Part shown: in pieces, positions 1 through 64,000 of the stretch
How positions within the stretch are numbered: the first letter of the stretch is position 1
Layout of the letters: each line of letters starts with the position of its first letter
Assembly: GCF_003055625.1 (NCBI RefSeq)
Contig: NZ_CP028811.1
Span: 2,666,001-2,730,000, forward strand
Direction: 5' to 3'
From: Flavobacterium magnum
GTDB taxonomy: Bacteria; Bacteroidota; Bacteroidia; Flavobacteriales; Flavobacteriaceae
Length of the DNA: 64,000 nucleotides
Translations under genes and position numbers: made by a program
The notes under the pieces: model-generated
What the model was told of the DNA's origin: nothing
Database searches by the model: none
Seen by the model: the letters and a program-made list of their open reading frames with translations, nothing else

Positions 1-651
1 TGCTATAAGTGTTTCCAATTGAGATAGAAACGCGGTGACATCCTTATCTGCATTCAAACGGATCTGGAGTTTAAATAACTGATATAACAAGGATTCACTT
101 TCAGTAAGTTGCTTGCCAGCTGCCAAAAGGGCATCGTAGGATGTGATAAAATCATAGCCGGGGTTTGTAAATGCATCGCCTGGTTTCCGGGAATCCCACT
201 GGAAAGCGTATTCCCAGATAATCGTCTGATGGTAGAGGCTGTTGTATGACGGGGTTTCCTTTAATTTTGAATTGTATTGCCAGTCTTTTCCACTTTCTGC
301 AACAGCCTCGGCAAGGCTCAGGTAGGACAGGAAATGTCCGTTGGCATCGCTTTCTGTGGCAAGGATTATGTCTTTTTCCGGATGGTTGGAGCGCACGGCA
401 TAATCCATCAGGAATTGTGAGGCTGCCTTCATCGATTCATTGCCTTCGGGAAACCGCTCATAAATAATGGCTGCAGAAGCAAGGTCCGGACGATATCCGA
501 CGCTGTATACCGCTATGTTCTTAAATGCGTTATAGCCGCGATGAATGTCGAATAAGGCAAGGCAATGGCTGGGTCTTACGAAAGAAAAGGCACTATGGCA
601 AATGAAAAAAACAACGAGCGTTTTGATAATCTTCCTGAATCTGGTCATCAT
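1..651 (-). CDS. Secreted protein of unknown function (C-terminus cut by window edge)
   Basis: The frame is open without a stop from the ATG at 651 down to base 1, giving at least 217 residues; the end lies outside the window. It begins MMTRFRKIIKTLVVFFICHS, a basic start followed by a hydrophobic stretch, so a signal peptide is likely. The rest is soluble, rich in Tyr, Ser and Leu, with helical segments (for example residues AAIIYERFPEGNESM). A second ATG follows directly at 648. It starts 22 bases after the acs stop on the same strand, so it is probably cotranscribed with acs. I do not recognise the family. Confidence 0.7.
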   Translation of the reverse strand, partial: MMTRFRKIIKTLVVFFICHSAFSFVRPSHCLALFDIHRGYNAFKNIAVYSVGYRPDLASAAIIYERFPEGNESMKAASQFLMDYAVRSNHPEKDIILATESDANGHFLSYLSLAEAVAESGKDWQYNSKLKETPSYNSLYHQTIIWEYAFQWDSRKPGDAFTNPGYDFITSYDALLAAGKQLTESESLLYQLFKLQIRLNADKDVTAFLSQLETLIA

Positions 652-673
652 TAACAATTTGTGATCCGACATT

Positions 674-2581
674 CTAAATCCTCCCGTCCTTTATCTCTTC
701 TACGATCTCAGGATTCAGCAATGTCGATATGTCCCCGAAATTAGAAAAATCACCTTCCGCAATCTTGCGTAAGATGCGCCGCATGATTTTCCCGCTGCGT
801 GTTTTCGGCAACCCGCTCACGAACTGGATCTTATCCAACTTCGCAATCGGGCCTATCTGATGCGAAATCATCATATTGATTTCATTGGCAAGGTTGGTGC
901 GGTCCCTGCTCTCCCCGGTCTCCTTTAATATAATGTACCCGTACAGTGCATTTCCCTTAATGTCATGCGGAAATCCGACGATTGCGCTTTCCGCCACTGC
1001 GGGATGTTCGTTGATGGCGTCTTCGATAGGCGCTGTGCCCAGGTTATGCCCGGAAACGATAATCACATCATCTACACGGCCGGTGATTCTGTAATATCCT
1101 ACTTCATCGCGTAATGCCCCGTCACCCGTGAAGTATTTGCCGGGAAATGTCGAAAAGTATGTATCCTTATACCGTTGGTGGTCACCCCAGATGGTCCTCG
1201 CAATCGACGGCCACGGAAACTTGATGCACAGGCTGCCCGTAACCTGGTTGCCTTCAATCTCATTGCGTTTTTCGTCCATCAACACCGGCTGTATCCCTGG
1301 CAATGGCAGCGAGGCATACGTAGGTTTGGTAGGCGTGATAAACGCCAATGGCGATATCATGATGCCCCCGGTCTCGGTTTGCCACCAGGTGTCTACCAAC
1401 GGGCAGCGCTTCCCTCCTACGTGGTCGTTATACCAATGCCAGGCTTCCTCATTGATGGGTTCTCCCACGGAGCCGATTACTTTAAGGGACTTCAACGGAA
1501 ATGGCTGTATGTAATCAATATTCTCTTTAGCCAAAGCACGGATGGCGGTAGGCGCGGTGTAAAAATGCGTCACCTTGTGCTTTTCGATCACTTCCCAGAA
1601 TCTGCTGAAATCAGGATAAGACGGCACGCCCTCGAACATCACCGTAGTGGCACCATTGAGCAGCGGACCGTATAAGATATACGAGTGGCCGGTGATCCAG
1701 CCGATATCTGCCGTACACCAGAAAATATCATTTTCTTCGTAATTGAAAACATTCTTGAAAGTGTAAGCGGTATACACCATATAACCGGCTGTAGTATGCA
1801 CCATGCCTTTGGGTTTGCCGGTTGAACCTGAAGTATACAGGATAAATAACGGATCTTCCGCATCCATGATTTCCGCAACATTATTGTCTGACGCCGCATC
1901 AAGTTGTGGCTGGAGCAAAATATCACGGTCCGGGCGCATGTTGATTCGCTCGTGCGTCCGTTTGGCGACCAATACCGTTTGTACCGATGGGCAGCTTTGC
2001 AGCGCCTCGTCAACTATGCTTTTTAAGTCAATCGTCTTATTGCCGCGGTACCCGCCATCTGAGGTAATGACCATTTTGCATTCGGAGTCACTAATCCTCG
2101 TTGCCAGCGCCGCCGCAGAAAATCCGGCAAATACCACCGAATGTATCGCGCCGATCCTTGCACACGCCAGTACGGAAACCGCCAGCTCCGGCATCATCGG
2201 CAGGTAAATGCATACGCGGTCGCCTTTGGTGATGCCCTGCGCCCGCAGCACATTGGCCATTTTACACACGCGCTGGTGCAGCTCATTATAAGAGATGTGC
2301 AACGCAGGCTCGTCAGGATTGTTGGGTTCGAAGATAATTGCGGTCTTTGTACCACGGCGTGCCAAATGCCGGTCGATCGCATTCTTGACGATATTGACCT
2401 TGGCATCCACAAACCATTTTACATCGGCTTCCGCCATATTGAATTCAACCACCTTTTCCCATTGCTGGTACCATGTAAAATTTTCTTCTGCAATCTTGCC
2501 CCAGAATTTCCGTGGCTCGCGGATCGATTTATTGTAATGTTTAAAGTATTGCTCTAAACTTTCAATCTTGTAGTAACTCAT
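674..2581 (-). CDS. acs: Acetyl-CoA synthetase (AMP-forming)
   Basis: Activates acetate to acetyl-CoA through acetyl-AMP in the cytoplasm. The 635 residues match the usual Acs length. The P-loop-like adenylation motif YTSGSTGKPKG lies near residues 249-259, the A8 hinge region VSGHNLGTAPIEDAI follows, and the C-terminal KTRSGKIMRR holds the catalytic Lys at about 598, the residue acetylated in other Acs enzymes. The WWQTETGG substrate-pocket motif is present. The start at 2581 gives a normal Acs N-terminus (MSYYKIESLEQYFKHYNKS). A TAnnTTTG box lies just upstream on the minus strand. No acetylase or deacetylase gene is adjacent. Confidence 0.96.
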   Translation of the reverse strand: MSYYKIESLEQYFKHYNKSIREPRKFWGKIAEENFTWYQQWEKVVEFNMAEADVKWFVDAKVNIVKNAIDRHLARRGTKTAIIFEPNNPDEPALHISYNELHQRVCKMANVLRAQGITKGDRVCIYLPMMPELAVSVLACARIGAIHSVVFAGFSAAALATRISDSECKMVITSDGGYRGNKTIDLKSIVDEALQSCPSVQTVLVAKRTHERINMRPDRDILLQPQLDAASDNNVAEIMDAEDPLFILYTSGSTGKPKGMVHTTAGYMVYTAYTFKNVFNYEENDIFWCTADIGWITGHSYILYGPLLNGATTVMFEGVPSYPDFSRFWEVIEKHKVTHFYTAPTAIRALAKENIDYIQPFPLKSLKVIGSVGEPINEEAWHWYNDHVGGKRCPLVDTWWQTETGGIMISPLAFITPTKPTYASLPLPGIQPVLMDEKRNEIEGNQVTGSLCIKFPWPSIARTIWGDHQRYKDTYFSTFPGKYFTGDGALRDEVGYYRITGRVDDVIIVSGHNLGTAPIEDAINEHPAVAESAIVGFPHDIKGNALYGYIILKETGESRDRTNLANEINMMISHQIGPIAKLDKIQFVSGLPKTRSGKIMRRILRKIAEGDFSNFGDISTLLNPEIVEEIKDGRI

Positions 2582-2601
2582 CGCTTCGGTTTTGGTAAAA
2601 A

Positions 2602-2609
2602 CAAAAGTA
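2602..2609 (-). promoter_or_regulatory. Candidate -7 box of acs
   Basis: The minus strand reads TACTTTTG, a full match to the Bacteroidetes -7 consensus TAnnTTTG, 20 bases before the acs ATG. I see no clear TTG -33 element at the expected spacing. Confidence 0.45.
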
Positions 2610-2815
2610 GGTATTCATCGGTAATCTGACCGCATTATTTTACCAAATGTATCGTGATGCAGGCCCGCCCGGTTCCAGACCATCAATCGGCAAACAGCTC
2701 CTGTCCGGTATCATGGTTTGCAAAGATGGTACGCTTTGTTTTTTTCCGTACCGGCTGGATTGGAGTTAAACTTCGGATACAGATCTGAAGAATCGCGCGC
2801 GCCAATAGCAAAAAA

Positions 2816-2837
2816 AAATACCCCCTAATGGGTATTT
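2816..2837. promoter_or_regulatory. Inverted repeat upstream of the YkuD-like gene
   Basis: AAATACCC, a six-base spacer CCTAAT, then GGGTATTT form a perfect 8-bp inverted repeat. An A-run precedes it, so on the minus strand it would look like a hairpin with a T-run, but no minus-strand gene ends here. It sits about 20 bases before the -7 box at 2858, so an operator is as likely as a stray terminator. Confidence 0.35.
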
Positions 2838-2857
2838 TACATCTGCTTAAGTAATTG

Positions 2858-2865
2858 TAAGTTTG
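2858..2865 (+). promoter_or_regulatory. Candidate -7 box of the YkuD-like gene
   Basis: TAAGTTTG matches TAnnTTTG and lies 28 bases before the ATG at 2894. A TTG at -33 is not evident. Confidence 0.5.
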
Positions 2866-2893
2866 GAAGTTACTAACCAATAACTGATAAGTC

Positions 2894-3490
2894 ATGAGCT
2901 ATACAAGAGAACAGGTTGAAGCCGCATTGAAATCCAAAAAGTACGTCTGGTTTGAAGGTCCGAAGGACTATGATGTAAACATTGTCGGGATTCGGAATAC
3001 TGCGCCGGGCAAAAGTGTCACGAACGTTTTCGATGATTTCCTGACCGTTTCCTACAAGGTTGCCGGGGCATGGCAGTTTAAGGTCTGGCCCATCACGACC
3101 GACCCGGGTACTAAAGCCGTCAGGCAATTTACAAACCCGAACGGTGTCGCGAGGCTCATTCCAAACCAGTACCGTGGATCCCACAGCATCGGGCTGCATC
3201 AAAACAAATATGAGGCGCTCAAACAACAGAAAAACGTGAAAGTCTGGCGCGACAAAAATAAGGATATGAGTTTCGATGAGACGACCATACAGGAAGGCGT
3301 TTTCGGGATCAATATCCACAGGAGCAACCCGACAACCGAATCCCAGTACGTGGAAAACTGGAGTGAAGGCTGCCAGGTATTCAAGAGGGTGAAGGATTTT
3401 AACGAGTTCATGTCGATTTGCAACAAGGCCAGGGCGATCCACGGCAACTCATTTACCTACACATTAATCGAGTCAAAAGATATTCCTTAG
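2894..3490 (+). CDS. Conserved hypothetical protein with L,D-transpeptidase-like catalytic signature
   Basis: 198 residues, no signal peptide or membrane segment. The middle and C-terminal part carries FGINIHRSNPTTES and then WSEGCQVFKRVKDFNEF: a conserved His followed about 20 residues later by S-x-G-C resembles the catalytic H...S-x-GC pattern of YkuD/ErfK L,D-transpeptidases, and the residues before it (NPNGVARLIPNQYRGSH) fit a beta-rich fold. Known enzymes of this type crosslink peptidoglycan outside the inner membrane, so a cytosolic form would be odd; related proteins also occur in phages. The gene is monocistronic with its own -7 box and a terminator at 3511-3557. Function is an inference from the signature only. 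Confidence 0.5.
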   Translation: MSYTREQVEAALKSKKYVWFEGPKDYDVNIVGIRNTAPGKSVTNVFDDFLTVSYKVAGAWQFKVWPITTDPGTKAVRQFTNPNGVARLIPNQYRGSHSIGLHQNKYEALKQQKNVKVWRDKNKDMSFDETTIQEGVFGINIHRSNPTTESQYVENWSEGCQVFKRVKDFNEFMSICNKARAIHGNSFTYTLIESKDIP

Positions 3491-3510
3491 GCAGGGTAAT
3501 GTATCGGAGG

Positions 3511-3557
3511 ATTAGCGAATGCAGATTAGTCCATTATCTGGTCCGCTAATTTTTTTA
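3511..3557 (+). terminator. Terminator after the YkuD-like gene
   Basis: ATTAGCG pairs with CGCTAAT, with an inner stem CAGAT/ATCTG and a nine-base loop, followed by a run of T (ATTTTTTT). It lies 21 bases after the stop and separates this gene from the catabolic cluster. Confidence 0.65.
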
Positions 3558-3584
3558 TCCGCTGATTATTTCCTTTTTTTCATT

Positions 3585-3592
3585 TAAGTTTG
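3585..3592 (+). promoter_or_regulatory. Candidate -7 box driving the aromatic catabolic cluster
   Basis: TAAGTTTG matches TAnnTTTG exactly. The first ATG of the cluster is at 3611, so the leader would be only about a dozen bases. It is the only clear promoter I see ahead of the eight-gene run, which suggests one transcript. Confidence 0.5.
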
Positions 3593-3610
3593 TAAAAAAC
3601 AAACCAACTG

Positions 3611-4216
3611 ATGCAATTTGATCCTGCCCTGAACGACCGGCGATCGGTCTACAAACTGCTTACCGGTGCCGTCATTCCGCGTCCCATCGGGTGGATTTCG
3701 ACCCTGAGCGAAGACAACATCCCAAACCTCGCACCATTCTCGTTTTTTAATGTCGTCGGCGACGATCCGCCACATGTGATGTTCTCAGCGGCGCGCTCCA
3801 GCGGGGCCAACAAGGACACCTTGAATAATGTGCTGGCGACCAAACAGTTTGTTGTCAACATGGTCACGGAAGACATCGTTGATCAAATGAACAAAACCTC
3901 GGAAACCGTAGCGGCCGATGTCAATGAATTTGAACTCGCCGGCCTCACTGCCCTGGAATCAATCAAAGTAAAGCCATTCCGCGTTGGCGAGAGCCCGATT
4001 ACAATGGAATGTGAACTGGTGCACCATTATGAACTCGAAAACCATCAGTATGGGGGTGCCGTGGTCGTGATCGGAAAGATCGTGATGTTCCACATTGATG
4101 ACGAGGTGCTGCTAGAAGGTTTTGGCATTGACATGGATCGGTACAAACCGATTTCAAGATTGGCCGGTGCCAACTATTCCAGGATGGGCGAAATCTTTAC
4201 AGTCAAACGAGCATAA
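3611..4216 (+). CDS. Flavin reductase-like FMN-binding split-barrel protein
   Basis: 201 residues of the flavin reductase-like family (DIM6/NTAB type): the N-terminal LLTGAVIPRPIGWISTLS and APFSFFNVVGDDPPHVMFS segments are the typical FMN-binding split-barrel signature, with no membrane segment. Members bind FMN and either supply reduced flavin to a partner oxygenase or act as small oxidoreductases. It is the first gene of the aromatic cluster and ends one base before the ATG of the FAD hydroxylase fusion, so the two are translationally linked; a helper role for the hydroxylase step, or a separate ring-modifying step, is inferred. Substrate unknown. Confidence 0.75.
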   Translation: MQFDPALNDRRSVYKLLTGAVIPRPIGWISTLSEDNIPNLAPFSFFNVVGDDPPHVMFSAARSSGANKDTLNNVLATKQFVVNMVTEDIVDQMNKTSETVAADVNEFELAGLTALESIKVKPFRVGESPITMECELVHHYELENHQYGGAVVVIGKIVMFHIDDEVLLEGFGIDMDRYKPISRLAGANYSRMGEIFTVKRA

Positions 4217-4217
4217 T

Positions 4218-6512
4218 ATGAAGATAGCAGTTATTGGCGGTGGCCCCGGTGGCTTGTATTTTTCAATCCTGACCAAAAAGGCGATGCCGCAGGTACAGAT
4301 TGATGTATATGAAAGAAATAAATCCGATGACAGTTTTGGATTCGGTGTTGTTTTTTCTGATGAAACACTCAGTGAATTCCTGACTCGGGATCCTAAATCC
4401 TATGAGTTGATACGAAGCAAGTTCGCATACTGGGACGACCTTGACGTGGCCCGTGACGGCGAGGTCGTACGCATAACGGGCAACGGCTTCTGCGGCTGCT
4501 CACGCAAGACCCTGCTGCAATTATTACAGCAACGATGCATCGAAGAAGGCGTCAACCTTCATTTTGAAGCCAATGTTGATGACCTTTCCATTTTCGCGGA
4601 CGCAGACTATATCGTGGCGTCTGATGGGATCAACAGCCAGCTCCGCGACACGCAGGCTGCCGCTTTCGGTACGCATATCGAGATGAAGCGCAACAAATTC
4701 GTATGGTTGGGCTCTACGCGGCCACTCGACGCTTTTACCTATTTCTTCCGAACGACGCCGTTCGGCACCTTCGTTGCCCATACCTACCAATACGAACAGG
4801 GCATGAGTACCTGGATTTTCGAATGTACGCCTGAAACATGGACCCATGCCGGGTTCGACACCTTTGACGAAGTCGGTACCATCGACAAACTGTCTGAAAT
4901 ATTCCGCGAAGAATTGCAAGGCCACGGACTCATATCAAACAAATCATTCTGGAGGCAATTCCCGGCAGTGACGAACAAATATTGGTCACACGGAAACATC
5001 GTGTTGCTCGGCGATGCGAAAGCCACTGCGCATTACTCAATCGGTTCAGGAACAAAACTGGCGATGGAATGCGCTATCGCCCTATCAGACGCCATCGTAG
5101 AGTTTGGCACTGACAAGGAAAAGGCGTTCGCCAAATACGAGCAACTGCGTCGGAACCGCGTTGAAACCATACAGCACGCTGCGAATGTTTCGCTTGACTG
5201 GTTCGAAAACATGGACCGACACGTCAGGCATGATTTTATGCAGTTTGCATTCGGTGTAATGACAAGGGCAAAGAAAGTGACCTTTGAAAACCTGGCCTTA
5301 CGCGACAGCGCGTTTACCGAAAAGGTACTCCGGGGCTTCCATCAGAATAAGGAAAATAAAAACACCCCGCCTGCTTTCACCCCTTTCACGCTGCGCAGCA
5401 TCGAACTGCCTAACCGCATCGTCATGTCGCCGATGGGGCAATACAGCGCCAAAGACGGTTTGGTCTCTGACTGGCACCTGGTTCATTATGGTGCGCGCGC
5501 TTTGGGCGGCGTTGGCTTGATTCTAACCGAAATGACCGCCGTCTCACCAACCGGACGTATTACTCCCGGTTGCGCCGGTATATGGTCTGAGGAACAGGGT
5601 TTTGCATGGAAGAAAATCACTGATTTTGTACATGAACACAGTGGTGCAAAAATAGGAATGCAGATTGGTCATTCCGGAAGAAAAGGCAGTGTGAATGTCC
5701 CTGCTGTCGGCAACAATATTCCGCTCGAAAATGGCTGGGAACTGATTTCAGCCTCGCCAATAGCGTTTGCAGAACATATGCCTGTACCAAAAGAAATTGA
5801 TGCGTCAGATATGGAGATCGTGATTTCAGAATTTACACGGGCTGCCATTAATGCTGATAAAGCCGGTTTTGATATGATTGAATTACAGGCACACCATGGA
5901 TTTCTGCTTGCTTCTTTCCTTTCTCCGTTAACTAATAAACGACAAGACCACTTCGGCGGAAGCCTTGAAAACCGACTGCGTTTTCCGTTACAGGTTTTTG
6001 ATTCGATGCGAAAAGCGTTCAATGCCGATAAACCGATTTCCGTACGCATTTCTGCGTCGGATTGGGCAGAAAACGGCATTACCATGGAAGAAATTATCTC
6101 AATCAGCATGGCATTTAAAGCCGCCGGCGCTGATATTATCAATGTGTCTACAGGAAATACGGTAAGTCATCAGAAACCGCAACCGGGCCGCATGTGGCAG
6201 ACGCCTTTTTCGGATAGCGTCAGGAATACTGTGAATATTCCTACGATTACAACCGGCTTTATCCAGGATATCGACCAGATCAATACCATATTGCTGAATG
6301 GCCGTGCCGACCTCGTGGCGCTCGGCAGGCCGTTGCTGCTCGACCCCAATTTTGTACGCCATGCACAGGCGTATGAAAATTTCCGCCCTGATGACATACC
6401 GCAACCGTATTTTGCCGGTACGACGCATTTATATCCGCTGCATGCCGCAGCACGCAGGGAGAAGGAACAGATGAAAAAGGCCCTTAAACCTGAAACACAT
6501 AAGAAGAATTGA
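4218..6512 (+). CDS. Fused aryl-CoA 5-hydroxylase / old yellow enzyme (salicylyl-CoA or 2-aminobenzoyl-CoA monooxygenase type)
   Basis: 764 residues from the ATG at 4218; an in-frame extension back to 4122 lies inside the previous gene and is not the start. Residues 1-380 are an FAD monooxygenase: MKIAVIGGGPGGLYFS is the Rossmann FAD motif, YERN the ribose-binding end, and NIVLLGDAKATAHYS the second FAD motif. Residues 390-740 are an NADH:flavin oxidoreductase (TIM barrel), with QAHHGFLLASFLSPLTNKR and FGGSLENRLRF typical of that family. This two-domain build is known from 2-aminobenzoyl-CoA monooxygenase/reductase and from enzymes named bifunctional salicylyl-CoA 5-hydroxylase/oxidoreductase. 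In MSPMGQYS the position that is Cys in YqjM-type enzymes is Gly407. The product here is probably a 5-hydroxylated aryl-CoA. Confidence 0.85.
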   Translation: MKIAVIGGGPGGLYFSILTKKAMPQVQIDVYERNKSDDSFGFGVVFSDETLSEFLTRDPKSYELIRSKFAYWDDLDVARDGEVVRITGNGFCGCSRKTLLQLLQQRCIEEGVNLHFEANVDDLSIFADADYIVASDGINSQLRDTQAAAFGTHIEMKRNKFVWLGSTRPLDAFTYFFRTTPFGTFVAHTYQYEQGMSTWIFECTPETWTHAGFDTFDEVGTIDKLSEIFREELQGHGLISNKSFWRQFPAVTNKYWSHGNIVLLGDAKATAHYSIGSGTKLAMECAIALSDAIVEFGTDKEKAFAKYEQLRRNRVETIQHAANVSLDWFENMDRHVRHDFMQFAFGVMTRAKKVTFENLALRDSAFTEKVLRGFHQNKENKNTPPAFTPFTLRSIELPNRIVMSPMGQYSAKDGLVSDWHLVHYGARALGGVGLILTEMTAVSPTGRITPGCAGIWSEEQGFAWKKITDFVHEHSGAKIGMQIGHSGRKGSVNVPAVGNNIPLENGWELISASPIAFAEHMPVPKEIDASDMEIVISEFTRAAINADKAGFDMIELQAHHGFLLASFLSPLTNKRQDHFGGSLENRLRFPLQVFDSMRKAFNADKPISVRISASDWAENGITMEEIISISMAFKAAGADIINVSTGNTVSHQKPQPGRMWQTPFSDSVRNTVNIPTITTGFIQDIDQINTILLNGRADLVALGRPLLLDPNFVRHAQAYENFRPDDIPQPYFAGTTHLYPLHAAARREKEQMKKALKPETHKKN

Positions 6513-6537
6513 CATTGATATTTACAATTGACAATTG

Positions 6538-8142
6538 ATGAAACATTACGAAGACAATTTTGCGCATTCCCATTTGCCTTGTGAAACATTGAGGCCCGAT
6601 ATCATTTTGGACCATCCTGATTTCCGGTTTGAAGGCAGCCTGAACTGTGTCTGTAAACTCCTTGACGATCACATTTCAAACGGCCATGGCGACGCCGTCG
6701 CAATACGCACCTTTGACACCTTGTGGACTTACCGTGACTTGTACGAAAAGTCCAATCAGATTGCGCATGTCCTCACCGATGATCTCGGTTTTGTTTCCGG
6801 TAACCGCGTGCTGATCCGTTCGGCTAACAACCCAATGTTCGTTGCCATATGGTTCGCCGTACTGAAAGCGGGCGGGATCGTAGTGGCAACCATGCCGCTG
6901 CTGCGCGAGAAAGAACTGACAGTAATGATCGACAGTGCCGAAATTTCGCATGCATTTTGTGATTACCGGCTCGAGGAAGAGCTCGCAGTCGTAAAGTCGG
7001 ATTTCCTCAAACAGGTCATCACCTTCGACGGCACGGAGACCAAATGGTCAAAGCTGGAAACGCTGATGCACAACAAACCCAGGACGTTCCAGAATTATCA
7101 TACCATGGCCGATTCGCTCGCGCTGATCGGGTTTACCTCCGGAACGACAGGAAAACCGAAAATGACTTCTCATTTCCATCGCGATATTTTGCTGATTTGT
7201 GAAGCATTTCCGAAATATTCGTTGCAGCCTACGCCCGACGACATCTTTACCGGAAGTCCGCCATTGGGATTCACTTTCGGCTTGGGCGGCCTGGTATTGT
7301 TCCCGTTTTATTTCGGCGCCTCCACATTCCTGATTGAAAAGCCGACCCCCGAATTGCTGCTCCGTGCCATTTCGGAATACAAAATCACCATTTGCTTTAC
7401 AGCGCCCACCGCCTGGCGGATTATCACCACACTGGTTGGAGATTATGATATTTCTTCCTTAAGGAAATGCGTTTCCGCCGGAGAGACTTTGCCTTTAAAA
7501 GTCTGGGAGGACTGGTATGAGGCCACCGGATTGAAAATTATCGACGGCATCGGATCCACAGAAATACTGCATATATTTATTTCCTCAAATGAGGACAATA
7601 TGAGAAAAGGCGCAACAGGACTTCCCATTCGCGGTTATGAGGCGCGGATCGTCGACATGGACGGAAACGAAGTGCCGGCAAACGAACCGGGGAGACTTGC
7701 GGTGCGCGGCATCACAGGCTGCAAATACCTCAATTCACCCGAAAAACAGCAGGAATACGTTCAGAATAAATGGAATATTACCGGTGATATTTTCCGGAGG
7801 GACGAGGATGGCTACTTTTGGTTTGTGGCACGCGGAGACGACATGATTATCTCTTCAGGCTATAACATCGCTGCCATTGAGGTCGAGAACGTCCTTCTGG
7901 GACACGACGATATCGCAGAATGTGCCGTTGTGGGTTTGCCAAACGAAGAACGCGGCATGCTTGTCTGTGCTTACATTGTCCTTAAAAATCAGGAACACGC
8001 CAGCGAAAGTAAGGCGTCGGAAATCCAGGAGTGGTTCAAGAAAACCGCTGCGCCCTATAAATATCCGAGACAAATCCATTTCGTAAACGCTTTACCCAAA
8101 ACGGAAACAGGCAAAATACAACGATTCAAACTCAAGTCATAA
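6538..8142 (+). CDS. Aryl-CoA ligase (2-aminobenzoate/benzoate-CoA ligase family)
   Basis: 534 residues; I chose the ATG at 6538 over the in-frame TTG at 6535. It forms aryl-AMP and then aryl-CoA. Visible are the adenylation motif FTSGTTGKPKM (about residues 199-209), GDIFRRDEDGYFWFVARGDD with the hinge Asp, SSGYNIAAIEVENVL, and the C-terminal PKTETGKIQRF with catalytic Lys near 526. The overall layout fits the benzoate-CoA ligase branch, including the SHFHRD segment after the P-loop seen in 2-aminobenzoate-CoA ligases. It follows the hydroxylase gene by 25 bases and its stop overlaps the thioesterase ATG by one base. The substrate is inferred from context: anthranilate, salicylate or a related acid. 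Confidence 0.85.
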   Translation: MKHYEDNFAHSHLPCETLRPDIILDHPDFRFEGSLNCVCKLLDDHISNGHGDAVAIRTFDTLWTYRDLYEKSNQIAHVLTDDLGFVSGNRVLIRSANNPMFVAIWFAVLKAGGIVVATMPLLREKELTVMIDSAEISHAFCDYRLEEELAVVKSDFLKQVITFDGTETKWSKLETLMHNKPRTFQNYHTMADSLALIGFTSGTTGKPKMTSHFHRDILLICEAFPKYSLQPTPDDIFTGSPPLGFTFGLGGLVLFPFYFGASTFLIEKPTPELLLRAISEYKITICFTAPTAWRIITTLVGDYDISSLRKCVSAGETLPLKVWEDWYEATGLKIIDGIGSTEILHIFISSNEDNMRKGATGLPIRGYEARIVDMDGNEVPANEPGRLAVRGITGCKYLNSPEKQQEYVQNKWNITGDIFRRDEDGYFWFVARGDDMIISSGYNIAAIEVENVLLGHDDIAECAVVGLPNEERGMLVCAYIVLKNQEHASESKASEIQEWFKKTAAPYKYPRQIHFVNALPKTETGKIQRFKLKS

Positions 8143-8567
8143 TGGCACAAATTTTCAAAAAGGACGAAACCATACGCTTCAGGCATGTCGATTTTGCCGG
8201 CATAGTCTTCTACCCCAGATTCCTCGAAATGCTCAATGATCTCGTCGAGGATTGGTTTGAGGAAGCGCTTGACCGGCCGTTTTCAGCAATGCATGAGCAT
8301 GGTAAAGGCATTCCTACGGTGGATTTAAAGGTGCAGTTTAAGCAACCTGCACGAATCGGTGACGTTTTGTCCAAATCACTTTGGGTCATCAATCTGGGCG
8401 GTGCTTCGGTACATTGCGGATTTACATTCACCGATCAGGATGGCAAAACCTGCCTCGAAGGCGAAGTGACGCTCGTCAACGTCGGGCTGCACAAAGGTAC
8501 CAATCAGATCAAAGCCGAACCTTTTTCCGATGAGACCAAAAACAGAATCCTTTCATTTATCATCTAA
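8142..8567 (+). CDS. Acyl-CoA thioesterase, 4-hydroxybenzoyl-CoA thioesterase (hot-dog) family
   Basis: 141 residues with the hot-dog signature RHVDFAGIVFYPRFLEMLND, where the Asp after HV is the usual catalytic acid of the YbgC/FcbC branch; length fits the family. It should cleave the hydroxylated aryl-CoA to the free ring acid and CoA. The ATG overlaps the stop of the ligase gene (TAATG), which indicates coupled translation, and the nitrilase gene starts four bases after its stop. Placing a thioesterase between an aryl-CoA hydroxylase and a gentisate dioxygenase-like enzyme fits release of gentisate or 5-hydroxyanthranilate. Confidence 0.85.
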   Translation: MAQIFKKDETIRFRHVDFAGIVFYPRFLEMLNDLVEDWFEEALDRPFSAMHEHGKGIPTVDLKVQFKQPARIGDVLSKSLWVINLGGASVHCGFTFTDQDGKTCLEGEVTLVNVGLHKGTNQIKAEPFSDETKNRILSFII

Positions 8568-8571
8568 CATC

Positions 8572-9558
8572 ATGGACTTCCCAAAATTTAAGGCCGCCAC
8601 CGTACAAACTTCGCCCGTTTTTCTGGATGCAGAGAAAACAATCGACAAGGCCATCTCATTTATAAAGGAAGCTGCCGCCAATGGGGCGCGACTTATCGCC
8701 TTCCCTGAAGTGTTCGTGGCAGGCTATCCTTACTGGAACTGGATCATGACACCCGTTCAGGGCAGCGCGTGGTATGAAAAACTGTACCGGAATTCCGTTA
8801 CGGCGGACGGTCCGGAGATTGCCCGACTCTTATCGGCCGCGAAAGACCACAACATCAATATCGTCATCGGAATCAACGAACGCGGCGAAAGTTATGGGGA
8901 AATTTACAACACCAATCTAATTATAGACAACCATGGCGTGCTGATCGGGAAACACCGAAAGCTGGTGCCTACCTGGGCCGAAAAACTCACTTGGACATCA
9001 GGCGACGGTTCGTCATTGAAGGTATATCATACTGAAGTCGGTCCGGTCGGGACACTGGCCTGCGGCGAAAATACCAATACCCTCGCGCGTTTCACTTTGC
9101 TGTCACAGGGAGAACTGATTCACATCGCAAACTACATCTCGCTGCCCGTGGCACCGCCGGATTATAATATGGCCGAGGCGATAAAGATCCGCGCCGCAGC
9201 GCACTCGTTCGAAGGGAAACTGTTTACGATTGTTTCGTGCTCGACGATTTCACAGGAAATTATGGATGCACTGACGCCCGATGTCGCCGATGCCGGCGCA
9301 CTGCTGACGCGGAAAAATTCCGCTTTTTCAGGATTTATCGGTCCTAATGGCGCCGTAATCGGCGAACCGCTCATTGATGACGAAGGGATTGTTTACGCAG
9401 AAATTGACTTGTCCAAATGCATCCAGCCAAAACAGATGCACGACATATTGGGCCACTACAACCGTTTCGATATTTTCGATTTGCGCGTCAATGTGACACC
9501 CAGAAAAAACATTACATTCATAGACAACAACGAAGATTTCTTCAAAAGAAAATTGTAA
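8572..9558 (+). CDS. Nitrilase (aryl/aliphatic nitrilase branch)
   Basis: 328 residues from the ATG at 8572 (an upstream in-frame ATG at 8530 lies inside the thioesterase gene). The catalytic triad of the nitrilase superfamily is visible: Glu46 in FPEVF, Lys130 in KHRKLVPT and Cys164 in TLACGENTNTLARF. The CGENTN motif and overall length match true nitrilases rather than amidases or N-carbamoylases. Nitrilases hydrolyse R-CN to the carboxylic acid and ammonia in the cytoplasm. It is the only member of the cluster outside the CoA-gentisate logic and may produce the aromatic acid from a nitrile; action on an amide or another intermediate cannot be excluded. It ends 24 bases before the dioxygenase gene. 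Confidence 0.85.
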   Translation: MDFPKFKAATVQTSPVFLDAEKTIDKAISFIKEAAANGARLIAFPEVFVAGYPYWNWIMTPVQGSAWYEKLYRNSVTADGPEIARLLSAAKDHNINIVIGINERGESYGEIYNTNLIIDNHGVLIGKHRKLVPTWAEKLTWTSGDGSSLKVYHTEVGPVGTLACGENTNTLARFTLLSQGELIHIANYISLPVAPPDYNMAEAIKIRAAAHSFEGKLFTIVSCSTISQEIMDALTPDVADAGALLTRKNSAFSGFIGPNGAVIGEPLIDDEGIVYAEIDLSKCIQPKQMHDILGHYNRFDIFDLRVNVTPRKNITFIDNNEDFFKRKL

Positions 9559-9582
9559 GCATAAACTTTAAACCATTTCTCG

Positions 9583-10692
9583 ATGGAAGCAAAACACAAC
9601 GACGATGTCATAGGTCGCGCCCGGGTCACGGATACCCCCGAACTCGAAGCCTATTATGACGAACTCAGAACACTTGGTGCCGGTGCGCTCTGGACAGTGG
9701 CCAACGATATCGAACCCTGGGAGCCGCGCCCGTCGTCGATCCCGATGCTGTGGAAATACGACGATTTACGCGAACTCGTGCTTAAGTCGTCTGAACTGGT
9801 GACACCAGAGCAGGCCGGCAGACGCGTCGTATACCTTGTCAACGACAAACGCAGGGATGTGTCGGCTGCGGTGGGCTGGCTGTATACCGGAATCCAGGTC
9901 ACACGGCCCGGAGAGAGTACATCAGCGCACCGCCATCGCGCCTCCGCTTTGCGGTTTATTATGGAAGGCGAAGGCGGGTACACGGTTGTCGACGGGAATA
10001 AGATCACGTTCGAAGTGAATGACTTTGTAATCACACCCAATTCTGCCTGGCACGAACACGGTGTCGCCCCTGATGGCAAGACCTGTGTGTGGCAGGACGG
10101 CCTGGACATCCCGCTCGTCAATGCGCTTGAAGCGAATGACTACGCGGTATTTGACGGCAAACAGCCGCTAGATGTACCGGTCAACCAATCGCCTTTGTCC
10201 TACAGTGCTCCGGGACTGATTCCTGCAGACAAGGTCTGGGACAAGCCGTATTCCCCTTTATTCAAATATTCCTGGAAGCAGGTCTACCCTGCCCTGCTCG
10301 AAGCCGCTAAAGTCAACGACGGCAATCCTTTTGACGGCATACTGATGCATTACACCAACCCGCTGACGGGCGGACACGTGATGCAGACGATGGGTGCGTC
10401 GATGCAATTGCTGCGCGCCGGCGAGCATACGAAAGCGCACAAGCACACCGGTTCGTTCGTATACCAATGCGCGAAAGGAAAAGGCTATTCGGTTATTGGT
10501 GGCAAGCGTTACGACTGGAAAGAGCGGGACATTTTCTGCGTGCCGTCGTGGGTGTACCATGAGCACGTGAACCTGTCAGGAACTGAGGACGCCTGCCTGT
10601 TCTCGTTCCATGACCTGCCCGTAATCGAGAAACTCGGACTGTATCAGGAAAAAGCCTATCCCGAAAACGACGGCCATCAGGTATTGGATTAG
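9583..10692 (+). CDS. Gentisate 1,2-dioxygenase-like bicupin ring-cleavage enzyme
   Basis: 369 residues with two cupin barrels. The first holds SAHRHRASALRFIMEGEG (His116 and His118) and WHEHG (His157/159), the same spacing as the iron ligands of gentisate 1,2-dioxygenase; the second holds HTKAHKHTGSFVYQC and WVYHEH. The N-terminal ALWTVANDIEPWEPRP and the PMLWKYDDLR segment are typical of this family. Known members open gentisate between C1 and C2 to maleylpyruvate using Fe(II) and O2; relatives act on 5-aminosalicylate, 5-nitrosalicylate or 1-hydroxy-2-naphthoate, so a 5-hydroxyanthranilate-type substrate is possible. The TAG stop is directly followed by a dispersed repeat (10692-10763). 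Confidence 0.87.
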   Translation: MEAKHNDDVIGRARVTDTPELEAYYDELRTLGAGALWTVANDIEPWEPRPSSIPMLWKYDDLRELVLKSSELVTPEQAGRRVVYLVNDKRRDVSAAVGWLYTGIQVTRPGESTSAHRHRASALRFIMEGEGGYTVVDGNKITFEVNDFVITPNSAWHEHGVAPDGKTCVWQDGLDIPLVNALEANDYAVFDGKQPLDVPVNQSPLSYSAPGLIPADKVWDKPYSPLFKYSWKQVYPALLEAAKVNDGNPFDGILMHYTNPLTGGHVMQTMGASMQLLRAGEHTKAHKHTGSFVYQCAKGKGYSVIGGKRYDWKERDIFCVPSWVYHEHVNLSGTEDACLFSFHDLPVIEKLGLYQEKAYPENDGHQVLD

Positions 10693-10763
10693 GAGCTATT
10701 CCCGCTTTCCGCCTTTATCTCTTCGCTGCGCTGCGAGGATACCGGCTGCAATCGGGGCTAGGG
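10692..10763 (+). repeat. Dispersed intergenic repeat, subtype B, sense copy
   Basis: Begins on the TAG stop of the dioxygenase gene (TAGGAGCT) and reads GGAGCTATTCCCGCTTTCCGC, then TTTATCTCTTCGCTGCG, a short G+C-rich inverted centre, CGAGGATACCGGCTGCAATC and GGGGCTAGG. The same order of blocks occurs at 19909-19980, and inverted at 26960-27042 and 60771-60847. It fills much of the gap between the dioxygenase and the FAA hydrolase genes. Confidence 0.75.
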
Positions 10764-10826
10764 GTACCGACTGACATTAAAAAACCCGGCTGAGAAATAA
10801 TTTTGCCAATTTGCAACTCATAAAAT

Positions 10827-11741
10827 ATGAAACTACTGACTTACCTGTCTGAAGACAAACAAAAGCTTGGAATCCAGCTCAACGATACGGTCGTCGATGT
10901 GGAAACACTCGGATTCAAGTCGAATGAAACATTCCCTGCAACCATGCTCGAACTGATTGATGCGGGCCATGAAATGGTATCGAAATTGCAGCACGCGCTG
11001 GACACGGCGAGCGAAAATGTGATCGCCGCCTGCTCATTGCCATTGTCGCACGTCACACTGCTTGCCCCGATCCCGAAGCCGCGCAAAAACATCATCGGCA
11101 TCGGGTTGAATTATACGGAGCATGTGGCTGAAAGTGCGCGCACACTCGATACTTCAAAAGACCTGCCGCAGCAGCCCGTCATTTTTTCAAAGCCACCGAC
11201 GGCGGTAACGGCGACCCACACCGACATCCTGCACAACACAAAGCTGACACAACAACTGGATTGGGAAGTGGAGCTGGCGGTCATTATTGGTAAAAAAGGA
11301 AAATATGTCCCGAAATCAGAAGCGCTGGATTATGTTTTCGGCTACACGGTAATCAATGACATCAGTGCCAGGGACTGCCGCCGCGCCGGACAATGGATTG
11401 TGTCGAAAGGACAGGATACATTTGCACCTATGGGTCCGGTGCTGGTCACCAAAGACGAAATCGTCGATCCGCACAACCTGAACCTCTCGTTAACGCTCAA
11501 CGGCGTGGAAAAACAAAGTTCGAACACAAAATTCATGCTCTTTAACATCAATGAACTGATAGAAGACCTTAGTACGGTTTTTACCCTGGAGCCCGGGGAC
11601 ATTATTGCAACGGGTACACCGGCCGGTGTGGGCGCGGGACGCAGTCCGCAGGAATGGATGTGGGACGGTGACGTTGTAGAGGCCACGGTCGAAGGCATAG
11701 GAACCATTGTAAATACCGTGAAGGCCATTAGCCACGGATAG
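10827..11741 (+). CDS. Fumarylacetoacetate hydrolase-family enzyme (acylpyruvate hydrolase)
   Basis: 304 residues of the FAA hydrolase family. The metal-site region QQLDWEVELAVIIGKKGKYV, then GYTVINDISARDCRR, and the C-terminal LEPGDIIATGTPAGVG are diagnostic. Members cleave acylpyruvates, giving pyruvate plus an acid: fumarylpyruvate to fumarate, or maleylpyruvate directly to maleate. Because the next gene encodes a maleate isomerase-like protein and no maleylpyruvate isomerase is present, direct hydrolysis of maleylpyruvate is the better fit here. It follows the ring-cleavage gene in the same direction with a 134-base gap that contains a dispersed repeat. Confidence 0.85.
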   Translation: MKLLTYLSEDKQKLGIQLNDTVVDVETLGFKSNETFPATMLELIDAGHEMVSKLQHALDTASENVIAACSLPLSHVTLLAPIPKPRKNIIGIGLNYTEHVAESARTLDTSKDLPQQPVIFSKPPTAVTATHTDILHNTKLTQQLDWEVELAVIIGKKGKYVPKSEALDYVFGYTVINDISARDCRRAGQWIVSKGQDTFAPMGPVLVTKDEIVDPHNLNLSLTLNGVEKQSSNTKFMLFNINELIEDLSTVFTLEPGDIIATGTPAGVGAGRSPQEWMWDGDVVEATVEGIGTIVNTVKAISHG

Positions 11742-11754
11742 CAGATTACAGGCA

Positions 11755-11844
11755 GGCGCCGCGTTAGGGATTGCAGCGGAAATCCTTGCGGGGTTTGCAA
11801 AACCCCGGAAGATTGCAGCGGAAAGCCCGGCCGAAGGCAACGCC
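11755..11844 (-). repeat. Dispersed intergenic repeat, subtype A, antisense copy
   Basis: Read on the minus strand: GGCGTTGCC, CGGGCTTTCCGCTGCAATC, a perfect central hairpin (GGGGTTTTGC against GCAAACCCC), AAGGATTTCCGCTGCAATCC and CTAACGCGG. This matches the block order of the copies at 25271-25353 and 58886-58965. It occupies the gap between the FAA hydrolase and maleate isomerase genes and lies antisense to the transcript. Confidence 0.75.
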
Positions 11845-11867
11845 AAAAAAATAAAATAAGGTACAAA

Positions 11868-12617
11868 ATGAAAAAATACAGAATAGGACAAATCGTCCCC
11901 TCCTCAAACGTTACGATGGAAACCGAGATCCCTGCAATTTTCAGGGCCAGGGAAACCTTATTGCCGGAGCGTTTTACATTTCATTCGAGTCGGATGCGCA
12001 TGAAAAAAGTGACGAAGGAAGAGCTCGAAGCAATGGATGCGATGAGCCTCAAATGCGCCCAGGAATTGTCAGATGCGCATGTGGATGTGATGGGATACGC
12101 CTGCCTTGTAGCGATTATGAGCATGGGCCGCGGCTACCACTGCGTCTCTGAAGTTAACCTGCATCAGGAAACGGTGGCCAATGGCTTTCCTACCCCGATT
12201 GTTACCAGTGCCGGGGCCCTGATCAACGGACTCAAAGCTCTCGGTGCCAAAAAGATTTCAATCATTACACCTTATATGCGGCCGCTGACAGATATGGTTG
12301 TTGATTACCTCGAGCATCAGGGATTCGAGGTCGTTGACTCGATTGCATTGGAGATCCCGGACAATCTCGAGGTGGCGGCGCAAGACCCGATGAACCTGCT
12401 GGAGATTTATAAATCGCTTAATATTGAAGGTGTTGATGTGATTGTGGCCTCGGCCTGTGTGCAGATGCCGTCGCTCGAAGCCATCGACCTGATCGAACAG
12501 GCGACCGGCATTCCGGTGACCTCTGCGGCCGTTTGCACGACTTTCGAGATGATGAAAAAACTCGGCATACCGGCTACCGCCCCAATTGGCGGGCGTTTAC
12601 TCAGCGGAGACTATTAA
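11868..12617 (+). CDS. Maleate cis-trans isomerase-like protein (Asp/Glu racemase superfamily)
   Basis: 249 residues. Both catalytic cysteines of maleate isomerases are in place: Cys79 in GYACLVA and Cys197 in VASACVQMPSL, close to the positions known in characterised enzymes (about 76 and 194). The N-terminal RIGQIVPSSNVTMETE and the SAGALINGLKALGAKKI segment fit the same branch; arylmalonate decarboxylases and aspartate racemases are the related alternatives. It would turn maleate into fumarate, which enters the TCA cycle, and closes the catabolic cluster. A 126-base gap with a repeat precedes it; no terminator is evident after the stop. Confidence 0.85.
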   Translation: MKKYRIGQIVPSSNVTMETEIPAIFRARETLLPERFTFHSSRMRMKKVTKEELEAMDAMSLKCAQELSDAHVDVMGYACLVAIMSMGRGYHCVSEVNLHQETVANGFPTPIVTSAGALINGLKALGAKKISIITPYMRPLTDMVVDYLEHQGFEVVDSIALEIPDNLEVAAQDPMNLLEIYKSLNIEGVDVIVASACVQMPSLEAIDLIEQATGIPVTSAAVCTTFEMMKKLGIPATAPIGGRLLSGDY

Positions 12618-12742
12618 TTTACAATCAATTAATACGCATATGGTTTAAGTGTAAACTTTTGCAATTACAGTGTAAAGCCTGATTACAACGTTTTAGTGAC
12701 ATTTGTAATATAACAAAATAAACCAACTAAAATCTTGAACCC

Positions 12743-12895
12743 ATGGACACCATTTACACTACCATTGATAACCACGAAGACGATGATATGAACAACATCA
12801 TCCTGATGAATTCAATTGATTCTGACGATGATGCAGAAGACTACGACTTCGATTACGATCCTAACGATATGTATTACGAGTTGTCAGGAAGGTAA
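12743..12895 (+). CDS. Very small acidic protein of unknown function (50 aa)
   Basis: A 50-residue frame, MDTIYTTIDNHEDDDMNNI onward, ending in a tyrosine-rich tail (NDMYYELSGR). About a third of its residues are Asp or Glu; there is no signal peptide. A clear terminator hairpin follows 25 bases after the stop, and more than 100 bases of A+T-rich leader precede the ATG. The combination of leader, frame and terminator argues for a real single-gene transcript. No family recognised. Related in character to the small acidic proteins just downstream. Confidence 0.6.
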   Translation: MDTIYTTIDNHEDDDMNNIILMNSIDSDDDAEDYDFDYDPNDMYYELSGR

Positions 12896-12920
12896 CCCGA
12901 CCCCGACACTCAGATAACGA

Positions 12921-12950
12921 AGCCTGCTCAATTACTGAGCGGGCTTTTTT
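12921..12950 (+). terminator. Terminator of the 50-aa acidic protein gene
   Basis: AGCCTGCTC, loop AATTACT, GAGCGGGCT, then TTTTT. The 9-bp stem has one G-U pair. Confidence 0.85.
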
Positions 12951-13043
12951 ATGCTCTAAAAATCCTGTAACTTTTATAAAAAACTGTATAACAATCTTTT
13001 ATAAGGTATTGATAATTTTAGGTAAACTTAAAATATTTACATT

Positions 13044-13283
13044 ATGTCTTCCTTAAATAACAATAACAACTACGGCAAAGGCAATCACAGGCCAAGCCAT
13101 GACGGGCAAAAAAATTACGCCAATTCGAACCAGAAAAATCCTGACAATGTACGCAATGCCACGCGTGACCATGAGTATCGCGATCACGAAGAGCTCACCA
13201 ACGATGCAAATTTCGATGCGGGAAACACAAGTGACATGGACTTCAGGGACAAAAACGAAACCGTGGACCAACACGAAGGATAA
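13044..13283 (+). CDS. Small disordered hydrophilic protein (79 aa)
   Basis: 79 residues made almost only of polar amino acids: Asn, Asp, Glu, His, Lys, Arg and Gly dominate, with a run of five Asn near the start and the DHEYRDHEEL segment. No hydrophobic core, signal peptide or motif is visible, so the protein is probably disordered in solution. It heads a run of four tiny genes on the plus strand (13044-13914) with gaps of 11-29 bases. Its composition recalls stress-related hydrophilins, but this is only a resemblance in composition. Confidence 0.65.
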   Translation: MSSLNNNNNYGKGNHRPSHDGQKNYANSNQKNPDNVRNATRDHEYRDHEELTNDANFDAGNTSDMDFRDKNETVDQHEG

Positions 13284-13312
13284 GCAATTAAACTCACCTA
13301 AACCAAAACATT

Positions 13313-13429
13313 ATGAACGGACTATTCAAAGGACTCATTGCAGGATACAGCGCCAAGAAACTCGGCGGCGGCTGTTTCGGGATGATCATCGTTTTCATCA
13401 TCGTATACTACCTGCTGGGTTATTTTTAA
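13313..13429 (+). CDS. 38-residue single-span membrane peptide
   Basis: The frame MNGLFKGLIAGYSAKKLGGG is followed by Cys-Phe-Gly and a strongly hydrophobic stretch (MIIVFIIVYYLLGYF) that ends at the stop. One transmembrane helix at the C-terminus, with a positively charged N-terminal half, predicts a tail-anchored or N-in topology. It lies 29 bases after the 79-aa gene and 11 bases before the next, in the same direction. No family recognised; the regular spacing and good membrane segment make a real gene likely. Confidence 0.6.
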   Translation: MNGLFKGLIAGYSAKKLGGGCFGMIIVFIIVYYLLGYF

Positions 13430-13440
13430 AACAACGCGCT

Positions 13441-13650
13441 ATGGAAAAGGAATTTAAAAATAATGAGGATCACACGAATCCGGAAAAAGACCCGAAGTTG
13501 CAGGCACACAAGGGCAGCGACGACCTGGATTCGAAGATAAACACTGATTTCAAAAGCAAAGGCCACATGAAATCACAGACGGATGATGAGGATCCCGCTA
13601 CGGATCCCAATGAAACGCCCGGAAAACCGGGTTTTACTAAAGGCAACTGA
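13441..13650 (+). CDS. Small charged hydrophilic protein (69 aa)
   Basis: 69 residues, MEKEFKNNEDHTNPEKDPKL onward, rich in Asp, Glu, Lys, Asn and Pro and ending in GKPGFTKGN. No hydrophobic segment. A longer frame back to 13099 overlaps two neighbouring genes and is not credible. It sits between the membrane peptide and the 81-aa acidic protein in one probable operon. Likely disordered; function unknown. Confidence 0.62.
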   Translation: MEKEFKNNEDHTNPEKDPKLQAHKGSDDLDSKINTDFKSKGHMKSQTDDEDPATDPNETPGKPGFTKGN

Positions 13651-13668
13651 CAATTCTAAATTATAATT

Positions 13669-13914
13669 ATGGCATCGACATACCGAACTTTCAAGAATTG
13701 GGAAGACGTGGATTGCGAGGGATATCTTTTTGATAAGGGTCCGGAGCGGCAAATCGACGATCCCGGACTAAACCAGGATGACGCTTCGCGTAAAAGTCAG
13801 GAGGAATTTGACGATTCCGATGATTTCCATAAATACGATGACACGGACGAGGAACAGACCGAAGAAGACGGTTTTTCAGACGCCGGAAAGTACGACGGCA
13901 ACATCGGTATTTAG
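13669..13914 (+). CDS. Small acidic protein (81 aa)
   Basis: 81 residues; the N-terminal third (MASTYRTFKNWEDVDCEGYL) is aromatic and may fold, while the rest is a run of Asp and Glu (for example FDDSDDFHKYDDTDEEQTEE). Last of the four small plus-strand genes; its TAG stop overlaps the end of the convergent lipoprotein gene by four bases. No family recognised. Confidence 0.62.
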   Translation: MASTYRTFKNWEDVDCEGYLFDKGPERQIDDPGLNQDDASRKSQEEFDDSDDFHKYDDTDEEQTEEDGFSDAGKYDGNIGI

Positions 13915-14885
13915 ATGTTTTCGAAATATTCGAAAGCGTCGATAATGTCAAGATACACGCCATCAAATCCCGCATCGAGAATCTTTTTCAGATAGGATGC
14001 ATCGTTCCCGTAGATGATTTGCTGCCAGTCAGCATTCCAATACTGCACTTTATAATTACCCGGCCAGTCCGGGTTTTGTGCTTTGAGCCAGGCCGGTTTC
14101 GTTGAGAGCCAGCTGTCCTGCCAATAGTAGCGGTAATTTTCGGCTTCGCCAATCGACATATAACATACCACCATCCGCTGGCCACCATTGGCTTTGGATT
14201 TGATCTGCTGGATTTCGGAAGCGGTAAAGGCCGAACCGTCGTTAAAGAATAAATCCATAATCACGGCATCGTAATTTGTAGATTTTACTGCATTAATAAA
14301 CTGGGCTTTTGACGTGAAATTTTCGGCATTGATCAGGTACAGGAAATTCTTCGCGTCGGACAGGCGTTCCACATTGGCTGCATTCTCCTGATATACCGGA
14401 TAGTTTGGTATGACATTCAGGTTTCGCTCCGTCGCAGCAAACGAGATGTATCCGCTCGCATTATTTTTAGTGTACGAATTTGCCATTTTCGACGGCGTAG
14501 TGCAGTAATCAATCGCCAGGATTTTTTTCCCGGCAGACTTAGAGATATCAAGATAGGCCTTAAAATAATTCGTGGCGTCTGACGGGCTTTCGATGTTGTC
14601 GGCATCGTAACCATACAGCAGATCCTCCTGGCCGTTTCCGTCAATCGCATTCAGGTACGCCGTTGCGGGATTCCCTGTAGGCTCGCCGTTTTCGGTAACC
14701 AACTCCACACCATTCTGCGGGATGACCGCGAAATCAGGATGTGCGGCTTTCGCATACTGGCTGATGCCAATTACAAAATCACGCATTTCCTGCTTGTAAT
14801 CGTATTCAGGGATGGCATCCGCATCGGTCTGGTCACAGGAAATCAAAAGCAGCGCGGCAAAAAGGAGCAGTTTTTTCATAGTCAT
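13911..14885 (-). CDS. GH114/TM1410-like lipoprotein (possible polysaccharide hydrolase)
   Basis: 324 residues. The start MTMKKLLLFAALLLISC is a lipoprotein signal with the acylated Cys in LLISC; an alternative ATG two codons later gives the same signal. The mature part holds YDAVIMDLFFNDGSAF, MVVCYMSIGEAENYRYYW and the C-terminal GFDGVYLDIIDAFEYF, the pattern of the TM1410/endo-alpha-1,4-polygalactosaminidase (GH114) clan, a TIM barrel with acidic residues at strand ends. It probably sits at the outer membrane or periplasm and acts on an amino-sugar polymer; no substrate-specific neighbour is present. Confidence 0.65.
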   Translation of the reverse strand: MTMKKLLLFAALLLISCDQTDADAIPEYDYKQEMRDFVIGISQYAKAAHPDFAVIPQNGVELVTENGEPTGNPATAYLNAIDGNGQEDLLYGYDADNIESPSDATNYFKAYLDISKSAGKKILAIDYCTTPSKMANSYTKNNASGYISFAATERNLNVIPNYPVYQENAANVERLSDAKNFLYLINAENFTSKAQFINAVKSTNYDAVIMDLFFNDGSAFTASEIQQIKSKANGGQRMVVCYMSIGEAENYRYYWQDSWLSTKPAWLKAQNPDWPGNYKVQYWNADWQQIIYGNDASYLKKILDAGFDGVYLDIIDAFEYFENI

Positions 14886-14966
14886 GGTACAGAAGTGTTG
14901 TCACTTGCTAAATTAAAACACTTAATGATACATTTTTATTACTTTAGCGAAAAATAAATCTGCAAA

Positions 14967-15431
14967 ATGAAAAAAATCGCGCTGGTGCTCCTGCTGATTT
15001 TCCCGCTGCTCAGCAAAGCACAGAATCCGAACGATATCGTAGACCGCATTACAATGATCCAGTTTATTGTCGACAATCCGAACGGCCAGCTGGTGTACCG
15101 ACAGACTAAAAATTGGGTAACCGACTTCCTGAATTTCAATGATACGCAGGCCGAAATCATGGACAGGCTTTTTAATGCCCAATACATTGATATTGCGGTG
15201 GCCTACAAGGCTTACGCCGAAGACCGTTCGCCGGTGAAACTCGCGACGCTGATCGATGTGACGGTAAAACAGGAATTCTACTTCCGCAGGCTATTGACCG
15301 AAAAACAGCTTGAATTATATAAGGCGCGTTTCGTTGAGGCAGCGCAAAATCCTGAAGACGCCAAAAACAAAGCACTGCTTGCGCTGTTCTTTTCAGATGA
15401 AGTGCTTACGCAATACAGTGAAAAAGAATAA
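14967..15431 (+). CDS. Secreted helical protein of unknown function
   Basis: 154 residues with a clear signal peptide (MKKIALVLLLIFPLLSKAQ). The mature part is predicted helical and charged, with segments such as DFLNFNDTQAEIMDRLF and RRLLTEKQLELYKARF, the latter reminiscent of small periplasmic proteins with LTxxQ-type repeats such as Spy, though I would not assign it there. It runs convergent to the E1 dehydrogenase gene with a nine-base gap and no visible terminator. Confidence 0.6.
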   Translation: MKKIALVLLLIFPLLSKAQNPNDIVDRITMIQFIVDNPNGQLVYRQTKNWVTDFLNFNDTQAEIMDRLFNAQYIDIAVAYKAYAEDRSPVKLATLIDVTVKQEFYFRRLLTEKQLELYKARFVEAAQNPEDAKNKALLALFFSDEVLTQYSEKE

Positions 15432-15440
15432 TTCCGGAAC

Positions 15441-17417
15441 TTAGTACGCCAACAGCTCCTGCAACGCGGCTTCAAACCGTCCTTTCGGCAGATATTGGTC
15501 TTCGAGCGCCTTGGTGAAAGGAATCGGACTGTCGAGGCTGGAAACGCGTTTCACCGGACCATCGAGGTACTCGAAGCAGTTTTCCATAATCATCGCTGAA
15601 ATGTCGCTGGCCACCCCGCCAAACATCGAATCTTCCTGCAGGATGATGACCTTTCCCGTTTTCTTCGCCGAAGCAAATATGGCATCGGTATCCAATGGTT
15701 GTAACGTACGAAGGTCAAGCAAATCAGCTGAAATTTCCGAATGGTTCTTTAGCGTTTCCAAAGCCCAGTGCACACCCGCACCAAACGAAATGATCGTAAT
15801 GTCTTTCCCCTCCTTAAGCAATGACGCTTTGCCGAACGGCAGTGTGTAATAGTCCGTCGGCACATCCTGATATACACTTCGGTATAACTGTTTGTGCTCA
15901 AAAAACATGACCGGATTCGGATCATTGATCGCGGTGTTCAAAAGGCCTTTGGCATCATAAGGGAAGGCGGGATAGACGACCTTAAGTCCGGGTGTCTTCG
16001 TGAACCAGGCCTCATTGGTTTGTGAGTGAAACGGCCCCGCCTGGGTTCCGCCGCCGCAGGGCATACGCACAACCACATCGGCGTTCTCAAGCCAGCGGTA
16101 ATGTGATTTGGCCAACAGGTTCACGATTGGATTAAATCCTGTCGAGACGAAATCCGCGAACTGCATTTCCACAATGGCCTTATACCCGTTTATGGAGAGT
16201 CCCATCCCGGCAGACACGACAGCGCTTTCGCAGATGGGCGTATTGATGACACGTTCTTTTCCGAACTGTGCCACGAAGCCGTCCGTAATCTTGAATGCGC
16301 CACCATATTCGGCTATGTCCTGGCCCATGATGACCGAGTTTGGGTACCGCTCCATCGATTGCCTGAGTCCGTTTGAAATCGCGTCAATCAAACGGATATT
16401 TTCAACAACGTCCGAATGCGTAACTTCTTCATATTGAAATGGTTTATAAACATCATTTAATTCTTCATCGTAGGAAGCCACAATTTCAGGCTCCTGTTGC
16501 ACCAATGCCCAGTTTTCATCGATTTCAGCTTTGATGGCGGATCGGATCTCGGCATCCTGCTCAGCAGTCAATACACCGGATTCCTCGAGGTACTTCTTAT
16601 AATTATCGACCGGATCTTTGACCGCCCACAGGTCCATCAATTCCTGAGGCACATATTTGGTACCGCTGGCTTCCTCGTGGCCACGCATCCTGAAGGTCTT
16701 GAATTCAAGCAATACCGGTTTCGGATCCGCAATCATTTCGGCCTTGAGTTCCGACAGTTTGTTGTACACCTCGAGAATATTATTGCCATCGATGATGTGG
16801 CTTTCCATGCCGTAACCAATGCCCTTGTCGGCCAGGTTTTCGCAGCGGTACTGCTCATTGGTGGGTGTCGAAAGTCCATAGCCGTTGTTCTCGATCACGA
16901 ACATCACGGGCAACTCCCATACAGAGGCGATATTGAGCGCTTCGTGGAAATCCCCTTCACTCGTAGCGCCCTCACCGGTAAATACGGCGGTAATCTTTCC
17001 GTTTTTCTTTAATTTGTTAGCCAGCGCGATTCCGTCGGCGACGCCAAGCTGCGGACCCAGATGCGAAATCATCCCTACAATGTTGAATTCCTGTGTTCCG
17101 AAGTGGAAACTGCGGTCGCGGCCTTTGGTAAAGCCATTGGCCTTGCCCTGCCATTGCGAAAACAATCGGTGAAGCGGAATATCACGCCCTGTAAAAACGC
17201 CAAGATTCCTGTGCATCGGCAGGATGTATTCGTCTTTATCCAATACGGCCGCGATGCCGCAGGCGATGGCTTCCTGCCCGATTCCGGAAAACCATTTGGA
17301 GACTTTCCCCTGACGGATCAGGATCAGCATCTTTTCTTCAATCAGGCGGGGTTTAAGGATTCTTTTATAAAGATCGATTAGCGTATCGTCAGTGAGTTTT
17401 TTTCTGTCGAAATTCAT
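15441..17417 (-). CDS. 2-oxoacid dehydrogenase E1, fused alpha and beta subunits
   Basis: 658 residues from the ATG at 17417; an in-frame extension to 17468 adds 17 residues that do not fit the family. The first half is E1-alpha with the thiamine diphosphate motif GEGATSEGDFHEALNIA...ENN; the second half is E1-beta (MGQDIAEYGGAFKITDGF, PICESAVVSAGMGLSINGY, MPCGGGTQAGPFHSQ). Such fusions are common in Bacteroidetes and usually act on branched-chain 2-oxo acids with separate E2 and E3 proteins, which are not in this window. Cytoplasmic. The exact substrate, branched-chain or pyruvate, is not decided by the sequence. Confidence 0.88.
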   Translation of the reverse strand: MNFDRKKLTDDTLIDLYKRILKPRLIEEKMLILIRQGKVSKWFSGIGQEAIACGIAAVLDKDEYILPMHRNLGVFTGRDIPLHRLFSQWQGKANGFTKGRDRSFHFGTQEFNIVGMISHLGPQLGVADGIALANKLKKNGKITAVFTGEGATSEGDFHEALNIASVWELPVMFVIENNGYGLSTPTNEQYRCENLADKGIGYGMESHIIDGNNILEVYNKLSELKAEMIADPKPVLLEFKTFRMRGHEEASGTKYVPQELMDLWAVKDPVDNYKKYLEESGVLTAEQDAEIRSAIKAEIDENWALVQQEPEIVASYDEELNDVYKPFQYEEVTHSDVVENIRLIDAISNGLRQSMERYPNSVIMGQDIAEYGGAFKITDGFVAQFGKERVINTPICESAVVSAGMGLSINGYKAIVEMQFADFVSTGFNPIVNLLAKSHYRWLENADVVVRMPCGGGTQAGPFHSQTNEAWFTKTPGLKVVYPAFPYDAKGLLNTAINDPNPVMFFEHKQLYRSVYQDVPTDYYTLPFGKASLLKEGKDITIISFGAGVHWALETLKNHSEISADLLDLRTLQPLDTDAIFASAKKTGKVIILQEDSMFGGVASDISAMIMENCFEYLDGPVKRVSSLDSPIPFTKALEDQYLPKGRFEAALQELLAY

Positions 17418-17535
17418 TTTTTGAGGGTCATTTTTTAATGCCCCAAAAGTAGAAAAAAATAACCGCACACCTGTGATTTGGCCATTTTTTTTGAAATGTT
17501 AATAAGTTTTAAAATTCAATTCTGAAATTATTATA

Positions 17536-17543
17536 TACATTTG
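17536..17543 (+). promoter_or_regulatory. Candidate -7 box of the 2OG oxygenase gene
   Basis: TACATTTG matches TAnnTTTG and lies 51 bases before the ATG at 17595, in the divergent spacer to the E1 gene. Confidence 0.5.
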
Positions 17544-17594
17544 TGTTTGTAAGGCTTTACGGCCTGGAAAGTTATTAACAAACATTTTTTCTTT

Positions 17595-18548
17595 ATGCAA
17601 AACATCCCAAGTGTGGACTTGCGTGATTTCCTTTCGGGTGACCCGGAACGCAAACAAAAATTTGTAAATGAAATCGGAAAAGCCTACGAAGATATTGGCT
17701 TCGTAGCACTTAAAGGTCATTTTCTGGATGACAAACTCGTTGAAGAACTGTATGCGGAGGTCCGCAACTTCTTCAGCCTGCCGGTAGAAACCAAAGAAAA
17801 ATATGAGATTCCCGGAATCGGCGGACAACGTGGTTACGTATCGTTCGGGAAAGAACACGCCAAGGGCCGCTCGGCCGGCGACCTGAAAGAATTCTGGCAT
17901 TTCGGACAGTATGTCGATAAAGATTCCAAATACGCCAAGGAATATCCTGCAAACGTAGAGGTGGCGGAACTTCCAAAATTCAATGAAGTCGGTAAAGAAG
18001 CCTACCAGATGCTCGAAAAAACAGGGATTTATGTGCTTCGCGCTTTGGCTTTGTACCTCGGACTTGACGAATTCTATTTCGATAATTACATCAAAAACGG
18101 AAACAGCATCCTCCGCCCGATCCACTACCCGCCTATTACAGACGAGCCTGCTGATGGCGCCGTACGTGCCGCGGCGCATGGCGATATCAACCTGATAACC
18201 CTGTTGATGGGAGCACAGGGCAAAGGCCTGCAGGTGCAAAATCACAACGGCGAATGGATTGATGCCATTGCCGAACCGGACGAACTGGTCATCAACGTGG
18301 GAGATATGCTGTCGCGCCACACAAACAACAGGCTTAAATCGACCATACACCAGGTAGTGAATCCTCCGCGCGAACTGTGGGGCACGTCACGCTATTCAAT
18401 TCCTTTTTTCATGCACCCGATCAGCGAAATGAAACTGGACGTGCTCGATAAAACTATCGATGCAGACCACCCGAAATTGTACGACGACATCACTGCAGGG
18501 GATTTCCTGTATGAAAGACTCGTTGATTTGGGATTGATTAAAAAATAA
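17595..18548 (+). CDS. Isopenicillin N synthase-like 2-oxoglutarate/Fe(II) oxygenase
   Basis: 317 residues. The Fe(II) triad is visible as His195 and Asp197 in AAHGDINLITLL and His252 in TIHQVV; RYSIPFF supplies the Arg-x-Ser pair (Arg266) that binds the 2-oxoglutarate carboxylate. The N-terminal IPSVDLRDF and the GFVALKGH segment are typical of the plant-like IPNS fold. Homologues are widespread and mostly have unknown small-molecule substrates. Cytoplasmic, single gene with its own -7 box and a strong terminator. Confidence 0.85.
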   Translation: MQNIPSVDLRDFLSGDPERKQKFVNEIGKAYEDIGFVALKGHFLDDKLVEELYAEVRNFFSLPVETKEKYEIPGIGGQRGYVSFGKEHAKGRSAGDLKEFWHFGQYVDKDSKYAKEYPANVEVAELPKFNEVGKEAYQMLEKTGIYVLRALALYLGLDEFYFDNYIKNGNSILRPIHYPPITDEPADGAVRAAAHGDINLITLLMGAQGKGLQVQNHNGEWIDAIAEPDELVINVGDMLSRHTNNRLKSTIHQVVNPPRELWGTSRYSIPFFMHPISEMKLDVLDKTIDADHPKLYDDITAGDFLYERLVDLGLIKK

Positions 18549-18567
18549 AAAATTCAATTTCAAATTT

Positions 18568-18615
18568 CAAATTCCAAATTCCAGAATGCATATGGAATTT
18601 GGGATTTGTTTTTTT
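18568..18615 (+). terminator. Terminator after the 2OG oxygenase gene
   Basis: CAAATTCCAAATTCCA pairs over 16 bp (one G-U) with TGGAATTTGGGATTTG and is followed by seven T. The next ATG is only 15 bases further on. Confidence 0.88.
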
Positions 18616-18629
18616 GATATTTAGACAAA

Positions 18630-18959
18630 ATGGATTTACACGAACAACTCAAAAAACTCTTTCCCGACCACGAGCCACTCGCCGAAGAAAAGGCCGAAGA
18701 GACGCCCCACGAACTTTTCATCCAGCAGGAACCGATGGTCTGCAAATATGAAAAGCGTAAGGGAAAACCCACGACCATCATCGAAGGCTATTCCGGCTCT
18801 GAAGAAGACTTCAGGATCCTCGCAAAGGAACTTAAAACGAAACTCAGTGTCGGCGGCACATTCAAAGACAATACCATTATCATCCAGGGAGATTACCGCG
18901 ACAAGATTATGGAAACACTTAAATCAAAAGGGTTTAAAGTGAAGCGCGTAGGCGGATGA
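18630..18959 (+). CDS. SUI1/eIF1-like translation factor (YciH family)
   Basis: 109 residues. The C-terminal half (GKPTTIIEGYSGSEEDFRIL, LKTKLSVGGTFKDNTIIIQGDYRD) is the SUI1 domain, with the conserved VGGT turn and the IxIQGD strand. The N-terminal half is short and charged, as in bacterial YciH proteins. Eukaryotic eIF1 controls start-codon choice; the bacterial protein is thought to act on initiation under stress, but its role is not settled. No obvious operon partner. Confidence 0.88.
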   Translation: MDLHEQLKKLFPDHEPLAEEKAEETPHELFIQQEPMVCKYEKRKGKPTTIIEGYSGSEEDFRILAKELKTKLSVGGTFKDNTIIIQGDYRDKIMETLKSKGFKVKRVGG

Positions 18960-19028
18960 TCGATTCAAAAATCCTACACTCGACATACTCCTGACGACAA
19001 AAAACTTTAAACCTCAAAACAAACGACA

Positions 19029-19901
19029 ATGATCAAATCATCAGAACTCATATTAAATCCCGACGGCAGCGTTTACCATTTAAACCTGAAGCCGGAACAC
19101 ATCGCCCACGACATCATTTTCGTTGGCGACCAAAACCGCGTCGAAAAAATCACGCAGTTTTTCAGCCATATCGAATTTTCGCAGCAAAAACGCGAATTCA
19201 AAACGCAAACCGGTCTTTTCAAAGGCAAGCGCATCACGGTGATGTCTACCGGGATCGGACCTGACAATATTGATATCGTGCTCAACGAACTCGACGCCCT
19301 GGTCAACATCGACCTCGAAACACGCATGCCTAAAGACAAACTCACCACGCTCAACATCGTCCGTATCGGGACCTCAGGTTCGCTACAGGCTGACATCCCC
19401 GTGGACAGTTTCGTCATGTCGAAATACGGCTTGGGACTGGACAACATGCTCCGCTCCTACCTGATCGATAAGGTGTCGAATCCCGCACTCGAAGATGCCT
19501 TTATGCTTCACACCAACTGGGATATCAAGAAAGGCCGCCCGTATGTAATCCCGTGTTCTGAAAAGCTTGAAAAAATGATTGAAAGCGACCGGATGCATAA
19601 AGGGATTACCGCTACCGCTGGTGGGTTTTATGGTCCGCAGGGGCGTATTTTACGCCTTCAAACCCAGGACAACGAACTCAACGACAAAATGGACCAATTC
19701 AGTTTCAACGAACACAGGATTACCAATCTCGAGATGGAAACTGCCGCAATTTACGGACTGTCTGCATTGCTGGGCCACAACGCGCTGTCACTCAACGCCA
19801 TTATCGCCAACCGTGCTTCAGGCACCTTCAGCGACGATCCGTACAAAGCAGTCGATGAACTGATTGCGTATACCCTCGATAAAATCGCTTCATCCAGATA
19901 A
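19029..19901 (+). CDS. Nucleoside phosphorylase (uridine phosphorylase-like)
   Basis: 290 residues of the PNP/UDP family. The phosphate-binding part VMSTGIGPDNIDIVLNEL, IVRIGTSGSLQADIPV and the C-terminal NLEMETAAIYGLSALLGHNAL, with its conserved Glu-Met-Glu for ribose, match uridine phosphorylase. It splits a pyrimidine nucleoside with phosphate into base and ribose-1-phosphate in the cytoplasm. Length is slightly above the usual 250-260 residues. A subtype B repeat follows the stop. Confidence 0.82.
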   Translation: MIKSSELILNPDGSVYHLNLKPEHIAHDIIFVGDQNRVEKITQFFSHIEFSQQKREFKTQTGLFKGKRITVMSTGIGPDNIDIVLNELDALVNIDLETRMPKDKLTTLNIVRIGTSGSLQADIPVDSFVMSKYGLGLDNMLRSYLIDKVSNPALEDAFMLHTNWDIKKGRPYVIPCSEKLEKMIESDRMHKGITATAGGFYGPQGRILRLQTQDNELNDKMDQFSFNEHRITNLEMETAAIYGLSALLGHNALSLNAIIANRASGTFSDDPYKAVDELIAYTLDKIASSR

Positions 19902-19908
19902 TTTTTCA

Positions 19909-19980
19909 GGAGCTGTTTCCCGCTTTCGCCTATATCTTTGTTCGTACCTCACAAAGGATACCGGCTCTATCGGGGCTAGG
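19909..19980 (+). repeat. Dispersed intergenic repeat, subtype B, sense copy
   Basis: GGAGCTGTTTCCCGCTTTCGC, TATATCTTTGTTCG, a short centre, CACAAAGGATACCGGCTCTATC and GGGGCTAGG. It starts seven bases after the stop of the nucleoside phosphorylase gene and matches the copy at 10692-10763 block by block. Confidence 0.75.
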
Positions 19981-20027
19981 CGCGCCGGTAATATTCAGCC
20001 ATCCGTAAAACTAAAGTACCATTGACC

Positions 20028-20879
20028 ATGAAGACAATAAAAGTAGCCGGTGTCCCGGAACATTTCAACCTGCCATGGCAGCTTTGCCTTGAAAACGGAG
20101 AATTTTCAGCGGCAGGAATCGACCTGCAATGGACCAACGTCCCCGAAGGTACCGGAAAAATGTGCCAGATGCTGCGCGACTGCCAGACAGATGTCGCCGT
20201 CATCCTTACGGAAGGCATCGTCAAGGACATCGTCTCCGGAAATCCATCGAAAATTGTGCAGGTGTATGTCGAAACCCCATTAATATGGGGTATCCATGTG
20301 GCCGCCAATTCGGAATATCATCAGTTGTCTGAACTTGAGCACACGAAAGCCGCCATTTCACGAATCGGATCCGGGTCGCAGCTCATGGCTTATGTCAATG
20401 CGGAACAGCAGGGTTGGGACTCAAATGCACTCCGCTTCGAAATTGTAAATACGATTGACGGCGCCGTATCCGCGCTGACACTGGGCGAGGCAGACTATTT
20501 TATGTGGGAACGCTTCATGACCAAGCCGCTGGTCGACAAAGGCATCTTCCGACGCATCGCCGATTGCCCTACGCCATGGCCCTGCTTTGTGATCGCTGTA
20601 CGAAATGAAATCCTGGCCACCGATCCGAATCTTATCAAAAAGATACTTCACATAATCAACGCTAAGACTTACAAATTCAAAGAAATACAAGACATAGAGT
20701 TGCGTCTGGCAAATGATTTTCATCAGGAAAAAGAAGACATCCTGTCCTGGCTTTCGCAAACCGAATGGTCACAGCAACCGCTTGCACAGGATATGTTAAA
20801 CAAAGTTCAAAATCAATTGCTTCGCCTGTCCCTTATCGATAAAAAAAGTACTTTTGCTGAAATAGTCAAAGCCCTGTAG
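20028..20879 (+). CDS. Substrate-binding-protein-like protein without a signal peptide
   Basis: 283 residues from the ATG at 20028 (the in-frame TTG at 20022 is less likely). The fold is that of type 2 periplasmic binding proteins of the SsuA/THI5-like group: KVAGVPEHFNLPWQLCLENG at the start, TDVAVILTEGIVKDIVSGNPSKIV, and the ISRIGSGSQLMAY turn. There is no signal peptide or lipobox, and no ABC permease or ATPase gene is nearby, so it is probably cytosolic, either a ligand sensor or an enzyme of the THI5 type. It precedes a membrane transglutaminase-like gene by eight bases. Confidence 0.7.
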   Translation: MKTIKVAGVPEHFNLPWQLCLENGEFSAAGIDLQWTNVPEGTGKMCQMLRDCQTDVAVILTEGIVKDIVSGNPSKIVQVYVETPLIWGIHVAANSEYHQLSELEHTKAAISRIGSGSQLMAYVNAEQQGWDSNALRFEIVNTIDGAVSALTLGEADYFMWERFMTKPLVDKGIFRRIADCPTPWPCFVIAVRNEILATDPNLIKKILHIINAKTYKFKEIQDIELRLANDFHQEKEDILSWLSQTEWSQQPLAQDMLNKVQNQLLRLSLIDKKSTFAEIVKAL

Positions 20880-20887
20880 CAGCACAA

Positions 20888-21814
20888 ATGTGGAAACTTT
20901 CCGATATTAAAACATTCAGCCAGAAACTCCGGGTCAATAAGCCCTGGGACGACGTGATTATTTTTATATTGAACATCCTCATTGCGATTCCGGTCTTCAT
21001 CATCGTACACCAAAACCTGCTTGATCCGGAATGGCCGTTTGAAATCGACCGCATACTGCTTTTCATCGGCATTGTGGTTTTGCTGCAACTCCTGCTGCGT
21101 CTGCTGCGCAGGATCATCATCGTCTGTATTGCGGCGTACCTGATTTTCCTTCTTTTTAACAGCGTTTTCGGGAGTTTCGGTTTTTGGTCTGTTGCCGAAG
21201 ACTACAATGCGATGCTTTACAATATGTCTGAAGACCCGAATCCGCAGGACATCATCATTGCCAAACTGCTTCCATTTCCAAACAAGTCAAGAATACTGGA
21301 CGCCATCGATTACGACAACCCCGACGTGCGGAATTTTGCCCTGATGGCGACGACCAAGCACTTCAGGAACATCAACAAATACAAGGAATACCGGACCACG
21401 GTGCAATGTTTTGCCGTATTCAAGGAAATCAAGAAACGCTGGAACTATGTGAACGATCCGCGCGGGCGGGAATACATTGCAAGGGCGAGCGAAACGGTAC
21501 AGCATTTTTCAGGGGACTGCGATGACCACTCCATCCTGATGGCGGCATGCATCCGGGCGATTGGCGGCGTTCCCAGGATCATCAGCACCGACGCACACCT
21601 GTATCCTGAAATGCTGATCGGGACCCAGAAGGACTTTGAAGCGATCAATTACATCATCAAAGAAGTGCTTTTCAAGGAAGAAAGCAAGGGTAAGACCGTA
21701 CATTACCACATCGACGAGCACGGGCAAATCTGGCTCAACCTGGATTATACGGCTACTTATCCGGGCGGTCCTTTTATGTCAGAGGAAATCCTCGGCGCAC
21801 TCACGCTCTATTGA
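20888..21814 (+). CDS. Membrane-anchored transglutaminase-like protein
   Basis: 308 residues. Three hydrophobic segments lie in the first third (about 22-41, 55-72 and 75-93). The rest holds HFSGDCDDHSILMAACIRAIG, the Cys-containing core of transglutaminase-like proteases with Cys near residue 211, followed by DAHLYPEMLIG and DEHGQIWLNLDYTA, which can supply the His and Asp. Such domains act as peptidases or crosslinking enzymes; the substrate is unknown. It begins eight bases after the binding-protein-like gene, which suggests a two-gene unit. Confidence 0.75.
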   Translation: MWKLSDIKTFSQKLRVNKPWDDVIIFILNILIAIPVFIIVHQNLLDPEWPFEIDRILLFIGIVVLLQLLLRLLRRIIIVCIAAYLIFLLFNSVFGSFGFWSVAEDYNAMLYNMSEDPNPQDIIIAKLLPFPNKSRILDAIDYDNPDVRNFALMATTKHFRNINKYKEYRTTVQCFAVFKEIKKRWNYVNDPRGREYIARASETVQHFSGDCDDHSILMAACIRAIGGVPRIISTDAHLYPEMLIGTQKDFEAINYIIKEVLFKEESKGKTVHYHIDEHGQIWLNLDYTATYPGGPFMSEEILGALTLY

Positions 21815-21860
21815 TTTTTTTTCGCGGTCTTGAAAATTGCCCACAAGCGCCAACACGTCG

Positions 21861-22520
21861 TCACCACTTGATTTCGGGCAAGCCTTTCGATGCTAAAAAC
21901 CGGTTTGCCTTACTGAAATGCTGGTTTCCGAACCAATGCCCTTTATTTGCGCTCAATGGTGATGGGTGTCCAGACTCCAGTACCCAATGTTTGTCGCGAT
22001 CTATTTTCGCCCCTTTCTTTTTCGCAAATCCGCCCCAAAGCATAAAAACGACATCTTTTTTCCTATCTGAAACCTGACGGATTACGGCGTCTGTGAAGGT
22101 TTCCCATCCATGTCCCTGATGACTGCCCGCTTCGCCCCTACGCACGGTCAATGTGGCGTTCAGCAGCAGCACGCCCTGGTCGGCCCAACGTTCGAGGTTT
22201 CCGGTCCCGGGCAATGGTTGTTGCAGGTCGTCACTGATTTCTCGGAAAATATTGACCAATGACGGCGGAAATGGGATGCCATCATGTACTGAAAAACACA
22301 ATCCGTTTGCCTGCTTCGGGCCATGGTACGGATCCTGGCCGATAATCACCACCTTAACCGCATCAAACGGACAGTGGTCGAAGGCCGCAAAGATCTCAGG
22401 CCCCGGCGGGTAGCACAGCTGGTTTTGATATTCCATGGCGACAAAACCGGTCAAGGCCTTGAAATAAGGCTTCTCAAATTCTTCGGCGAGCACGGCTTTC
22501 CATGAAGGATCAATTTTCAT
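21861..22520 (-). CDS. ung: Uracil-DNA glycosylase
   Basis: 219 residues, the usual family 1 length. The water-activating motif GQDPYHGPKQANGLCFS holds the catalytic Asp, and the C-terminal HPSPLSANKGHW is the Leu-intercalation loop with catalytic His. It removes uracil from DNA to start base excision repair. Divergent from mutS2, with its own TAnnTTTG box at 22535-22542. Confidence 0.97.
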   Translation of the reverse strand: MKIDPSWKAVLAEEFEKPYFKALTGFVAMEYQNQLCYPPGPEIFAAFDHCPFDAVKVVIIGQDPYHGPKQANGLCFSVHDGIPFPPSLVNIFREISDDLQQPLPGTGNLERWADQGVLLLNATLTVRRGEAGSHQGHGWETFTDAVIRQVSDRKKDVVFMLWGGFAKKKGAKIDRDKHWVLESGHPSPLSANKGHWFGNQHFSKANRFLASKGLPEIKW

Positions 22521-22534
22521 AATCTGGTTTTACG

Positions 22535-22542
22535 CAAAAATA
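22535..22542 (-). promoter_or_regulatory. Candidate -7 box of ung
   Basis: The minus strand reads TATTTTTG, a match to TAnnTTTG, 14 bases before the ung ATG. Confidence 0.5.
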
Positions 22543-22599
22543 AGGATTTCAATTTCCAAACCGCCTCAGCCAAATCCTAAAAGTGGCATAATTTTTGAG

Positions 22600-22607
22600 T
22601 AAATTTG
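22600..22607 (+). promoter_or_regulatory. Candidate -7 box of mutS2
   Basis: TAAATTTG matches TAnnTTTG, 25 bases before the ATG at 22633. Confidence 0.5.
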
Positions 22608-22632
22608 CAAACAAAACTGTCCCTAATATTAC

Positions 22633-24801
22633 ATGATATCCATTACAGACAAAACGCTGCAGGATTTGCAGTTTACGACCATACTTGACGCCATTTCCTC
22701 GATTTGCAATACCGATATCGGTAAGGAAAAAGCACTCGGGATTACGCCTTTCAGGGACAAGGAGACATTGATGGAAGCTTTGTGGCAAACCTCGGAGTAT
22801 GTGTCGTCCTTCCAAAATAACAACGCCATTCCGAACCATGGCTTTGACCCCGTCGCACACGAAATCAAGTTTCTTGCTATTGAGAACAGCGTCCTTGAGG
22901 CGGGAAGTTTCCGTAAAATCGCGTCACTTTCGGAAACAGTCAACACGCTGCTTCAGTTCTTCCGCAAGTTTGATGACTATTATCCGAAGTTAAACCTTAA
23001 GGCGTCCGGAATCGAACTCACGCGGGAGATTGTCCGGAAAATCGATGAAATCGTTGACAAATATGGCGAAATCAAGGACAATGCGTCACCGGACCTGCTG
23101 AACATCCGTCGTGAGATGAATACGGTGCGCGGGAAAGTGAACCAGAGTTTCGGAGTGGCGCTTACGCAGTATGCGGGTTTGGGTTACCTTGACGACATCA
23201 AGGAAAGTTTTGTACAAAACCGCCGCGTGCTCGCTGTTTTGGCGATGTACCGGCGCAAAGTGAAAGGTTCCATCCTGGGCAGTTCCAAAACGGGCAGCAT
23301 TGCCTACATCGAACCCGAAGCCACATTGAAATATTCCCGCGAACTCAGCAATCTTGAATATGAGGAAAAAGAGGAAGTCATGCGCATCCTCAAACAACTC
23401 AGCAACGACATCCGGGTGTACCTGCCGTTGATCATTCAGTACCAGGATTTCCTGAGCGATATCGATGTGATTGCGGCCAAAGCCAAGTATGCGGTACGGA
23501 TTAATGCCATTCTGCCGCACATCACCGATGAAAAACGACTGTATTTCCGCGAGGCTTACCACCCGATCCTGTTCCTGACAAACAAACAGAAGAACGAACC
23601 CACGTTTCCGCAGACCATTGAGCTGCAGCAGGACAAGCGCATCATCGTAATTTCCGGCCCGAACGCAGGTGGGAAAACCATCTCGCTCAAGACCGTCGGC
23701 CTGCTGCAACTGATGCTGCAATCCGGCATGCTCATTCCTGTGCATGAGCGTAGTGAGACCTTTCTGTTTGACCGGATCCTGACCGATATCGGTGACAACC
23801 AATCGATTGAGAATCACCTGAGCACCTACAGCTACCGCTTAAAAAACATGAATTATTTCCTGAGGAAGTGCAACAGCAAAACCTTATTCCTGATTGATGA
23901 GTTCGGTACGGGTTCAGATCCCGAGCTGGGCGGCGCGCTCGCTGAAATCTTCCTGGAGGAATTTTACCACCGGGAAGCCTTCGGAATTATCACGACACAT
24001 TATTCGAACCTGAAGATCCTCGCCAATGAGCTGCCGCATGCGATGAACGCCAACATGCTTTTTGATGAAAAGTCATTGGAACCCATGTACAAACTTGTTT
24101 TAGGCCAGGCCGGCAGCTCGTTCACATTTGAAGTCGCGCAGAAGAATGGCATCCCATTCGGACTGATCAACCGGGCAAAAAAGAAAATTGAGGTCGGCAA
24201 AGTGCGTTTTGACAAGACCATAGCCACACTGCAAAAAGAGCGCTCTAAACTCGAGAAAACCTCGAATACGCTTAAAGAAGAAGAAATCCGTGCACGCGAG
24301 GAAAGCCAGAAGATGCAAACCATCAACAGCCGCATCCAGCAGAAACTCGAAAGTTATCAGGAACTCTATGACAGCAACCAGAAGCTGATTTATATGGGCC
24401 AGAAAATTGATGAGATGGCCGACCGTTATGTCAACAATAAAGACAAAAAAGCCATCATCGGCGAATTTTTGAAACTCATCGAAATTGAAAGTTCCAAACG
24501 GAAGAAAGCCACCGTCAAGGAACAAAAAGCCAGGGAAATCCAGCAAAAGCAAATCATTAAGGAAGTCGAGGTCAAGGTCGAGGAAATCCGCAAAGAGAAA
24601 AAGGAAAAGAAGATCAAGGCCGCACAGGTCCCCGAAAAACCCAAACACGTGCTTAAAGTCGGAGACCGCGTCCGGATGCTCGACGGGCGTTCCATCGGCT
24701 CGATAGACAAAATAGAAAAAAACAAGGCCGTCGTCAATTACGGGCTGTTTACCTCTACGGTAGGGCTGGATTCATTGGAATTTGTAGAGGCAAAAAAATA
24801 A
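22633..24801 (+). CDS. mutS2: MutS2-family ATPase lacking a Smr domain
   Basis: 722 residues. The N-terminal half is the MutS core without a mismatch-recognition domain; Walker A is GPNAGGKT at 342-349 and Walker B with signature follows as LFLIDEFGTGSDPELGG. A long charged coiled coil (about 520-660) leads to a small KOW-like end (KVGDRVRMLDGRSIGSIDKI). Classical MutS2 is about 780 residues and ends in a Smr nuclease domain, which is absent here. MutS2 proteins bind branched DNA, and some rescue collided ribosomes; without Smr the nuclease role is doubtful. Confidence 0.88.
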   Translation: MISITDKTLQDLQFTTILDAISSICNTDIGKEKALGITPFRDKETLMEALWQTSEYVSSFQNNNAIPNHGFDPVAHEIKFLAIENSVLEAGSFRKIASLSETVNTLLQFFRKFDDYYPKLNLKASGIELTREIVRKIDEIVDKYGEIKDNASPDLLNIRREMNTVRGKVNQSFGVALTQYAGLGYLDDIKESFVQNRRVLAVLAMYRRKVKGSILGSSKTGSIAYIEPEATLKYSRELSNLEYEEKEEVMRILKQLSNDIRVYLPLIIQYQDFLSDIDVIAAKAKYAVRINAILPHITDEKRLYFREAYHPILFLTNKQKNEPTFPQTIELQQDKRIIVISGPNAGGKTISLKTVGLLQLMLQSGMLIPVHERSETFLFDRILTDIGDNQSIENHLSTYSYRLKNMNYFLRKCNSKTLFLIDEFGTGSDPELGGALAEIFLEEFYHREAFGIITTHYSNLKILANELPHAMNANMLFDEKSLEPMYKLVLGQAGSSFTFEVAQKNGIPFGLINRAKKKIEVGKVRFDKTIATLQKERSKLEKTSNTLKEEEIRAREESQKMQTINSRIQQKLESYQELYDSNQKLIYMGQKIDEMADRYVNNKDKKAIIGEFLKLIEIESSKRKKATVKEQKAREIQQKQIIKEVEVKVEEIRKEKKEKKIKAAQVPEKPKHVLKVGDRVRMLDGRSIGSIDKIEKNKAVVNYGLFTSTVGLDSLEFVEAKK

Positions 24802-24852
24802 TAGGACAATGCACGCCCGGCATCAAGCCATAGTCACCAACTGAACAGCAAT

Positions 24853-25263
24853 ATGAACCTGCCAACAGGAAAAAAAATCATCCTTTTCGACGGCGTCTGC
24901 AACCTCTGCAACCGCATGGTCCGGTATGTCATTGCGCATGACAAGCGCGATGTCTTTCGGTTTGTGCCGCTGCAATCTGACCTGGGCCGCGAAATCCTGA
25001 CGCACATTGGCATCGATGGCAGCCACTTTGACAGCGTCGTATTGTATGAGCCCGGAAAGGCCTACTTTCGCAAATCTGCGGCGGCTATCGAAATTGCAAA
25101 GGAATTCGGCGGACTGTTCCACCTGAGCGCCATCTTCAAACTCATTCCGGCCCCATTGCGCAACAGCCTGTACGATTACATCGCTAAAAACCGCTACAAA
25201 AGGTACGGCAAACAGGATCGCTGCATGGTTCCAACTCCTGAACTCCGGGCAAAATTCCTTTAA
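24853..25263 (+). CDS. DCC family protein (DUF393, thioredoxin-like)
   Basis: 136 residues. FDGVCNLCNRMVRYVI carries the D-x-x-C-x-x-C signature that names the family, followed by FVPLQSDLGREIL. The fold is thioredoxin-like and the two Cys suggest a thiol-disulfide role, but no substrate is established. It lies 51 bases after mutS2 in the same direction and is followed by a subtype A repeat. Confidence 0.85.
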   Translation: MNLPTGKKIILFDGVCNLCNRMVRYVIAHDKRDVFRFVPLQSDLGREILTHIGIDGSHFDSVVLYEPGKAYFRKSAAAIEIAKEFGGLFHLSAIFKLIPAPLRNSLYDYIAKNRYKRYGKQDRCMVPTPELRAKFL

Positions 25264-25270
25264 GTTTATT

Positions 25271-25353
25271 GGGCGAACGGCCGGGCTGTACGTTCTATCT
25301 TTCCCTAACCCTTTGGGATTAGGAAAAGGATGCCGCTGCCATCCCTGTCGCGG
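25271..25353 (+). repeat. Dispersed intergenic repeat, subtype A, sense copy
   Basis: GGGCGAACGGCCGGGCT, GTACGTTCTATCTTTCC, an imperfect hairpin, AAAAGGATGCCGCTGCC and ATCCCTGTCGCGG. It spans the gap between the DCC gene and the convergent symporter gene, ending directly at the symporter stop codon (25354). Confidence 0.75.
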
Positions 25354-26934
25354 TTACCGGCTGTCTGAAAGCTCCCCTTCCATTTTACTGACTACGGCCG
25401 TGGCAATGCTGTTCCCGACCACATTGGTCGCGCTCCGGCCCATATCCAATATCGGATCGATACCCAACAGTAACGCTATGCCTACTTCCGGGATATTGAA
25501 ACTGGCCAAAGTCCCTGCAATGACCACGAGCGAAGCCCTTGGGACGCCCGCGATGCCCTTGCTTGTGAGCATCAGCACCAGTAACATCGAAATCTGTGTT
25601 TCTAGTGGCAGGTGGATGCCATAAGACTGCGCAATAAAAATCGAGGCAAAAGTCATGTACATCATGCTGCCGTCCAGATTGAACGAATAGCCCAACGGCA
25701 AGACAAAACTTGTAATTTTCGGGCTGCACCCGAAACGCTCCAGTTCGAGCATGGTTTTCGGGAAGGCCGCTTCCGAACTGCTCGTGCTAAACGCCAGTAA
25801 GATCGGGTCCTTGATGCGCCTGAGCAAAACCAATACCCGTTTCCGTATAAAGGCAGAGCCCGCCAAAATCAGGATTCCCCAAAGCACGAGCAAGCCAAAA
25901 TAAAATTCGCTGATAAAAATCGCGTAAGTTGTCAATATCCCGATGCCCTGTTTGCCAATCACTACCGTCATTGCGCCAAAAACAGCGTACGGCGCAAAGT
26001 TCATGATAAAGCCCGTAATCTTTAATATGATATGGGACAGCGAATCCAACGCCTTGATAATGCGTTCGCTTTTTTCACCGAGCGCCGCTGCCGCCACCCC
26101 GAAGAAAATCGAAAAGACCACAATTTGCAGGATTTCGTTATTGGCCATCGATTCGATGAAGCTTTTCGGGAACACGTGTGTCACAAAATCTTTTACGGAC
26201 AACGCGGCCTTATCGATGCCGGTGGCCTGGTTGTCGAGTGGCAAAGCAAGGTGCATGGCCTCACCCGGCTTAAACAGGTTGACCAGGATCATTCCGAGCA
26301 CGAGGCTCATCAGCGAGGCCGAGACAAACCAAAGCATGGTCTTGCCCCCTACCCGTCCGACGGTTTTGATGTCGCCCAGCTTCGCGATGCCCACCACCAG
26401 GGTCGTAAATACGAGCGGCGCTACGATCATCTTAATCAGTCGCAGGAAAATGTCCGCGATAAGCGCAAACCATTCCAGTTTTTTATCGCGGTCCTTCGTC
26501 AGGCTGCTGAGTTTTTCCGCCGCAAAATCTTTCTGCTTTTTTAGTTGGGTGTAAGCTGCGGTCAGTGTATCCTTTCGCGGGACCTTCAGTTGGTTTTCAA
26601 ATTTCGCAATGTAGTCGTCGGTGGTCGCGATCATTTGGTAGGTCGTCCCGAATAAGTCGCCATTTTTGTCGATATCCTGTAACAACCGGGTTTTCACGGC
26701 AGCGTAGCGCGCCATGTTTTTCGCTGCCTGCTTGTAGGCCGCCGTAGTGGTATCAGGAAGGTACGTCTTGATTTCGTTGTTGATGTCTTCGGTTTTTTGC
26801 GAATAAAATTCGATTTTGCCGTTCTCGTCGGCTACGTAAAACTTGTTCAGTATAAATCCGAGTGCGATGCCCAGGACGAGCGCAATGAAGATATTGCGCG
26901 TCAGGTTTGATTTCTTGTTTTCGGGAAGTTCCAT
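25354..26934 (-). CDS. Dicarboxylate/amino acid:cation symporter (DAACS family) with large loop insertion
   Basis: 526 residues, about 100 more than most GltP/DctA proteins. The conserved core is clear: SSSEAAFPKTM (the serine-rich hairpin), SFNLDGSMMYMTFA and the end segment DMGRSATNVVGNSIA with the substrate-binding Asp and Asn. After the first helix (about 13-30) there is a 120-residue charged, coiled-coil-like stretch (for example AAYTQLKKQKDFAAEKLSSL) before the second helix at about 165. It takes up glutamate, aspartate or C4-dicarboxylates with Na+ or H+. The insertion probably lies in the periplasm. Confidence 0.88.
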   Translation of the reverse strand: MELPENKKSNLTRNIFIALVLGIALGFILNKFYVADENGKIEFYSQKTEDINNEIKTYLPDTTTAAYKQAAKNMARYAAVKTRLLQDIDKNGDLFGTTYQMIATTDDYIAKFENQLKVPRKDTLTAAYTQLKKQKDFAAEKLSSLTKDRDKKLEWFALIADIFLRLIKMIVAPLVFTTLVVGIAKLGDIKTVGRVGGKTMLWFVSASLMSLVLGMILVNLFKPGEAMHLALPLDNQATGIDKAALSVKDFVTHVFPKSFIESMANNEILQIVVFSIFFGVAAAALGEKSERIIKALDSLSHIILKITGFIMNFAPYAVFGAMTVVIGKQGIGILTTYAIFISEFYFGLLVLWGILILAGSAFIRKRVLVLLRRIKDPILLAFSTSSSEAAFPKTMLELERFGCSPKITSFVLPLGYSFNLDGSMMYMTFASIFIAQSYGIHLPLETQISMLLVLMLTSKGIAGVPRASLVVIAGTLASFNIPEVGIALLLGIDPILDMGRSATNVVGNSIATAVVSKMEGELSDSR

Positions 26935-26959
26935 AATTCTGGTTTGGTTATTTTGTCAC

Positions 26960-27042
26960 GGATTAGCCCGGATGGAAGCGGCATCCTTTTATTTTTTTCT
27001 TTAAAAAATAAAAGATACAGCGTACAGCCGGAACAGCTCCTA
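26960..27042 (-). repeat. Dispersed intergenic repeat, subtype B, copy in aroC sense orientation
   Basis: On the minus strand it begins on the aroC stop (TAGGAGCTG), then TTCCGGCTGTACGCTGTATC, TTTTATTTTTTAAAG, an A/T-rich hairpin, AAAAGGATGCCGCTTCC and ATCCGGGCTAATCC. It is the third copy that follows a gene in the sense direction. Confidence 0.8.
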
Positions 27043-28098
27043 ATACATTTTATTAATCAGGTAAAAATCGGCCAGCACCATCGCTGCCATGGCCTCCACA
27101 ATGGGGACCGCACGCGGCACAACACAGGGATCGTGGCGTCCTTTACCCTGCATTTCGGCTATGTTGCCCTTGTTGTCAATCGTCTGCTGGGGCTGCATGA
27201 TCGTGGCTACCGGCTTGAATGCCACCCGGAAGTAAATGTCCATGCCGTTCGAGATACCACCCTGTATGCCACCCGACAAATTTGTTTTCGTGGTACCGTC
27301 AGGATTGAACACGTCGTTGTGTTCGCTGCCTTTCATCCTGGCGCCGCAAAAACCGCTGCCGTATTCAAAACCGTGTACGGCATTGATGGAGAGCATCGCC
27401 TTACCCAACTCGGCGTGGAGCTTGTCGAATACCGGCTCGCCAAGGCCCACGGGAACGTGCTGCAAAATACAGGTCACTGTGCCGCCAACCGTATCGCCCT
27501 GTTTGCGGATCTCTCGGATGTAGTCCTCCATTTTGGCCGCTGTGGCTTCATCAGGACACCGCACGGCATTCGATTCAGTTTTCGAGAAGTCGAGCTGCTG
27601 GTAAGGTTTGTCAATGAAGATGTCGCCCACAGACGACACGAAGGCGTTGATTTTTACCTGCGGGATGACCTGTTTTGCGATCGCTCCGGCCACTACCCTG
27701 CTGGCAGTTTCCCGCGCTGAACTGCGTCCGCCGCCGCGATAATCGCGGATGCCGTACTTTTTTTCATAAACGAAGTCCGCGTGGCTGGGGCGATACAGGT
27801 CTTTGATGTGTGCGTAGTCATCGGATTTCTGGTTGCTGTTTGCGATAGTAAACCCTATGGGCGTCCCGGTGGTTTTACCTTCGAAAATTCCGGAAAGGAA
27901 CTGCACTTCGTCTGCTTCCCGACGCTGGGTAACGATGGCCGATTGCCCGGGCCTGCGGCGTTGCATCTCGTGCCGGATTGCCTCAAAATCCAACGTGATG
28001 CCCGGCGGACAGCCGTCGATGATCCCGCCGAGCGCCTCGCCATGTGATTCGCCAAAAGTTGTAATCCTGAAAATCGTACCGAAAGAATTGCCGGCCAT
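27040..28098 (-). CDS. aroC: Chorismate synthase
   Basis: 352 residues. Signature blocks of the family are [18 protein letters not shown] at the start, [12 protein letters not shown] in the middle and the C-terminal [18 protein letters not shown]. It converts 5-enolpyruvylshikimate-3-phosphate to chorismate with reduced FMN in the cytoplasm, the last shared step to the aromatic amino acids. Stand-alone here, with a TAnnTTTG box upstream and a repeat directly at its stop codon. Confidence 0.97.
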
Positions 28099-28114
28099 TG
28101 GTTTTGGTTTTTTA

Positions 28115-28122
28115 CAAATGTA
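28115..28122 (-). promoter_or_regulatory. Candidate -7 box of aroC
   Basis: The minus strand reads TACATTTG (TAnnTTTG), 16 bases before the aroC ATG. Confidence 0.5.
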
Positions 28123-28277
28123 GGGAATTAGAAAATGTGATAATTATAAAATCCAACAATCAAAGCGTCGGTTCGTGATCCGTTTGTGAGGCTTTGCTAC
28201 CGACTATTTGTTTAATTCTTAACAAAGCGCTGATGTTCGGTTTACACTGGCATGCTTTATTTGTAAAACTTCAATTT

Positions 28278-29105
28278 ATGAAAAAAAGAGCCGTTGAACT
28301 GGTAGTGATTTCCGATGTGCATCTTGGAACTTATGGGTGCCACGCCAAGGAATTGCACCGCTATCTTTCAACAATCAAACCCAAAACGCTGGTCCTGAAC
28401 GGTGACATCGTAGACATCTGGCAATTCCGGAAATCGTACTTCCCGAAATCGCATCTGAAGGTAGTGAAGAAAATCCTCGATCTGGCAACCAAAGGCACGA
28501 AAGTGTACTATCTCACGGGGAACCATGACGAAATGCTGAGAAAGTTCAGTGAGGCCCATTTCGGAAACTTTTCGATTGCGGATAAACTGCTCCTCGACCT
28601 CGATGGAAAAAAAGCATGGATTTTTCATGGGGATGTGTTCGACGCGTCGGTACACCATGCCAAGTGGATTGCCAAATTGGGCGGCATCGGATATGATTAC
28701 CTGATCCTGATGAACCGCCTGGTGAACTGGTGCCTTGCCAGGATGGGTCGCGACCCGTATTCTTTTTCCAAAAAAATTAAGGCCAGCGTGAAAAAGGCGG
28801 TCCGGTTCATTTCCGATTTTGAGCAGACCGCTGCCGATATCGCCCTCGAGAAAGGATATGATTACGTGATCTGTGGGCACATACACGAACCCAATATCGT
28901 ACGGAAATCGGACAAACGCGGCGAAACCATGTACCTGAATTCGGGGGACTGGATTGAAAATCTCACCGCACTGGAATACAACAGGAAACGATGGAAGCTG
29001 TACCAGTATAGTGACGACCCGCTGTTAAAGGAAGTCGACTACTTTGAACTCGAAGACCAACTCGGGCGCGAACTGGCGCAATATTCGATTTTTTTGAAAA
29101 ATTAG
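28278..29105 (+). CDS. Calcineurin-like phosphoesterase, UDP-2,3-diacylglucosamine hydrolase-like
   Basis: 275 residues from the ATG at 28278; an extension to 28194 adds an unlikely N-terminus. The five metallophosphoesterase blocks are all present: SDVHLG, NGDIVD, GNHDE, HGDVFD and CGHIHEP. The layout is that of LpxH/LpxH2-type enzymes that split UDP-2,3-diacylglucosamine in lipid A synthesis at the inner membrane face, but plain metallophosphoesterases share these motifs. No other lpx gene is nearby. Confidence 0.78.
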   Translation: MKKRAVELVVISDVHLGTYGCHAKELHRYLSTIKPKTLVLNGDIVDIWQFRKSYFPKSHLKVVKKILDLATKGTKVYYLTGNHDEMLRKFSEAHFGNFSIADKLLLDLDGKKAWIFHGDVFDASVHHAKWIAKLGGIGYDYLILMNRLVNWCLARMGRDPYSFSKKIKASVKKAVRFISDFEQTAADIALEKGYDYVICGHIHEPNIVRKSDKRGETMYLNSGDWIENLTALEYNRKRWKLYQYSDDPLLKEVDYFELEDQLGRELAQYSIFLKN

Positions 29106-29145
29106 TCTGTTTTGTTTACTTTAGCGGCAAACAAAACTCAAATTC

Positions 29146-29949
29146 ATGAAAAACAAGATGTTATTACTGGCCGCGGCATTCGGATTGCTGGCCTCCTGCT
29201 CGAATAGTGACGATTCCTCCGGCCCGGTCACAGAAACCGATTATATGCCCATAACGGCCAATAATTACTGGGTTTACGATGTAAGCGGAACAAATAACAT
29301 TAGCGGAAGGGACTCACTTTATGTGGGTAATGATACCGTCATCAGCGCCAACACGTATAAAAAATTACGGACACTTGCGCTGCCGACCGGTTTCTTTTCG
29401 AACTCCTTAAGGAACAATGCCGTCCGCGAAGCCAACGGGAAGCTCTACCTGACCGGTAATGCAGGTTTAAATTTCGGAGACGCCCTGCCGGTAGAGGTTG
29501 CTGTCAGTGATCTCGTGATTTTTGATAAAAATGCGGCTGCAAACCAACAGCTCGGCATGGTTTCCGGAACGTTGCAGCAGGATGTACAGGGATTTCCCGT
29601 GACGATAAACTACACGTTAAAATCGGTAGCTGACGGGGATATGGCAACTTTTACTGCGCCCGACACCACAGTATATACCGACGTCAAGAAAGTCAAAACG
29701 ATATTGAATCTGACCATCTCTGCCTCATTCGGCGGATTTCCTTTCAACATCATGCCTACTCAGGACGTCGTGACATCAACACAATACTATGCTGAGGGCA
29801 TCGGCATGGTCTATGCCAATACCGACGTGAATTATCAGCTCGCCGATTTATCGCTGTTGCAAATCGAACTGCCGATCCCGCAGTCAGGCAGCCAGAACAT
29901 CAAGGAAGTGCTGGACACCTATTTCATAGCCCAATTAACGACAAATTAA
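29146..29949 (+). CDS. Lipoprotein of unknown function
   Basis: 267 residues with a lipoprotein signal (MLLLAAAFGLLASC, lipobox LLASC) and a Ser/Asp-rich linker (SNSDDSSGP). The mature part is Thr- and Val-rich and predicted beta-structured, beginning DYMPITANNYWVYDV, a start seen in many Bacteroidetes lipoproteins of unknown role. Expected at the outer membrane, inner face. Single gene with a terminator. Confidence 0.7.
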   Translation: MKNKMLLLAAAFGLLASCSNSDDSSGPVTETDYMPITANNYWVYDVSGTNNISGRDSLYVGNDTVISANTYKKLRTLALPTGFFSNSLRNNAVREANGKLYLTGNAGLNFGDALPVEVAVSDLVIFDKNAAANQQLGMVSGTLQQDVQGFPVTINYTLKSVADGDMATFTAPDTTVYTDVKKVKTILNLTISASFGGFPFNIMPTQDVVTSTQYYAEGIGMVYANTDVNYQLADLSLLQIELPIPQSGSQNIKEVLDTYFIAQLTTN

Positions 29950-29969
29950 GACACATACCACTTTACAAC

Positions 29970-29999
29970 GAAGGCTGTCAATTTTGGCAGCCTTCTTTA
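29970..29999 (+). terminator. Terminator after the lipoprotein gene
   Basis: GAAGGCTG, loop TCAATTTTGG, CAGCCTTC, then TTTATT. Perfect 8-bp stem. Confidence 0.8.
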
Positions 30000-30050
30000 T
30001 TTATAAAATTTAAGCAGAAATTTCATAACAAATGTATATGGGGTAAGGGC

Positions 30051-30058
30051 TACTTTTG
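30051..30058 (+). promoter_or_regulatory. Candidate -7 box of the small outer membrane protein gene
   Basis: TACTTTTG matches TAnnTTTG; the ATG lies 66 bases downstream at 30124, so the leader would be around 60 bases. Confidence 0.4.
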
Positions 30059-30123
30059 ACTTGAATTACATCGGTGCCTTTAAAGTGCCTGCAATTTAAA
30101 ACTAACCTTAAAAAACAATTATT

Positions 30124-30618
30124 ATGAAGAGACTGATTTTGTCTGCTGTAATGCTGCTCGGATTGGCATTCAGCGCTGAAGCACAGGATGTTTCAAAAAA
30201 CGCACTCGGTTTGCGTTTGGGCGACAATGACGGATTCGGTGGGGAGATTTCCTACCAGCGTCGTTTCTCAGGAAACAACCGTTTGGAATTGGACCTGGGA
30301 TGGCGTGACAACAAGAACTATGATGCCTACAAACTTGTGGGTGTTTACCAATGGTTCTGGAATATCGATGGCGGCTTCTACTGGTTTGCCGGCGTGGGTG
30401 GCGGACTCGGAAGCTACAGCATTGACAACCCACCTCCGGGATTTGACGATGATAACGGCACTTTCCTGGTCGCTGCGGGAGATCTGGGAATCGAGTATAA
30501 CTTTGATATCCCGTTGCAGATCTCTCTTGACATCCGTCCGGAATTGTATTTCGGCGATGAATTCAGGGACGACGATTTCGGACCGGATATCGCACTCGGC
30601 ATCAGGTTCAGGTTCTAG
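30124..30618 (+). CDS. Small outer membrane beta-barrel protein
   Basis: 164 residues with a signal peptide (MKRLILSAVMLLGLAFSAEAQ). The mature chain alternates short beta strands with aromatic belts (YQRRFSGNNRLELDLGWR, WFWNIDGGFYWFAGVGGGLG) and ends in GIRFRF, a C-terminal aromatic strand typical of barrels inserted by BAM. About eight strands fit the length. Function unknown; not obviously OmpW or OprF. Confidence 0.75.
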   Translation: MKRLILSAVMLLGLAFSAEAQDVSKNALGLRLGDNDGFGGEISYQRRFSGNNRLELDLGWRDNKNYDAYKLVGVYQWFWNIDGGFYWFAGVGGGLGSYSIDNPPPGFDDDNGTFLVAAGDLGIEYNFDIPLQISLDIRPELYFGDEFRDDDFGPDIALGIRFRF

Positions 30619-30629
30619 CATATAATAGA

Positions 30630-30658
30630 AATCCCGCTTCAACGAGCGGGATTTTTTT
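30630..30658. terminator. Bidirectional terminator between convergent genes
   Basis: AATCCCGCT, short loop, AGCGGGATT and a run of seven T on the plus strand. It overlaps the last codon of the minus-strand PrcB-like gene. Confidence 0.85.
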
Positions 30659-31082
30659 ATTCCTCAAACAGGATTTCTTTTTTGGAATTGATCTTGACGA
30701 TCGTAAACGGCGTCGTCAGCGACTCGGTGACCATCGCGCCGGGTTTCGGTGCGGTCTCCTTGACAGTAATCACAATATTGGTGCTCGTTTCGGTGACTTT
30801 TTCTACGCCGATGCTGTAACCACCGGTACTTTTTTCACCCGCACTCAGGATGACAAAATTGGAAGTATCAATGTCTGTCGGCTTGATCTTCTTTTTCAGT
30901 GCCGGATCATTTTTGATCATCTTGAATTCGTTCGGTTCCGATATAATTTCATAAAACCTGATTTGTGCCCCGCCGGTACTTCTTTCGGCCAACACTTCGT
31001 ATAAGGGGGTTTCAGCAGCAGTTTTCACCGTTTTACAGGAAAAAGCCGAGGCTGCGATCAATACTAATACAATCTTTTTCAT
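30657..31082 (-). CDS. PrcB-like lipoprotein
   Basis: 141 residues with signal MKKIVLVLIAASAFSC (lipobox SAFSC). The C-terminal part FVILSAGEKSTGGYSIGVEKV matches the PrcB_C domain, whose conserved core is a KxTGGYxI turn; PrcB was first described as a partner of a secreted protease. Here no protease gene is adjacent. Its ATG overlaps the bshA stop (ATGA), so it is translated with bshA. Confidence 0.75.
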   Translation of the reverse strand: MKKIVLVLIAASAFSCKTVKTAAETPLYEVLAERSTGGAQIRFYEIISEPNEFKMIKNDPALKKKIKPTDIDTSNFVILSAGEKSTGGYSIGVEKVTETSTNIVITVKETAPKPGAMVTESLTTPFTIVKINSKKEILFEE

Positions 31083-32215
31083 AAGGCAATCTTTGATAAG
31101 GCCTGTTGGTAAAGCGCTTCGTACAACGGCAGGATGTTCTGGATGTCGAACTGTTTTGCCACGTCAAGCGCATTTTTCTTGAATGATGATAACGCTGCAT
31201 CATCAGATAATATTTTAACCGCGTTGGCTGCCATGGCATCGGTGTCTCCCACATCGCTCAGGAAACCGGAAATACCATCGAAATTGACTTCAGGCAACCC
31301 GCCCGAATTGCTGGAAATCACCGGCACGCTCCAGGCCATCGCTTCCAGGGCGGCAAGTCCGAAACTTTCAGTTTCTGAAGGAAGCAGGAATAAATCCGTG
31401 TAGCTCAGGATGCGGTCGATTTCGTTGCTGTTTCCGAAAAAAATCACTTTGTCGCTGATGCCAAGCCTGGCGCAGTGCTGCTCCGCTTTTATTTTTTCCG
31501 GACCATCGCCCACCATCATCAATTTGGCCGGGATCTGTTGTTGGATTTTATAAAAAATATCCACCACATCCGGAATCCTTTTCACTTTCCGGAAATTACT
31601 GATGTGTGTGACAATTCGCTCGCCTGGCTTTGCCATGACCGACCTGTGGCAGGGAATACTGGAGTCGTCGAGATTTTTGTCGAGCTCAATGAAGTTAGGG
31701 ATGACATGGATTTCCTTCCTGACGTCAAAAAGGTTGTAAGTGTCTTCCTTAAGGCTCTGTGAGACAGAGGTTACGATATCCGACTTGTTGATGCTGAAAG
31801 TCACCGCAGGCTTGTAAAACGGATGGCTGCCCACAAGGGTAATGTCTGTTCCATGTAAAGTCGTGACCATAGGAATCCTGATGCCTTCGCTTTTAAGCAT
31901 CTGTTTTGCCATGTAGCCGGCGTACGCGTGCGGAATGGCATAGTGTACGTGCAGCAATTCAATTTTATACAGTTTCACCATATCGACCAGCTTGCTCGAA
32001 AGCGCGAGCTCGTAAGGCTGGTAGTGAAACAATGGGTATTCAGGGACATTGACTTCGTGGTAGTGGATGTTGGAATTTAAAAGCGCCAGCCTCACGGGCT
32101 GCCGGTACGTAATGAAGTGAATTTCATGTCCGCGCCTTGCGAGTTCAAGCCCCAATTCCGTAGCAACGACACCACTCCCGCCGAATGTCGGATAACAGAC
32201 AATTGCAATTTTCAT
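31079..32215 (-). CDS. bshA: N-acetyl-alpha-D-glucosaminyl L-malate synthase
   Basis: 378 residues of the GT4 glycosyltransferase fold. MKIAIVCYPTFGGSGVVATELG is the BshA signature start, followed by LHVHYAIPHAYAGYMAKQ and the nucleotide-sugar site SETESFGLAALEAMAWSVPVI. It joins UDP-GlcNAc and L-malate in the first step of bacillithiol synthesis in the cytoplasm; bshB and bshC are not in this window. First of a two-gene minus-strand unit with the PrcB-like gene. Confidence 0.93.
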   Translation of the reverse strand: MKIAIVCYPTFGGSGVVATELGLELARRGHEIHFITYRQPVRLALLNSNIHYHEVNVPEYPLFHYQPYELALSSKLVDMVKLYKIELLHVHYAIPHAYAGYMAKQMLKSEGIRIPMVTTLHGTDITLVGSHPFYKPAVTFSINKSDIVTSVSQSLKEDTYNLFDVRKEIHVIPNFIELDKNLDDSSIPCHRSVMAKPGERIVTHISNFRKVKRIPDVVDIFYKIQQQIPAKLMMVGDGPEKIKAEQHCARLGISDKVIFFGNSNEIDRILSYTDLFLLPSETESFGLAALEAMAWSVPVISSNSGGLPEVNFDGISGFLSDVGDTDAMAANAVKILSDDAALSSFKKNALDVAKQFDIQNILPLYEALYQQALSKIAL

Positions 32216-32349
32216 TTTTTGGTTTTAGTGTAACGAATGTAAGAAAAAAGCGGCTTGGGTTTGGAACTTTTGCGTTAAAAAACGGGTATCACAGCCGTTG
32301 TATGAGTGGAAAATGTGGTGCCGATATGATTACAGCGACGTGTCCCTGA

Positions 32350-35300
32350 TTATTTTATAATGGCCTGCTGTATGACTTTCTGTATGTCTTCGCGTATGTT
32401 GTTCTTAGATAGCGCGTTAGGTGCCGAAGCGTCAGGGTACGTGCGATTTGAAAGGAACACATAAACAATGTCGGTCTCAGGGTCGGCCCAGGCGTAAGTT
32501 CCGGTAAATCCGGTGTGCCCAAAGCTCAACGATGATACACATCCGCATGTCGGCCCCTGCGTTCCCGGCAACTGCTGCTTATCAAATCCCAAAGCCCTGC
32601 GGTTGCCGTCTGCACAAAAATAGCAGGTGTTGAAATCATCGAAGGTTTTCTCGCCGAAGAAGGTGTGCCCGCCGTAATGCCCTTTCTGAAGATACATCTG
32701 CATTATTTTTGCGACGTCCATGGCATTGGAAAACAATCCCGCATGGCCTGCAACGCCACCCTCCATTGCTGCAGCCATATCGTGGACGTAACCCTGCAAA
32801 ACCTGATGGCGGAAATAATTGTCAATTTCTGTTGGCGGAATGTCCGCTTTGAGGAATTTTTGCAATGGATTGAACAACGTGTTGTTTGCACCTAAAAAAC
32901 GATAAAAGTTTTCGTAAGCCTGAGCGTCCAGTGTCTTATGGTTGATTTTCTCCAGATACTCTTTCAGGATCAGGAACGTAAAATCGCTATACTTGTATTC
33001 CTTCTTCGGTATGAGCCTGCTGTTTGCGATTGCTTTCATGATGGTGTCATTATAGTCCTTCAGGATATAAAGACTGTCTGCGACCTGCCTCGAAAACATG
33101 GCGTCGGGTACTTTACTGTAGTATTTTGGCAACGGTATTTTATTGGAGTCCAAAGTAGATTTATAGAAAGGGATCCACGCCTCAAACCTTGCGTAATGTG
33201 AAAGCAGTTCCTTGAAGGTGATGTCTTTCTTGTCTGTATTGGCAAATACAGGTAGCATGCTGCCAAGTTTGGAATCAAGCGTCACTTTTCCTTTGTCGTA
33301 AGCCTGCATGACATTAGGCAATGTGGCCAGGATTTTCGTGAGCGATGCCACGTCATACACGTCTGAATTGCGTACTTTCCTTGTATTGTCGTACGTATGG
33401 TAGCCGAAAGATTTCTGGTAAATCACTTTCCCCTTACGCGCGACGAGCACTTGGGCACCCGGAGTCATTTTCGCATCAATGGCTTTTTGCGCTATGGCGT
33501 CAATTTTTGCAAGGACCTGCGGATTCATGTCCACGTTTTCGGGCGCCGTGAAACCAAGTCGGTCCAGTTTTTGTGTTGCCAGCCCATGATTTACCCGAAA
33601 TTCGTTGTTGATGGTTACCGGCAGTTTTCCCTTGGCATCAATGGCACCGAAAATCAGCTCAGCCGAAACTTCCTGGGCCACATCGGAATTTTGATACGAA
33701 ACGATCAATCCTTCGATTTCGGCGAAATCAGGAATTGCAGAAAGCGAATACGGTTTGGTGAAAACGTCAAGGATTACTTTATTTTGTTTGGCGAGCTGGC
33801 TTACCCACTGGATTTCAGTATCCGTGAACGCATGATTTTTCCAGGCCTTGTCCGATTTGTGGAAACCGACAACGACCAGGTCAAAATCTTTGAGCTTTAC
33901 GTTCAGTGAATCGATGTTCGGGTCAGCGAGTTCGGTTACGTCAGCGTATTTTTTCAACGTCGTAACAAACGCCGTATTGTTGTCATCGCCAAGCTTTACA
34001 TAAGCGATGCGCGTCTTTTCTACGCTTTTTATCGGAAGTACGTCGGCCGCATTCTTGAGTACGGTGATGGCATTTTCATACAACTGGTATTGCAGCGCCG
34101 TATTTTCGGACGGATTAATATCAGCGGAAAGGTTAGCCGTATTGATCGGCTTGTAGTGGTTCAATCCCGCTTTGTATTTGAATTTCAGGATTTTCTTCAC
34201 CGAGTAGGCCAGCCTCTCTTCCGAAAAAAGCGAATCCTGGTAGGCAACGCACAATTTTTCCATCGCGGTGGGCACGTCTTCAGCACAAAGGAGCATGTCG
34301 TTTCCTGCCAGAAATGCCTCCAGGTCTATTTCCCCAGGCTTGCGATAGTTCGATGCGGCTTTCATATTCAATGCATCGGTGAAAACCAAACCGTCAAAGC
34401 CCATTTCCTTCTGCAGCAAATCGGTCACCACATTATAGGAAATGGAGGATGGATAACTTGCACGGGGCTCAAGGCTTGGAACATTGAGGTGCGCAACCAT
34501 CACCGAAACCAATCCTTCATCAAACATTTGCCTGTAAGGATAAAGTTCTACCTGCTCCAGCCGTTCTTTCGTAAAATTCACCAGCGGGAGCGCGTAATGC
34601 GAATCGGTTTCCGTGTCGCCATGCCCAGGGAAATGTTTTCCGGTGGAGAACACATTTTCTCCCTGAACACCTTTCATCAGCGCAATAGCGGAAGCCGTAA
34701 CGTTCGTTTTATCCTCTCCAAAAGAACGGAAGCCAATGATCGGGTTTTTCGGATTGGTGTTGATGTCCAATACCGGCGCAAAATTAAAATTGATGCCCAG
34801 CCGCTTACTCTCTTTTCCCATCTGGGTTCCGACTTTCCGGATCAGTTCCTTGTCCCTGATGGCGCCAAGGGTCATATTCCACGGGAAGCGATAGGTGGAA
34901 TCGAGGCGCATGCTTACACCCCATTCCGCATCGATGGCGATAAACAACGGGATTTTGGATTTTGATTGGAAGCGGTTGGTGAGCCTGGCCTGTCTGCCCG
35001 GACCACCCTGAAAGAAAATCAATCCGCCGATCTTGTAATTTCGGATCATGCGGTCAATCATATTGTAATGGACGGAATCCTTGTTGGAATAGGCTGAAAT
35101 CATGAACAGCTGCCCCAACTTTTCCTCAAATGTCATTTTGCCGTAAATGCTGTCTACCCATTTGTTCTGCGCATCGGAATCCCTGAGAAATGGAAATTTC
35201 TCGTTTCGGCCGGCGTTCGACTTCCCGATTTCATCCTGCCTGAACTCGTGGATCGTATCGCCTTTATGGGCGACGGGCTTGGCCTGCAGGCTTTTCCTGG

Positions 35301-35367
35301 AAGCGCAGTTGCACACGCCGACTGCCAATAGGGAAAGGGTAATAAGCCGTAAAAAAGAGTGGTGCAT
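32350..35367 (-). CDS. Beta-N-acetylglucosaminidase (GH3) fused to a serine beta-lactamase-like domain
   Basis: 1005 residues from the ATG at 35367, whose MHHSFLRLITLSLLAVGVCNC gives a lipoprotein signal; a longer frame to 35442 overlaps the previous gene. Residues about 80-420 are GH3/NagZ, with the KHFPGHGDTETDSH catalytic loop and FTDALNMKAA holding the nucleophile Asp. A GH3 C-terminal domain follows, and the last 400 residues are a class C beta-lactamase/PBP4 fold with VASLTKIL (Ser-x-x-Lys). Likely cuts GlcNAc-MurNAc bonds in wall recycling or remodelling in the periplasm; the serine hydrolase may act on the peptide. It starts ten bases after the preceding gene. Confidence 0.88.
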   Translation of the reverse strand: MHHSFLRLITLSLLAVGVCNCASRKSLQAKPVAHKGDTIHEFRQDEIGKSNAGRNEKFPFLRDSDAQNKWVDSIYGKMTFEEKLGQLFMISAYSNKDSVHYNMIDRMIRNYKIGGLIFFQGGPGRQARLTNRFQSKSKIPLFIAIDAEWGVSMRLDSTYRFPWNMTLGAIRDKELIRKVGTQMGKESKRLGINFNFAPVLDINTNPKNPIIGFRSFGEDKTNVTASAIALMKGVQGENVFSTGKHFPGHGDTETDSHYALPLVNFTKERLEQVELYPYRQMFDEGLVSVMVAHLNVPSLEPRASYPSSISYNVVTDLLQKEMGFDGLVFTDALNMKAASNYRKPGEIDLEAFLAGNDMLLCAEDVPTAMEKLCVAYQDSLFSEERLAYSVKKILKFKYKAGLNHYKPINTANLSADINPSENTALQYQLYENAITVLKNAADVLPIKSVEKTRIAYVKLGDDNNTAFVTTLKKYADVTELADPNIDSLNVKLKDFDLVVVGFHKSDKAWKNHAFTDTEIQWVSQLAKQNKVILDVFTKPYSLSAIPDFAEIEGLIVSYQNSDVAQEVSAELIFGAIDAKGKLPVTINNEFRVNHGLATQKLDRLGFTAPENVDMNPQVLAKIDAIAQKAIDAKMTPGAQVLVARKGKVIYQKSFGYHTYDNTRKVRNSDVYDVASLTKILATLPNVMQAYDKGKVTLDSKLGSMLPVFANTDKKDITFKELLSHYARFEAWIPFYKSTLDSNKIPLPKYYSKVPDAMFSRQVADSLYILKDYNDTIMKAIANSRLIPKKEYKYSDFTFLILKEYLEKINHKTLDAQAYENFYRFLGANNTLFNPLQKFLKADIPPTEIDNYFRHQVLQGYVHDMAAAMEGGVAGHAGLFSNAMDVAKIMQMYLQKGHYGGHTFFGEKTFDDFNTCYFCADGNRRALGFDKQQLPGTQGPTCGCVSSLSFGHTGFTGTYAWADPETDIVYVFLSNRTYPDASAPNALSKNNIREDIQKVIQQAIIK

Positions 35368-35377
35368 GGGTATTGTT

Positions 35378-35860
35378 TTAGAAAAAGCGGCTGTGCCAGC
35401 TTTCGTCAGCGGGAACTTCCCACGAATCCTTATATTCTGCAATATTATTAACGAGGTTGTTAAAGACGATCGTATTTCCGGAAACGGCCTTGTCTTTCGC
35501 CATTTTCTTAAAATCTACCAATGATTTGTGCGCAAAATGCTGTCCGAGCCTGAAGGTTACATTCATCTTATCCAGCAAATCCACAGCATATTGTTGCTCA
35601 AGCGACTGTATAAATTGAACCGACGCATCGATGGAGCATCCTGTTGCGCCCTGCTGCTCCTGATTTACCGCGATGACGATAAACCGATTATACCTGATTT
35701 CATATGAGGCTTCTAGGCCGTGACCGTGCGCGCTCCAGTTTTCTATGAAGTCTTTGAGTGAAGCCTGCATTGCTGCCACTTCTTCGTCGGTGAATTTTCT
35801 ATTGGACTGGTAAATCCAGATCCTTGATTCATCAGGTAAATTTTCAAAAGGAACGTACAT
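35378..35860 (-). CDS. Conserved Bacteroidetes protein of unknown function
   Basis: 160 residues, MYVPFENLPDESRIWIYQSN onward, no signal peptide or membrane segment. From memory, homologues are often labelled ABC transporter ATPase, but I see no Walker A, Walker B or signature motif, so that label has no support here. It holds GATGCSIDASVQFIQSLEQQ and a compact alpha-beta pattern. It lies between the Fe-S protein and the GH3 gene on the same strand, with gaps of 35 and ten bases, a probable operon. Confidence 0.7.
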   Translation of the reverse strand: MYVPFENLPDESRIWIYQSNRKFTDEEVAAMQASLKDFIENWSAHGHGLEASYEIRYNRFIVIAVNQEQQGATGCSIDASVQFIQSLEQQYAVDLLDKMNVTFRLGQHFAHKSLVDFKKMAKDKAVSGNTIVFNNLVNNIAEYKDSWEVPADESWHSRFF

Positions 35861-35895
35861 TGGAATTTTGGTTATAAATTTGAAATTTGCACAGC

Positions 35896-36687
35896 CTACA
35901 AATCCTGCGCATTGGCAATCAGTTCAGCGACATCCATGACCCGGACTTCGCTTTCCTTCTCTTTATTTTTCACGCCGTCGGTAAGCATCGTATTGCAGAA
36001 CGGACAGCCTGCAGCGATAATCTGCGGCGCGGTCTCCAATGCGTCCTCCGTGCGCTCCACGTTGACTTCCTTGTTTCCGGGCTCGGCATCCTTAAACATT
36101 TGCGCACCACCTGCACCGCAGCATAAGCCGTTGGAACGGGAGCGTTTCATTTCCACCAATTCGGCATCAAGCCTGGAGATCAGATCGCGCGGCGCCTCAT
36201 AAATGTTGTTGGCGCGCCCCAGGTAACACGGATCGTGAAAGGTAATGCGCTTGCCTTTAAACTGGCCGCCTTCAATGGTCAGCCTTCCGGCATCGAGCAG
36301 CGATTTCAGGAATTCTGTGTGGTGAATCACTTCGTAATGTCCGCCCAACTCAGGATACTCATTTTTCAGTGTATTGAAACAGTGCGGACACGCCGTCACG
36401 ATTTTTTTGGCTTCGTAGGCGTTGAGCACCTCTATGTTCATCATCGCCTGCATCTGGAACAGGAACTCATTCCCTGCCCTTTTTGCCGGATCTCCGGTGC
36501 AACTTTCTTCAGTACCAAGCACGGCAAACGACACGCCGGATTTGTTGAGAAGCTTTACAAAGGCTTTGGTGATTTTCTTGGCCCTGTCATCAAAACTGCC
36601 GGCACAGCCTACCCAGAACAGCACTTCGGGCTGCTCTCCGCGGGCCAGCATCTCTGCCATTGTCGGTACGCTTAAACTTTCTGACAT
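35896..36687 (-). CDS. Fe-S oxidoreductase, heterodisulfide reductase B-like (CCG domains)
   Basis: 263 residues with two cysteine-rich CCG domains: ACPHCFNTLKNEYP with HDPCYLGRANNIYE, and GLCCGAGGAQMF with GCPFCNTMLTDGV. Such proteins bind an unusual [4Fe-4S] cluster and carry out thiol or quinone redox chemistry next to a ferredoxin-like partner. That partner is probably the membrane Fe-S protein at 37275-38609, with a HAD gene in between. Soluble, cytoplasmic. Confidence 0.85.
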   Translation of the reverse strand: MSESLSVPTMAEMLARGEQPEVLFWVGCAGSFDDRAKKITKAFVKLLNKSGVSFAVLGTEESCTGDPAKRAGNEFLFQMQAMMNIEVLNAYEAKKIVTACPHCFNTLKNEYPELGGHYEVIHHTEFLKSLLDAGRLTIEGGQFKGKRITFHDPCYLGRANNIYEAPRDLISRLDAELVEMKRSRSNGLCCGAGGAQMFKDAEPGNKEVNVERTEDALETAPQIIAAGCPFCNTMLTDGVKNKEKESEVRVMDVAELIANAQDL

Positions 36688-36740
36688 AATTTATTTTTTA
36701 AAATTGCAACGGTTCAGCGAACCTAAGCTGCACAGTTTTA

Positions 36741-37184
36741 TCAATGTTTTCCATCATCGAACACCTGGATGGTCACTTCCTTCTCAATCAGGTCAGTGAA
36801 TTTGCCACGGTAACGCGTTGCCTTTACGAGGTGGTTGTCAATCCAGTGGTAATTGCCGCCACGTGGTTTCCCAAACACGATGCCGTGGTATTTAAAGCCG
36901 TGTTTCCTGAGCCAGATTTCGGTATATTCACGGTGTGCTTCCGTCCTCGAGGTAAAGAAGAAAATGATGTGTCCTTCATCATACCACTTATTCAGTGTAA
37001 TCAATGCATCAGGGTATACCGCTGCTGTCAGCATTCTTTCAGGCTCTTCATTCGGGATGTCATCACATACCGTACCGTCGATATCAATCAGGTAGTTTTT
37101 GATGCCCTCGGGTAATATCGGACTTATTTTCTGCCCATTCTCTGTAGTCTCCTGGAGATTCTGTTCAATTTCTTCTGCTTTCAT
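36741..37184 (-). CDS. HAD-superfamily phosphatase-like protein
   Basis: 147 residues. YLIDIDGTVCDDIP is HAD motif I (Asp-x-Asp), FFFTSRTEAHRE motif II (Thr-Ser) and VFDDGKH a possible motif IV; the spacing suits a small cap-less HAD protein. Homologues are sometimes called phosphoheptose isomerase, which the sequence does not support. It sits inside the Fe-S/MlaD operon, with 53 bases to the next gene. Substrate unknown. Confidence 0.72.
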   Translation of the reverse strand: MKAEEIEQNLQETTENGQKISPILPEGIKNYLIDIDGTVCDDIPNEEPERMLTAAVYPDALITLNKWYDEGHIIFFFTSRTEAHREYTEIWLRKHGFKYHGIVFGKPRGGNYHWIDNHLVKATRYRGKFTDLIEKEVTIQVFDDGKH

Positions 37185-37274
37185 TTTCGTCTTGTTTCTA
37201 ATGTAATTTTAAAAAATTTGATTAAAAACACCCTTAACCTCACCTATAAGAGAATTTTTATTTTGGCTGTAAAT

Positions 37275-38609
37275 TTAATTTTCGTTTTTCCAGTTGAGCC
37301 TGTCCTGCTGACTGTACTGCCAGGGAGCGCCATTGTTCTCGACATTGGTCATCATCGCGTTCAGCGACATCGGCGCGGCGCTCTGCTCCATGACAAGGTA
37401 TCTCCTCATGTCCATAATAATGGAAAGCGGACTGATATTGACCGGACATTCCTCAACGCAGGCATTGCATGAAGTACAGGCCCACAATTCCTCGGGCGTG
37501 ATGTAGTCGTTCAGCAACATTTTACCGTCATCTGCAAAAGTACCTTTGTTTGCATCGATGTTTCTTCCGACTTCCTCAAGCCTGTCTCGCGTATCCATCA
37601 TAATTTTCCGAGGAGACAATTTTTTTCCGGTGATGTTGGCCGGGCAGGACGAGGTACATCTTCCGCATTCGGTGCAGGTATAGGCATTCAACAGTTGCAC
37701 CCAATTCAGGTCTTGGACATCACTGGCGCCAAATTTCGCCGGAACGGTACTGGCATCAGCTGCCGGCGCTGCAAAAGGGTCTGCATTGGGATCAAGCATC
37801 AGTTTGACCTCATTGGTAACCGATTCGAGGTTGTCGAATTTTCCTTTCGGATTCAGATCGGCGTAATACGTATTCGGGAACGCCAGCAAAATATGCAGGT
37901 GCTTTGAAAAATAAAGGTAATTCAGGAAAATCAGTATTCCGGTGATGTGCAGCCACCAGGCACCCCTTTCAATCAGGTAAACGAAATGGTTCGACACACC
38001 GTCAAACATCGTTGCCAGGTATTGGCTCACCGGAAAAGCCCCGGCCTCGTGAAAATCCATAAAACCGCCATTGATGTGTTGCAGGTGATAGTCTGCCGCA
38101 TTCATGATCAGAAACAGGCTCATCAGCACGACCTCAAAATACAGTATGTAATTGGCATCACTTTTGGGCCAGCCTTTCAGGTCCGAGTGAATGAAGCGTT
38201 TCAACTTCAAAATGTTTCTCCTGGCCAAAAACACAATGACCGCTACCAGTACAAGTAAAGCCAGCACTTCAAACGACCCGATCAGGACATTGTAAAATGC
38301 GCCCAGAAACGAAAAGACCCTATGGGTACCGAACAATCCATCGATTACAATCTCCAGCACCTCGATGTTAATGATGACGAATCCGGCATACACAATGATG
38401 TGAAGGACTCCCGCAATGGGGCGGCGCACCATCTTGGATTGGCCGAGTGCGATCATGGCCATGTTTTTCCAGCGCAGTTGCGGACGGTCTGAGCGATCGA
38501 TATCACGTCCCAGTTTGATGTTCCGGATCAGTTTTCTGACATTCAGTGTGAAATAACCGATTCCGAGGCCCAGTATAATGGCAAATAATATATTGTCAAG
38601 ATATTGCAT
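37275..38609 (-). CDS. Membrane Fe-S electron transfer protein, HdrC/GlpC-like
   Basis: 444 residues. The N-terminal half has about five hydrophobic segments (for example NILFAIILGLGIGYFTL and VLALLVLVAVIVFLA), resembling a membrane cytochrome-b-like anchor. The C-terminal part has two [4Fe-4S] motifs, CTECGRCTSSCP and CTSCNACVEECP. The build is that of heterodisulfide-reductase-like quinone-linked electron carriers. It begins five bases after mlaD-like and is followed by the HAD gene and the CCG protein, so electrons may flow between this protein and the latter. Confidence 0.85.
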   Translation of the reverse strand: MQYLDNILFAIILGLGIGYFTLNVRKLIRNIKLGRDIDRSDRPQLRWKNMAMIALGQSKMVRRPIAGVLHIIVYAGFVIINIEVLEIVIDGLFGTHRVFSFLGAFYNVLIGSFEVLALLVLVAVIVFLARRNILKLKRFIHSDLKGWPKSDANYILYFEVVLMSLFLIMNAADYHLQHINGGFMDFHEAGAFPVSQYLATMFDGVSNHFVYLIERGAWWLHITGILIFLNYLYFSKHLHILLAFPNTYYADLNPKGKFDNLESVTNEVKLMLDPNADPFAAPAADASTVPAKFGASDVQDLNWVQLLNAYTCTECGRCTSSCPANITGKKLSPRKIMMDTRDRLEEVGRNIDANKGTFADDGKMLLNDYITPEELWACTSCNACVEECPVNISPLSIIMDMRRYLVMEQSAAPMSLNAMMTNVENNGAPWQYSQQDRLNWKNEN

Positions 38610-38614
38610 AGGCG

Positions 38615-39577
38615 TTAAGGTTTAACAGCAGGATCTTCTGTAGGTGCTTTATAAGGTTTGTTCTTTTTTCCGAAAAGCGACACATTGATGTAACGCGTAG
38701 GATTGAGCCTCAGGTCCTGTAGCAGCAGTTCGAGTTCTTTGGAAGTTTTGGTGAAATTATTGTACAGCGTTTCATCCTTCAGCAATTTGCCCATCGAGCC
38801 CTTACCCGAATTAAGGTCGGTCATGATCTTATCAACCGATGCCATCGCGGCCTCCATCTTCCTGATGGTTTTGCCGATGTCGGCTTTCGCAATCGTATCG
38901 GAAATTTTTGAAAAGTTCGCCGACGTTTTCTCGAAATTGGTAATGGTACTGCCCAGCTTCTGTTTGTTCTCGGCAAGCATATCGTTTACCTTTGCCGAAG
39001 CCCCCTTGAATTCCGCTAATGTTTCATTCAAATTGGCAATGCTGCTTTTCAGGTTTGCTTTGGTTTTCTCATCCAGCACCTGATTCAGGTTTTGCATCAG
39101 CTTGTCGGTACTGTCAAGCAGTTTTTCCACTTTTTCCTTAATCGGTTTGATCTGGTCTGCAAGCTGATCCGTAAGCCCGGCCTTAGTACCGGCACGCAAA
39201 TAGTCGCCTTCGTCTATGAGCGCGTTATCCTGAAGGTTGGGGATGATGGCGATTTGCTTCCCGCCGAGAAACGGACTGGGCGAATACAACTCGGCAACGC
39301 TCGACTTCGCAATCGGGAAGTCCGATTTAAGCTGCAACTCTACGGTAAGTTTACCCGTTTTCTTATCAATATCGAAGGCGTTTACCTTGCCTACTACAAA
39401 GCCGTTTATGGTCACAGGCGCCGAAAGCGTCAGGCCTTCGATGTTTTCGTACTGCACGTACACCAGTTTGTAATCGGTAAATAAATCGCGTCCTTTCAGA
39501 AAATAATAGCCCCAGATGAACAATAATATTGAAGCAATAACTAATACGGCGGTTTTGATCTCTCTTGAAATTCTCAA
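38615..39577 (-). CDS. MlaD/MCE family lipid transport protein
   Basis: 320 residues. One N-terminal membrane helix (TAVLVIASILLFIWGYYFL) is followed by the MCE domain (LVYVQYENIEGLTLSAPVTINGFVVGKV) and then a long helical, coiled-coil tail (for example LMQNLNQVLDEKTKANLKSS). MCE proteins form periplasmic rings or needles that move phospholipids. No MlaE or MlaF gene is present in this window. It lies 39 bases after the amidase gene in the same direction. Confidence 0.9.
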   Translation of the reverse strand: MRISREIKTAVLVIASILLFIWGYYFLKGRDLFTDYKLVYVQYENIEGLTLSAPVTINGFVVGKVNAFDIDKKTGKLTVELQLKSDFPIAKSSVAELYSPSPFLGGKQIAIIPNLQDNALIDEGDYLRAGTKAGLTDQLADQIKPIKEKVEKLLDSTDKLMQNLNQVLDEKTKANLKSSIANLNETLAEFKGASAKVNDMLAENKQKLGSTITNFEKTSANFSKISDTIAKADIGKTIRKMEAAMASVDKIMTDLNSGKGSMGKLLKDETLYNNFTKTSKELELLLQDLRLNPTRYINVSLFGKKNKPYKAPTEDPAVKP

Positions 39578-39616
39578 AGCTTATTTTTTTAACAAAAATA
39601 GGACAAATTATTGGAA

Positions 39617-40792
39617 TCACCGTTTATTTAAGGCGTCCTGAATGCTAATTTTTTTACCGTCGCGGAATGCAACTATGTACGCCGAATCAAATCCTTTCGC
39701 CTTGGCTTCGGCGAGATTTTCCTTAGCGGTGTCATAACTGCCTGTTTCCCCGTACATATATTTGTACAGCGTCCCATTATCCGAAGTAACTGAAATGTTC
39801 TTCAGTCCCTTAAAGTTCGAAGGGGTAAGGTCAAGTTTCTTGCCGCTGGCGGAAATTTGCACCTTAAACACCACTTCGCCGTTTGCAGCAGGCTTCACAT
39901 CTTCCCTGGCGGCAGGTGTGGGCGTCGGAGTGACCGAAGGCTGCTTTTCCTCTTGCGGCGGCACCTTCTCGGCGTCACTTATGCGTTGCGACGGCTTGAT
40001 TTCATTTTCATTTTCGCCGCTTCCGAAATAATCTTTCTTATAGCTCACAATCGCATTGGCAATGGCCTGAGCGATCTCCATCTGTCCTTCCTCAGAATCC
40101 AGTTCAGCACCTTCTTTCGGGTTGGAGATAAAACCCATCTCGATCAGCACCCTGGGCATGTATGCTTTGTGAAGTACCATATACGGTGCCTGCTTCACGC
40201 CGCGGTTTCTTTTTTTAAGGTCGTCGGTAAACCGGTGTTGGACCTTACTCGCCAATGCAATACTGTTGTCCTGATTTTCCTCTACCAGCAACGTCGTCCC
40301 GAAAATGGATTCGGGGGAATTCGGGTCGAAGCCCTTGTACGTTTCCTTATAGTCTTTCTCCATCACGATAACTTCGTTCTCGCGTTTAGCTACGGCAAGC
40401 GCCGAGGCGTTTTTAGACATACCCATCACGTGCGTTTCGGTTCCATAGGCCTCCTTGTTGGCATTGGCGTTGCAGTGGATGGACACAAAAACGTTAGCAT
40501 CTGCCCGGTTGGCGATATTGGCGCGTTCCACGAGCTCAATGAAAACGTCTGTCTTCCTCGTATAGTTCACCTCAATCGAAGACATGCCTTCAAGGATCTT
40601 ACCTACTTTGAGCACCACGGCCAACGCAATGTTTTTTTCCACATGTCCGTTATAGACCGCCCCGAAATCCTTTCCTCCGTGTCCGGCATCGAGCGTGACC
40701 TTAAATTTCTGGCCTTTTTGCGCCGATGCGGCCAAGGCCGAAATACACATCAATATCAGTAAAAAAGGTTTGATTTTATGGGAAAAATTCAT
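39617..40792 (-). CDS. N-acetylmuramoyl-L-alanine amidase (AmiC type) with SPOR-like end
   Basis: 391 residues with a signal peptide (FLLILMCISALAASAQ). The Amidase_3 domain shows KVTLDAGHGGKDFGAVYNG (zinc His), the Glu of NYTRKTD, VSIHCNANANKE (second His) and VLIEMGFISNPKE (catalytic Glu). A Pro/Glu-rich linker leads to a C-terminal domain (about 315-390, EVVFKVQISASGKKL) that looks like a SPOR repeat. It cuts the amide between MurNAc and the stem peptide in the periplasm. First gene of the minus-strand envelope/redox operon. Confidence 0.9.
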   Translation of the reverse strand: MNFSHKIKPFLLILMCISALAASAQKGQKFKVTLDAGHGGKDFGAVYNGHVEKNIALAVVLKVGKILEGMSSIEVNYTRKTDVFIELVERANIANRADANVFVSIHCNANANKEAYGTETHVMGMSKNASALAVAKRENEVIVMEKDYKETYKGFDPNSPESIFGTTLLVEENQDNSIALASKVQHRFTDDLKKRNRGVKQAPYMVLHKAYMPRVLIEMGFISNPKEGAELDSEEGQMEIAQAIANAIVSYKKDYFGSGENENEIKPSQRISDAEKVPPQEEKQPSVTPTPTPAAREDVKPAANGEVVFKVQISASGKKLDLTPSNFKGLKNISVTSDNGTLYKYMYGETGSYDTAKENLAEAKAKGFDSAYIVAFRDGKKISIQDALNKR

Positions 40793-40848
40793 ATTTTGGT
40801 TAAAAGTTAATTTTAGTGAAACGTTAGCTTATAATTTTTAAAACTGAC

Positions 40849-40856
40849 TATTTTTG
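40849..40856 (+). promoter_or_regulatory. -7 box overlapping an unlikely start codon of the LptD-like gene
   Basis: TATTTTTG matches TAnnTTTG. It contains the TTG at 40854 that would be the longest possible start of the downstream gene, so translation must begin further on. Confidence 0.5.
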
Positions 40857-40925
40857 CAAAAAATTACTGTAAGTTTGACACCGGAAAAAGGAAGCCTGAT
40901 TTTTACAAAAATAGTATTTAAACAT

Positions 40926-43589
40926 TTGCGGACAAACTTATTTCATATCGTTTTATCAGCAACTTTCTTAACATTGGCGACTGCCAAAACGTATGCCCAG
41001 GAACAGCCGAAGTCCAAAACTGACGCGGTTTTACAGCAAACTCCTGATTCTCTAAACCGTAACGCGCCGGAAACTGTAAAATTGCCGGTCCAAGGTCAGG
41101 ATTCGGTAAAAAAGCCATTTCTTCAGAACATCGTAAAGCGCAAAGCGAAGGACTATGAACGGATGAACATGAAGACTAAGATCGGTACCTTATATAATGA
41201 GGCCGAATTGTACTACGAGGACATCGAACTCAAATCCGGGATTATACAGTTCAACTACGAAAAAAATGAAATTTATGCGGGCCGCATCAAGGATTCAACC
41301 GGCGCCTTAGTACAACGCCCGGTTTTCAAACAGGGCAGCAACGTCATAGAACCGGATTCGATCCGCATCAATACCGACACCAAAAAAGCGCTGATCTGGA
41401 ATTCTCGGTCCAAGCAGATGGATTTCAACATCAAATCGCAGATTGCCAAAAAGGAGAACGATTCGGTTTATTTCCTGTACAAAACCAAATTCACCACCGC
41501 GGAAGATATCGAGAATCCGGAATATTTCATCCTCACACAACGCGCGAAGTTTGTGCCGAAAAAGAAAATTGTCGTGGGACTGTCGAATCTCTGGATTGCG
41601 GATGTCCCCACCCCTATTGCGCTGCCTTTTGCATTTTTCCCAATGTCCGAAAAAGCGCAGTCGGGCGTCATTATCCCGACATTCACTGATACAAGCCAGC
41701 AGGGATATTCGCTGCAGAATGGCGGGTATTATTTTGCACTCAGTGACAACTACGACCTGACGTTCCTTGGCGATTATTACACCAACGCGAGTTACGCGCT
41801 GCGGTTTGAGTCGTCTTATGCCAAACGCTACCGGTACAGCGGGAACGTAAACCTTCGTTTTGAACGGATCATCACCGGCGAGCGCGGGCTGCCCAACTAC
41901 GCCAACCGGCGCGAGTACAACATCCAGTGGAGTCACAGGCAGGATGCGAAGTCCAATCCGAATTCAAAATTTGCTGCCTCAGTCAATTTAGGTTCGAGTA
42001 CTTATTTTACCAATTCGCTGAACCAAAGTAACATCGGGGCCCGACTCAACAACACGCTGAGTTCGACGGTATCCTATTCGAAGACTTTCAATACGCTGCC
42101 GCTCGTCAACATTGCGCTCGCCGCCACCCACACGCAGAATACGGGTTCCAAACAAATCAGTATGACGCTACCAACTTTTACGGGAAGTGTGGACCGGATT
42201 TTCCCATTTGCGCCTAAAGATGGCGTGAAAAAGGGCCTGATCAAGAACATCAACCTGCAATATAGCGTGATTGCAGAGAACCGTTTCAATACCGTAGACT
42301 CCCTGTTTTTCAAGCCCGAAATGTTCAAAAACGCAATGAACGGGATGAAGCACAGCATCCCGATCAGCACGAATTTCAAGGTCGCGAAGTATTTCAGTGT
42401 GCCGATTTCAGTCAATTACAACGAAGTGTGGTACCTTAAAACCGTAAACAGGTATTTCGACAGGGAACTCAATCGCGTCGAAACGCGCGATGAAAATGGT
42501 TTTGACGCGTTCCGGACTTACAACTTCTCGACCGGTATCGGAACTACGGTTTACGGCACGTTCCAATTCAGCGAAAAGTCGAAGATCCGTGCCATCAGGC
42601 ATGTCGTGAAACCTACGGTCAGTTATTCGTACACGCCAAGTTTCGAGCGGTATTACGATTATTATGACACCGATCCTGCGGGAACCATCCGGAAACAATA
42701 CACGCGTTTTGAGAAGGGAATTTACGGTGCACCCGGACTGAACTATTCCAACCTCCTGAACTTCTCACTCAACAACACGCTCGAAGCCAAAGTCGTTGAC
42801 CGCGACACCACCAAAACCGAACTTAAGAAAATCGTGCTGCTGAACAGCCTGAATTTCCAGACATCCTACGACATTTCTGCGGACTCACTCAAATGGTCTC
42901 CATTGCGTGTCAGTGGCGGAACGAACCTGTTCAAGGAAAAGATGAATATCAACTTCGGCGCGACGCTGAATCCGTACGCAGTTGACAATGCGGGAAAGGT
43001 GATCAATAAATTCAATATTGACAACGGCGGCAGCATTTTCAGGCTGACCAACGCCTTTATGTCCATAGGATACCGTATTGACAGCAAAGGCGGCGAACAA
43101 ACTACCGGAAATTCAAACGACCAGGGACAACGAAACGGAGGCCGCGACGACGATCTTTTCGGGCGAAGTACCGACCTTAGTGACAGGCGCCAAAGCCAGT
43201 TCGATGAGGATGAGACACAGGATAAAGACACGCCCGCGACGTTTTACCATACCGAATTGCCGTGGGACCTGAATTTTGCTTATTCACTGACTTACAATAA
43301 CACCTCGAGGCAGAATGACATTGTGGGTAATTCGCTGATGGTTTCAGGGAATATTGATCTGGCGCCCAAATGGAAGGTCGGCGTTTCAACCGGTTACGAC
43401 TTCGTCCAAAAAGGAATTACCTTTACCCAACTGCGCTTTGAAAGGGATTTATTAAGCTGGCGGATGGATTTCAGCTGGGTACCGATCGGAATCAATACGT
43501 CCTGGGGATTCTTCATCGGGGTGAAATCAGGATTACTCAGTGACCTTAAATGGGAGAAAAGGAAAGCTCCGGATCGTATCATCAGATAA
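40926..43589 (+). CDS. LptD/OstA-like LPS assembly outer membrane protein
   Basis: 887 residues if translation starts at the TTG at 40926 (LRTNLFHIVLSATFLTLATAK, a signal peptide ending at YAQ); the frame is open back to 40854, but that region overlaps the -7 box. The N-terminal part resembles the OstA/LptA jellyroll (IIQFNYEKNEIYAGRIKDSTG), the rest a large beta barrel with many alternating aromatic strands. It inserts lipopolysaccharide into the outer leaflet. Divergent from the amidase gene; a RidA gene follows after 129 bases. No ATG start exists near the signal peptide. Confidence 0.82.
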   Translation: MRTNLFHIVLSATFLTLATAKTYAQEQPKSKTDAVLQQTPDSLNRNAPETVKLPVQGQDSVKKPFLQNIVKRKAKDYERMNMKTKIGTLYNEAELYYEDIELKSGIIQFNYEKNEIYAGRIKDSTGALVQRPVFKQGSNVIEPDSIRINTDTKKALIWNSRSKQMDFNIKSQIAKKENDSVYFLYKTKFTTAEDIENPEYFILTQRAKFVPKKKIVVGLSNLWIADVPTPIALPFAFFPMSEKAQSGVIIPTFTDTSQQGYSLQNGGYYFALSDNYDLTFLGDYYTNASYALRFESSYAKRYRYSGNVNLRFERIITGERGLPNYANRREYNIQWSHRQDAKSNPNSKFAASVNLGSSTYFTNSLNQSNIGARLNNTLSSTVSYSKTFNTLPLVNIALAATHTQNTGSKQISMTLPTFTGSVDRIFPFAPKDGVKKGLIKNINLQYSVIAENRFNTVDSLFFKPEMFKNAMNGMKHSIPISTNFKVAKYFSVPISVNYNEVWYLKTVNRYFDRELNRVETRDENGFDAFRTYNFSTGIGTTVYGTFQFSEKSKIRAIRHVVKPTVSYSYTPSFERYYDYYDTDPAGTIRKQYTRFEKGIYGAPGLNYSNLLNFSLNNTLEAKVVDRDTTKTELKKIVLLNSLNFQTSYDISADSLKWSPLRVSGGTNLFKEKMNINFGATLNPYAVDNAGKVINKFNIDNGGSIFRLTNAFMSIGYRIDSKGGEQTTGNSNDQGQRNGGRDDDLFGRSTDLSDRRQSQFDEDETQDKDTPATFYHTELPWDLNFAYSLTYNNTSRQNDIVGNSLMVSGNIDLAPKWKVGVSTGYDFVQKGITFTQLRFERDLLSWRMDFSWVPIGINTSWGFFIGVKSGLLSDLKWEKRKAPDRIIR

Positions 43590-43718
43590 GTCTGAAAGTA
43601 CTTCCCGCAACAGCATTTTAGCAATACCGTCCTAAACGGTCCGCTCTCGTCGGTCTTACTATCGGAAAACCGCACCGGCGGCAAACGAATTCACTCAACC
43701 AACCATATAAAATTAAAT

Positions 43719-44099
43719 ATGAAAAACATCATTATCACAGACCAGGCCCCTGCACCGATCGGCCCCTACAATCAGGCGATTGCGATTGGCGACTTGCTGT
43801 TTACATCGGGCCAGATTGCGCTGGATCCGGGCACTATGGAACTCGTTCTGGACGATATAGAAACGGAAACAAAACAAGTCATGGAGAACCTCAGGGCGGT
43901 GCTTGCCGCGAACAACATGACGTTCGATCATGTTGTAAAAACCACCATTTTCATCATGGATATGGCGGATTTTGCAAAAATCAATACAGTATACGGAAGT
44001 TATTTTAATGAAGACACTGCGCCGGCACGCGAAACCGTACAGGTCGCCGGGTTGCCGAAAGGCGTTAACGTAGAGATCTCGATGATTGCATCCCGGTAA
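43719..44099 (+). CDS. RidA family enamine/imine deaminase
   Basis: 126 residues. The family pattern is complete: PAPIGPYNQAIAIGDLLFTSGQI at the start and PARETVQVAGLPKGVNVEISMIA at the end, with the conserved Arg that binds the carboxylate of the substrate. It hydrolyses reactive 2-aminoacrylate and similar enamines from PLP enzymes. Cytoplasmic trimer. Follows the LptD-like gene; a terminator lies just after the stop. Confidence 0.93.
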   Translation: MKNIIITDQAPAPIGPYNQAIAIGDLLFTSGQIALDPGTMELVLDDIETETKQVMENLRAVLAANNMTFDHVVKTTIFIMDMADFAKINTVYGSYFNEDTAPARETVQVAGLPKGVNVEISMIASR

Positions 44100-44103
44100 A
44101 CAG

Positions 44104-44144
44104 CAGCGTCAGGATCATTCAGGATGACTGCTGACGCTGTTTTA
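44104..44144 (+). terminator. Terminator between ridA and the convergent kinase gene
   Basis: CAGCGTCAG pairs perfectly with CTGACGCTG over 9 bp, followed by TTTTATT. Confidence 0.82.
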
Positions 44145-44996
44145 TTATTTGTTCAAAGCATGGTATTGAATCAGGCCGTCAATCGGGCGACGCAGGACAT
44201 TACCAATTTTAAGTCCGTGTTTTTGGAGGACTTCCTCGAGTTCTTCTTTCAGGTAAAAGGCGATTGACCCGATAAAATGCACCGGATACTTCCGTGCCTC
44301 ATCATACTGCAGGATATAATTCTCGACAAACTTTTCCATTTCCTCGAAGATAAATTTGCGGCAAAACTCCGAATCCTTGTGGCGGATCAGGAATTTGGCA
44401 AATGTCGCCAGGTAGGCATTTGGGTTTGGTTCTTTGTACAAATGATGCTTCACCGTGTCGGGGGCCACATCATATTCTGAGGCGAACTCGGCCGCGAGCG
44501 CTTTCGGCATCTTATTGAAATAATACCCGCGCAGCAAGTGCCTGCCGAAACGATTTCCCGAACAATCATCCATAGCGATGTAGCCCAACGACTGTACTTT
44601 CTGGTGCAGCACGACACCGTCGAAATAACTGCAATTGGATCCGGTGCCCAGGATGCATACGACGGCTTTTTCGTTTTTGGGTGTCGTCGCGTAGACTGCC
44701 GCATAGGTATCTTCATGCACCGATACCACCGCATTGGGAAAATATTCCTTAAACACATCGGCAAGGAAATTTTTCATCCGGTCGGTGCCACAGCCCGCGC
44801 CGTAAAAATACAGGTGCGATACATTGTTTCGGTTGTGCGAGATGTCGAATTTGTCCTCCAGCCGGGTAATGACTTCTTCTTTAGACAATACTTCCGGATT
44901 CAGCCCCAGCGATTGTGTGGTGAACAATACTTTTCCGGATTCATCAATTGAAATCCAGTCTGCCTTGGTGGATCCGCTGTCTACTAATAATTTCAT
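44145..44996 (-). CDS. BadF/BadG-type ATPase, N-acetylglucosamine kinase-like
   Basis: 283 residues of the actin-like ATPase fold: LLVDSGSTKADWISI is the phosphate 1 motif, VCILGTGSNCSYFDG the phosphate 2 motif, and GYIAMDDCSGNRFGRHLL follows. This group contains N-acetylglucosamine kinases from eukaryotes and bacteria, and the BadF benzoyl-CoA reductase activases; there is no Cys pair for a cluster as in activases, so a sugar kinase is more likely. It could feed GlcNAc released in wall recycling to GlcNAc-6-P. Confidence 0.8.
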   Translation of the reverse strand: MKLLVDSGSTKADWISIDESGKVLFTTQSLGLNPEVLSKEEVITRLEDKFDISHNRNNVSHLYFYGAGCGTDRMKNFLADVFKEYFPNAVVSVHEDTYAAVYATTPKNEKAVVCILGTGSNCSYFDGVVLHQKVQSLGYIAMDDCSGNRFGRHLLRGYYFNKMPKALAAEFASEYDVAPDTVKHHLYKEPNPNAYLATFAKFLIRHKDSEFCRKFIFEEMEKFVENYILQYDEARKYPVHFIGSIAFYLKEELEEVLQKHGLKIGNVLRRPIDGLIQYHALNK

Positions 44997-45029
44997 AGTT
45001 TGGTGTGGTTAGTTTTGTTGTTAAAACGA

Positions 45030-45160
45030 ACTGAGCGGGTCATTCTCCGTCCGTGCGTCGCCTGCCCGTAGGACAAAAGCAACTTCTTCACTTTTCGTTA
45101 AAAGCTCAAAGATTGCTTCGCCGGTTCGCGTTGCGCTTTTGCAGGCCGCGGGAATGGCTC
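45030..45160. repeat. Imperfect inverted-repeat element between kinase and gapA
   Basis: Left arm around GCGGGTCATTCTCCGTCCG...CAAAAGCAACTTCTTC, A/T-rich centre TTTTCGTTAAAAGC, right arm CAAAGATTGCTTCGCCGG...GCGGGAATGGCTC. The arms are loosely inverse of each other, and the GATTGCTTCG/CAATGAC-like ends resemble a widespread class of bacterial palindromic repeats. Only one copy is in the window, so this is a weak call. Confidence 0.35.
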
Positions 45161-45162
45161 AT

Positions 45163-45201
45163 AAAAAAACAACTCCCCTGATGTGAAATCGAAGGGAGCT
45201 G
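45163..45201 (-). terminator. Terminator of gapA
   Basis: On the minus strand CAGCTCCCTT pairs with AGGGGAGTTG (with G-U pairs) across a 12-base loop and is followed by TTTTTTT, 13 bases after the gapA stop. Confidence 0.82.
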
Positions 45202-45213
45202 TAAATATATCAA

Positions 45214-46281
<1,068 letters not shown>

Positions 46282-46305
46282 TTAACCCCTGCACTACAAA
46301 ATTCT

Positions 46306-47292
46306 TTATGTTGACATGATATCGGAAACGCGAAGCAGCTCCATATCGATTTCACTTTTTCCTTTGATGGCCTGTTCAAGCGGCGTCAGCGCAATTTTGT
46401 CTTCGAGCACACCGACCATAAAATTGGATTTGCCGTCCAGCAGCGACTCAACTGCTTTTACTCCAAGCCGGCTGGCCAGTACACGGTCATAACAGGTAGG
46501 CGCCCCACCGCGCTGCATGTGCCCCAGCACGGAGACACGCACGTCGTATTCTGGGAGATTTTCTTCCACATAATCCTTGAGCTCGAACACATTTTTCCCG
46601 ATTTTATCCCCTTCGGCAATGACCACAATACTCGATGATTTGCCTGAGGCTTTGCTTTTCTTGAGTGATTCCAGCAACCGGTCGAGCCCCAGATCCTCTT
46701 CCGGAATCAGGATTTCTTCCGCTCCCGCTCCTATACCGGCATTGAGGGCGATGTGCCCGGCGTCACGGCCCATAACCTCGACAAAGAATAACCGGTTGTG
46801 CGAACTCGCGGTGTCGCGTATCTTATCGATGACTTCGACCACGGTGTTCAGCGCTGTGTCGTAACCCAGCGTGTGGCTTGTGCCAAAAATATCATTGTCA
46901 ATCGTGCCGGGGATGCCCATTACCGGGAAACCGTACTCGTGGTTGAAGACTTCCGCGCCTGTAAAACTGCCGTCACCACCAATCACTACCAAAGCGTTTA
47001 CACCGGCATTCACCAGGTTGTCGTACGCTTTTTTCCGGCCTTCCGGCGTCATAAATTCCTTGGAACGGGCAGATTTCAGGATGGTGCCTCCTTTGTTGAC
47101 GATGTTGTTGACACTCCTCGGACCCATTTCCTTAAAATCGCCCTCAATCATTCCCTGGTATCCACGGTAAATTCCGATGCATTCTATATGATGATAAGCG
47201 CACGTCCTGACGACTGAGCGGATCGCTGCGTTCATCCCGGGAGCGTCACCACCGGAAGTAAGCACGCCGATCTTTTTTATCTCTTTTGACAT
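46306..47292 (-). CDS. pfkA: 6-phosphofructokinase
   Basis: 328 residues from the ATG at 47292, the standard length; a longer frame to 47334 runs through the -7 box. The ATP site GVLTSGGDAPGMNAAI, the IGGDGSFTGA loop and the substrate site GIPGTIDNDI with the catalytic Asp are all present, as is GHMQRGG. It makes fructose-1,6-bisphosphate with ATP. The DNA upstream has a TAnnTTTG box; gapA lies downstream. Confidence 0.97.
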   Translation of the reverse strand: MSKEIKKIGVLTSGGDAPGMNAAIRSVVRTCAYHHIECIGIYRGYQGMIEGDFKEMGPRSVNNIVNKGGTILKSARSKEFMTPEGRKKAYDNLVNAGVNALVVIGGDGSFTGAEVFNHEYGFPVMGIPGTIDNDIFGTSHTLGYDTALNTVVEVIDKIRDTASSHNRLFFVEVMGRDAGHIALNAGIGAGAEEILIPEEDLGLDRLLESLKKSKASGKSSSIVVIAEGDKIGKNVFELKDYVEENLPEYDVRVSVLGHMQRGGAPTCYDRVLASRLGVKAVESLLDGKSNFMVGVLEDKIALTPLEQAIKGKSEIDMELLRVSDIMST

Positions 47293-47320
47293 TTTTTCGA
47301 CTTTTGAAATGCTAATGTAG

Positions 47321-47328
47321 CAAAGATA
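47321..47328 (-). promoter_or_regulatory. Candidate -7 box of pfkA-gapA
   Basis: The minus strand reads TATCTTTG (TAnnTTTG), 28 bases before the pfkA ATG. Confidence 0.55.
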
Positions 47329-47469
47329 CGCCACTTCAAACCCCGAGTTTTTACTAATTTAACAAAACTGTGGATTTCAAACGTTTTCGTTAATAAGTTT
47401 TTAATTTTAGCTGGCTGTAAAGGCAAAATGCCGATAAAAAGTGGGAATTTTGGGAAAAGCCGGCGTTGC

Positions 47470-50400
47470 TTAATCTTCTTTTGGCGGAGCGCCTTCGGTG
47501 TTGGGTTTTGGCGCAGGATCGTCGTGTTTCTTTTTATCGTTGATGTGCATATAGGATGGCAGCACCTCAGAGTCTGGCGGCAAATCGTCCGAATCTTTCC
47601 TCGGCGTTTCCACCTTTTTCGCCTTGAATATTTTATTGACAAGTTGCTGAAACGTGTCAAAGTCCACTTCATAAGTAATACCCACGCCCTGTGTATAGCC
47701 AATCCCCTCCCCTATGTAATTGATGTCATTTTCACGATTGAAAAACCGCAGGTTGGCTGTGCCGTCCTCATTGATGCGGTATTGCACCTCGACGTTCCCG
47801 ATAATGGTCGATTCATTGACACCCCCGACGGGCACACCCACCTGTCCATTTACGGAAACCCGGTCATTTACTTTGGTCGAAACCTTAAAGCCTACCTGGC
47901 CCGTCGTTTCCATAGTTGGCGTCCGGTCCGGAGACACCACGAGCAGGTCAACGTTGACCTTATCATCGGCATTCTGGAAAATATTGTCAAAAATCCCTAT
48001 ACCGGTTTCGAGCAGGTTGTTCGTGAAAGCGCTTTGCGTCACCCCCTCGTTGCTCAGGAAACCGCCCGTCGCCAGCAATGTCAGCGCCTGTGTCTGGCGG
48101 ATATCCTTATCGTCAAGTTTGGTCTGGATTTCCGATTTCAGGACGGCATTTATGGTTGGGAAATTAATATCGAAATTGATCTCGGGGTTGCTGAGTATAC
48201 CGGTAACCAAAATCCCCACATTTACCGGCACTTTGCGGTTTACCGAGGCGTTGTCAAGCAATATCGCGGGATTGGCATCGGTTTTGTAGACGGCTTCCAG
48301 GTTAAGCCTGGCGCGCAGCGGATCGCCGTCCCAGGTGATGTAACTGTTTTTCTTAACCGCCAGCGTCTTGTTGATCAGCCCACGGTACCTGAAGTTGTAC
48401 GAACCTTCCCAGACGGCATAGTCACCCGTCATCTGGAATTTTCCGCGCGTGTCGATTTCCAGAAGCAGGTTCCCCACACCACGCGCATTCATACCATGAC
48501 CCGATTCGCGGTCAAGGATCACTTCGATATCGGCGTTCTGGTTTACGTCGAGGTTGAACTTCATCGAAAGGCCTTTGTAGTTGCTGTCGGGGTTTGTGGA
48601 CAGGATGCCGTTCCGGATGTTCTCTTTTTCCTTTGGACTGTAGAAGTGGATGTAGTTCCTGGTGCTCGTTGCTTCAGTGTCATTAATCGGGATCTTGATG
48701 GCCGTGCCCGGAGCCGATTTGGCATCTACGCCGATAAACAGGTCTCCGGTAGGGCCTGAAATGGTCGCTGTACCATCGATGAAGGCCGTGCCATAATAAG
48801 CTGCATCCTCGGAGTCCTTCGTGTCAAGTGCCAAAAACCGGTCGCTGCTGATGGCAAGATCCAGGTTCCAGTCCGAGAAATTTTTATGCTTGATCGTACC
48901 GTTCACCCGGCCTTCAGTGTTGTACTTCGTGTCGACCAGCGTGGCGTTCTGGAATATGAACTGGTTTTCAGAAAGGTCAATGATCGAATTGTCGCGGAAA
49001 GCATAATCCGTATTGAGGTATGGGATCTTCAATCCGGCCTCTTCCAGGAACAGGCGGCCGTTGATATCGGGTTTCTTAAACGTTCCCGAAATGTTGGATG
49101 TCCCCGAAATAAAGCCCCGTATGTTCGAAATTACCGAGCCCCCCAGCGGACTCAAAGCCGCAATGTTAAAGCGGTTGAAGCGCATGTCCACGTCCATCTG
49201 CGTTTCCTTATTGGCAATCTCGAAGGTACCTTCGGCCACAAACGATTCCACATTGTCATTCTCAAGCACCGAATTGACCGTGAATTTCCGGAACGATTCA
49301 TCGCCTTCAATGTTCAGGCGCATGTTCCCCAACCCGATATCATTGACATTCAACCCGTCAATACGCAACGACGAGGTGGGCTGAAACACCTTCTTGTCCT
49401 GTTTAAAATTGATTTTACCATCGAGCCTGCCCGTCACCCTGAGGCTGTCGACCGTGGGCAGTACTTTGGACAAATCCACTTTTTCAAAATTGAGGCTCAG
49501 GTCTTTGTATGTAGAATCCCTGAGCTGGCCCATGAGTTCCATCTTTTGGTTTTCATGTGACATCATGATGGTATCGATGGCGAAATGCTGCAGTTTCTTG
49601 TCGAAAACAATCTTATTGCCGTCGTCGGAATTTTCATTCAGAAACCAAAGGTAGTCTTTGAATTTAAGTTCCGATTTCTTAATGCCCACCACGTTATTCT
49701 TATTCTTATCGATGGTATGGTACAAATTGAGGTTGAAGAAATCGCTGCCTTTTGTACCGCCCTTGAATTCCGATCGCACAAACATGGTGTCCTTCATCGT
49801 CACGTTGATTGCACTGAAATCGGACACTTTGTAATATTTGGTCTTGATGCTGTCCATTTCGATGAACGCATTGAACAGCGGGTTCTTGTTGTCAATATTG
49901 AGACTTACCTTTTGGAACTCGTTGTCGAACGCCTTGATGTCGGGCGAACTGAAATTCATCTTAAAGTCGCTTTCATCGGAATTGATGCTGCCGCGCACAA
50001 AGGTGTTCGACCCAACTTCTATCCCTGGATAAAAAATCTCGACAATCTTGTTGTATATACTGAGGTTGAATTTTAGGAATTGCCCTTTCGTAACCCTGTT
50101 TGGCTTGTAATTGGTGTAAAGACTGCCGGCAGAGTTCTGCAGGATTTTCCCCAATTCCGCAAACCGGAACTTACCGGTCACCTTGCCATCCACAACGTCG
50201 GGTGAGTTGATCGAAATCGTCCTCACACCCTGGTTGTCAAAAGAGGATTCCAGCGTAAAATCATCAAAAATGTAGTTGTCTTTCCTGTTTTGGTACGATG
50301 CCTGTGCGATATTGACCTTTCCGCGCATGTTGTCGACCGTCGTCCCGGAGATGTCCATTCGGATATCACCTTTAAAAATCGAAATCGTATCTTTAATGAA

Positions 50401-52638
50401 ATGCAGTTTGTGCAGGTCAGCATAATCGATCTGCGTATGGAAATCATAGCGTTTCTCCTTTCCGCTCAGATCCAGCAGTCCGTCAAAGTCCATAAACAGG
50501 TTCGGATCGTTGATGATGGCCCGTCCTTTGTAAAATGGGCTTTTGAGATTGCCGTCAATCTCGATGTTGGTGTAAATATAACGGTTGTAATACAATTTGG
50601 AGACTTTGCCGCTGACTTTAGTCGCGAGGTTTTTGGTTGTAAAACCGCTTCCGTCAGCATCAATATCGAAGCTGACAATGCCCAGGTCGCTGCGCTCGAT
50701 AAATTTCCCGATGTTAAACCGGTCAGCGATAATATGGCCCTGATACACCGCATCGTCGATATCATCGATGTTTGACATGTTAAGATCGGCCTTGATATTC
50801 CCGATTTGCGTCGAAAGGTAAAAATCGGTCACCAGCGTTTCCGGAGTGAGCTCCACGTTGCCATTGAGGTTAAATCGTCCGAGTTTCTGCAATGAGGTCG
50901 GCAACTTTTTACCCAACACATCGGGCATGATGGCAGCAAGGTCGTCGTAGGTGGAGTTGAGCTTGCTGAACGCTGCCTGCATATAGAATGCATCTCCTTC
51001 TTTCCCGAAAAGATTCTTGAACACCACATCGCCGTTGATCCGCGAATTGCGGTTGTCGACCAAATGCAGGTTACGGAAAAACAGGTTATTCAGCGTCCCG
51101 GAAACGTCTGATTTCATGTCAAAAATCTTGTCGCCGCTAATGCCTTTATAAAAATACCTGATGTCGTTGCTCGAAACGGACGCTTCCATTTTTTTCGCCG
51201 TAATCCAGACCTGGTTGTTGAAATCGGCCATGCCGCCCTGTCGGTATTTCAGGCTGACATCGCCCTTGAAATGCGAATATCTGGTTTCGAGGTCGAGTTG
51301 GTCCAGGCTGATGTGCGTTTTGTCATACAGGAACTTCGCAGTCAGATTTTTCACGCGTACGCCACGGTAGTCCCGGAAAGCCATTTTGTTTATTTTGGCC
51401 GATACCTCCGGGCCGTAAATCTTGAAGTTGCTGATCGAAGCATCAAGCTTACTGAAATCAGCGTCCTTCGGATTTGCCCTGTTCTCGTCGAAAACCAGGA
51501 AACGGCTGTCGGTAAAATAAACGTTTTGTGCCTTAAGCAGGAATTTGCGCCCAGAAGGTTTTTTGCCATCATCAAAAAGCGAAATGAATGTATTGATGTT
51601 GGATTGCGTTTCGCCTTTGTAGGTTTTGAGCTTAAACACCATTTTATCAAGCCTGATGTCGCCAAAGAACAGGTCACCGTTATAGGCTTCGCTGAAACTC
51701 AGTATGTTTGTCTTGATGCGGTTGGCATAAATCAGCGTGTCGTTATGGTGGTCGCGGATCATCACCTTTTTTAACTTCACGCCCCCAAAAACCGAAACGG
51801 CGACCTGCTCCACACGGATGTTCGTCTTGTAGTCGGCGTTGATCCTTTCGGTTACATATTGCCCGATTGCAGTTTGTACGACCGGAAGCGACAACACGAT
51901 CGCGATGCCCAGGAAAAGCAGCACGACACCCAGCAGTGTCCGGAGAAATTGCCTCTTGAACACAAAAAGCGCCTCCCTTACAATAGCCCGGATTACGGCA
52001 GCCTTCGATTGCAGCCGGTACAATCCCGGCGCTGACCGGTTTAAGGAATTGAAATAAATCCATAAGACCAGACATCCAATGACCCAACAACTCAGGAAAG
52101 CCCAAGCCAGGCTTATGGTTTTTTGAGGAATGGCCACTGCTATCGCAACATGGAATAACGATATGGCAGACATGACGACGAACGCGGACTTTGCCTTGCC
52201 GGCCGCCTGGAGCACGTGGTTTCCGCCGATGAACCATGCCAGGAAAGGCAGTGAAAACAGTATAGGGAAGAAAAAATCATTGCCGGCACCACCGCTCAGG
52301 GCCAGCATTCCAGCCACAACCACCGAAGCCACAGCCAGCAACAGTGCCACGGCCTGGCTGCCATAAAGCGCGGCTAAGGTCGAATCATCACCCGATTCGG
52401 TTGCGCGCACACGCACCCGCCAGGCGCCCATACTCACCGACACGGCCAGCGTGGCGGCAAGCAATGCCATCAGCGCGGGTAATGCCATCGGGGCGACGAA
52501 GGTAATCCCTCCCATCGGCCAGGAGAACACGGCGGTAATCGCGAGATGAAGCAGTGTCAGTAAAATGCCTGCGGAAGAGAATGCCGGCTTTTGTGCTGAG
52601 GCATTGCGGGTGGGTATGTTTTGAGGGTCTACTGCCAT
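47470..52638 (-). CDS. tamB: TamB-like translocation/assembly protein with a multi-helix N-terminal extension
   Basis: 1722 residues. From about residue 230 it is a normal TamB: one anchor helix (FLRTLLGVVLLFLGIAIVLSL), a long AsmA/DUF490-type beta-helix chain, and the conserved C-terminal DUF490 domain (about 1350-1650). Ahead of it, residues 1-225 hold about six hydrophobic helices (LLTLLHLAITAVFSW, ALPALMALLAATLAV, ALLLAVASVVVAGML, FPILFSLPFLAWFIG, VVMSAISLFHVAIAV, AWAFLSCWVIGCLVL) that TamB usually lacks. A GTG at 51963 with AGGGAGG eight bases before it is a possible internal start giving 1497 residues. TamB spans the periplasm and moves lipids or proteins to the outer membrane. Confidence 0.88.
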   Translation of the reverse strand: MAVDPQNIPTRNASAQKPAFSSAGILLTLLHLAITAVFSWPMGGITFVAPMALPALMALLAATLAVSVSMGAWRVRVRATESGDDSTLAALYGSQAVALLLAVASVVVAGMLALSGGAGNDFFFPILFSLPFLAWFIGGNHVLQAAGKAKSAFVVMSAISLFHVAIAVAIPQKTISLAWAFLSCWVIGCLVLWIYFNSLNRSAPGLYRLQSKAAVIRAIVREALFVFKRQFLRTLLGVVLLFLGIAIVLSLPVVQTAIGQYVTERINADYKTNIRVEQVAVSVFGGVKLKKVMIRDHHNDTLIYANRIKTNILSFSEAYNGDLFFGDIRLDKMVFKLKTYKGETQSNINTFISLFDDGKKPSGRKFLLKAQNVYFTDSRFLVFDENRANPKDADFSKLDASISNFKIYGPEVSAKINKMAFRDYRGVRVKNLTAKFLYDKTHISLDQLDLETRYSHFKGDVSLKYRQGGMADFNNQVWITAKKMEASVSSNDIRYFYKGISGDKIFDMKSDVSGTLNNLFFRNLHLVDNRNSRINGDVVFKNLFGKEGDAFYMQAAFSKLNSTYDDLAAIMPDVLGKKLPTSLQKLGRFNLNGNVELTPETLVTDFYLSTQIGNIKADLNMSNIDDIDDAVYQGHIIADRFNIGKFIERSDLGIVSFDIDADGSGFTTKNLATKVSGKVSKLYYNRYIYTNIEIDGNLKSPFYKGRAIINDPNLFMDFDGLLDLSGKEKRYDFHTQIDYADLHKLHFIKDTISIFKGDIRMDISGTTVDNMRGKVNIAQASYQNRKDNYIFDDFTLESSFDNQGVRTISINSPDVVDGKVTGKFRFAELGKILQNSAGSLYTNYKPNRVTKGQFLKFNLSIYNKIVEIFYPGIEVGSNTFVRGSINSDESDFKMNFSSPDIKAFDNEFQKVSLNIDNKNPLFNAFIEMDSIKTKYYKVSDFSAINVTMKDTMFVRSEFKGGTKGSDFFNLNLYHTIDKNKNNVVGIKKSELKFKDYLWFLNENSDDGNKIVFDKKLQHFAIDTIMMSHENQKMELMGQLRDSTYKDLSLNFEKVDLSKVLPTVDSLRVTGRLDGKINFKQDKKVFQPTSSLRIDGLNVNDIGLGNMRLNIEGDESFRKFTVNSVLENDNVESFVAEGTFEIANKETQMDVDMRFNRFNIAALSPLGGSVISNIRGFISGTSNISGTFKKPDINGRLFLEEAGLKIPYLNTDYAFRDNSIIDLSENQFIFQNATLVDTKYNTEGRVNGTIKHKNFSDWNLDLAISSDRFLALDTKDSEDAAYYGTAFIDGTATISGPTGDLFIGVDAKSAPGTAIKIPINDTEATSTRNYIHFYSPKEKENIRNGILSTNPDSNYKGLSMKFNLDVNQNADIEVILDRESGHGMNARGVGNLLLEIDTRGKFQMTGDYAVWEGSYNFRYRGLINKTLAVKKNSYITWDGDPLRARLNLEAVYKTDANPAILLDNASVNRKVPVNVGILVTGILSNPEINFDINFPTINAVLKSEIQTKLDDKDIRQTQALTLLATGGFLSNEGVTQSAFTNNLLETGIGIFDNIFQNADDKVNVDLLVVSPDRTPTMETTGQVGFKVSTKVNDRVSVNGQVGVPVGGVNESTIIGNVEVQYRINEDGTANLRFFNRENDINYIGEGIGYTQGVGITYEVDFDTFQQLVNKIFKAKKVETPRKDSDDLPPDSEVLPSYMHINDKKKHDDPAPKPNTEGAPPKED

Positions 52639-52824
52639 GAAATCATCAGTTTAATGCTTCCGGCAATGCCAACATCAGTAAGAGACGCTGAATGGAATAC
52701 CAACGTCAGTGCGCGTCCTGAGCGGAGCGACGAAACTGAAATACTATCTTTACTGAAACCTGAATGTCTAATTTTCCTGAATTTTATTTTAAAAAAGCAG
52801 CAACGGCCTTTGGCAAAAAATAGT

Positions 52825-52832
52825 TACTTTTG
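52825..52832 (+). promoter_or_regulatory. Candidate -7 box of the tsaD operon
   Basis: TACTTTTG matches TAnnTTTG, 33 bases before the tsaD ATG. The 227-base divergent spacer to tamB shows nothing else I can name. Confidence 0.5.
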
Positions 52833-52865
52833 GCTTGTCAAATATAATTCAAAAATCCTCTGTTT

Positions 52866-53888
52866 ATGCAACCTGAAGCAGTTTTTATACTGTCCATTGA
52901 AAGTTCCTGCGATGATACTGCGGCAGCCGTAATGCATAACGACAAAGTACTGTCGAATGTTGTAGCAAACCAGCTGATACACCAGCAATATGGCGGGGTC
53001 GTTCCTGAACTGGCCTCGAGGGCACACCAGCAGAACATCGTTCCCGTGGTCGATGCGGCACTACAGAAAGCAGGCGTCACCAAAGAACAGCTGAGCGCGA
53101 TTGCTTTTACGCAGGGCCCGGGATTGATGGGTTCACTGCTTGTCGGGACGTCGTTTGCCAAATCATTGTCACTGGCGCTTGGCATCCCGCTGATTGCCGT
53201 AAACCACATGCACGCGCACATCCTGGCGCATTTCATTGACGAAGATGGATTCGACAAACCGGAATTCCCTTTCCTGGCATTGACGATTTCGGGCGGCCAC
53301 ACTCAAATCGTGAAAGTCAATGGTTTTTTTGACCTCGAAATTATCGGTGAGACTACTGATGATGCGGTCGGAGAAGCATTCGACAAAACCGCGAAGATAC
53401 TCGGACTGCCGTACCCCGGTGGGCCTTTGGTTGATAAATACGCGCAAAGCGGCAACCCGAAAGCATTTGAATTTACAAAGCCTAAAGTGCCCGGACTTGA
53501 TTTCAGCTTCTCGGGACTGAAAACGCAAATCCTGTATTTCATTCAGAAAAATGTCGCACAGAATCCGGATTTCATTACCGAAAATACTGCCGATATCTGC
53601 GCCTCTATCCAGCATACGATCATCAACATCCTGATGGATAAGCTAAAACTGGCCGTTCTTGAAACCGGGATAAACCAGGTGGCCATCGGCGGCGGCGTAT
53701 CCGCAAACTCAGGAATACGGAGTACCCTGAAAGAGGCTGAATCAAAATATGGCTGGAAAACTTTTATCCCGAAATTTGAATACACGACGGACAACGCCGC
53801 CATGATCGGGATAGTCGGCTACCAGAAGTTCCTTCACGAAAAGTTCAATGATCACGCGGTGGTCTCTAAAGCGCGGATTGCATTTTAA
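52866..53888 (+). CDS. tsaD: tRNA N6-threonylcarbamoyladenosine synthase subunit TsaD
   Basis: 340 residues. ILSIESSCDDTAAAV is the start of the ASKHA fold, AVNHMHAHILAHF holds the two metal His, and LTISGGHTQIV and KIPGLD-like VPGLDFSFSGLKT follow as expected. With TsaB and TsaE it transfers threonylcarbamoyl to A37 of ANN-reading tRNAs; these partners are not here. First gene of a five-to-six gene run with two-base gaps. Confidence 0.96.
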   Translation: MQPEAVFILSIESSCDDTAAAVMHNDKVLSNVVANQLIHQQYGGVVPELASRAHQQNIVPVVDAALQKAGVTKEQLSAIAFTQGPGLMGSLLVGTSFAKSLSLALGIPLIAVNHMHAHILAHFIDEDGFDKPEFPFLALTISGGHTQIVKVNGFFDLEIIGETTDDAVGEAFDKTAKILGLPYPGGPLVDKYAQSGNPKAFEFTKPKVPGLDFSFSGLKTQILYFIQKNVAQNPDFITENTADICASIQHTIINILMDKLKLAVLETGINQVAIGGGVSANSGIRSTLKEAESKYGWKTFIPKFEYTTDNAAMIGIVGYQKFLHEKFNDHAVVSKARIAF

Positions 53889-53890
53889 CC

Positions 53891-54598
53891 ATGCAGCTTT
53901 TTTACAATCCCGACATCGATCAAAACGCAGCTACCTTCGCATTCGACAGGGAAGAAAGCAGGCATATTGTTAAAGTGTTGCGCAAGAATAACGGTGATAT
54001 TTTACATGTTACCAACGGGTTGGGGTTTTTATTCAAGACAGAAATTGCGCTGGCGTCTGAAAACAAATGCCAGGTAAGGATTGTTTCATTTGAAAGGTTC
54101 GAACGCCCTAAACCACACCTGCATCTTGCCGTGGCACCAACAAAGATGAACGAGCGTTACGAGTGGTTTCTTGAGAAAGCCACTGAGATCGGCATCGCGG
54201 AAATCACCCCGATCCTTTGCGACCATTCTGAACGCAAAATCATTAAGACCGAGCGCATGGAGAAAATCCTGCTGTCAGCGATGAAGCAGTCAAACCAATA
54301 TTTCTTGCCCAGACTCAATGAACCGATAGCGTTCAGGGCGTTTGTATCGAAACAATATGACGGACTTAAATTTATTGCGCATTGTGCAGAAACCGATAGA
54401 AAAAGCCTTAAGAGCCAGCTCCAGCCTGACACGGACTGTACACTATTGATCGGACCAGAAGGTGATTTTTCGGAAAAAGAGATTACCTTAGCGGTTGAAC
54501 AAAACTTCATGCCTGTAACGTTAGGCGAGACCAGGCTGCGTACGGAAACTGCTGCTATCGTTGCCTGCCACAGCATCGTGTTCTTCAATGAAAAATAA
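53891..54598 (+). CDS. rsmE: 16S rRNA m3U1498 methyltransferase
   Basis: 235 residues. The N-terminal PUA-like part (FAFDREESRHIVKVLRKNNGD) precedes a SPOUT domain; LHLAVAPTKMNERYEWFLEKATEIG and LLIGPEGDFSEKEI with GETRLRTETA are the SAM-binding knot motifs. It methylates N3 of U1498 in the 30S decoding site. It starts two bases after tsaD, and its stop is four bases before the next ATG. Confidence 0.95.
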   Translation: MQLFYNPDIDQNAATFAFDREESRHIVKVLRKNNGDILHVTNGLGFLFKTEIALASENKCQVRIVSFERFERPKPHLHLAVAPTKMNERYEWFLEKATEIGIAEITPILCDHSERKIIKTERMEKILLSAMKQSNQYFLPRLNEPIAFRAFVSKQYDGLKFIAHCAETDRKSLKSQLQPDTDCTLLIGPEGDFSEKEITLAVEQNFMPVTLGETRLRTETAAIVACHSIVFFNEK

Positions 54599-54602
54599 CA
54601 TT

Positions 54603-55241
54603 ATGAAAAAACTCTTCTGCCTTCTATTCCTGCTACCGCTGTTCGTTCCTGCACAGGAAATTGCGCTGATCAAATACAATGGCGGCGGTGATTGGTATGC
54701 GAACCCAACCTCATTGCCGAACCTGATTAAATTCTGCAACCAAAACATCCGAACCAGGATCAAGGCCAAACCCGCAACAGTAGAGCTGTCCAGCCCGGAT
54801 CTGTTTTCCTATCCTTTCGTACATGCTACCGGCCACGGTAATGTCGTTTTCAGTGATGCGGAAGTGATCAACCTGCGTAAATACATGCTTTCGGGCGGAT
54901 TTGTGCATTTTGACGACAATTACGGCATGGACCAGTACCTGCGTAAGGAAATAAGGAAGGTCTTCCCTGACCAGGAGTTGGTCGAAATACCGGCGTCCCA
55001 TCCCATTTTCCAGAAACCCTTCCCATTTCCTTCCGGCCTGCCTAAAATCCATGAACATGATGGGAAACGTCCTCAGGCATTCGGCATTTTTATTGAAAAC
55101 CGTCTCGTGTTCCTGTATACTTTTGAATGCGACCTCGGCGACGGCTGGGAGGATCCTGAAGTACACAACGACCCGAAGGAAGTGCGCGAGAAAGCATTGA
55201 AGATGGGCGCCAACATCCTCAATTACGTTTTCAACAATTAA
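54603..55241 (+). CDS. Secreted DUF4159 protein
   Basis: 212 residues from the ATG at 54603, with signal peptide MKKLFCLLFLLPLFVPAQ. The mature part matches DUF4159: KYNGGGDWYANPTSLPNLI, the GGFVHFDDNYGMDQ turn and ASHPIFQKPFPFPSGLP. The fold resembles a class I glutamine amidotransferase-like domain; function unknown. It sits in the tsaD run with a one-base gap to the permease gene. Confidence 0.82.
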   Translation: MKKLFCLLFLLPLFVPAQEIALIKYNGGGDWYANPTSLPNLIKFCNQNIRTRIKAKPATVELSSPDLFSYPFVHATGHGNVVFSDAEVINLRKYMLSGGFVHFDDNYGMDQYLRKEIRKVFPDQELVEIPASHPIFQKPFPFPSGLPKIHEHDGKRPQAFGIFIENRLVFLYTFECDLGDGWEDPEVHNDPKEVREKALKMGANILNYVFNN

Positions 55242-55242
55242 T

Positions 55243-56334
55243 ATGATTACGTCAGGGACAATCTCAAACGGCATCCTCAAGGCCATTGCTACACTGGCGT
55301 TGGTCGTTGCGGCCATATACTTTATCTGGCAGATACAGACGGTCATTTATTACCTGATTGCAGCGCTGATCCTGACACTGATCGGCAATCCTATACAGCT
55401 TTTTTTTCGGCGGAAACTCAAATTTTCGGTGACTATGGCCACCGCCGCGACACTGTTTATCTTCCTGCTGATAATCGTTGGGTTGATTATGATGTTTGTC
55501 CCGCTTGTGCTCTCACAAAGCGAAAACCTCTCGGTACTGGACACCAGGGAAATCGAGGCCAATGTGAGCGCGTTGCTTTCCAAAATCAACCATTTCCTGA
55601 TTTCTCATGGCATCGACAGCAAAAACACCATCAACATTTCAAAAATCACGTCGAAACTGGATTTTAACTTCATTCCTGCGTTCCTGAATTCGGTTTTGGG
55701 CACGTTGAGCAGTTTCGGGATGGGTCTCGCGTCCGTCCTGTTCATCACGTTCTTTTTCCTGAAAGACAAAATCAGCTTCATTATCGGAATAAAAAAAATA
55801 CTGCCTGACAATCATGAGGAGAAAATCCTGAATTCTCTCAACAAAATCAACGATTTGCTGAGCCGTTATTTTATCGGGCTGCTGCTGCAGTTGTTCATTG
55901 TGTTTGTAATGTACTGGATTGTACTGCTGATTTTTGGCATAGAAAACGGATTTGTGATTGCGTTCCTTTGCGCAGTACTCAATATCATCCCGTATATCGG
56001 GCCACTGATCGGATCGGTACTGGCGGCCATCCTGACGATGATCAGTAATTTAGGACTGGATTTTCAGACGGAGATCCTGCCAAAAACCATTTACGTGGTT
56101 ATCGGTTTTGCCGTCGTACAGTTCATCGATAACAATTTCTCCCAGCCGATTATTTTTTCCAAAAGTACCAATTCGCATCCGCTCGAGATTTTTCTGGCGA
56201 TCCTGATCGGCGGCTTCCTGTTTGGGGTACTGGGCATGATAGTAGCGGTTCCGGTTTATACCATGCTTAAAGTGATTGGCAAGGAATTTATGCCTGAAAA
56301 CCAAATTATCAGGCTATTGACTAAAAATATTTAG
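55243..56334 (+). CDS. AI-2E family transporter (PerM-like permease)
   Basis: 363 residues with about seven hydrophobic segments, including IATLALVVAAIYFIWQIQ and the characteristic C-terminal pattern FLCAVLNIIPYIGPLIGSVLAAIL, with the family PYIGP loop. Some members export autoinducer-2, others are ion antiporters, so the substrate is open. Its TAG stop overlaps the GTG of the following gene by one base. Confidence 0.88.
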   Translation: MITSGTISNGILKAIATLALVVAAIYFIWQIQTVIYYLIAALILTLIGNPIQLFFRRKLKFSVTMATAATLFIFLLIIVGLIMMFVPLVLSQSENLSVLDTREIEANVSALLSKINHFLISHGIDSKNTINISKITSKLDFNFIPAFLNSVLGTLSSFGMGLASVLFITFFFLKDKISFIIGIKKILPDNHEEKILNSLNKINDLLSRYFIGLLLQLFIVFVMYWIVLLIFGIENGFVIAFLCAVLNIIPYIGPLIGSVLAAILTMISNLGLDFQTEILPKTIYVVIGFAVVQFIDNNFSQPIIFSKSTNSHPLEIFLAILIGGFLFGVLGMIVAVPVYTMLKVIGKEFMPENQIIRLLTKNI

Positions 56335-57521
56335 TGTTGGACCACCCGATATTACGCCCGGAGATCCAGGAGTTCATCGACGCAAAAGTCGGTTCAGATG
56401 TCAAAGCTTTGGCGCTGCTTAAAAACCCATTCCCCGACGTGCGATGGATTGACATCCTCGACCAGATTTCGGCAAAAACAAAAGCGCAGGCGAAACTTCC
56501 CACATGGTTTAAAACGAGCAATATTATCTATCCTTCGAAGCTTTCAGTTGAGCAAACCTCCTCCGAAAGAACCGCGGAATACAAGGCACGACTGGTTTCG
56601 GGCCACAGCCTCATTGATCTTACCGGCGGTTTCGGCGTTGATGATTTTTATTTCTCGAAAAAGGTTGGCACGGTTGTACATTGTGAGATCGACGCCGAAC
56701 TGTCCGAAATCGTAAAGCACAATCTTTCCACGCTGCAAGTGCAGAACATTGTCTGCCTGCAGGGTGACAGCGCGGGTGTTCTAGCGGCATCGGATCAAAA
56801 ATACGACTGGATTTACATTGATCCTTCGAGGCGGAATGAGACAAAGGGCAAAGTCTTTATGCTCAAGGACTGCAGTCCGGACGTACCCCGACTATTGGAC
56901 CTGTATTTCACAAAATCGGACCACATCCTGATTAAGACCGCGCCGTTGCTCGATCTGTCTGCCGGGATGGCAGAATTGCGGCATGTCCGTAAAATCCATA
57001 TTGTCGCGCTCAATAATGAGGTCCGCGAACTGCTTTGGGAACTTTCCGCGGGTTATAGCGGCGAGATTGAAATAGATACCGTGAACCTCACCAAATCAGA
57101 CGAGCAGTATTTCAGTTTCAAACCCGACGCAGCATACCATGCAGTCATCGGATTGCCAAAACGATACCTCTACGAGCCCAATAGCGCGATAATGAAATCG
57201 GGCGGATTTAATGCCATTGCCGAAAAATTTAAACTGACAAAACTGCATCTGCATTCCCATCTGTACACGGCGGATGAAATCCTGCCATTTCCCGGCCGCG
57301 TGTTTGAAGTCACCGGAGTGATTCCTTACGAGAAGCAGGCGATGCGAAAACTGATTGAAAACCGACAATGCAATATTTCAGTGCGTAATTTTCCTGAAAC
57401 TGCCGAAGTCATCCGCAAAAAATGGAAAATAAAAGACGGCGGTGAAACCTATTGTGTTTTTACAACGAACGCGGATAATCGCAAAATAGTTTTAATTTGC
57501 GCCAAAATTACCCCACCATGA
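56334..57521 (+). CDS. Class I SAM-dependent methyltransferase with THUMP-like C-terminal domain
   Basis: 395 residues; start is GTG 56334, overlapping the previous stop, or the adjacent TTG 56337. SAM motif I is LIDLTGGFGVDDFYF, the acidic motif II HCEIDAELSEI, and IYIDPSRR is motif IV. The C-terminal part resembles the THUMP-like domain of a Bacteroidetes methyltransferase family, suggesting an RNA substrate. The next gene overlaps its stop (ATGA). Confidence 0.82.
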   Translation: MLDHPILRPEIQEFIDAKVGSDVKALALLKNPFPDVRWIDILDQISAKTKAQAKLPTWFKTSNIIYPSKLSVEQTSSERTAEYKARLVSGHSLIDLTGGFGVDDFYFSKKVGTVVHCEIDAELSEIVKHNLSTLQVQNIVCLQGDSAGVLAASDQKYDWIYIDPSRRNETKGKVFMLKDCSPDVPRLLDLYFTKSDHILIKTAPLLDLSAGMAELRHVRKIHIVALNNEVRELLWELSAGYSGEIEIDTVNLTKSDEQYFSFKPDAAYHAVIGLPKRYLYEPNSAIMKSGGFNAIAEKFKLTKLHLHSHLYTADEILPFPGRVFEVTGVIPYEKQAMRKLIENRQCNISVRNFPETAEVIRKKWKIKDGGETYCVFTTNADNRKIVLICAKITPP

Positions 57522-58087
57522 AATACGCCCTTCTGCTCGTACTTTGTGCGCTGAGCATCAAACTTTCTGCACAGGATTGTGATTACGCCGAAAAATTCAC
57601 CGACAGCCTTGGTACCTATAAAACGACGAAAGATTACGTAATCAGCGAGAAAAACTTTGCCGGCAAATCCAGTTATATCTTTTTCAAGCTCATCAACAGC
57701 AGTGGCACACCGATCCTGAACTTTCAGGCGATACAAAAAAGTGCCGACTTCATCAAGGCGACCTGTTTTGACAGCAACTCAAAACTGTACCTCCAACTGG
57801 AAAATGGAAAAATCGTTACACTCATCCACGATACCGATGAGAGCTGCGGCACGATGGTACGTATTGAGGAGGAAAATAAGTATTCGCGTTTCCTCTCCGG
57901 AAATTTTCTTTTTGTGAAGGGCAGCATGGAAGACCTCAAGAGCGCACCCATTTCGCTGCTCCGCGTAAAATCAGCGACTGAAATGAGCGATTTTGTCATC
58001 AGGAAAGAGCTCGTCTCTGAACTGACGGGCAAAACCTACCAACCCTCCGCCTATTTTATGAATTTCCTCAAATGCATCGAGGATTAA
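57518..58087 (+). CDS. Secreted protein of unknown function
   Basis: 189 residues from the ATG at 57518, which overlaps the methyltransferase stop by four bases. Signal peptide MKYALLLVLCALSIKLSAQ. The mature part is beta-rich with three Cys in its first half or so (DCDYAEKFTDS, KATCFDSNS, DESCGTMVR) and a fourth near the end, so disulfides in the periplasm are possible. No family recognised. Last gene of the tsaD run; it overlaps the end of the convergent dipeptidase gene by four bases. Confidence 0.7.
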   Translation: MKYALLLVLCALSIKLSAQDCDYAEKFTDSLGTYKTTKDYVISEKNFAGKSSYIFFKLINSSGTPILNFQAIQKSADFIKATCFDSNSKLYLQLENGKIVTLIHDTDESCGTMVRIEEENKYSRFLSGNFLFVKGSMEDLKSAPISLLRVKSATEMSDFVIRKELVSELTGKTYQPSAYFMNFLKCIED

Positions 58088-58695
58088 GGACAATCCCATG
58101 TAAAATCGGACAAAGGGTCCCCGGACGAACCCCCCAGATTGTAATGCCACCACTCTGATGCAAACGCCTTGAAACCGCATTTGAGCATGACTTTCTTAAG
58201 CTTTTTGCGGTTTTTGAGCACAGCGTCTGAAAGATCCTGATAGTCGTGCGCTGCCTCCCTCCCGAAAAAGTCGAAAGGCGTTCCCATATCGAGCTCAATC
58301 CCGTTTTGATCGACCAGGGTAATGTCTACGGCGCCGCCGCGATTGTGTATAGAGCCTTTGGCGGGATCCGCAACGTACTCAGGATTGCTCACGATTTTCC
58401 ACATTTTCCTTTGCACCGACAACGGCCTGTAACAATCGAAAAGTTTGATCTTATAGCCCATTTTCAGGAATTTCCTGTTGGCTTTGAGCAACGACCTCAC
58501 GGTCTTGAGGCGCAGGTAGCATTCGGGACAGTCGTACACTGCCGACTTCAGGAAGTTGTCCTCAGTTGCATATTTCATATCCAGTACAAAATCACTGCTG
58601 TAGTCCCTGATATTGACAAAGGTGGTGTCCGACGGGCTCTCCTGTGCGGTCAGTTTCAGGCAGCAAAACAGCAGTAAGGCAAACAATTTTTTCAT
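58084..58695 (-). CDS. D-alanyl-D-alanine dipeptidase (VanX/DdpX-like, M15D)
   Basis: 203 residues with signal peptide (MKKLFALLLFCCLKLTAQ). The zinc motifs are visible: GSIHNRGGAVDITLVD (S-x-H-x-x-G-x-A-x-D) and FASEWWHYNLGG (E-x-W-H), and FDCYRPLSVQRKMWKI is the substrate Arg region. It cleaves D-Ala-D-Ala in the periplasm; outside a van cluster this points to wall turnover rather than vancomycin resistance. Confidence 0.9.
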   Translation of the reverse strand: MKKLFALLLFCCLKLTAQESPSDTTFVNIRDYSSDFVLDMKYATEDNFLKSAVYDCPECYLRLKTVRSLLKANRKFLKMGYKIKLFDCYRPLSVQRKMWKIVSNPEYVADPAKGSIHNRGGAVDITLVDQNGIELDMGTPFDFFGREAAHDYQDLSDAVLKNRKKLKKVMLKCGFKAFASEWWHYNLGGSSGDPLSDFTWDCP

Positions 58696-58739
58696 GCCTG
58701 AAATATAACAAAAAAACCACTGTCTCCAGTGGTTTTTCG

Positions 58740-58813
<74 letters not shown>

Positions 58814-58828
58814 CTGCTTAAAAGCGTG

Positions 58829-58858
58829 CAAATATAAGATTATAAATTGAAAGTACAA
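58829..58858 (-). promoter_or_regulatory. Promoter of tRNA-Arg
   Basis: On the minus strand TTG, 19 bases, TATATTTG: both elements of the Bacteroidetes promoter at good spacing, 15 bases before the tRNA 5' end. Confidence 0.75.
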
Positions 58859-58885
58859 GCCGTAATTTTATTTCTTTTTATGCAT

Positions 58886-58965
58886 GGGCGTGCCCCTCCT
58901 GGGTCGGGCTATCCGCTATAGTCCTCGCCTTGCAGGCTGCGGGCTGCCGCTGCTGTCCCTCACGC
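58886..58965 (+). repeat. Dispersed intergenic repeat, subtype A, sense copy
   Basis: GGGCGTGCCCCTCC, TCGGGCTATCCGCTATAGTC, a central GCCTTGCAGGC hairpin, GGGCTGCCGCTGCTGTCC and CTCACGC. It lies between the tRNA-Arg promoter and the terminator of the tRNA-Ser/Pro unit. Confidence 0.75.
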
Positions 58966-59007
58966 ATCCCGACGCTGAATTTACGGTCACGTCCGATAGT
59001 GGGAATA

Positions 59008-59039
59008 AAAAAAGCTGAACCTTGCGGGTTCAGCTTTTT
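59008..59039 (-). terminator. Terminator of the tRNA-Ser/tRNA-Pro unit
   Basis: AAAAAGCTGAACC and GGGTTCAGCTTTTT form a long symmetric hairpin with loop TTGC, ending six bases after the tRNA-Pro 3' end on the minus strand. Confidence 0.88.
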
Positions 59040-59044
59040 GATGG

Positions 59045-59119
59045 TCGGGGTGGCAGGATTCGAACCTGCGGCCTCCTGCTCCCAAAGCAGGCGCGATAAC
59101 CGGGCTACGCTACACCCCG
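59045..59119 (-). tRNA. tRNA-Pro (anticodon TGG)
   Basis: On the minus strand: acceptor CGGGGTG with CACCCCG, D-arm GCGTAGCCCGGTTATCGCGC, anticodon stem CTGCT-TTGGGA-AGCAG with TGG in the loop, T-arm GCAGGTTCGAATCCTGC. Discriminator A. Cotranscribed after tRNA-Ser. Confidence 0.95.
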
Positions 59120-59130
59120 AAAAAAACAAG

Positions 59131-59214
59131 CGGAGAGACAGGGACTCGAACCCTGGCGACGTTTGCACGTCGACAGATTAGCAATCTGCTCCGTTACCAC
59201 TCCGGCACCTCTCC
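59131..59214 (-). tRNA. tRNA-Ser (anticodon GCT)
   Basis: On the minus strand: acceptor GGAGAGG with TCTCTCC, anticodon stem CAGATTGCTAATCTG with GCT in the loop, a long variable arm (TCGACGTGCAAACGTCG) as expected for Ser, and T-arm CAGGGTTCGAGTCCCTG. Discriminator G. First of a two-tRNA transcript. Confidence 0.95.
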
Positions 59215-59540
59215 TGTTTTTTAAGAACGCGCTTTTTGTTCAAAGCGGTTGCAAATCTAAGCCTTCGTTATTTATTTTACAAGGAAATGCGGAGTTTTTT
59301 TGCATTTTTTTTCGCTCCGGTATTGAAGCATTTAGTAATCAAACATATAAAGATTTCCAATTCATTTTTGCAGCGTTTAATACAGCGGCATTTACCGCCA
59401 AACCGACCATCTTGGCTTGCACTTTAGATCCGGCAGCCTCGTCACAATATCAGGCTCCCGGATTCAATATCCTTAAAACAGGGAGGTTTTGTTTATGATA
59501 ATTTATTAAATTCGCAACGTAAATAAAAAAATTCCATATC
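59215..59540. other. Intergenic region between tRNA-Ser and thiolase
   Basis: 326 bases without a gene. It holds the divergent tRNA-Ser promoter (59252-59282). The rest is A/T-rich with no repeat, hairpin or credible frame; I could not find a convincing promoter for the thiolase gene. Confidence 0.5.
59252..59282 (-). promoter_or_regulatory. Promoter of the tRNA-Ser/tRNA-Pro unit
   Basis: On the minus strand TTG, 20 bases, TAGATTTG, with the tRNA-Ser 5' end 37 bases downstream. Confidence 0.7.
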
Positions 59541-60719
59541 ATGAATAAAAAAGTTGTAATTGTTGCTGCTGCAAGGACCCCAATCGGAAGTTTTATGGGC
59601 GCCTTATCGACTGTATCCGCACCACATTTGGGCGCCGCGGCGATCAGGGGCGCTTTGGATAAGATCAAACTGGATCCGACCCTCGTTGACGAGGTGATCA
59701 TGGGTCATGTCGTGCAAGCCGGCACAGGGCAGGCTCCGGCGCGCCAGGCGGCACTGTACGCAGGGTTGCCGAACAGTGTCATCGCCACGACGGTCAATAA
59801 GGTTTGCGCTTCGGGTATGAAAGCCGTGATGCAGGGCGCACAGGCCATTATGGCTGGCGATGCCGAGGTTGTGGTCGCCGGCGGTATGGAAAACATGAGT
59901 ATGATTCCGCACTATATGCATTTGCGGAGCGGCGTGAAGTTCGGCCCTGCAACCATGATCGACGGCATGCAGAAAGACGGCCTGACGGATGCATATGACA
60001 ATAACGCGATGGGCGTCTGCGCTGATTTGTGCGCGACGGAGTACGGCTTTTCAAGGGAGGACCAGGATGCGTTCGCCATCCAATCTTACGAGCGCTCGGC
60101 GAAAGCCTGGGACGCGGGTAAATTTGATAATGAGGTTATTCCTGTTGCCGTGCCGCAACGCCGCGGTGAACCGGTCATGGTCACAAAAGACGAAGAGTAT
60201 ACCAATGTTAAACTCGATAAGATCCCATCGTTGAACCCTGCATTTACCAAAGAGGGTACGGTGACGGCTGCAAACGCGTCAACCATCAACGACGGTGCAG
60301 GTGCCGTGATTCTGATGAGTGAGGAAAAAGCCATGTCGTTAGGACTAAAGCCCTTGGCGTATATCAAAGGCTATGCCGACGCGGCCCAGGAACCCAAATG
60401 GTTTACCACGGCTCCTGCTAAAGCGTTGCCGAAAGCGTTGGACAAGGCTGGCATCGCGCTCGCTGACGTCGATTTCTTTGAATTCAACGAAGCGTTTTCA
60501 GTGGTGGGACTTGCAAACGCCAAAATCCTTGGTTTGGATAACGATAAGGTCAATGTCAATGGTGGCGCGGTATCGCTTGGGCATCCGCTGGGTGCCTCGG
60601 GCGTGCGCATCATAATCACACTGATCAATGTCCTGGAACAGCACAATGCACGCCTTGGGGCGGCAGCCATTTGTAACGGCGGCGGCGGCGCATCGGCGAT
60701 TGTGATTGAAAGAAATTAA
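59541..60719 (+). CDS. Acetyl-CoA C-acetyltransferase (thiolase)
   Basis: 392 residues. Cys89 in VNKVCASGMKAV is the acyl-accepting residue; FFEFNEAFSVVG, LGHPLGASGVRI (His) and AICNGGGGASAIV (second Cys) complete the thiolase signatures. It condenses two acetyl-CoA or cleaves 3-oxoacyl-CoA. Length fits the biosynthetic-type family (AtoB/PhaA). No partner dehydrogenase or hydratase is adjacent. Monocistronic. Confidence 0.92.
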   Translation: MNKKVVIVAAARTPIGSFMGALSTVSAPHLGAAAIRGALDKIKLDPTLVDEVIMGHVVQAGTGQAPARQAALYAGLPNSVIATTVNKVCASGMKAVMQGAQAIMAGDAEVVVAGGMENMSMIPHYMHLRSGVKFGPATMIDGMQKDGLTDAYDNNAMGVCADLCATEYGFSREDQDAFAIQSYERSAKAWDAGKFDNEVIPVAVPQRRGEPVMVTKDEEYTNVKLDKIPSLNPAFTKEGTVTAANASTINDGAGAVILMSEEKAMSLGLKPLAYIKGYADAAQEPKWFTTAPAKALPKALDKAGIALADVDFFEFNEAFSVVGLANAKILGLDNDKVNVNGGAVSLGHPLGASGVRIIITLINVLEQHNARLGAAAICNGGGGASAIVIERN

Positions 60720-60742
60720 GCAACGCGAATGATCTGCTACAG

Positions 60743-60765
60743 GCGTCCCGAAATTCTCGGGACGC
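60743..60765 (+). terminator. Perfect hairpin after the thiolase gene
   Basis: GCGTCCCGA, loop AATTC, TCGGGACGC: perfect 9-bp stem 23 bases after the stop, but only a weak T-rich tail (TGTGTTTAG), so termination is uncertain. Confidence 0.5.
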
Positions 60766-60770
60766 TGTGT

Positions 60771-60847
60771 TTAGCCCCGATGGAAGCGGCATCCTTTTGT
60801 TTTTTGAAAAAAAACAAAAGATACAGCGGACAGCGGGATAAAGCTCC
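60771..60847 (-). repeat. Dispersed intergenic repeat, subtype B, antisense copy
   Basis: On the minus strand GGAGCTTTATCCCGCTGTCCGC, TGTATCTTTTGTTTTTTTTC, a long A/T hairpin (CTTTTGTTTTTT against AAAAAACAAAAG), GGATGCCGCTTCC and ATCGGGGCTAA. The match to 26960-27042 is close along the whole length. Confidence 0.8.
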
Positions 60848-60934
60848 AGAAAAATATCCAAATATTGAACGGAAGTTTTAAAATGCCGAATGATTTTCGG
60901 ACATTTGGAAGCCAACACCAAAATTGATTACTTA

Positions 60935-61696
60935 ATGTACGGAATCTGCAATCTGGCCATCATTCCATTACGTGCTGAGGCGAGCGACCGCAGCGAAATT
61001 GTGTCGCAGGTATTGTTTGGCGAGCATTTCGAAGTGCTGGAAGTTCAAAAGCAATGGGCGAAAGTCAGGCTCCATTTTGACGGTTACGAAGGATGGATTG
61101 ATGTAAAACAGTACCAACCCGTACTGGCCGGGGATTATGCCCAGCTTTGTGAAGATGCGCTGGTGATGAACGCTGACCTGATCGAATATGTCACCTCAGG
61201 GGATAACCTGCTGATGCCGGTGCCGTTGGGTGCGTCATTGTCATTCCTGAACCATACCGGAATCAATACGCCGGAATTTGTTTTTGAGGGCTTGCGGACC
61301 AGCGGCCTGAAGCCCAAATCTGAACTGGTGAACACCGCTTTCCTTTACCTGCATGCGCCGTACCTGTGGGGCGGCAAGACGCCTTTTGGCATTGATTGCT
61401 CAGGATTCACCCAAATGGTATACAAGCTCAATGGCTACAAGTTGCTGCGGGATGCCTCGCAACAGGCGACGCAGGGTGATGCGCTGAGTTTCATCGAGGA
61501 AAGCGAACCGGGTGACCTCGCCTTTTTTGACAATGAGGAGGGCAACATCATCCATGTGGGCATCATCATGAAAGACAACTACATCATACATGCCAGCGGA
61601 AAAGTCCGTATTGACCGGCTTGACCATCTCGGGATTTACAATGCAGAAACCAACAGGCACACGCATAAGCTCCGGGTCATCAAGAAAGTGATATAA
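60935..61696 (+). CDS. SH3-domain NlpC/P60 peptidase
   Basis: 253 residues from the ATG at 60935; a longer frame to 60890 has an unlikely start. The N-terminal part is a bacterial SH3 domain (IIPLRAEASDRSEIVSQVLFGE, KVRLHFDGYEGWID). The C-terminal NlpC/P60 domain shows FGIDCSGFTQMVYKLNG with catalytic Cys, and GDLAFFDNEEGNIIHVGIIM with His. Such enzymes cut gamma-D-Glu-diaminopimelate bonds of wall peptides. No signal peptide is evident, so it may act on imported or recycled muropeptides. Confidence 0.88.
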   Translation: MYGICNLAIIPLRAEASDRSEIVSQVLFGEHFEVLEVQKQWAKVRLHFDGYEGWIDVKQYQPVLAGDYAQLCEDALVMNADLIEYVTSGDNLLMPVPLGASLSFLNHTGINTPEFVFEGLRTSGLKPKSELVNTAFLYLHAPYLWGGKTPFGIDCSGFTQMVYKLNGYKLLRDASQQATQGDALSFIEESEPGDLAFFDNEEGNIIHVGIIMKDNYIIHASGKVRIDRLDHLGIYNAETNRHTHKLRVIKKVI

Positions 61697-61726
61697 AAAA
61701 AGCCTGCTTTGATAGCAGGCTTTTTT
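61695..61726. terminator. Bidirectional terminator
   Basis: AAAAAAGCCTGCT, loop TTGAT, AGCAGGCTTTTTT: symmetric stem with A and T runs on both sides, serving the NlpC/P60 gene and the convergent TPR gene. Confidence 0.88.
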
Positions 61727-61743
61727 ATTGCGTTTGCACGCCG

Positions 61744-63015
61744 TTATTCTTTTATCGTGGCTTTAAGTGCCTTTGCCTTATCGAGCATGTCAAGCGCATT
61801 GTAGACGCTGACAAGGGATCTTTTGGCCTCGTTGTCGTTAGGGTCTTGCTTCAGGTGTTTTTCAAGGTAAGCAACTGATTCGGCCAAGACTGCGTCGCGT
61901 TGCTTCTTCAGCTCATCATACTTTTTATTGTCAGCCGCAGAATTCCCTAATTGGTTCATTTGATTAAGCAACTTGTCAGACACATCCAACTTAAGTGCTG
62001 CCATATTGAAGTTAACTGAGGGAAAATCCGGCTTGAGTTCCATAACCCTGTTATAGAATTTCTCAGCACTTACAAAATCCTTGTTTTTGTAGCTTACAAC
62101 ACCCATGTTGAAAATCAATTGTGCATTGCTCGGGTCTTTCTCAAGGATTTTAGAAATGATTTTTTTATAGGTTTCCTCATCCTTGTTGGTGTAGTATAGC
62201 GCCGCCTCATCTAACATAATCGAAGTGTCCGTCGGGTTTGCCGCTTCCGCTTCAGCGATAATGGCCTTGACCTCGTCATTCAGCACGCCTTTCTTCATCT
62301 GGATGATGGCGATGCTCCTGAGGATGCCCGGCCTTTTGGACAGGTTTTTCTCATCGGTCGGTTTTTCATACGTACCCCCTTTTACGGCATTGTCACGGGA
62401 TTCTTTGTTGATGAATCCTTCTTCCTTCCCGGTAAGCTTTGACACCGCAATGTAACTGGTTCCTTCACCTGTATAATTAATTTGTCTGAGTTCCATCAGC
62501 AACGGCAGTGCGAGATCATTGTCGTTGGAATTCAGGGCCGCGCTCGACGCGTTAAACAGATAGTCTGTCTGGGTCTTGTCCAATTGGTAAAGTTGGTAAT
62601 ACTTTTGGGAAGATTCCTTGTATTTTCCCGCGGCGTAATCTTTATACGCGTCATTTTTCATCGCATTGGTAATCACAAGTTGCGCGGCTTCTGCCTGCTT
62701 GCTGTACTTTGATTTCCCGCTTTTTTTCTCCACCTCGTTGAGTGATTGGTAGCTTTTAAGCGCTTCTGCGTAATTTTTTGATGATTCAACGCCCCTCTTG
62801 GCCAATTCGGCGTAAACGTTTCCTTTAATATAGAAAAACTGCGCGCGGTCATCATCATTGGCCAGTAAGGCTTCTGCCTGAGCCAGGTTGTTCTGGGCGC
62901 CTGCCATGTCACCACTCTTGACTGCCTTTTCTGCAGCCTTCAACTGGTCCTTCTGTGCAAAAGATCCGGCTGAAAACAGCAACGCGGACGCCATTATTAC
63001 AAATTTAGTTTTCAT
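61744..63015 (-). CDS. Secreted tetratricopeptide repeat protein
   Basis: 423 residues with signal peptide (MKTKFVIMASALLFSAGSFAQ). Several TPR-like helix pairs are visible, for example QLIFNMGVVSYKNKDFVSAEKF and the 62700-62900 region around ALKSYQSLNEVEK. TPR arrays bind other proteins; the partner is unknown. It follows gyrA by 18 bases on the same strand, an arrangement I recall from other flavobacteria. Confidence 0.85.
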   Translation of the reverse strand: MKTKFVIMASALLFSAGSFAQKDQLKAAEKAVKSGDMAGAQNNLAQAEALLANDDDRAQFFYIKGNVYAELAKRGVESSKNYAEALKSYQSLNEVEKKSGKSKYSKQAEAAQLVITNAMKNDAYKDYAAGKYKESSQKYYQLYQLDKTQTDYLFNASSAALNSNDNDLALPLLMELRQINYTGEGTSYIAVSKLTGKEEGFINKESRDNAVKGGTYEKPTDEKNLSKRPGILRSIAIIQMKKGVLNDEVKAIIAEAEAANPTDTSIMLDEAALYYTNKDEETYKKIISKILEKDPSNAQLIFNMGVVSYKNKDFVSAEKFYNRVMELKPDFPSVNFNMAALKLDVSDKLLNQMNQLGNSAADNKKYDELKKQRDAVLAESVAYLEKHLKQDPNDNEAKRSLVSVYNALDMLDKAKALKATIKE

Positions 63016-63033
63016 ATAAATTCATTTTAATTA

Positions 63034-64000
63034 TTATTCTTCAGTATCGATTTCTACATCCGAAACCGGACCGGCATTATCCTCGTCACTGATTTCAGAA
63101 GTGGAGTCCGTGGTTTCCAATGGCCTGCCTTCTGCTGCCGCCTCTTCCACAGCACCTTCAAGGGCTTCTTCCTCATCTTCTTTCATGACTTTGGTAACTG
63201 CGGCGATGGAATCGTTTCCTTTGATGTTAATCAGCCTCACACCCTGAGTGGCACGTCCCATCACCCTCAGGTCCTCAACGGCCATCCTGATGGTCAGGCC
63301 GGATTTGTTGATGATCATCAGGTCATCGGCATCGGTAACGCTGTTGATGGATACCAATTTGCCGGTTTTTTCTGTAATGTTCAGGGTTTTTACCCCTTTT
63401 CCGCCGCGGTTTGTCACGCGGTACTCTTCAAGGCTGGAGCGTTTTCCGTAACCGTTTTCAGCCACCACAAGGATTTCGCTGTTCATATCGTTTACGGTTA
63501 CCATACCGATCACTTCATCGTTTTCATCCTGCAGTGTAATACCACGTACACCCGACGCAGTCCTTCCCATCGGACGGGTCTTGCTTTCCTCAAACCTCAC
63601 GAGTTTCCCGGACTTGACAGCTACCAGTACCTGGCTTTCGCCATTGGTCAGTTTGGCTTCGAGCAATTCGTCGTCCTCACGAATGGTGATCGCCGCGACA
63701 CCGTTTACCCTTGGCCTCGAATATTGCTCGAGCGACGTTTTTTTCACCTGACCCTGCTTAGTGACCATAATCAGGTAATGGTTGTTGATGTAATTCTGGT
63801 CTTTGAGGTCCTGCGTACAGATAAAAGCCTTGACTTTGTCGTCATTCTCAATATTGATCAGATTCTGTATTGCACGCCCTTTACTGGTTTTGCTGCCTTC
63901 CGGAATTTCGTATACACGCATCCAGAAGCATTTCCCTTTTTGCGTGAAGAACAGCATGTACTGGTGGTTGGTCGCCACATACATGTGTTCGAGAAAATCC
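63034..64000 (-). CDS. gyrA: DNA gyrase subunit A, C-terminal part (5' end outside the window)
   Basis: 322 residues are visible; the frame continues through the window edge (DFLEHMYVATNHQY). It is the C-terminal DNA-wrapping beta-pinwheel: six blade repeats such as KSGKLVRFEESKTRPMGRTASGV and NKSGLTIRMAVEDLRVMGRATQGV, with the GyrA-box-like TNRGGKG. It ends in a long acidic tail (about 60 residues, rich in Glu and Asp). Gyrase introduces negative supercoils; the active-site Tyr lies in the missing part. The internal ATG at 63984 is not the start. Confidence 0.95.
   Translation of the reverse strand, partial: DFLEHMYVATNHQYMLFFTQKGKCFWMRVYEIPEGSKTSKGRAIQNLINIENDDKVKAFICTQDLKDQNYINNHYLIMVTKQGQVKKTSLEQYSRPRVNGVAAITIREDDELLEAKLTNGESQVLVAVKSGKLVRFEESKTRPMGRTASGVRGITLQDENDEVIGMVTVNDMNSEILVVAENGYGKRSSLEEYRVTNRGGKGVKTLNITEKTGKLVSINSVTDADDLMIINKSGLTIRMAVEDLRVMGRATQGVRLINIKGNDSIAAVTKVMKEDEEEALEGAVEEAAAEGRPLETTDSTSEISDEDNAGPVSDVEIDTEE

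Follow-up and report, generated by a model that had tools for sequence, protein, structure and literature searches.

A conserved eight-gene cluster in Flavobacterium joins a putative fused CoA-ester hydroxylase with an altered reductase half to gentisate-type ring cleavage, a candidate route for anthranilate

In Streptomyces sp. WA46, the sdg genes reportedly serve to degrade salicylate through its CoA ester, 5-hydroxylation and gentisate-type cleavage; to our knowledge, this route has neither an OYE (Old Yellow Enzyme, an ene-reductase) fusion nor a CN-hydrolase. The nicotinate lower pathway includes a maleamate amidase of the isochorismatase type and a maleate isomerase. The gentisate pathway comprises gtdA, a maleylpyruvate isomerase or hydrolase, and an FAA hydrolase. 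In Azoarcus evansii, according to the available parts of PMC4539516 and PMC3534580, anthranilate is taken by a CoA ligase and a bifunctional 2-aminobenzoyl-CoA monooxygenase/reductase to a non-aromatic product that proceeds to beta-oxidation. An enzyme of this type is reported to release 5-hydroxyanthraniloyl-CoA under limiting NADH (PMC3534580, in part). For Nocardia opaca, Cain proposed in 1968 that anthranilate passes through 5-hydroxyanthranilate and gentisate to maleylpyruvate (as told in the available part of PMC4539516).

Here we analysed a window of 64,000 nucleotides (the whole stretch of DNA under study) from Flavobacterium magnum, contig NZ_CP028811.1. Eight plus-strand ORFs fill positions 3611-12617 of the window, and their families were assigned by Pfam and NCBIfam profile searches and PDB searches, giving the following features:

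3611..4216, + strand: flavin-reductase-like split-barrel protein (FlvRed; Pfam PF01613, E 3.9e-26)
4218..6512, + strand: fused FAD monooxygenase and OYE ('ABM'), proposed to act as an anthraniloyl-CoA 5-hydroxylase, its reductase half altered (NF006101, alignment, tree)
5886..5888, + strand: Gln557 codon (764-aa numbering); the aligned residue in OYE chain 3hf3 is His172 (alignment)
6538..8142, + strand: aryl-CoA ligase, probably an anthranilate-CoA ligase (PDB best match 4wv3)
8142..8567, + strand: 4HBT-type acyl-CoA thioesterase (PF13279, E 8.3e-15)
8572..9558, + strand: nitrilase-superfamily CN-hydrolase, proposed maleamate amidase (PF00795, E 8.8e-40)
9583..10692, + strand: ring-cleaving bicupin dioxygenase, gentisate/salicylate 1,2-dioxygenase superfamily (3bu7, E 1.3e-168)
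10827..11741, + strand: C-C hydrolase of the FAA-hydrolase family, proposed to act on maleylpyruvate/maleamylpyruvate (PF01557, E 6.3e-70)
11868..12617, + strand: maleate cis-trans isomerase (4fq7, E 2.1e-98)
12919..12947, + strand: weak terminator-like stem-loop with a T run, about 300 bases 3' of the last gene

With starts checked (that of the ligase corrected to 6538 and that of the CN-hydrolase to 8572), the first six genes are separated by gaps of at most 25 bases, with one 1-base overlap, and the FAA hydrolase and maleate isomerase genes follow after gaps of 134 and 126 bases, respectively. We take TAAGTTTG at 3585..3592 (+) to be a weak fit to the Bacteroidetes -7 box TAnnTTTG. Promoter-like sites (20, shuffle mean 12.8) and terminator-like sites (11, shuffle mean 13.0) in the region were set aside as evidence.

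The cluster shares a CoA ligase and a bifunctional monooxygenase/reductase with A. evansii but has no ECH or ACAD gene, carries Gln in place of the OYE His, and includes a ring-cleaving bicupin. A gentisate-type dioxygenase and an FAA hydrolase are common to it and the gentisate pathway, whereas its bicupin belongs to a distinct clade, its module contains a CN-hydrolase, and maleate isomerase replaces maleylpyruvate isomerase. The proposed end, from maleamate through maleate to fumarate, resembles the nicotinate lower pathway, from which the amidase superfamily and the upper pathway differ. We fetched 80 related loci, 60 of them with enough flanking sequence for the whole cluster, and found all eight genes in one order and on one strand in 58 of these 60; L046 and L050 each have seven genes, with no match to the FlvRed gene within the fetched stretch. 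This arrangement is far beyond chance. Nor is the cluster confined to this genome: many Flavobacterium genomes have it, and proteobacterial and actinobacterial replicons carry parts. The ORFs, the family and PDB searches and these 58 loci bear out the original prediction of one cluster of eight co-directional genes, which had also proposed this comparison of gene content and order. In searches of the open-licence literature, we recognised no paper describing this eight-gene set.

From the gene content, conservation, residue states and tree, all observed directly, we infer every reaction of the following route. The ligase would convert anthranilate, which arises in tryptophan breakdown, to anthraniloyl-CoA, and the fused enzyme would hydroxylate this ester at C5 with its monooxygenase half. 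The reductase half, which dearomatises the ring in beta-oxidation relatives, would be silenced by a His-to-Gln change, so that aromatic 5-hydroxyanthraniloyl-CoA is released and the thioesterase can yield 5-hydroxyanthranilate. The bicupin would open the ring between C1, bearing the carboxyl, and C2, bearing the amino group. Gentisate dioxygenase cuts the equivalent bond in a ring whose C2 carries a hydroxyl; here the nitrogen would end in an amide, maleamylpyruvate, which the FAA hydrolase would split into pyruvate and maleamate. The CN-hydrolase would convert maleamate to maleate and ammonia, and the isomerase would turn maleate into fumarate, as at the end of nicotinate degradation. We give the full scheme, in which anthranilate is mineralised by the operon via the amide branch with the reductase half silenced, yielding pyruvate, fumarate and ammonia, an even chance, and the amide branch itself (5-hydroxyanthranilate cleavage leading to maleamate) an even chance or slightly better. 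The original prediction of a CoA-dependent aryl acid route, in which the fused enzyme feeds gentisate-type lower steps rather than beta-oxidation, is upheld, with pyruvate and fumarate as likely ends. The eight genes may be the missing genes of the pathway proposed in 1968. More tentatively, and somewhat short of an even chance, they could be the set missing for the 'gentisate' route in which gentisate is no intermediate: 5-hydroxyanthranilate would be cleaved directly to an amide, with ammonia coming from maleamate, and the route would have arisen about three times by silencing of the ene-reductase, leaving a plain CoA-ester hydroxylase. If true, this would show a bifunctional flavoenzyme re-routed by active-site change, extend gentisate-type ring cleavage by a variant that forms an amide, and provide an end route for the breakdown of tryptophan and kynurenine (in relatives, of auxin and isatin) in common environmental bacteria. 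The defined operon and residue switch make the anthranilate question directly testable.

The fused enzyme consists of a VioD-like FAD monooxygenase (N half) and an OYE (C half). It scores 978 bits against NF006101, the NCBIfam family named salicylyl-CoA 5-hydroxylase/oxidoreductase, under the cut-off of 1078, and all five matches to this family in 296 Bacteroidota genomes fall below the cut-off. A pair of His residues serves ene reduction in OYE; the first is Gln557 in the window enzyme and the second, aligned to His175 of 3hf3, is kept. At the first place, we found Gln in 70/70 enzymes encoded at ring-cleavage loci and His in 9/9 of those at beta-oxidation loci, the motif reading IELQAHHGF in the window enzyme versus the IELHAAHGY type in beta-oxidation relatives. 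This loss of the catalytic His, newly seen here, is tied to gene neighbourhood in three lineages. A single clade of Gln-type fused enzymes is rejected (p-AU 1.3e-15), and the tree has three changes. Four alignment columns separate the Gln and His groups. In two of them, the three bicupin lineages all carry one identical new residue, and these two columns correspond to residues 60 and 172 of 3hf3. The His/Gln split suggests that the reductase half is likely silenced, in which case the 5-hydroxyanthraniloyl-CoA passed on to the thioesterase and dioxygenase steps would still be aromatic. The OYE half is on average 73% identical among flavobacterial copies, which suggests that some role is retained.

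Fused-enzyme rows were obtained from 70 of the 80 loci. Rows shorter than 700 aa (L046, L050, L059 and L077, all with the Gln motif) were excluded from the main alignment, and the tree was built from the window enzyme and 8 of the 66 flavobacterial rows. By motif, Gln was read in 71 of 74 bicupin rows; the motif gave no match in the other three (L057, L086, L087), which are Gln in the alignment. The His-bearing L100 (an SDR and an ECH nearby, but no ACAD found), L107, L113 and L114 (ECH- and ACAD-like genes near) were kept outside the nine beta-oxidation rows; L108-L112, from a genome search, are all Gln and lie outside the counts. Of 95 plasmid records that matched the fused enzyme at E 1e-100, 16 were read. 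Cys25 of OYE was rejected as a diagnostic, being Gly in the window enzyme but Ala or Asp in His-type enzymes too.

It is conceivable, if highly improbable, that the fused enzyme still dearomatises and that the bicupin module handles another 5-hydroxylated compound, merely sharing the operon. The retained OYE fold and second His would fit this, as would the inspected bicupin loci on plasmids, of which only 3 of 13 have the fused enzyme and 10 lack it. However, within 10.5 kb of the bicupin, the 80 loci gave only one ECH and one ACAD match (L030, L065), both weak and outside the eight-gene run, and the three losses of the catalytic His each came together with a neighbour change.

The CN-hydrolase has the catalytic set Glu47, Lys131 and Cys165 (Cys codon 9061-9063), invariant in eight aligned relatives, and scores 232.9 bits against TIGR04048, a nitrile-hydrolysing nitrilase family with a cut-off of 502.6. 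Relatives of at least 60% identity lie less than 1.4 kb from the bicupin gene in 9/9 plasmid records. A CN-hydrolase is near the bicupin dioxygenase in 11 of the 13 inspected loci, with none seen in two (L009, L098); three of the 13 have another CN-hydrolase lineage, with no isomerase seen. Canonical gentisate dioxygenase loci had none by annotation or tblastn (0/3). Because 1,2-cleavage of 5-hydroxyanthranilate should leave an amide, we read the CN-hydrolase as an in-line enzyme, probably a core-module amidase acting after ring cleavage. A link to nitrile breakdown had originally been raised as possible; nitrile entry (indole-3-acetonitrile) as the main reading was rejected since the CN-hydrolase tracks ring-cleavage genes across phyla, and a post-cleavage amidase is the better reading. 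The catalytic-Cys motif, CGEN in the window and CWEN in the second lineage, was given no firm meaning.

The best PDB match of the ligase is the anthranilate-CoA ligase 4wv3 (E 2.8e-86), followed by the benzoate-CoA ligase 2v7b (E 2.9e-68). In Embleya (L014), tryptophan dioxygenase, kynureninase, CN-hydrolase, bicupin, FAH and isomerase occur together. IorAB and an isatin-hydrolase-like gene lie near the bicupin module in L008, L010 and L097, and the Caballeronia locus L008 combines them with thioesterase, fused enzyme, bicupin, FAH, CN-hydrolase and isomerase. Among beta-oxidation fused enzymes, kynU is nearby in L101 and L105 and tryptophan dioxygenase in L001 and L101. A point against the scheme is that an isatin-hydrolase-like gene adjoins the beta-oxidation form L104 as well. 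The iad loci carry iorAB and convert indoleacetate to anthranilic acid by way of isatin and isatinic acid (PMC9613470, available part); L008, L010 and L097 share IorAB with them but have no Rieske iadDE annotated in those stretches, and the IorAB and isatin-hydrolase genes are absent from the window operon. Since the ligase is nearest to an anthranilate-CoA ligase and related modules adjoin tryptophan dioxygenase and kynureninase or isatin hydrolase and IorAB, the substrate is very probably anthranilate. The original prediction of 'anthranilate or salicylate' is thus best restricted to its first half. A Streptomyces-like route from salicylate through salicylyl-CoA, gentisyl-CoA, gentisate, maleylpyruvate and maleate to fumarate, with the nitrilase making acids from nitriles, would require nitrogen chemistry at no step, and both the name of NF006101 and that of the solved bicupin-clade member, called a gentisate dioxygenase, agree with it. 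The ligase and the kynurenine and isatin neighbours argue against it, such tight tracking of ring-cleavage genes is unexpected for a nitrile-hydrolysing enzyme, and we consider this route quite improbable. Two candidate markers were rejected: kynurenine genes, present with and without the cluster (kynureninase in 102/296 phylum genomes; tryptophan dioxygenase in 17/18 and 3-hydroxyanthranilate dioxygenase in 16/18 genus genomes), and the thioesterase as a sign of ring cleavage, since beta-oxidation loci have thioesterases too.

The bicupin scores 292.5 bits against TIGR02272, the gentisate 1,2-dioxygenase equivalog, under the cut-off of 442.1, and its clade is at least 58% identical internally and 37-41% identical to the other dioxygenases compared. 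The first-cupin iron ligands His116, His118 and His157, and Arg80, Gln105, Arg124, His159 and Asp172, are conserved in 97/97 rows (some counted twice). The available part of PMC10306065 assigns the residues of salicylate dioxygenase that bind the carboxylate and the 5-OH; the Asp that binds the 5-OH is among those conserved. Trp104 is one of two residues said to touch the 5-OH, and bicupin rows have Tyr (92) or Phe (5) in its stead, with Gln, Lys or Asp where salicylate dioxygenase has Arg79. As a test for hydroxyl versus amino at C2, these residues were rejected, as the conserved set cannot separate gentisate from 5-hydroxyanthranilate. His286, His288, His326 and His328 of the second cupin are also invariant in the clade, which fits the two ferrous centres reported for its Ruegeria member (PMC10306065, in part). 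In salicylate dioxygenase 2phd, His was not seen at places 286/288.

The one solved member of the bicupin clade is 3bu7 of Silicibacter (Ruegeria) pomeroyi, for which the original structure study is said to give gentisate activity. It is described as a gentisate 1,2-dioxygenase in the available part of PMC10306065, which counts against the amide step. Its sequence reads like the Ruegeria bicupin of L007, a locus with IorAB and a CN-hydrolase module whose fetched stretch shows no fused hydroxylase, and this likeness shifts some weight from the amide route towards a rival in which anthranilate loses its amino group before cleavage, gentisate is cleaved, maleylpyruvate is split and the CN-hydrolase is otherwise employed. 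Cain's proposal includes gentisate, and gentisate fits the bicupin active site. Yet no aryl-amine deaminase-like gene is among the eight, and the proximity of CN-hydrolase to dioxygenase in 11/13 loci counts against this rival. We also know of no precedent for a CN-hydrolase acting on a ring C-NH2, and we regard early loss of the amino group as unlikely.

For the lower steps of the amide route, the best PDB match of the FAA hydrolase is 8sky (E 9.7e-66), with the maleylpyruvate hydrolase 6jvv at E 5.8e-30. The isomerase aligns with 4fq7 over residues 1-249 and keeps both Cys, the active-site residues of maleate isomerase. PDB relatives of FlvRed include 3bpk and the 2-nitrobenzoate nitroreductase 4z85.

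Between positions 3611 and 12617 the window is occupied by eight plus-strand genes, which had been predicted to act as one cluster. The features of this region, together with four further Flavo-1 matches elsewhere in the window, are as follows.

3611-12617, plus strand, by family scans: flavin-reductase-like protein, fused FAD monooxygenase/OYE, AMP-binding ligase, 4HBT thioesterase, CN-hydrolase, bicupin and FAA hydrolase
3611-12617, plus strand, by a match to 4fq7 along the entire protein length: maleate isomerase
2894-3490, plus strand, immediately upstream of the operon: 198-aa ORF without a Pfam match at E 0.001
11746-11836, plus strand, inside the operon between the FAA hydrolase and maleate isomerase genes: one of five matches to the Rfam Flavo-1 RNA
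19912-19981, minus strand: Flavo-1
25275-25359, minus strand: Flavo-1
26961-27038, plus strand: Flavo-1
60769-60844, plus strand: Flavo-1

A profile of nine aligned bicupin sequences, searched against genome contigs, matched at least 595 stretches, 574 of which encode a relative. We compared gene content and order, as the original prediction had proposed, across the best 80 of these matches (L016-L095), 65 of which are titled Flavobacterium or Flavobacteriaceae. Sixty loci had room for the count (at least 9 kb before and at least 4 kb after the bicupin); all eight genes were present in the same order and on the same strand in 58 of them, and the remaining two had seven of the eight. The operon is thus real and widespread, with F. 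caeni and F. beibuense among its environmental carriers, and the single cluster is borne out. Among 296 evenly drawn Bacteroidota genomes, the bicupin and the fused enzyme co-occurred in the same five, all of the window's genus (for which 18 genomes are listed) and including the window's own, a 3.46-Mb single contig (window at 2666001-2730000) in which we found no second full copy of the fused enzyme. Insertions were seen among the 80 loci, namely an alpha/beta hydrolase in 12 and a glutamate-synthase-like FMN protein (PF01645) in 29. The latter, approximately 526 aa and absent from the window, lies between ligase and thioesterase in the Flavobacterium copies inspected and is possibly linked to ammonia release. 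Three MAG contigs named as unrelated bacteria, L020, L036 (titled Bifidobacterium breve) and L071 (titled Limnohabitans), carry the operon with 82-85% bicupin identity; their titles or binning look wrong.

Reviews count four aerobic anthranilate routes, including a gentisate route via 5-hydroxyanthranilate (PMC4539516), the gene for which was reported unknown as of 2018 (PMC6221969). The operon joins an enzyme of the 2-aminobenzoyl-CoA family to gentisate-type cleavage, a new combination of which the amide branch discussed below is perhaps a further part; we recognised no description of this gene set in the open-licence literature, a scope outside which most subscription papers fall. The predicted hybrid of fused enzyme and gentisate-type cleavage stands as a combination. 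Of the two predicted substrates anthranilate is the most likely and salicylate unlikely, as the nearest PDB relative of the ligase is the anthranilate-CoA ligase 4wv3.

Neighbouring genes in related loci bear on the substrate. At the Embleya bicupin locus L014, tryptophan 2,3-dioxygenase and kynureninase genes precede those for CN-hydrolase, bicupin, FAA hydrolase and isomerase; the kynureninase scored 226.7 bits against a cut-off of 246.4 when read from an internal start, and its C-terminal domain was detected. Among beta-oxidation relatives of the fused enzyme, kynU lies near L101 and L105, tryptophan dioxygenase near L001 and L101, and an isatin-hydrolase-like gene near L104. The last gene of bicupin locus L008 is an isatin hydrolase (5nmp, E 1.1e-137), and IorAB with a thioesterase occurs in L007, L008, L010, L012 and L097. 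The L008 IorA reached 290 bits against the 650.9 cut-off of the true indolepyruvate oxidoreductase model, and its IorB exceeds the cut-off of its own subfamily model. We infer that this pair decarboxylates isatinate, a 2-oxo acid, to anthraniloyl-CoA. IorAB also belong to the iad loci described in PMC9613470, in which indoleacetate is converted to anthranilic acid by way of isatin and isatinic acid. L007 (Ruegeria pomeroyi), L010, L012 and L097 also carry CN-hydrolase, bicupin, FAA hydrolase and maleate isomerase, and no fused hydroxylase was found in the stretches fetched; their substrate may already be 5-hydroxylated, e.g. from serotonin or 5-hydroxyindoleacetate.

We mapped bicupin residues onto salicylate 1,2-dioxygenase and found the three iron His, Arg80, Gln105, Arg124, His159 and Asp172 kept in all 97 rows, a number that includes some rows twice. 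Arg80, Gln105, Arg124 and His159 bind the carboxylate, and the Asp172 counterpart binds the 5-OH of gentisate (PMC10306065); in the bicupin rows Tyr or Phe takes the place of Trp104, a second 5-OH contact. With these residues kept, the expected substrate of the bicupin is a benzoate that is 5-hydroxylated and carries a ligand at C2. Were that ligand an amino group, 1,2-cleavage would on chemical grounds make C2 a carboxamide, and the FAA hydrolase would hydrolyse the cleavage product to maleamate, for which CN-hydrolase and then maleate isomerase would be required next.

Plasmid records bear on this amide step. Bicupin matches were found in 199 records; among the best 30 listed, the first 17 belong to the bicupin clade (at least 58% identity), and 13 of these loci were inspected. 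FAA hydrolase adjoins the bicupin in all 13, a window-type CN-hydrolase and maleate isomerase occur together in the same eight, and the fused enzyme in three (L008, L009, L013). CN-hydrolases of a second lineage (32-36% identity to the window's) occur in three, lying several genes distant in L015; no CN-hydrolase was found in L009 (near transposase genes) or L098. CN-hydrolases at least 60% identical to the window's lie less than 1.4 kb from a bicupin in 9/9 such plasmid records, and neither annotation nor tblastn found a CN-hydrolase in three canonical gentisate dioxygenase loci. (In one of these, L115, a gene of the isochorismatase family lies close by on the opposite strand.) That two separate CN-hydrolase lineages adjoin one dioxygenase clade argues that amide hydrolysis is needed. 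The amide step is opposed by the Ruegeria clade member 3bu7, whose sequence reads like the L007 bicupin, within a CN-hydrolase module, and which PMC10306065 calls a gentisate 1,2-dioxygenase having two ferrous centres. We give the amide route through 5-hydroxyanthranilate and maleamate about even odds, and consider it less likely that the operon loses the amino group first and cleaves gentisate itself.

The most surprising part of the operon is a context-linked His-to-Gln switch in the OYE half of the fused enzyme. The OYE motif is IELHAAHGY-like in three beta-oxidation loci and IELQ or LELQ in four bicupin loci. The catalytic-His place holds Gln in 70/70 aligned bicupin-locus enzymes and His in 9/9 beta-oxidation-locus enzymes, the latter a modest sample drawn entirely from plasmid records; four more fused enzymes outside bicupin loci (L100, L107, L113, L114) also have His. 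Only four of 937 alignment columns were invariant in the nine and shared no residue with the 70 (window 441, 557, 559 and 647), all within the OYE domain and aligned to residues 60, 172, 174 and 262 of OYE chain 3hf3, whose His172 and His175 we take to be the substrate-binding pair. At two of these columns all bicupin lineages share one replacement, Ala for Cys at 441 and Gln for His at 557. On a 23-row tree, built with the four separating columns and one intervening column taken out, three changes between contexts were needed (Bacteroidota; Caballeronia with Cupriavidus; Novosphingobium), which could in principle include reversals; constraining the bicupin enzymes to one clade cost 113 log units (p-AU 1.27e-15).

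In flavobacterial copies, conservation of the OYE half falls short of that of the monooxygenase half (0.73 versus 0.78); in beta-oxidation copies it is the higher of the two (0.66 versus 0.61). Constraint that is relaxed but not absent fits a silenced reductase retained for structure or another task. Monooxygenation and hydrogenation at two distinct sites are named in a 1995 title by Langkau et al. (reference list of PMC6221969). PMC3534580 gives 5-hydroxyanthraniloyl-CoA as the product under limiting NADH, and reports that Arthrobacter Rue61a, a user of the CoA route, can grow on anthranilate but on neither 5-hydroxyanthranilate nor gentisate. In L107 (Rhodococcus erythropolis BG43) and L113 (Arthrobacter), in whose stretches no ECH/ACAD matches were found, the His-motif fused enzyme has a ligase and an annotated thioesterase close by, and the annotation of both loci also shows a small single-cupin protein in the vicinity.
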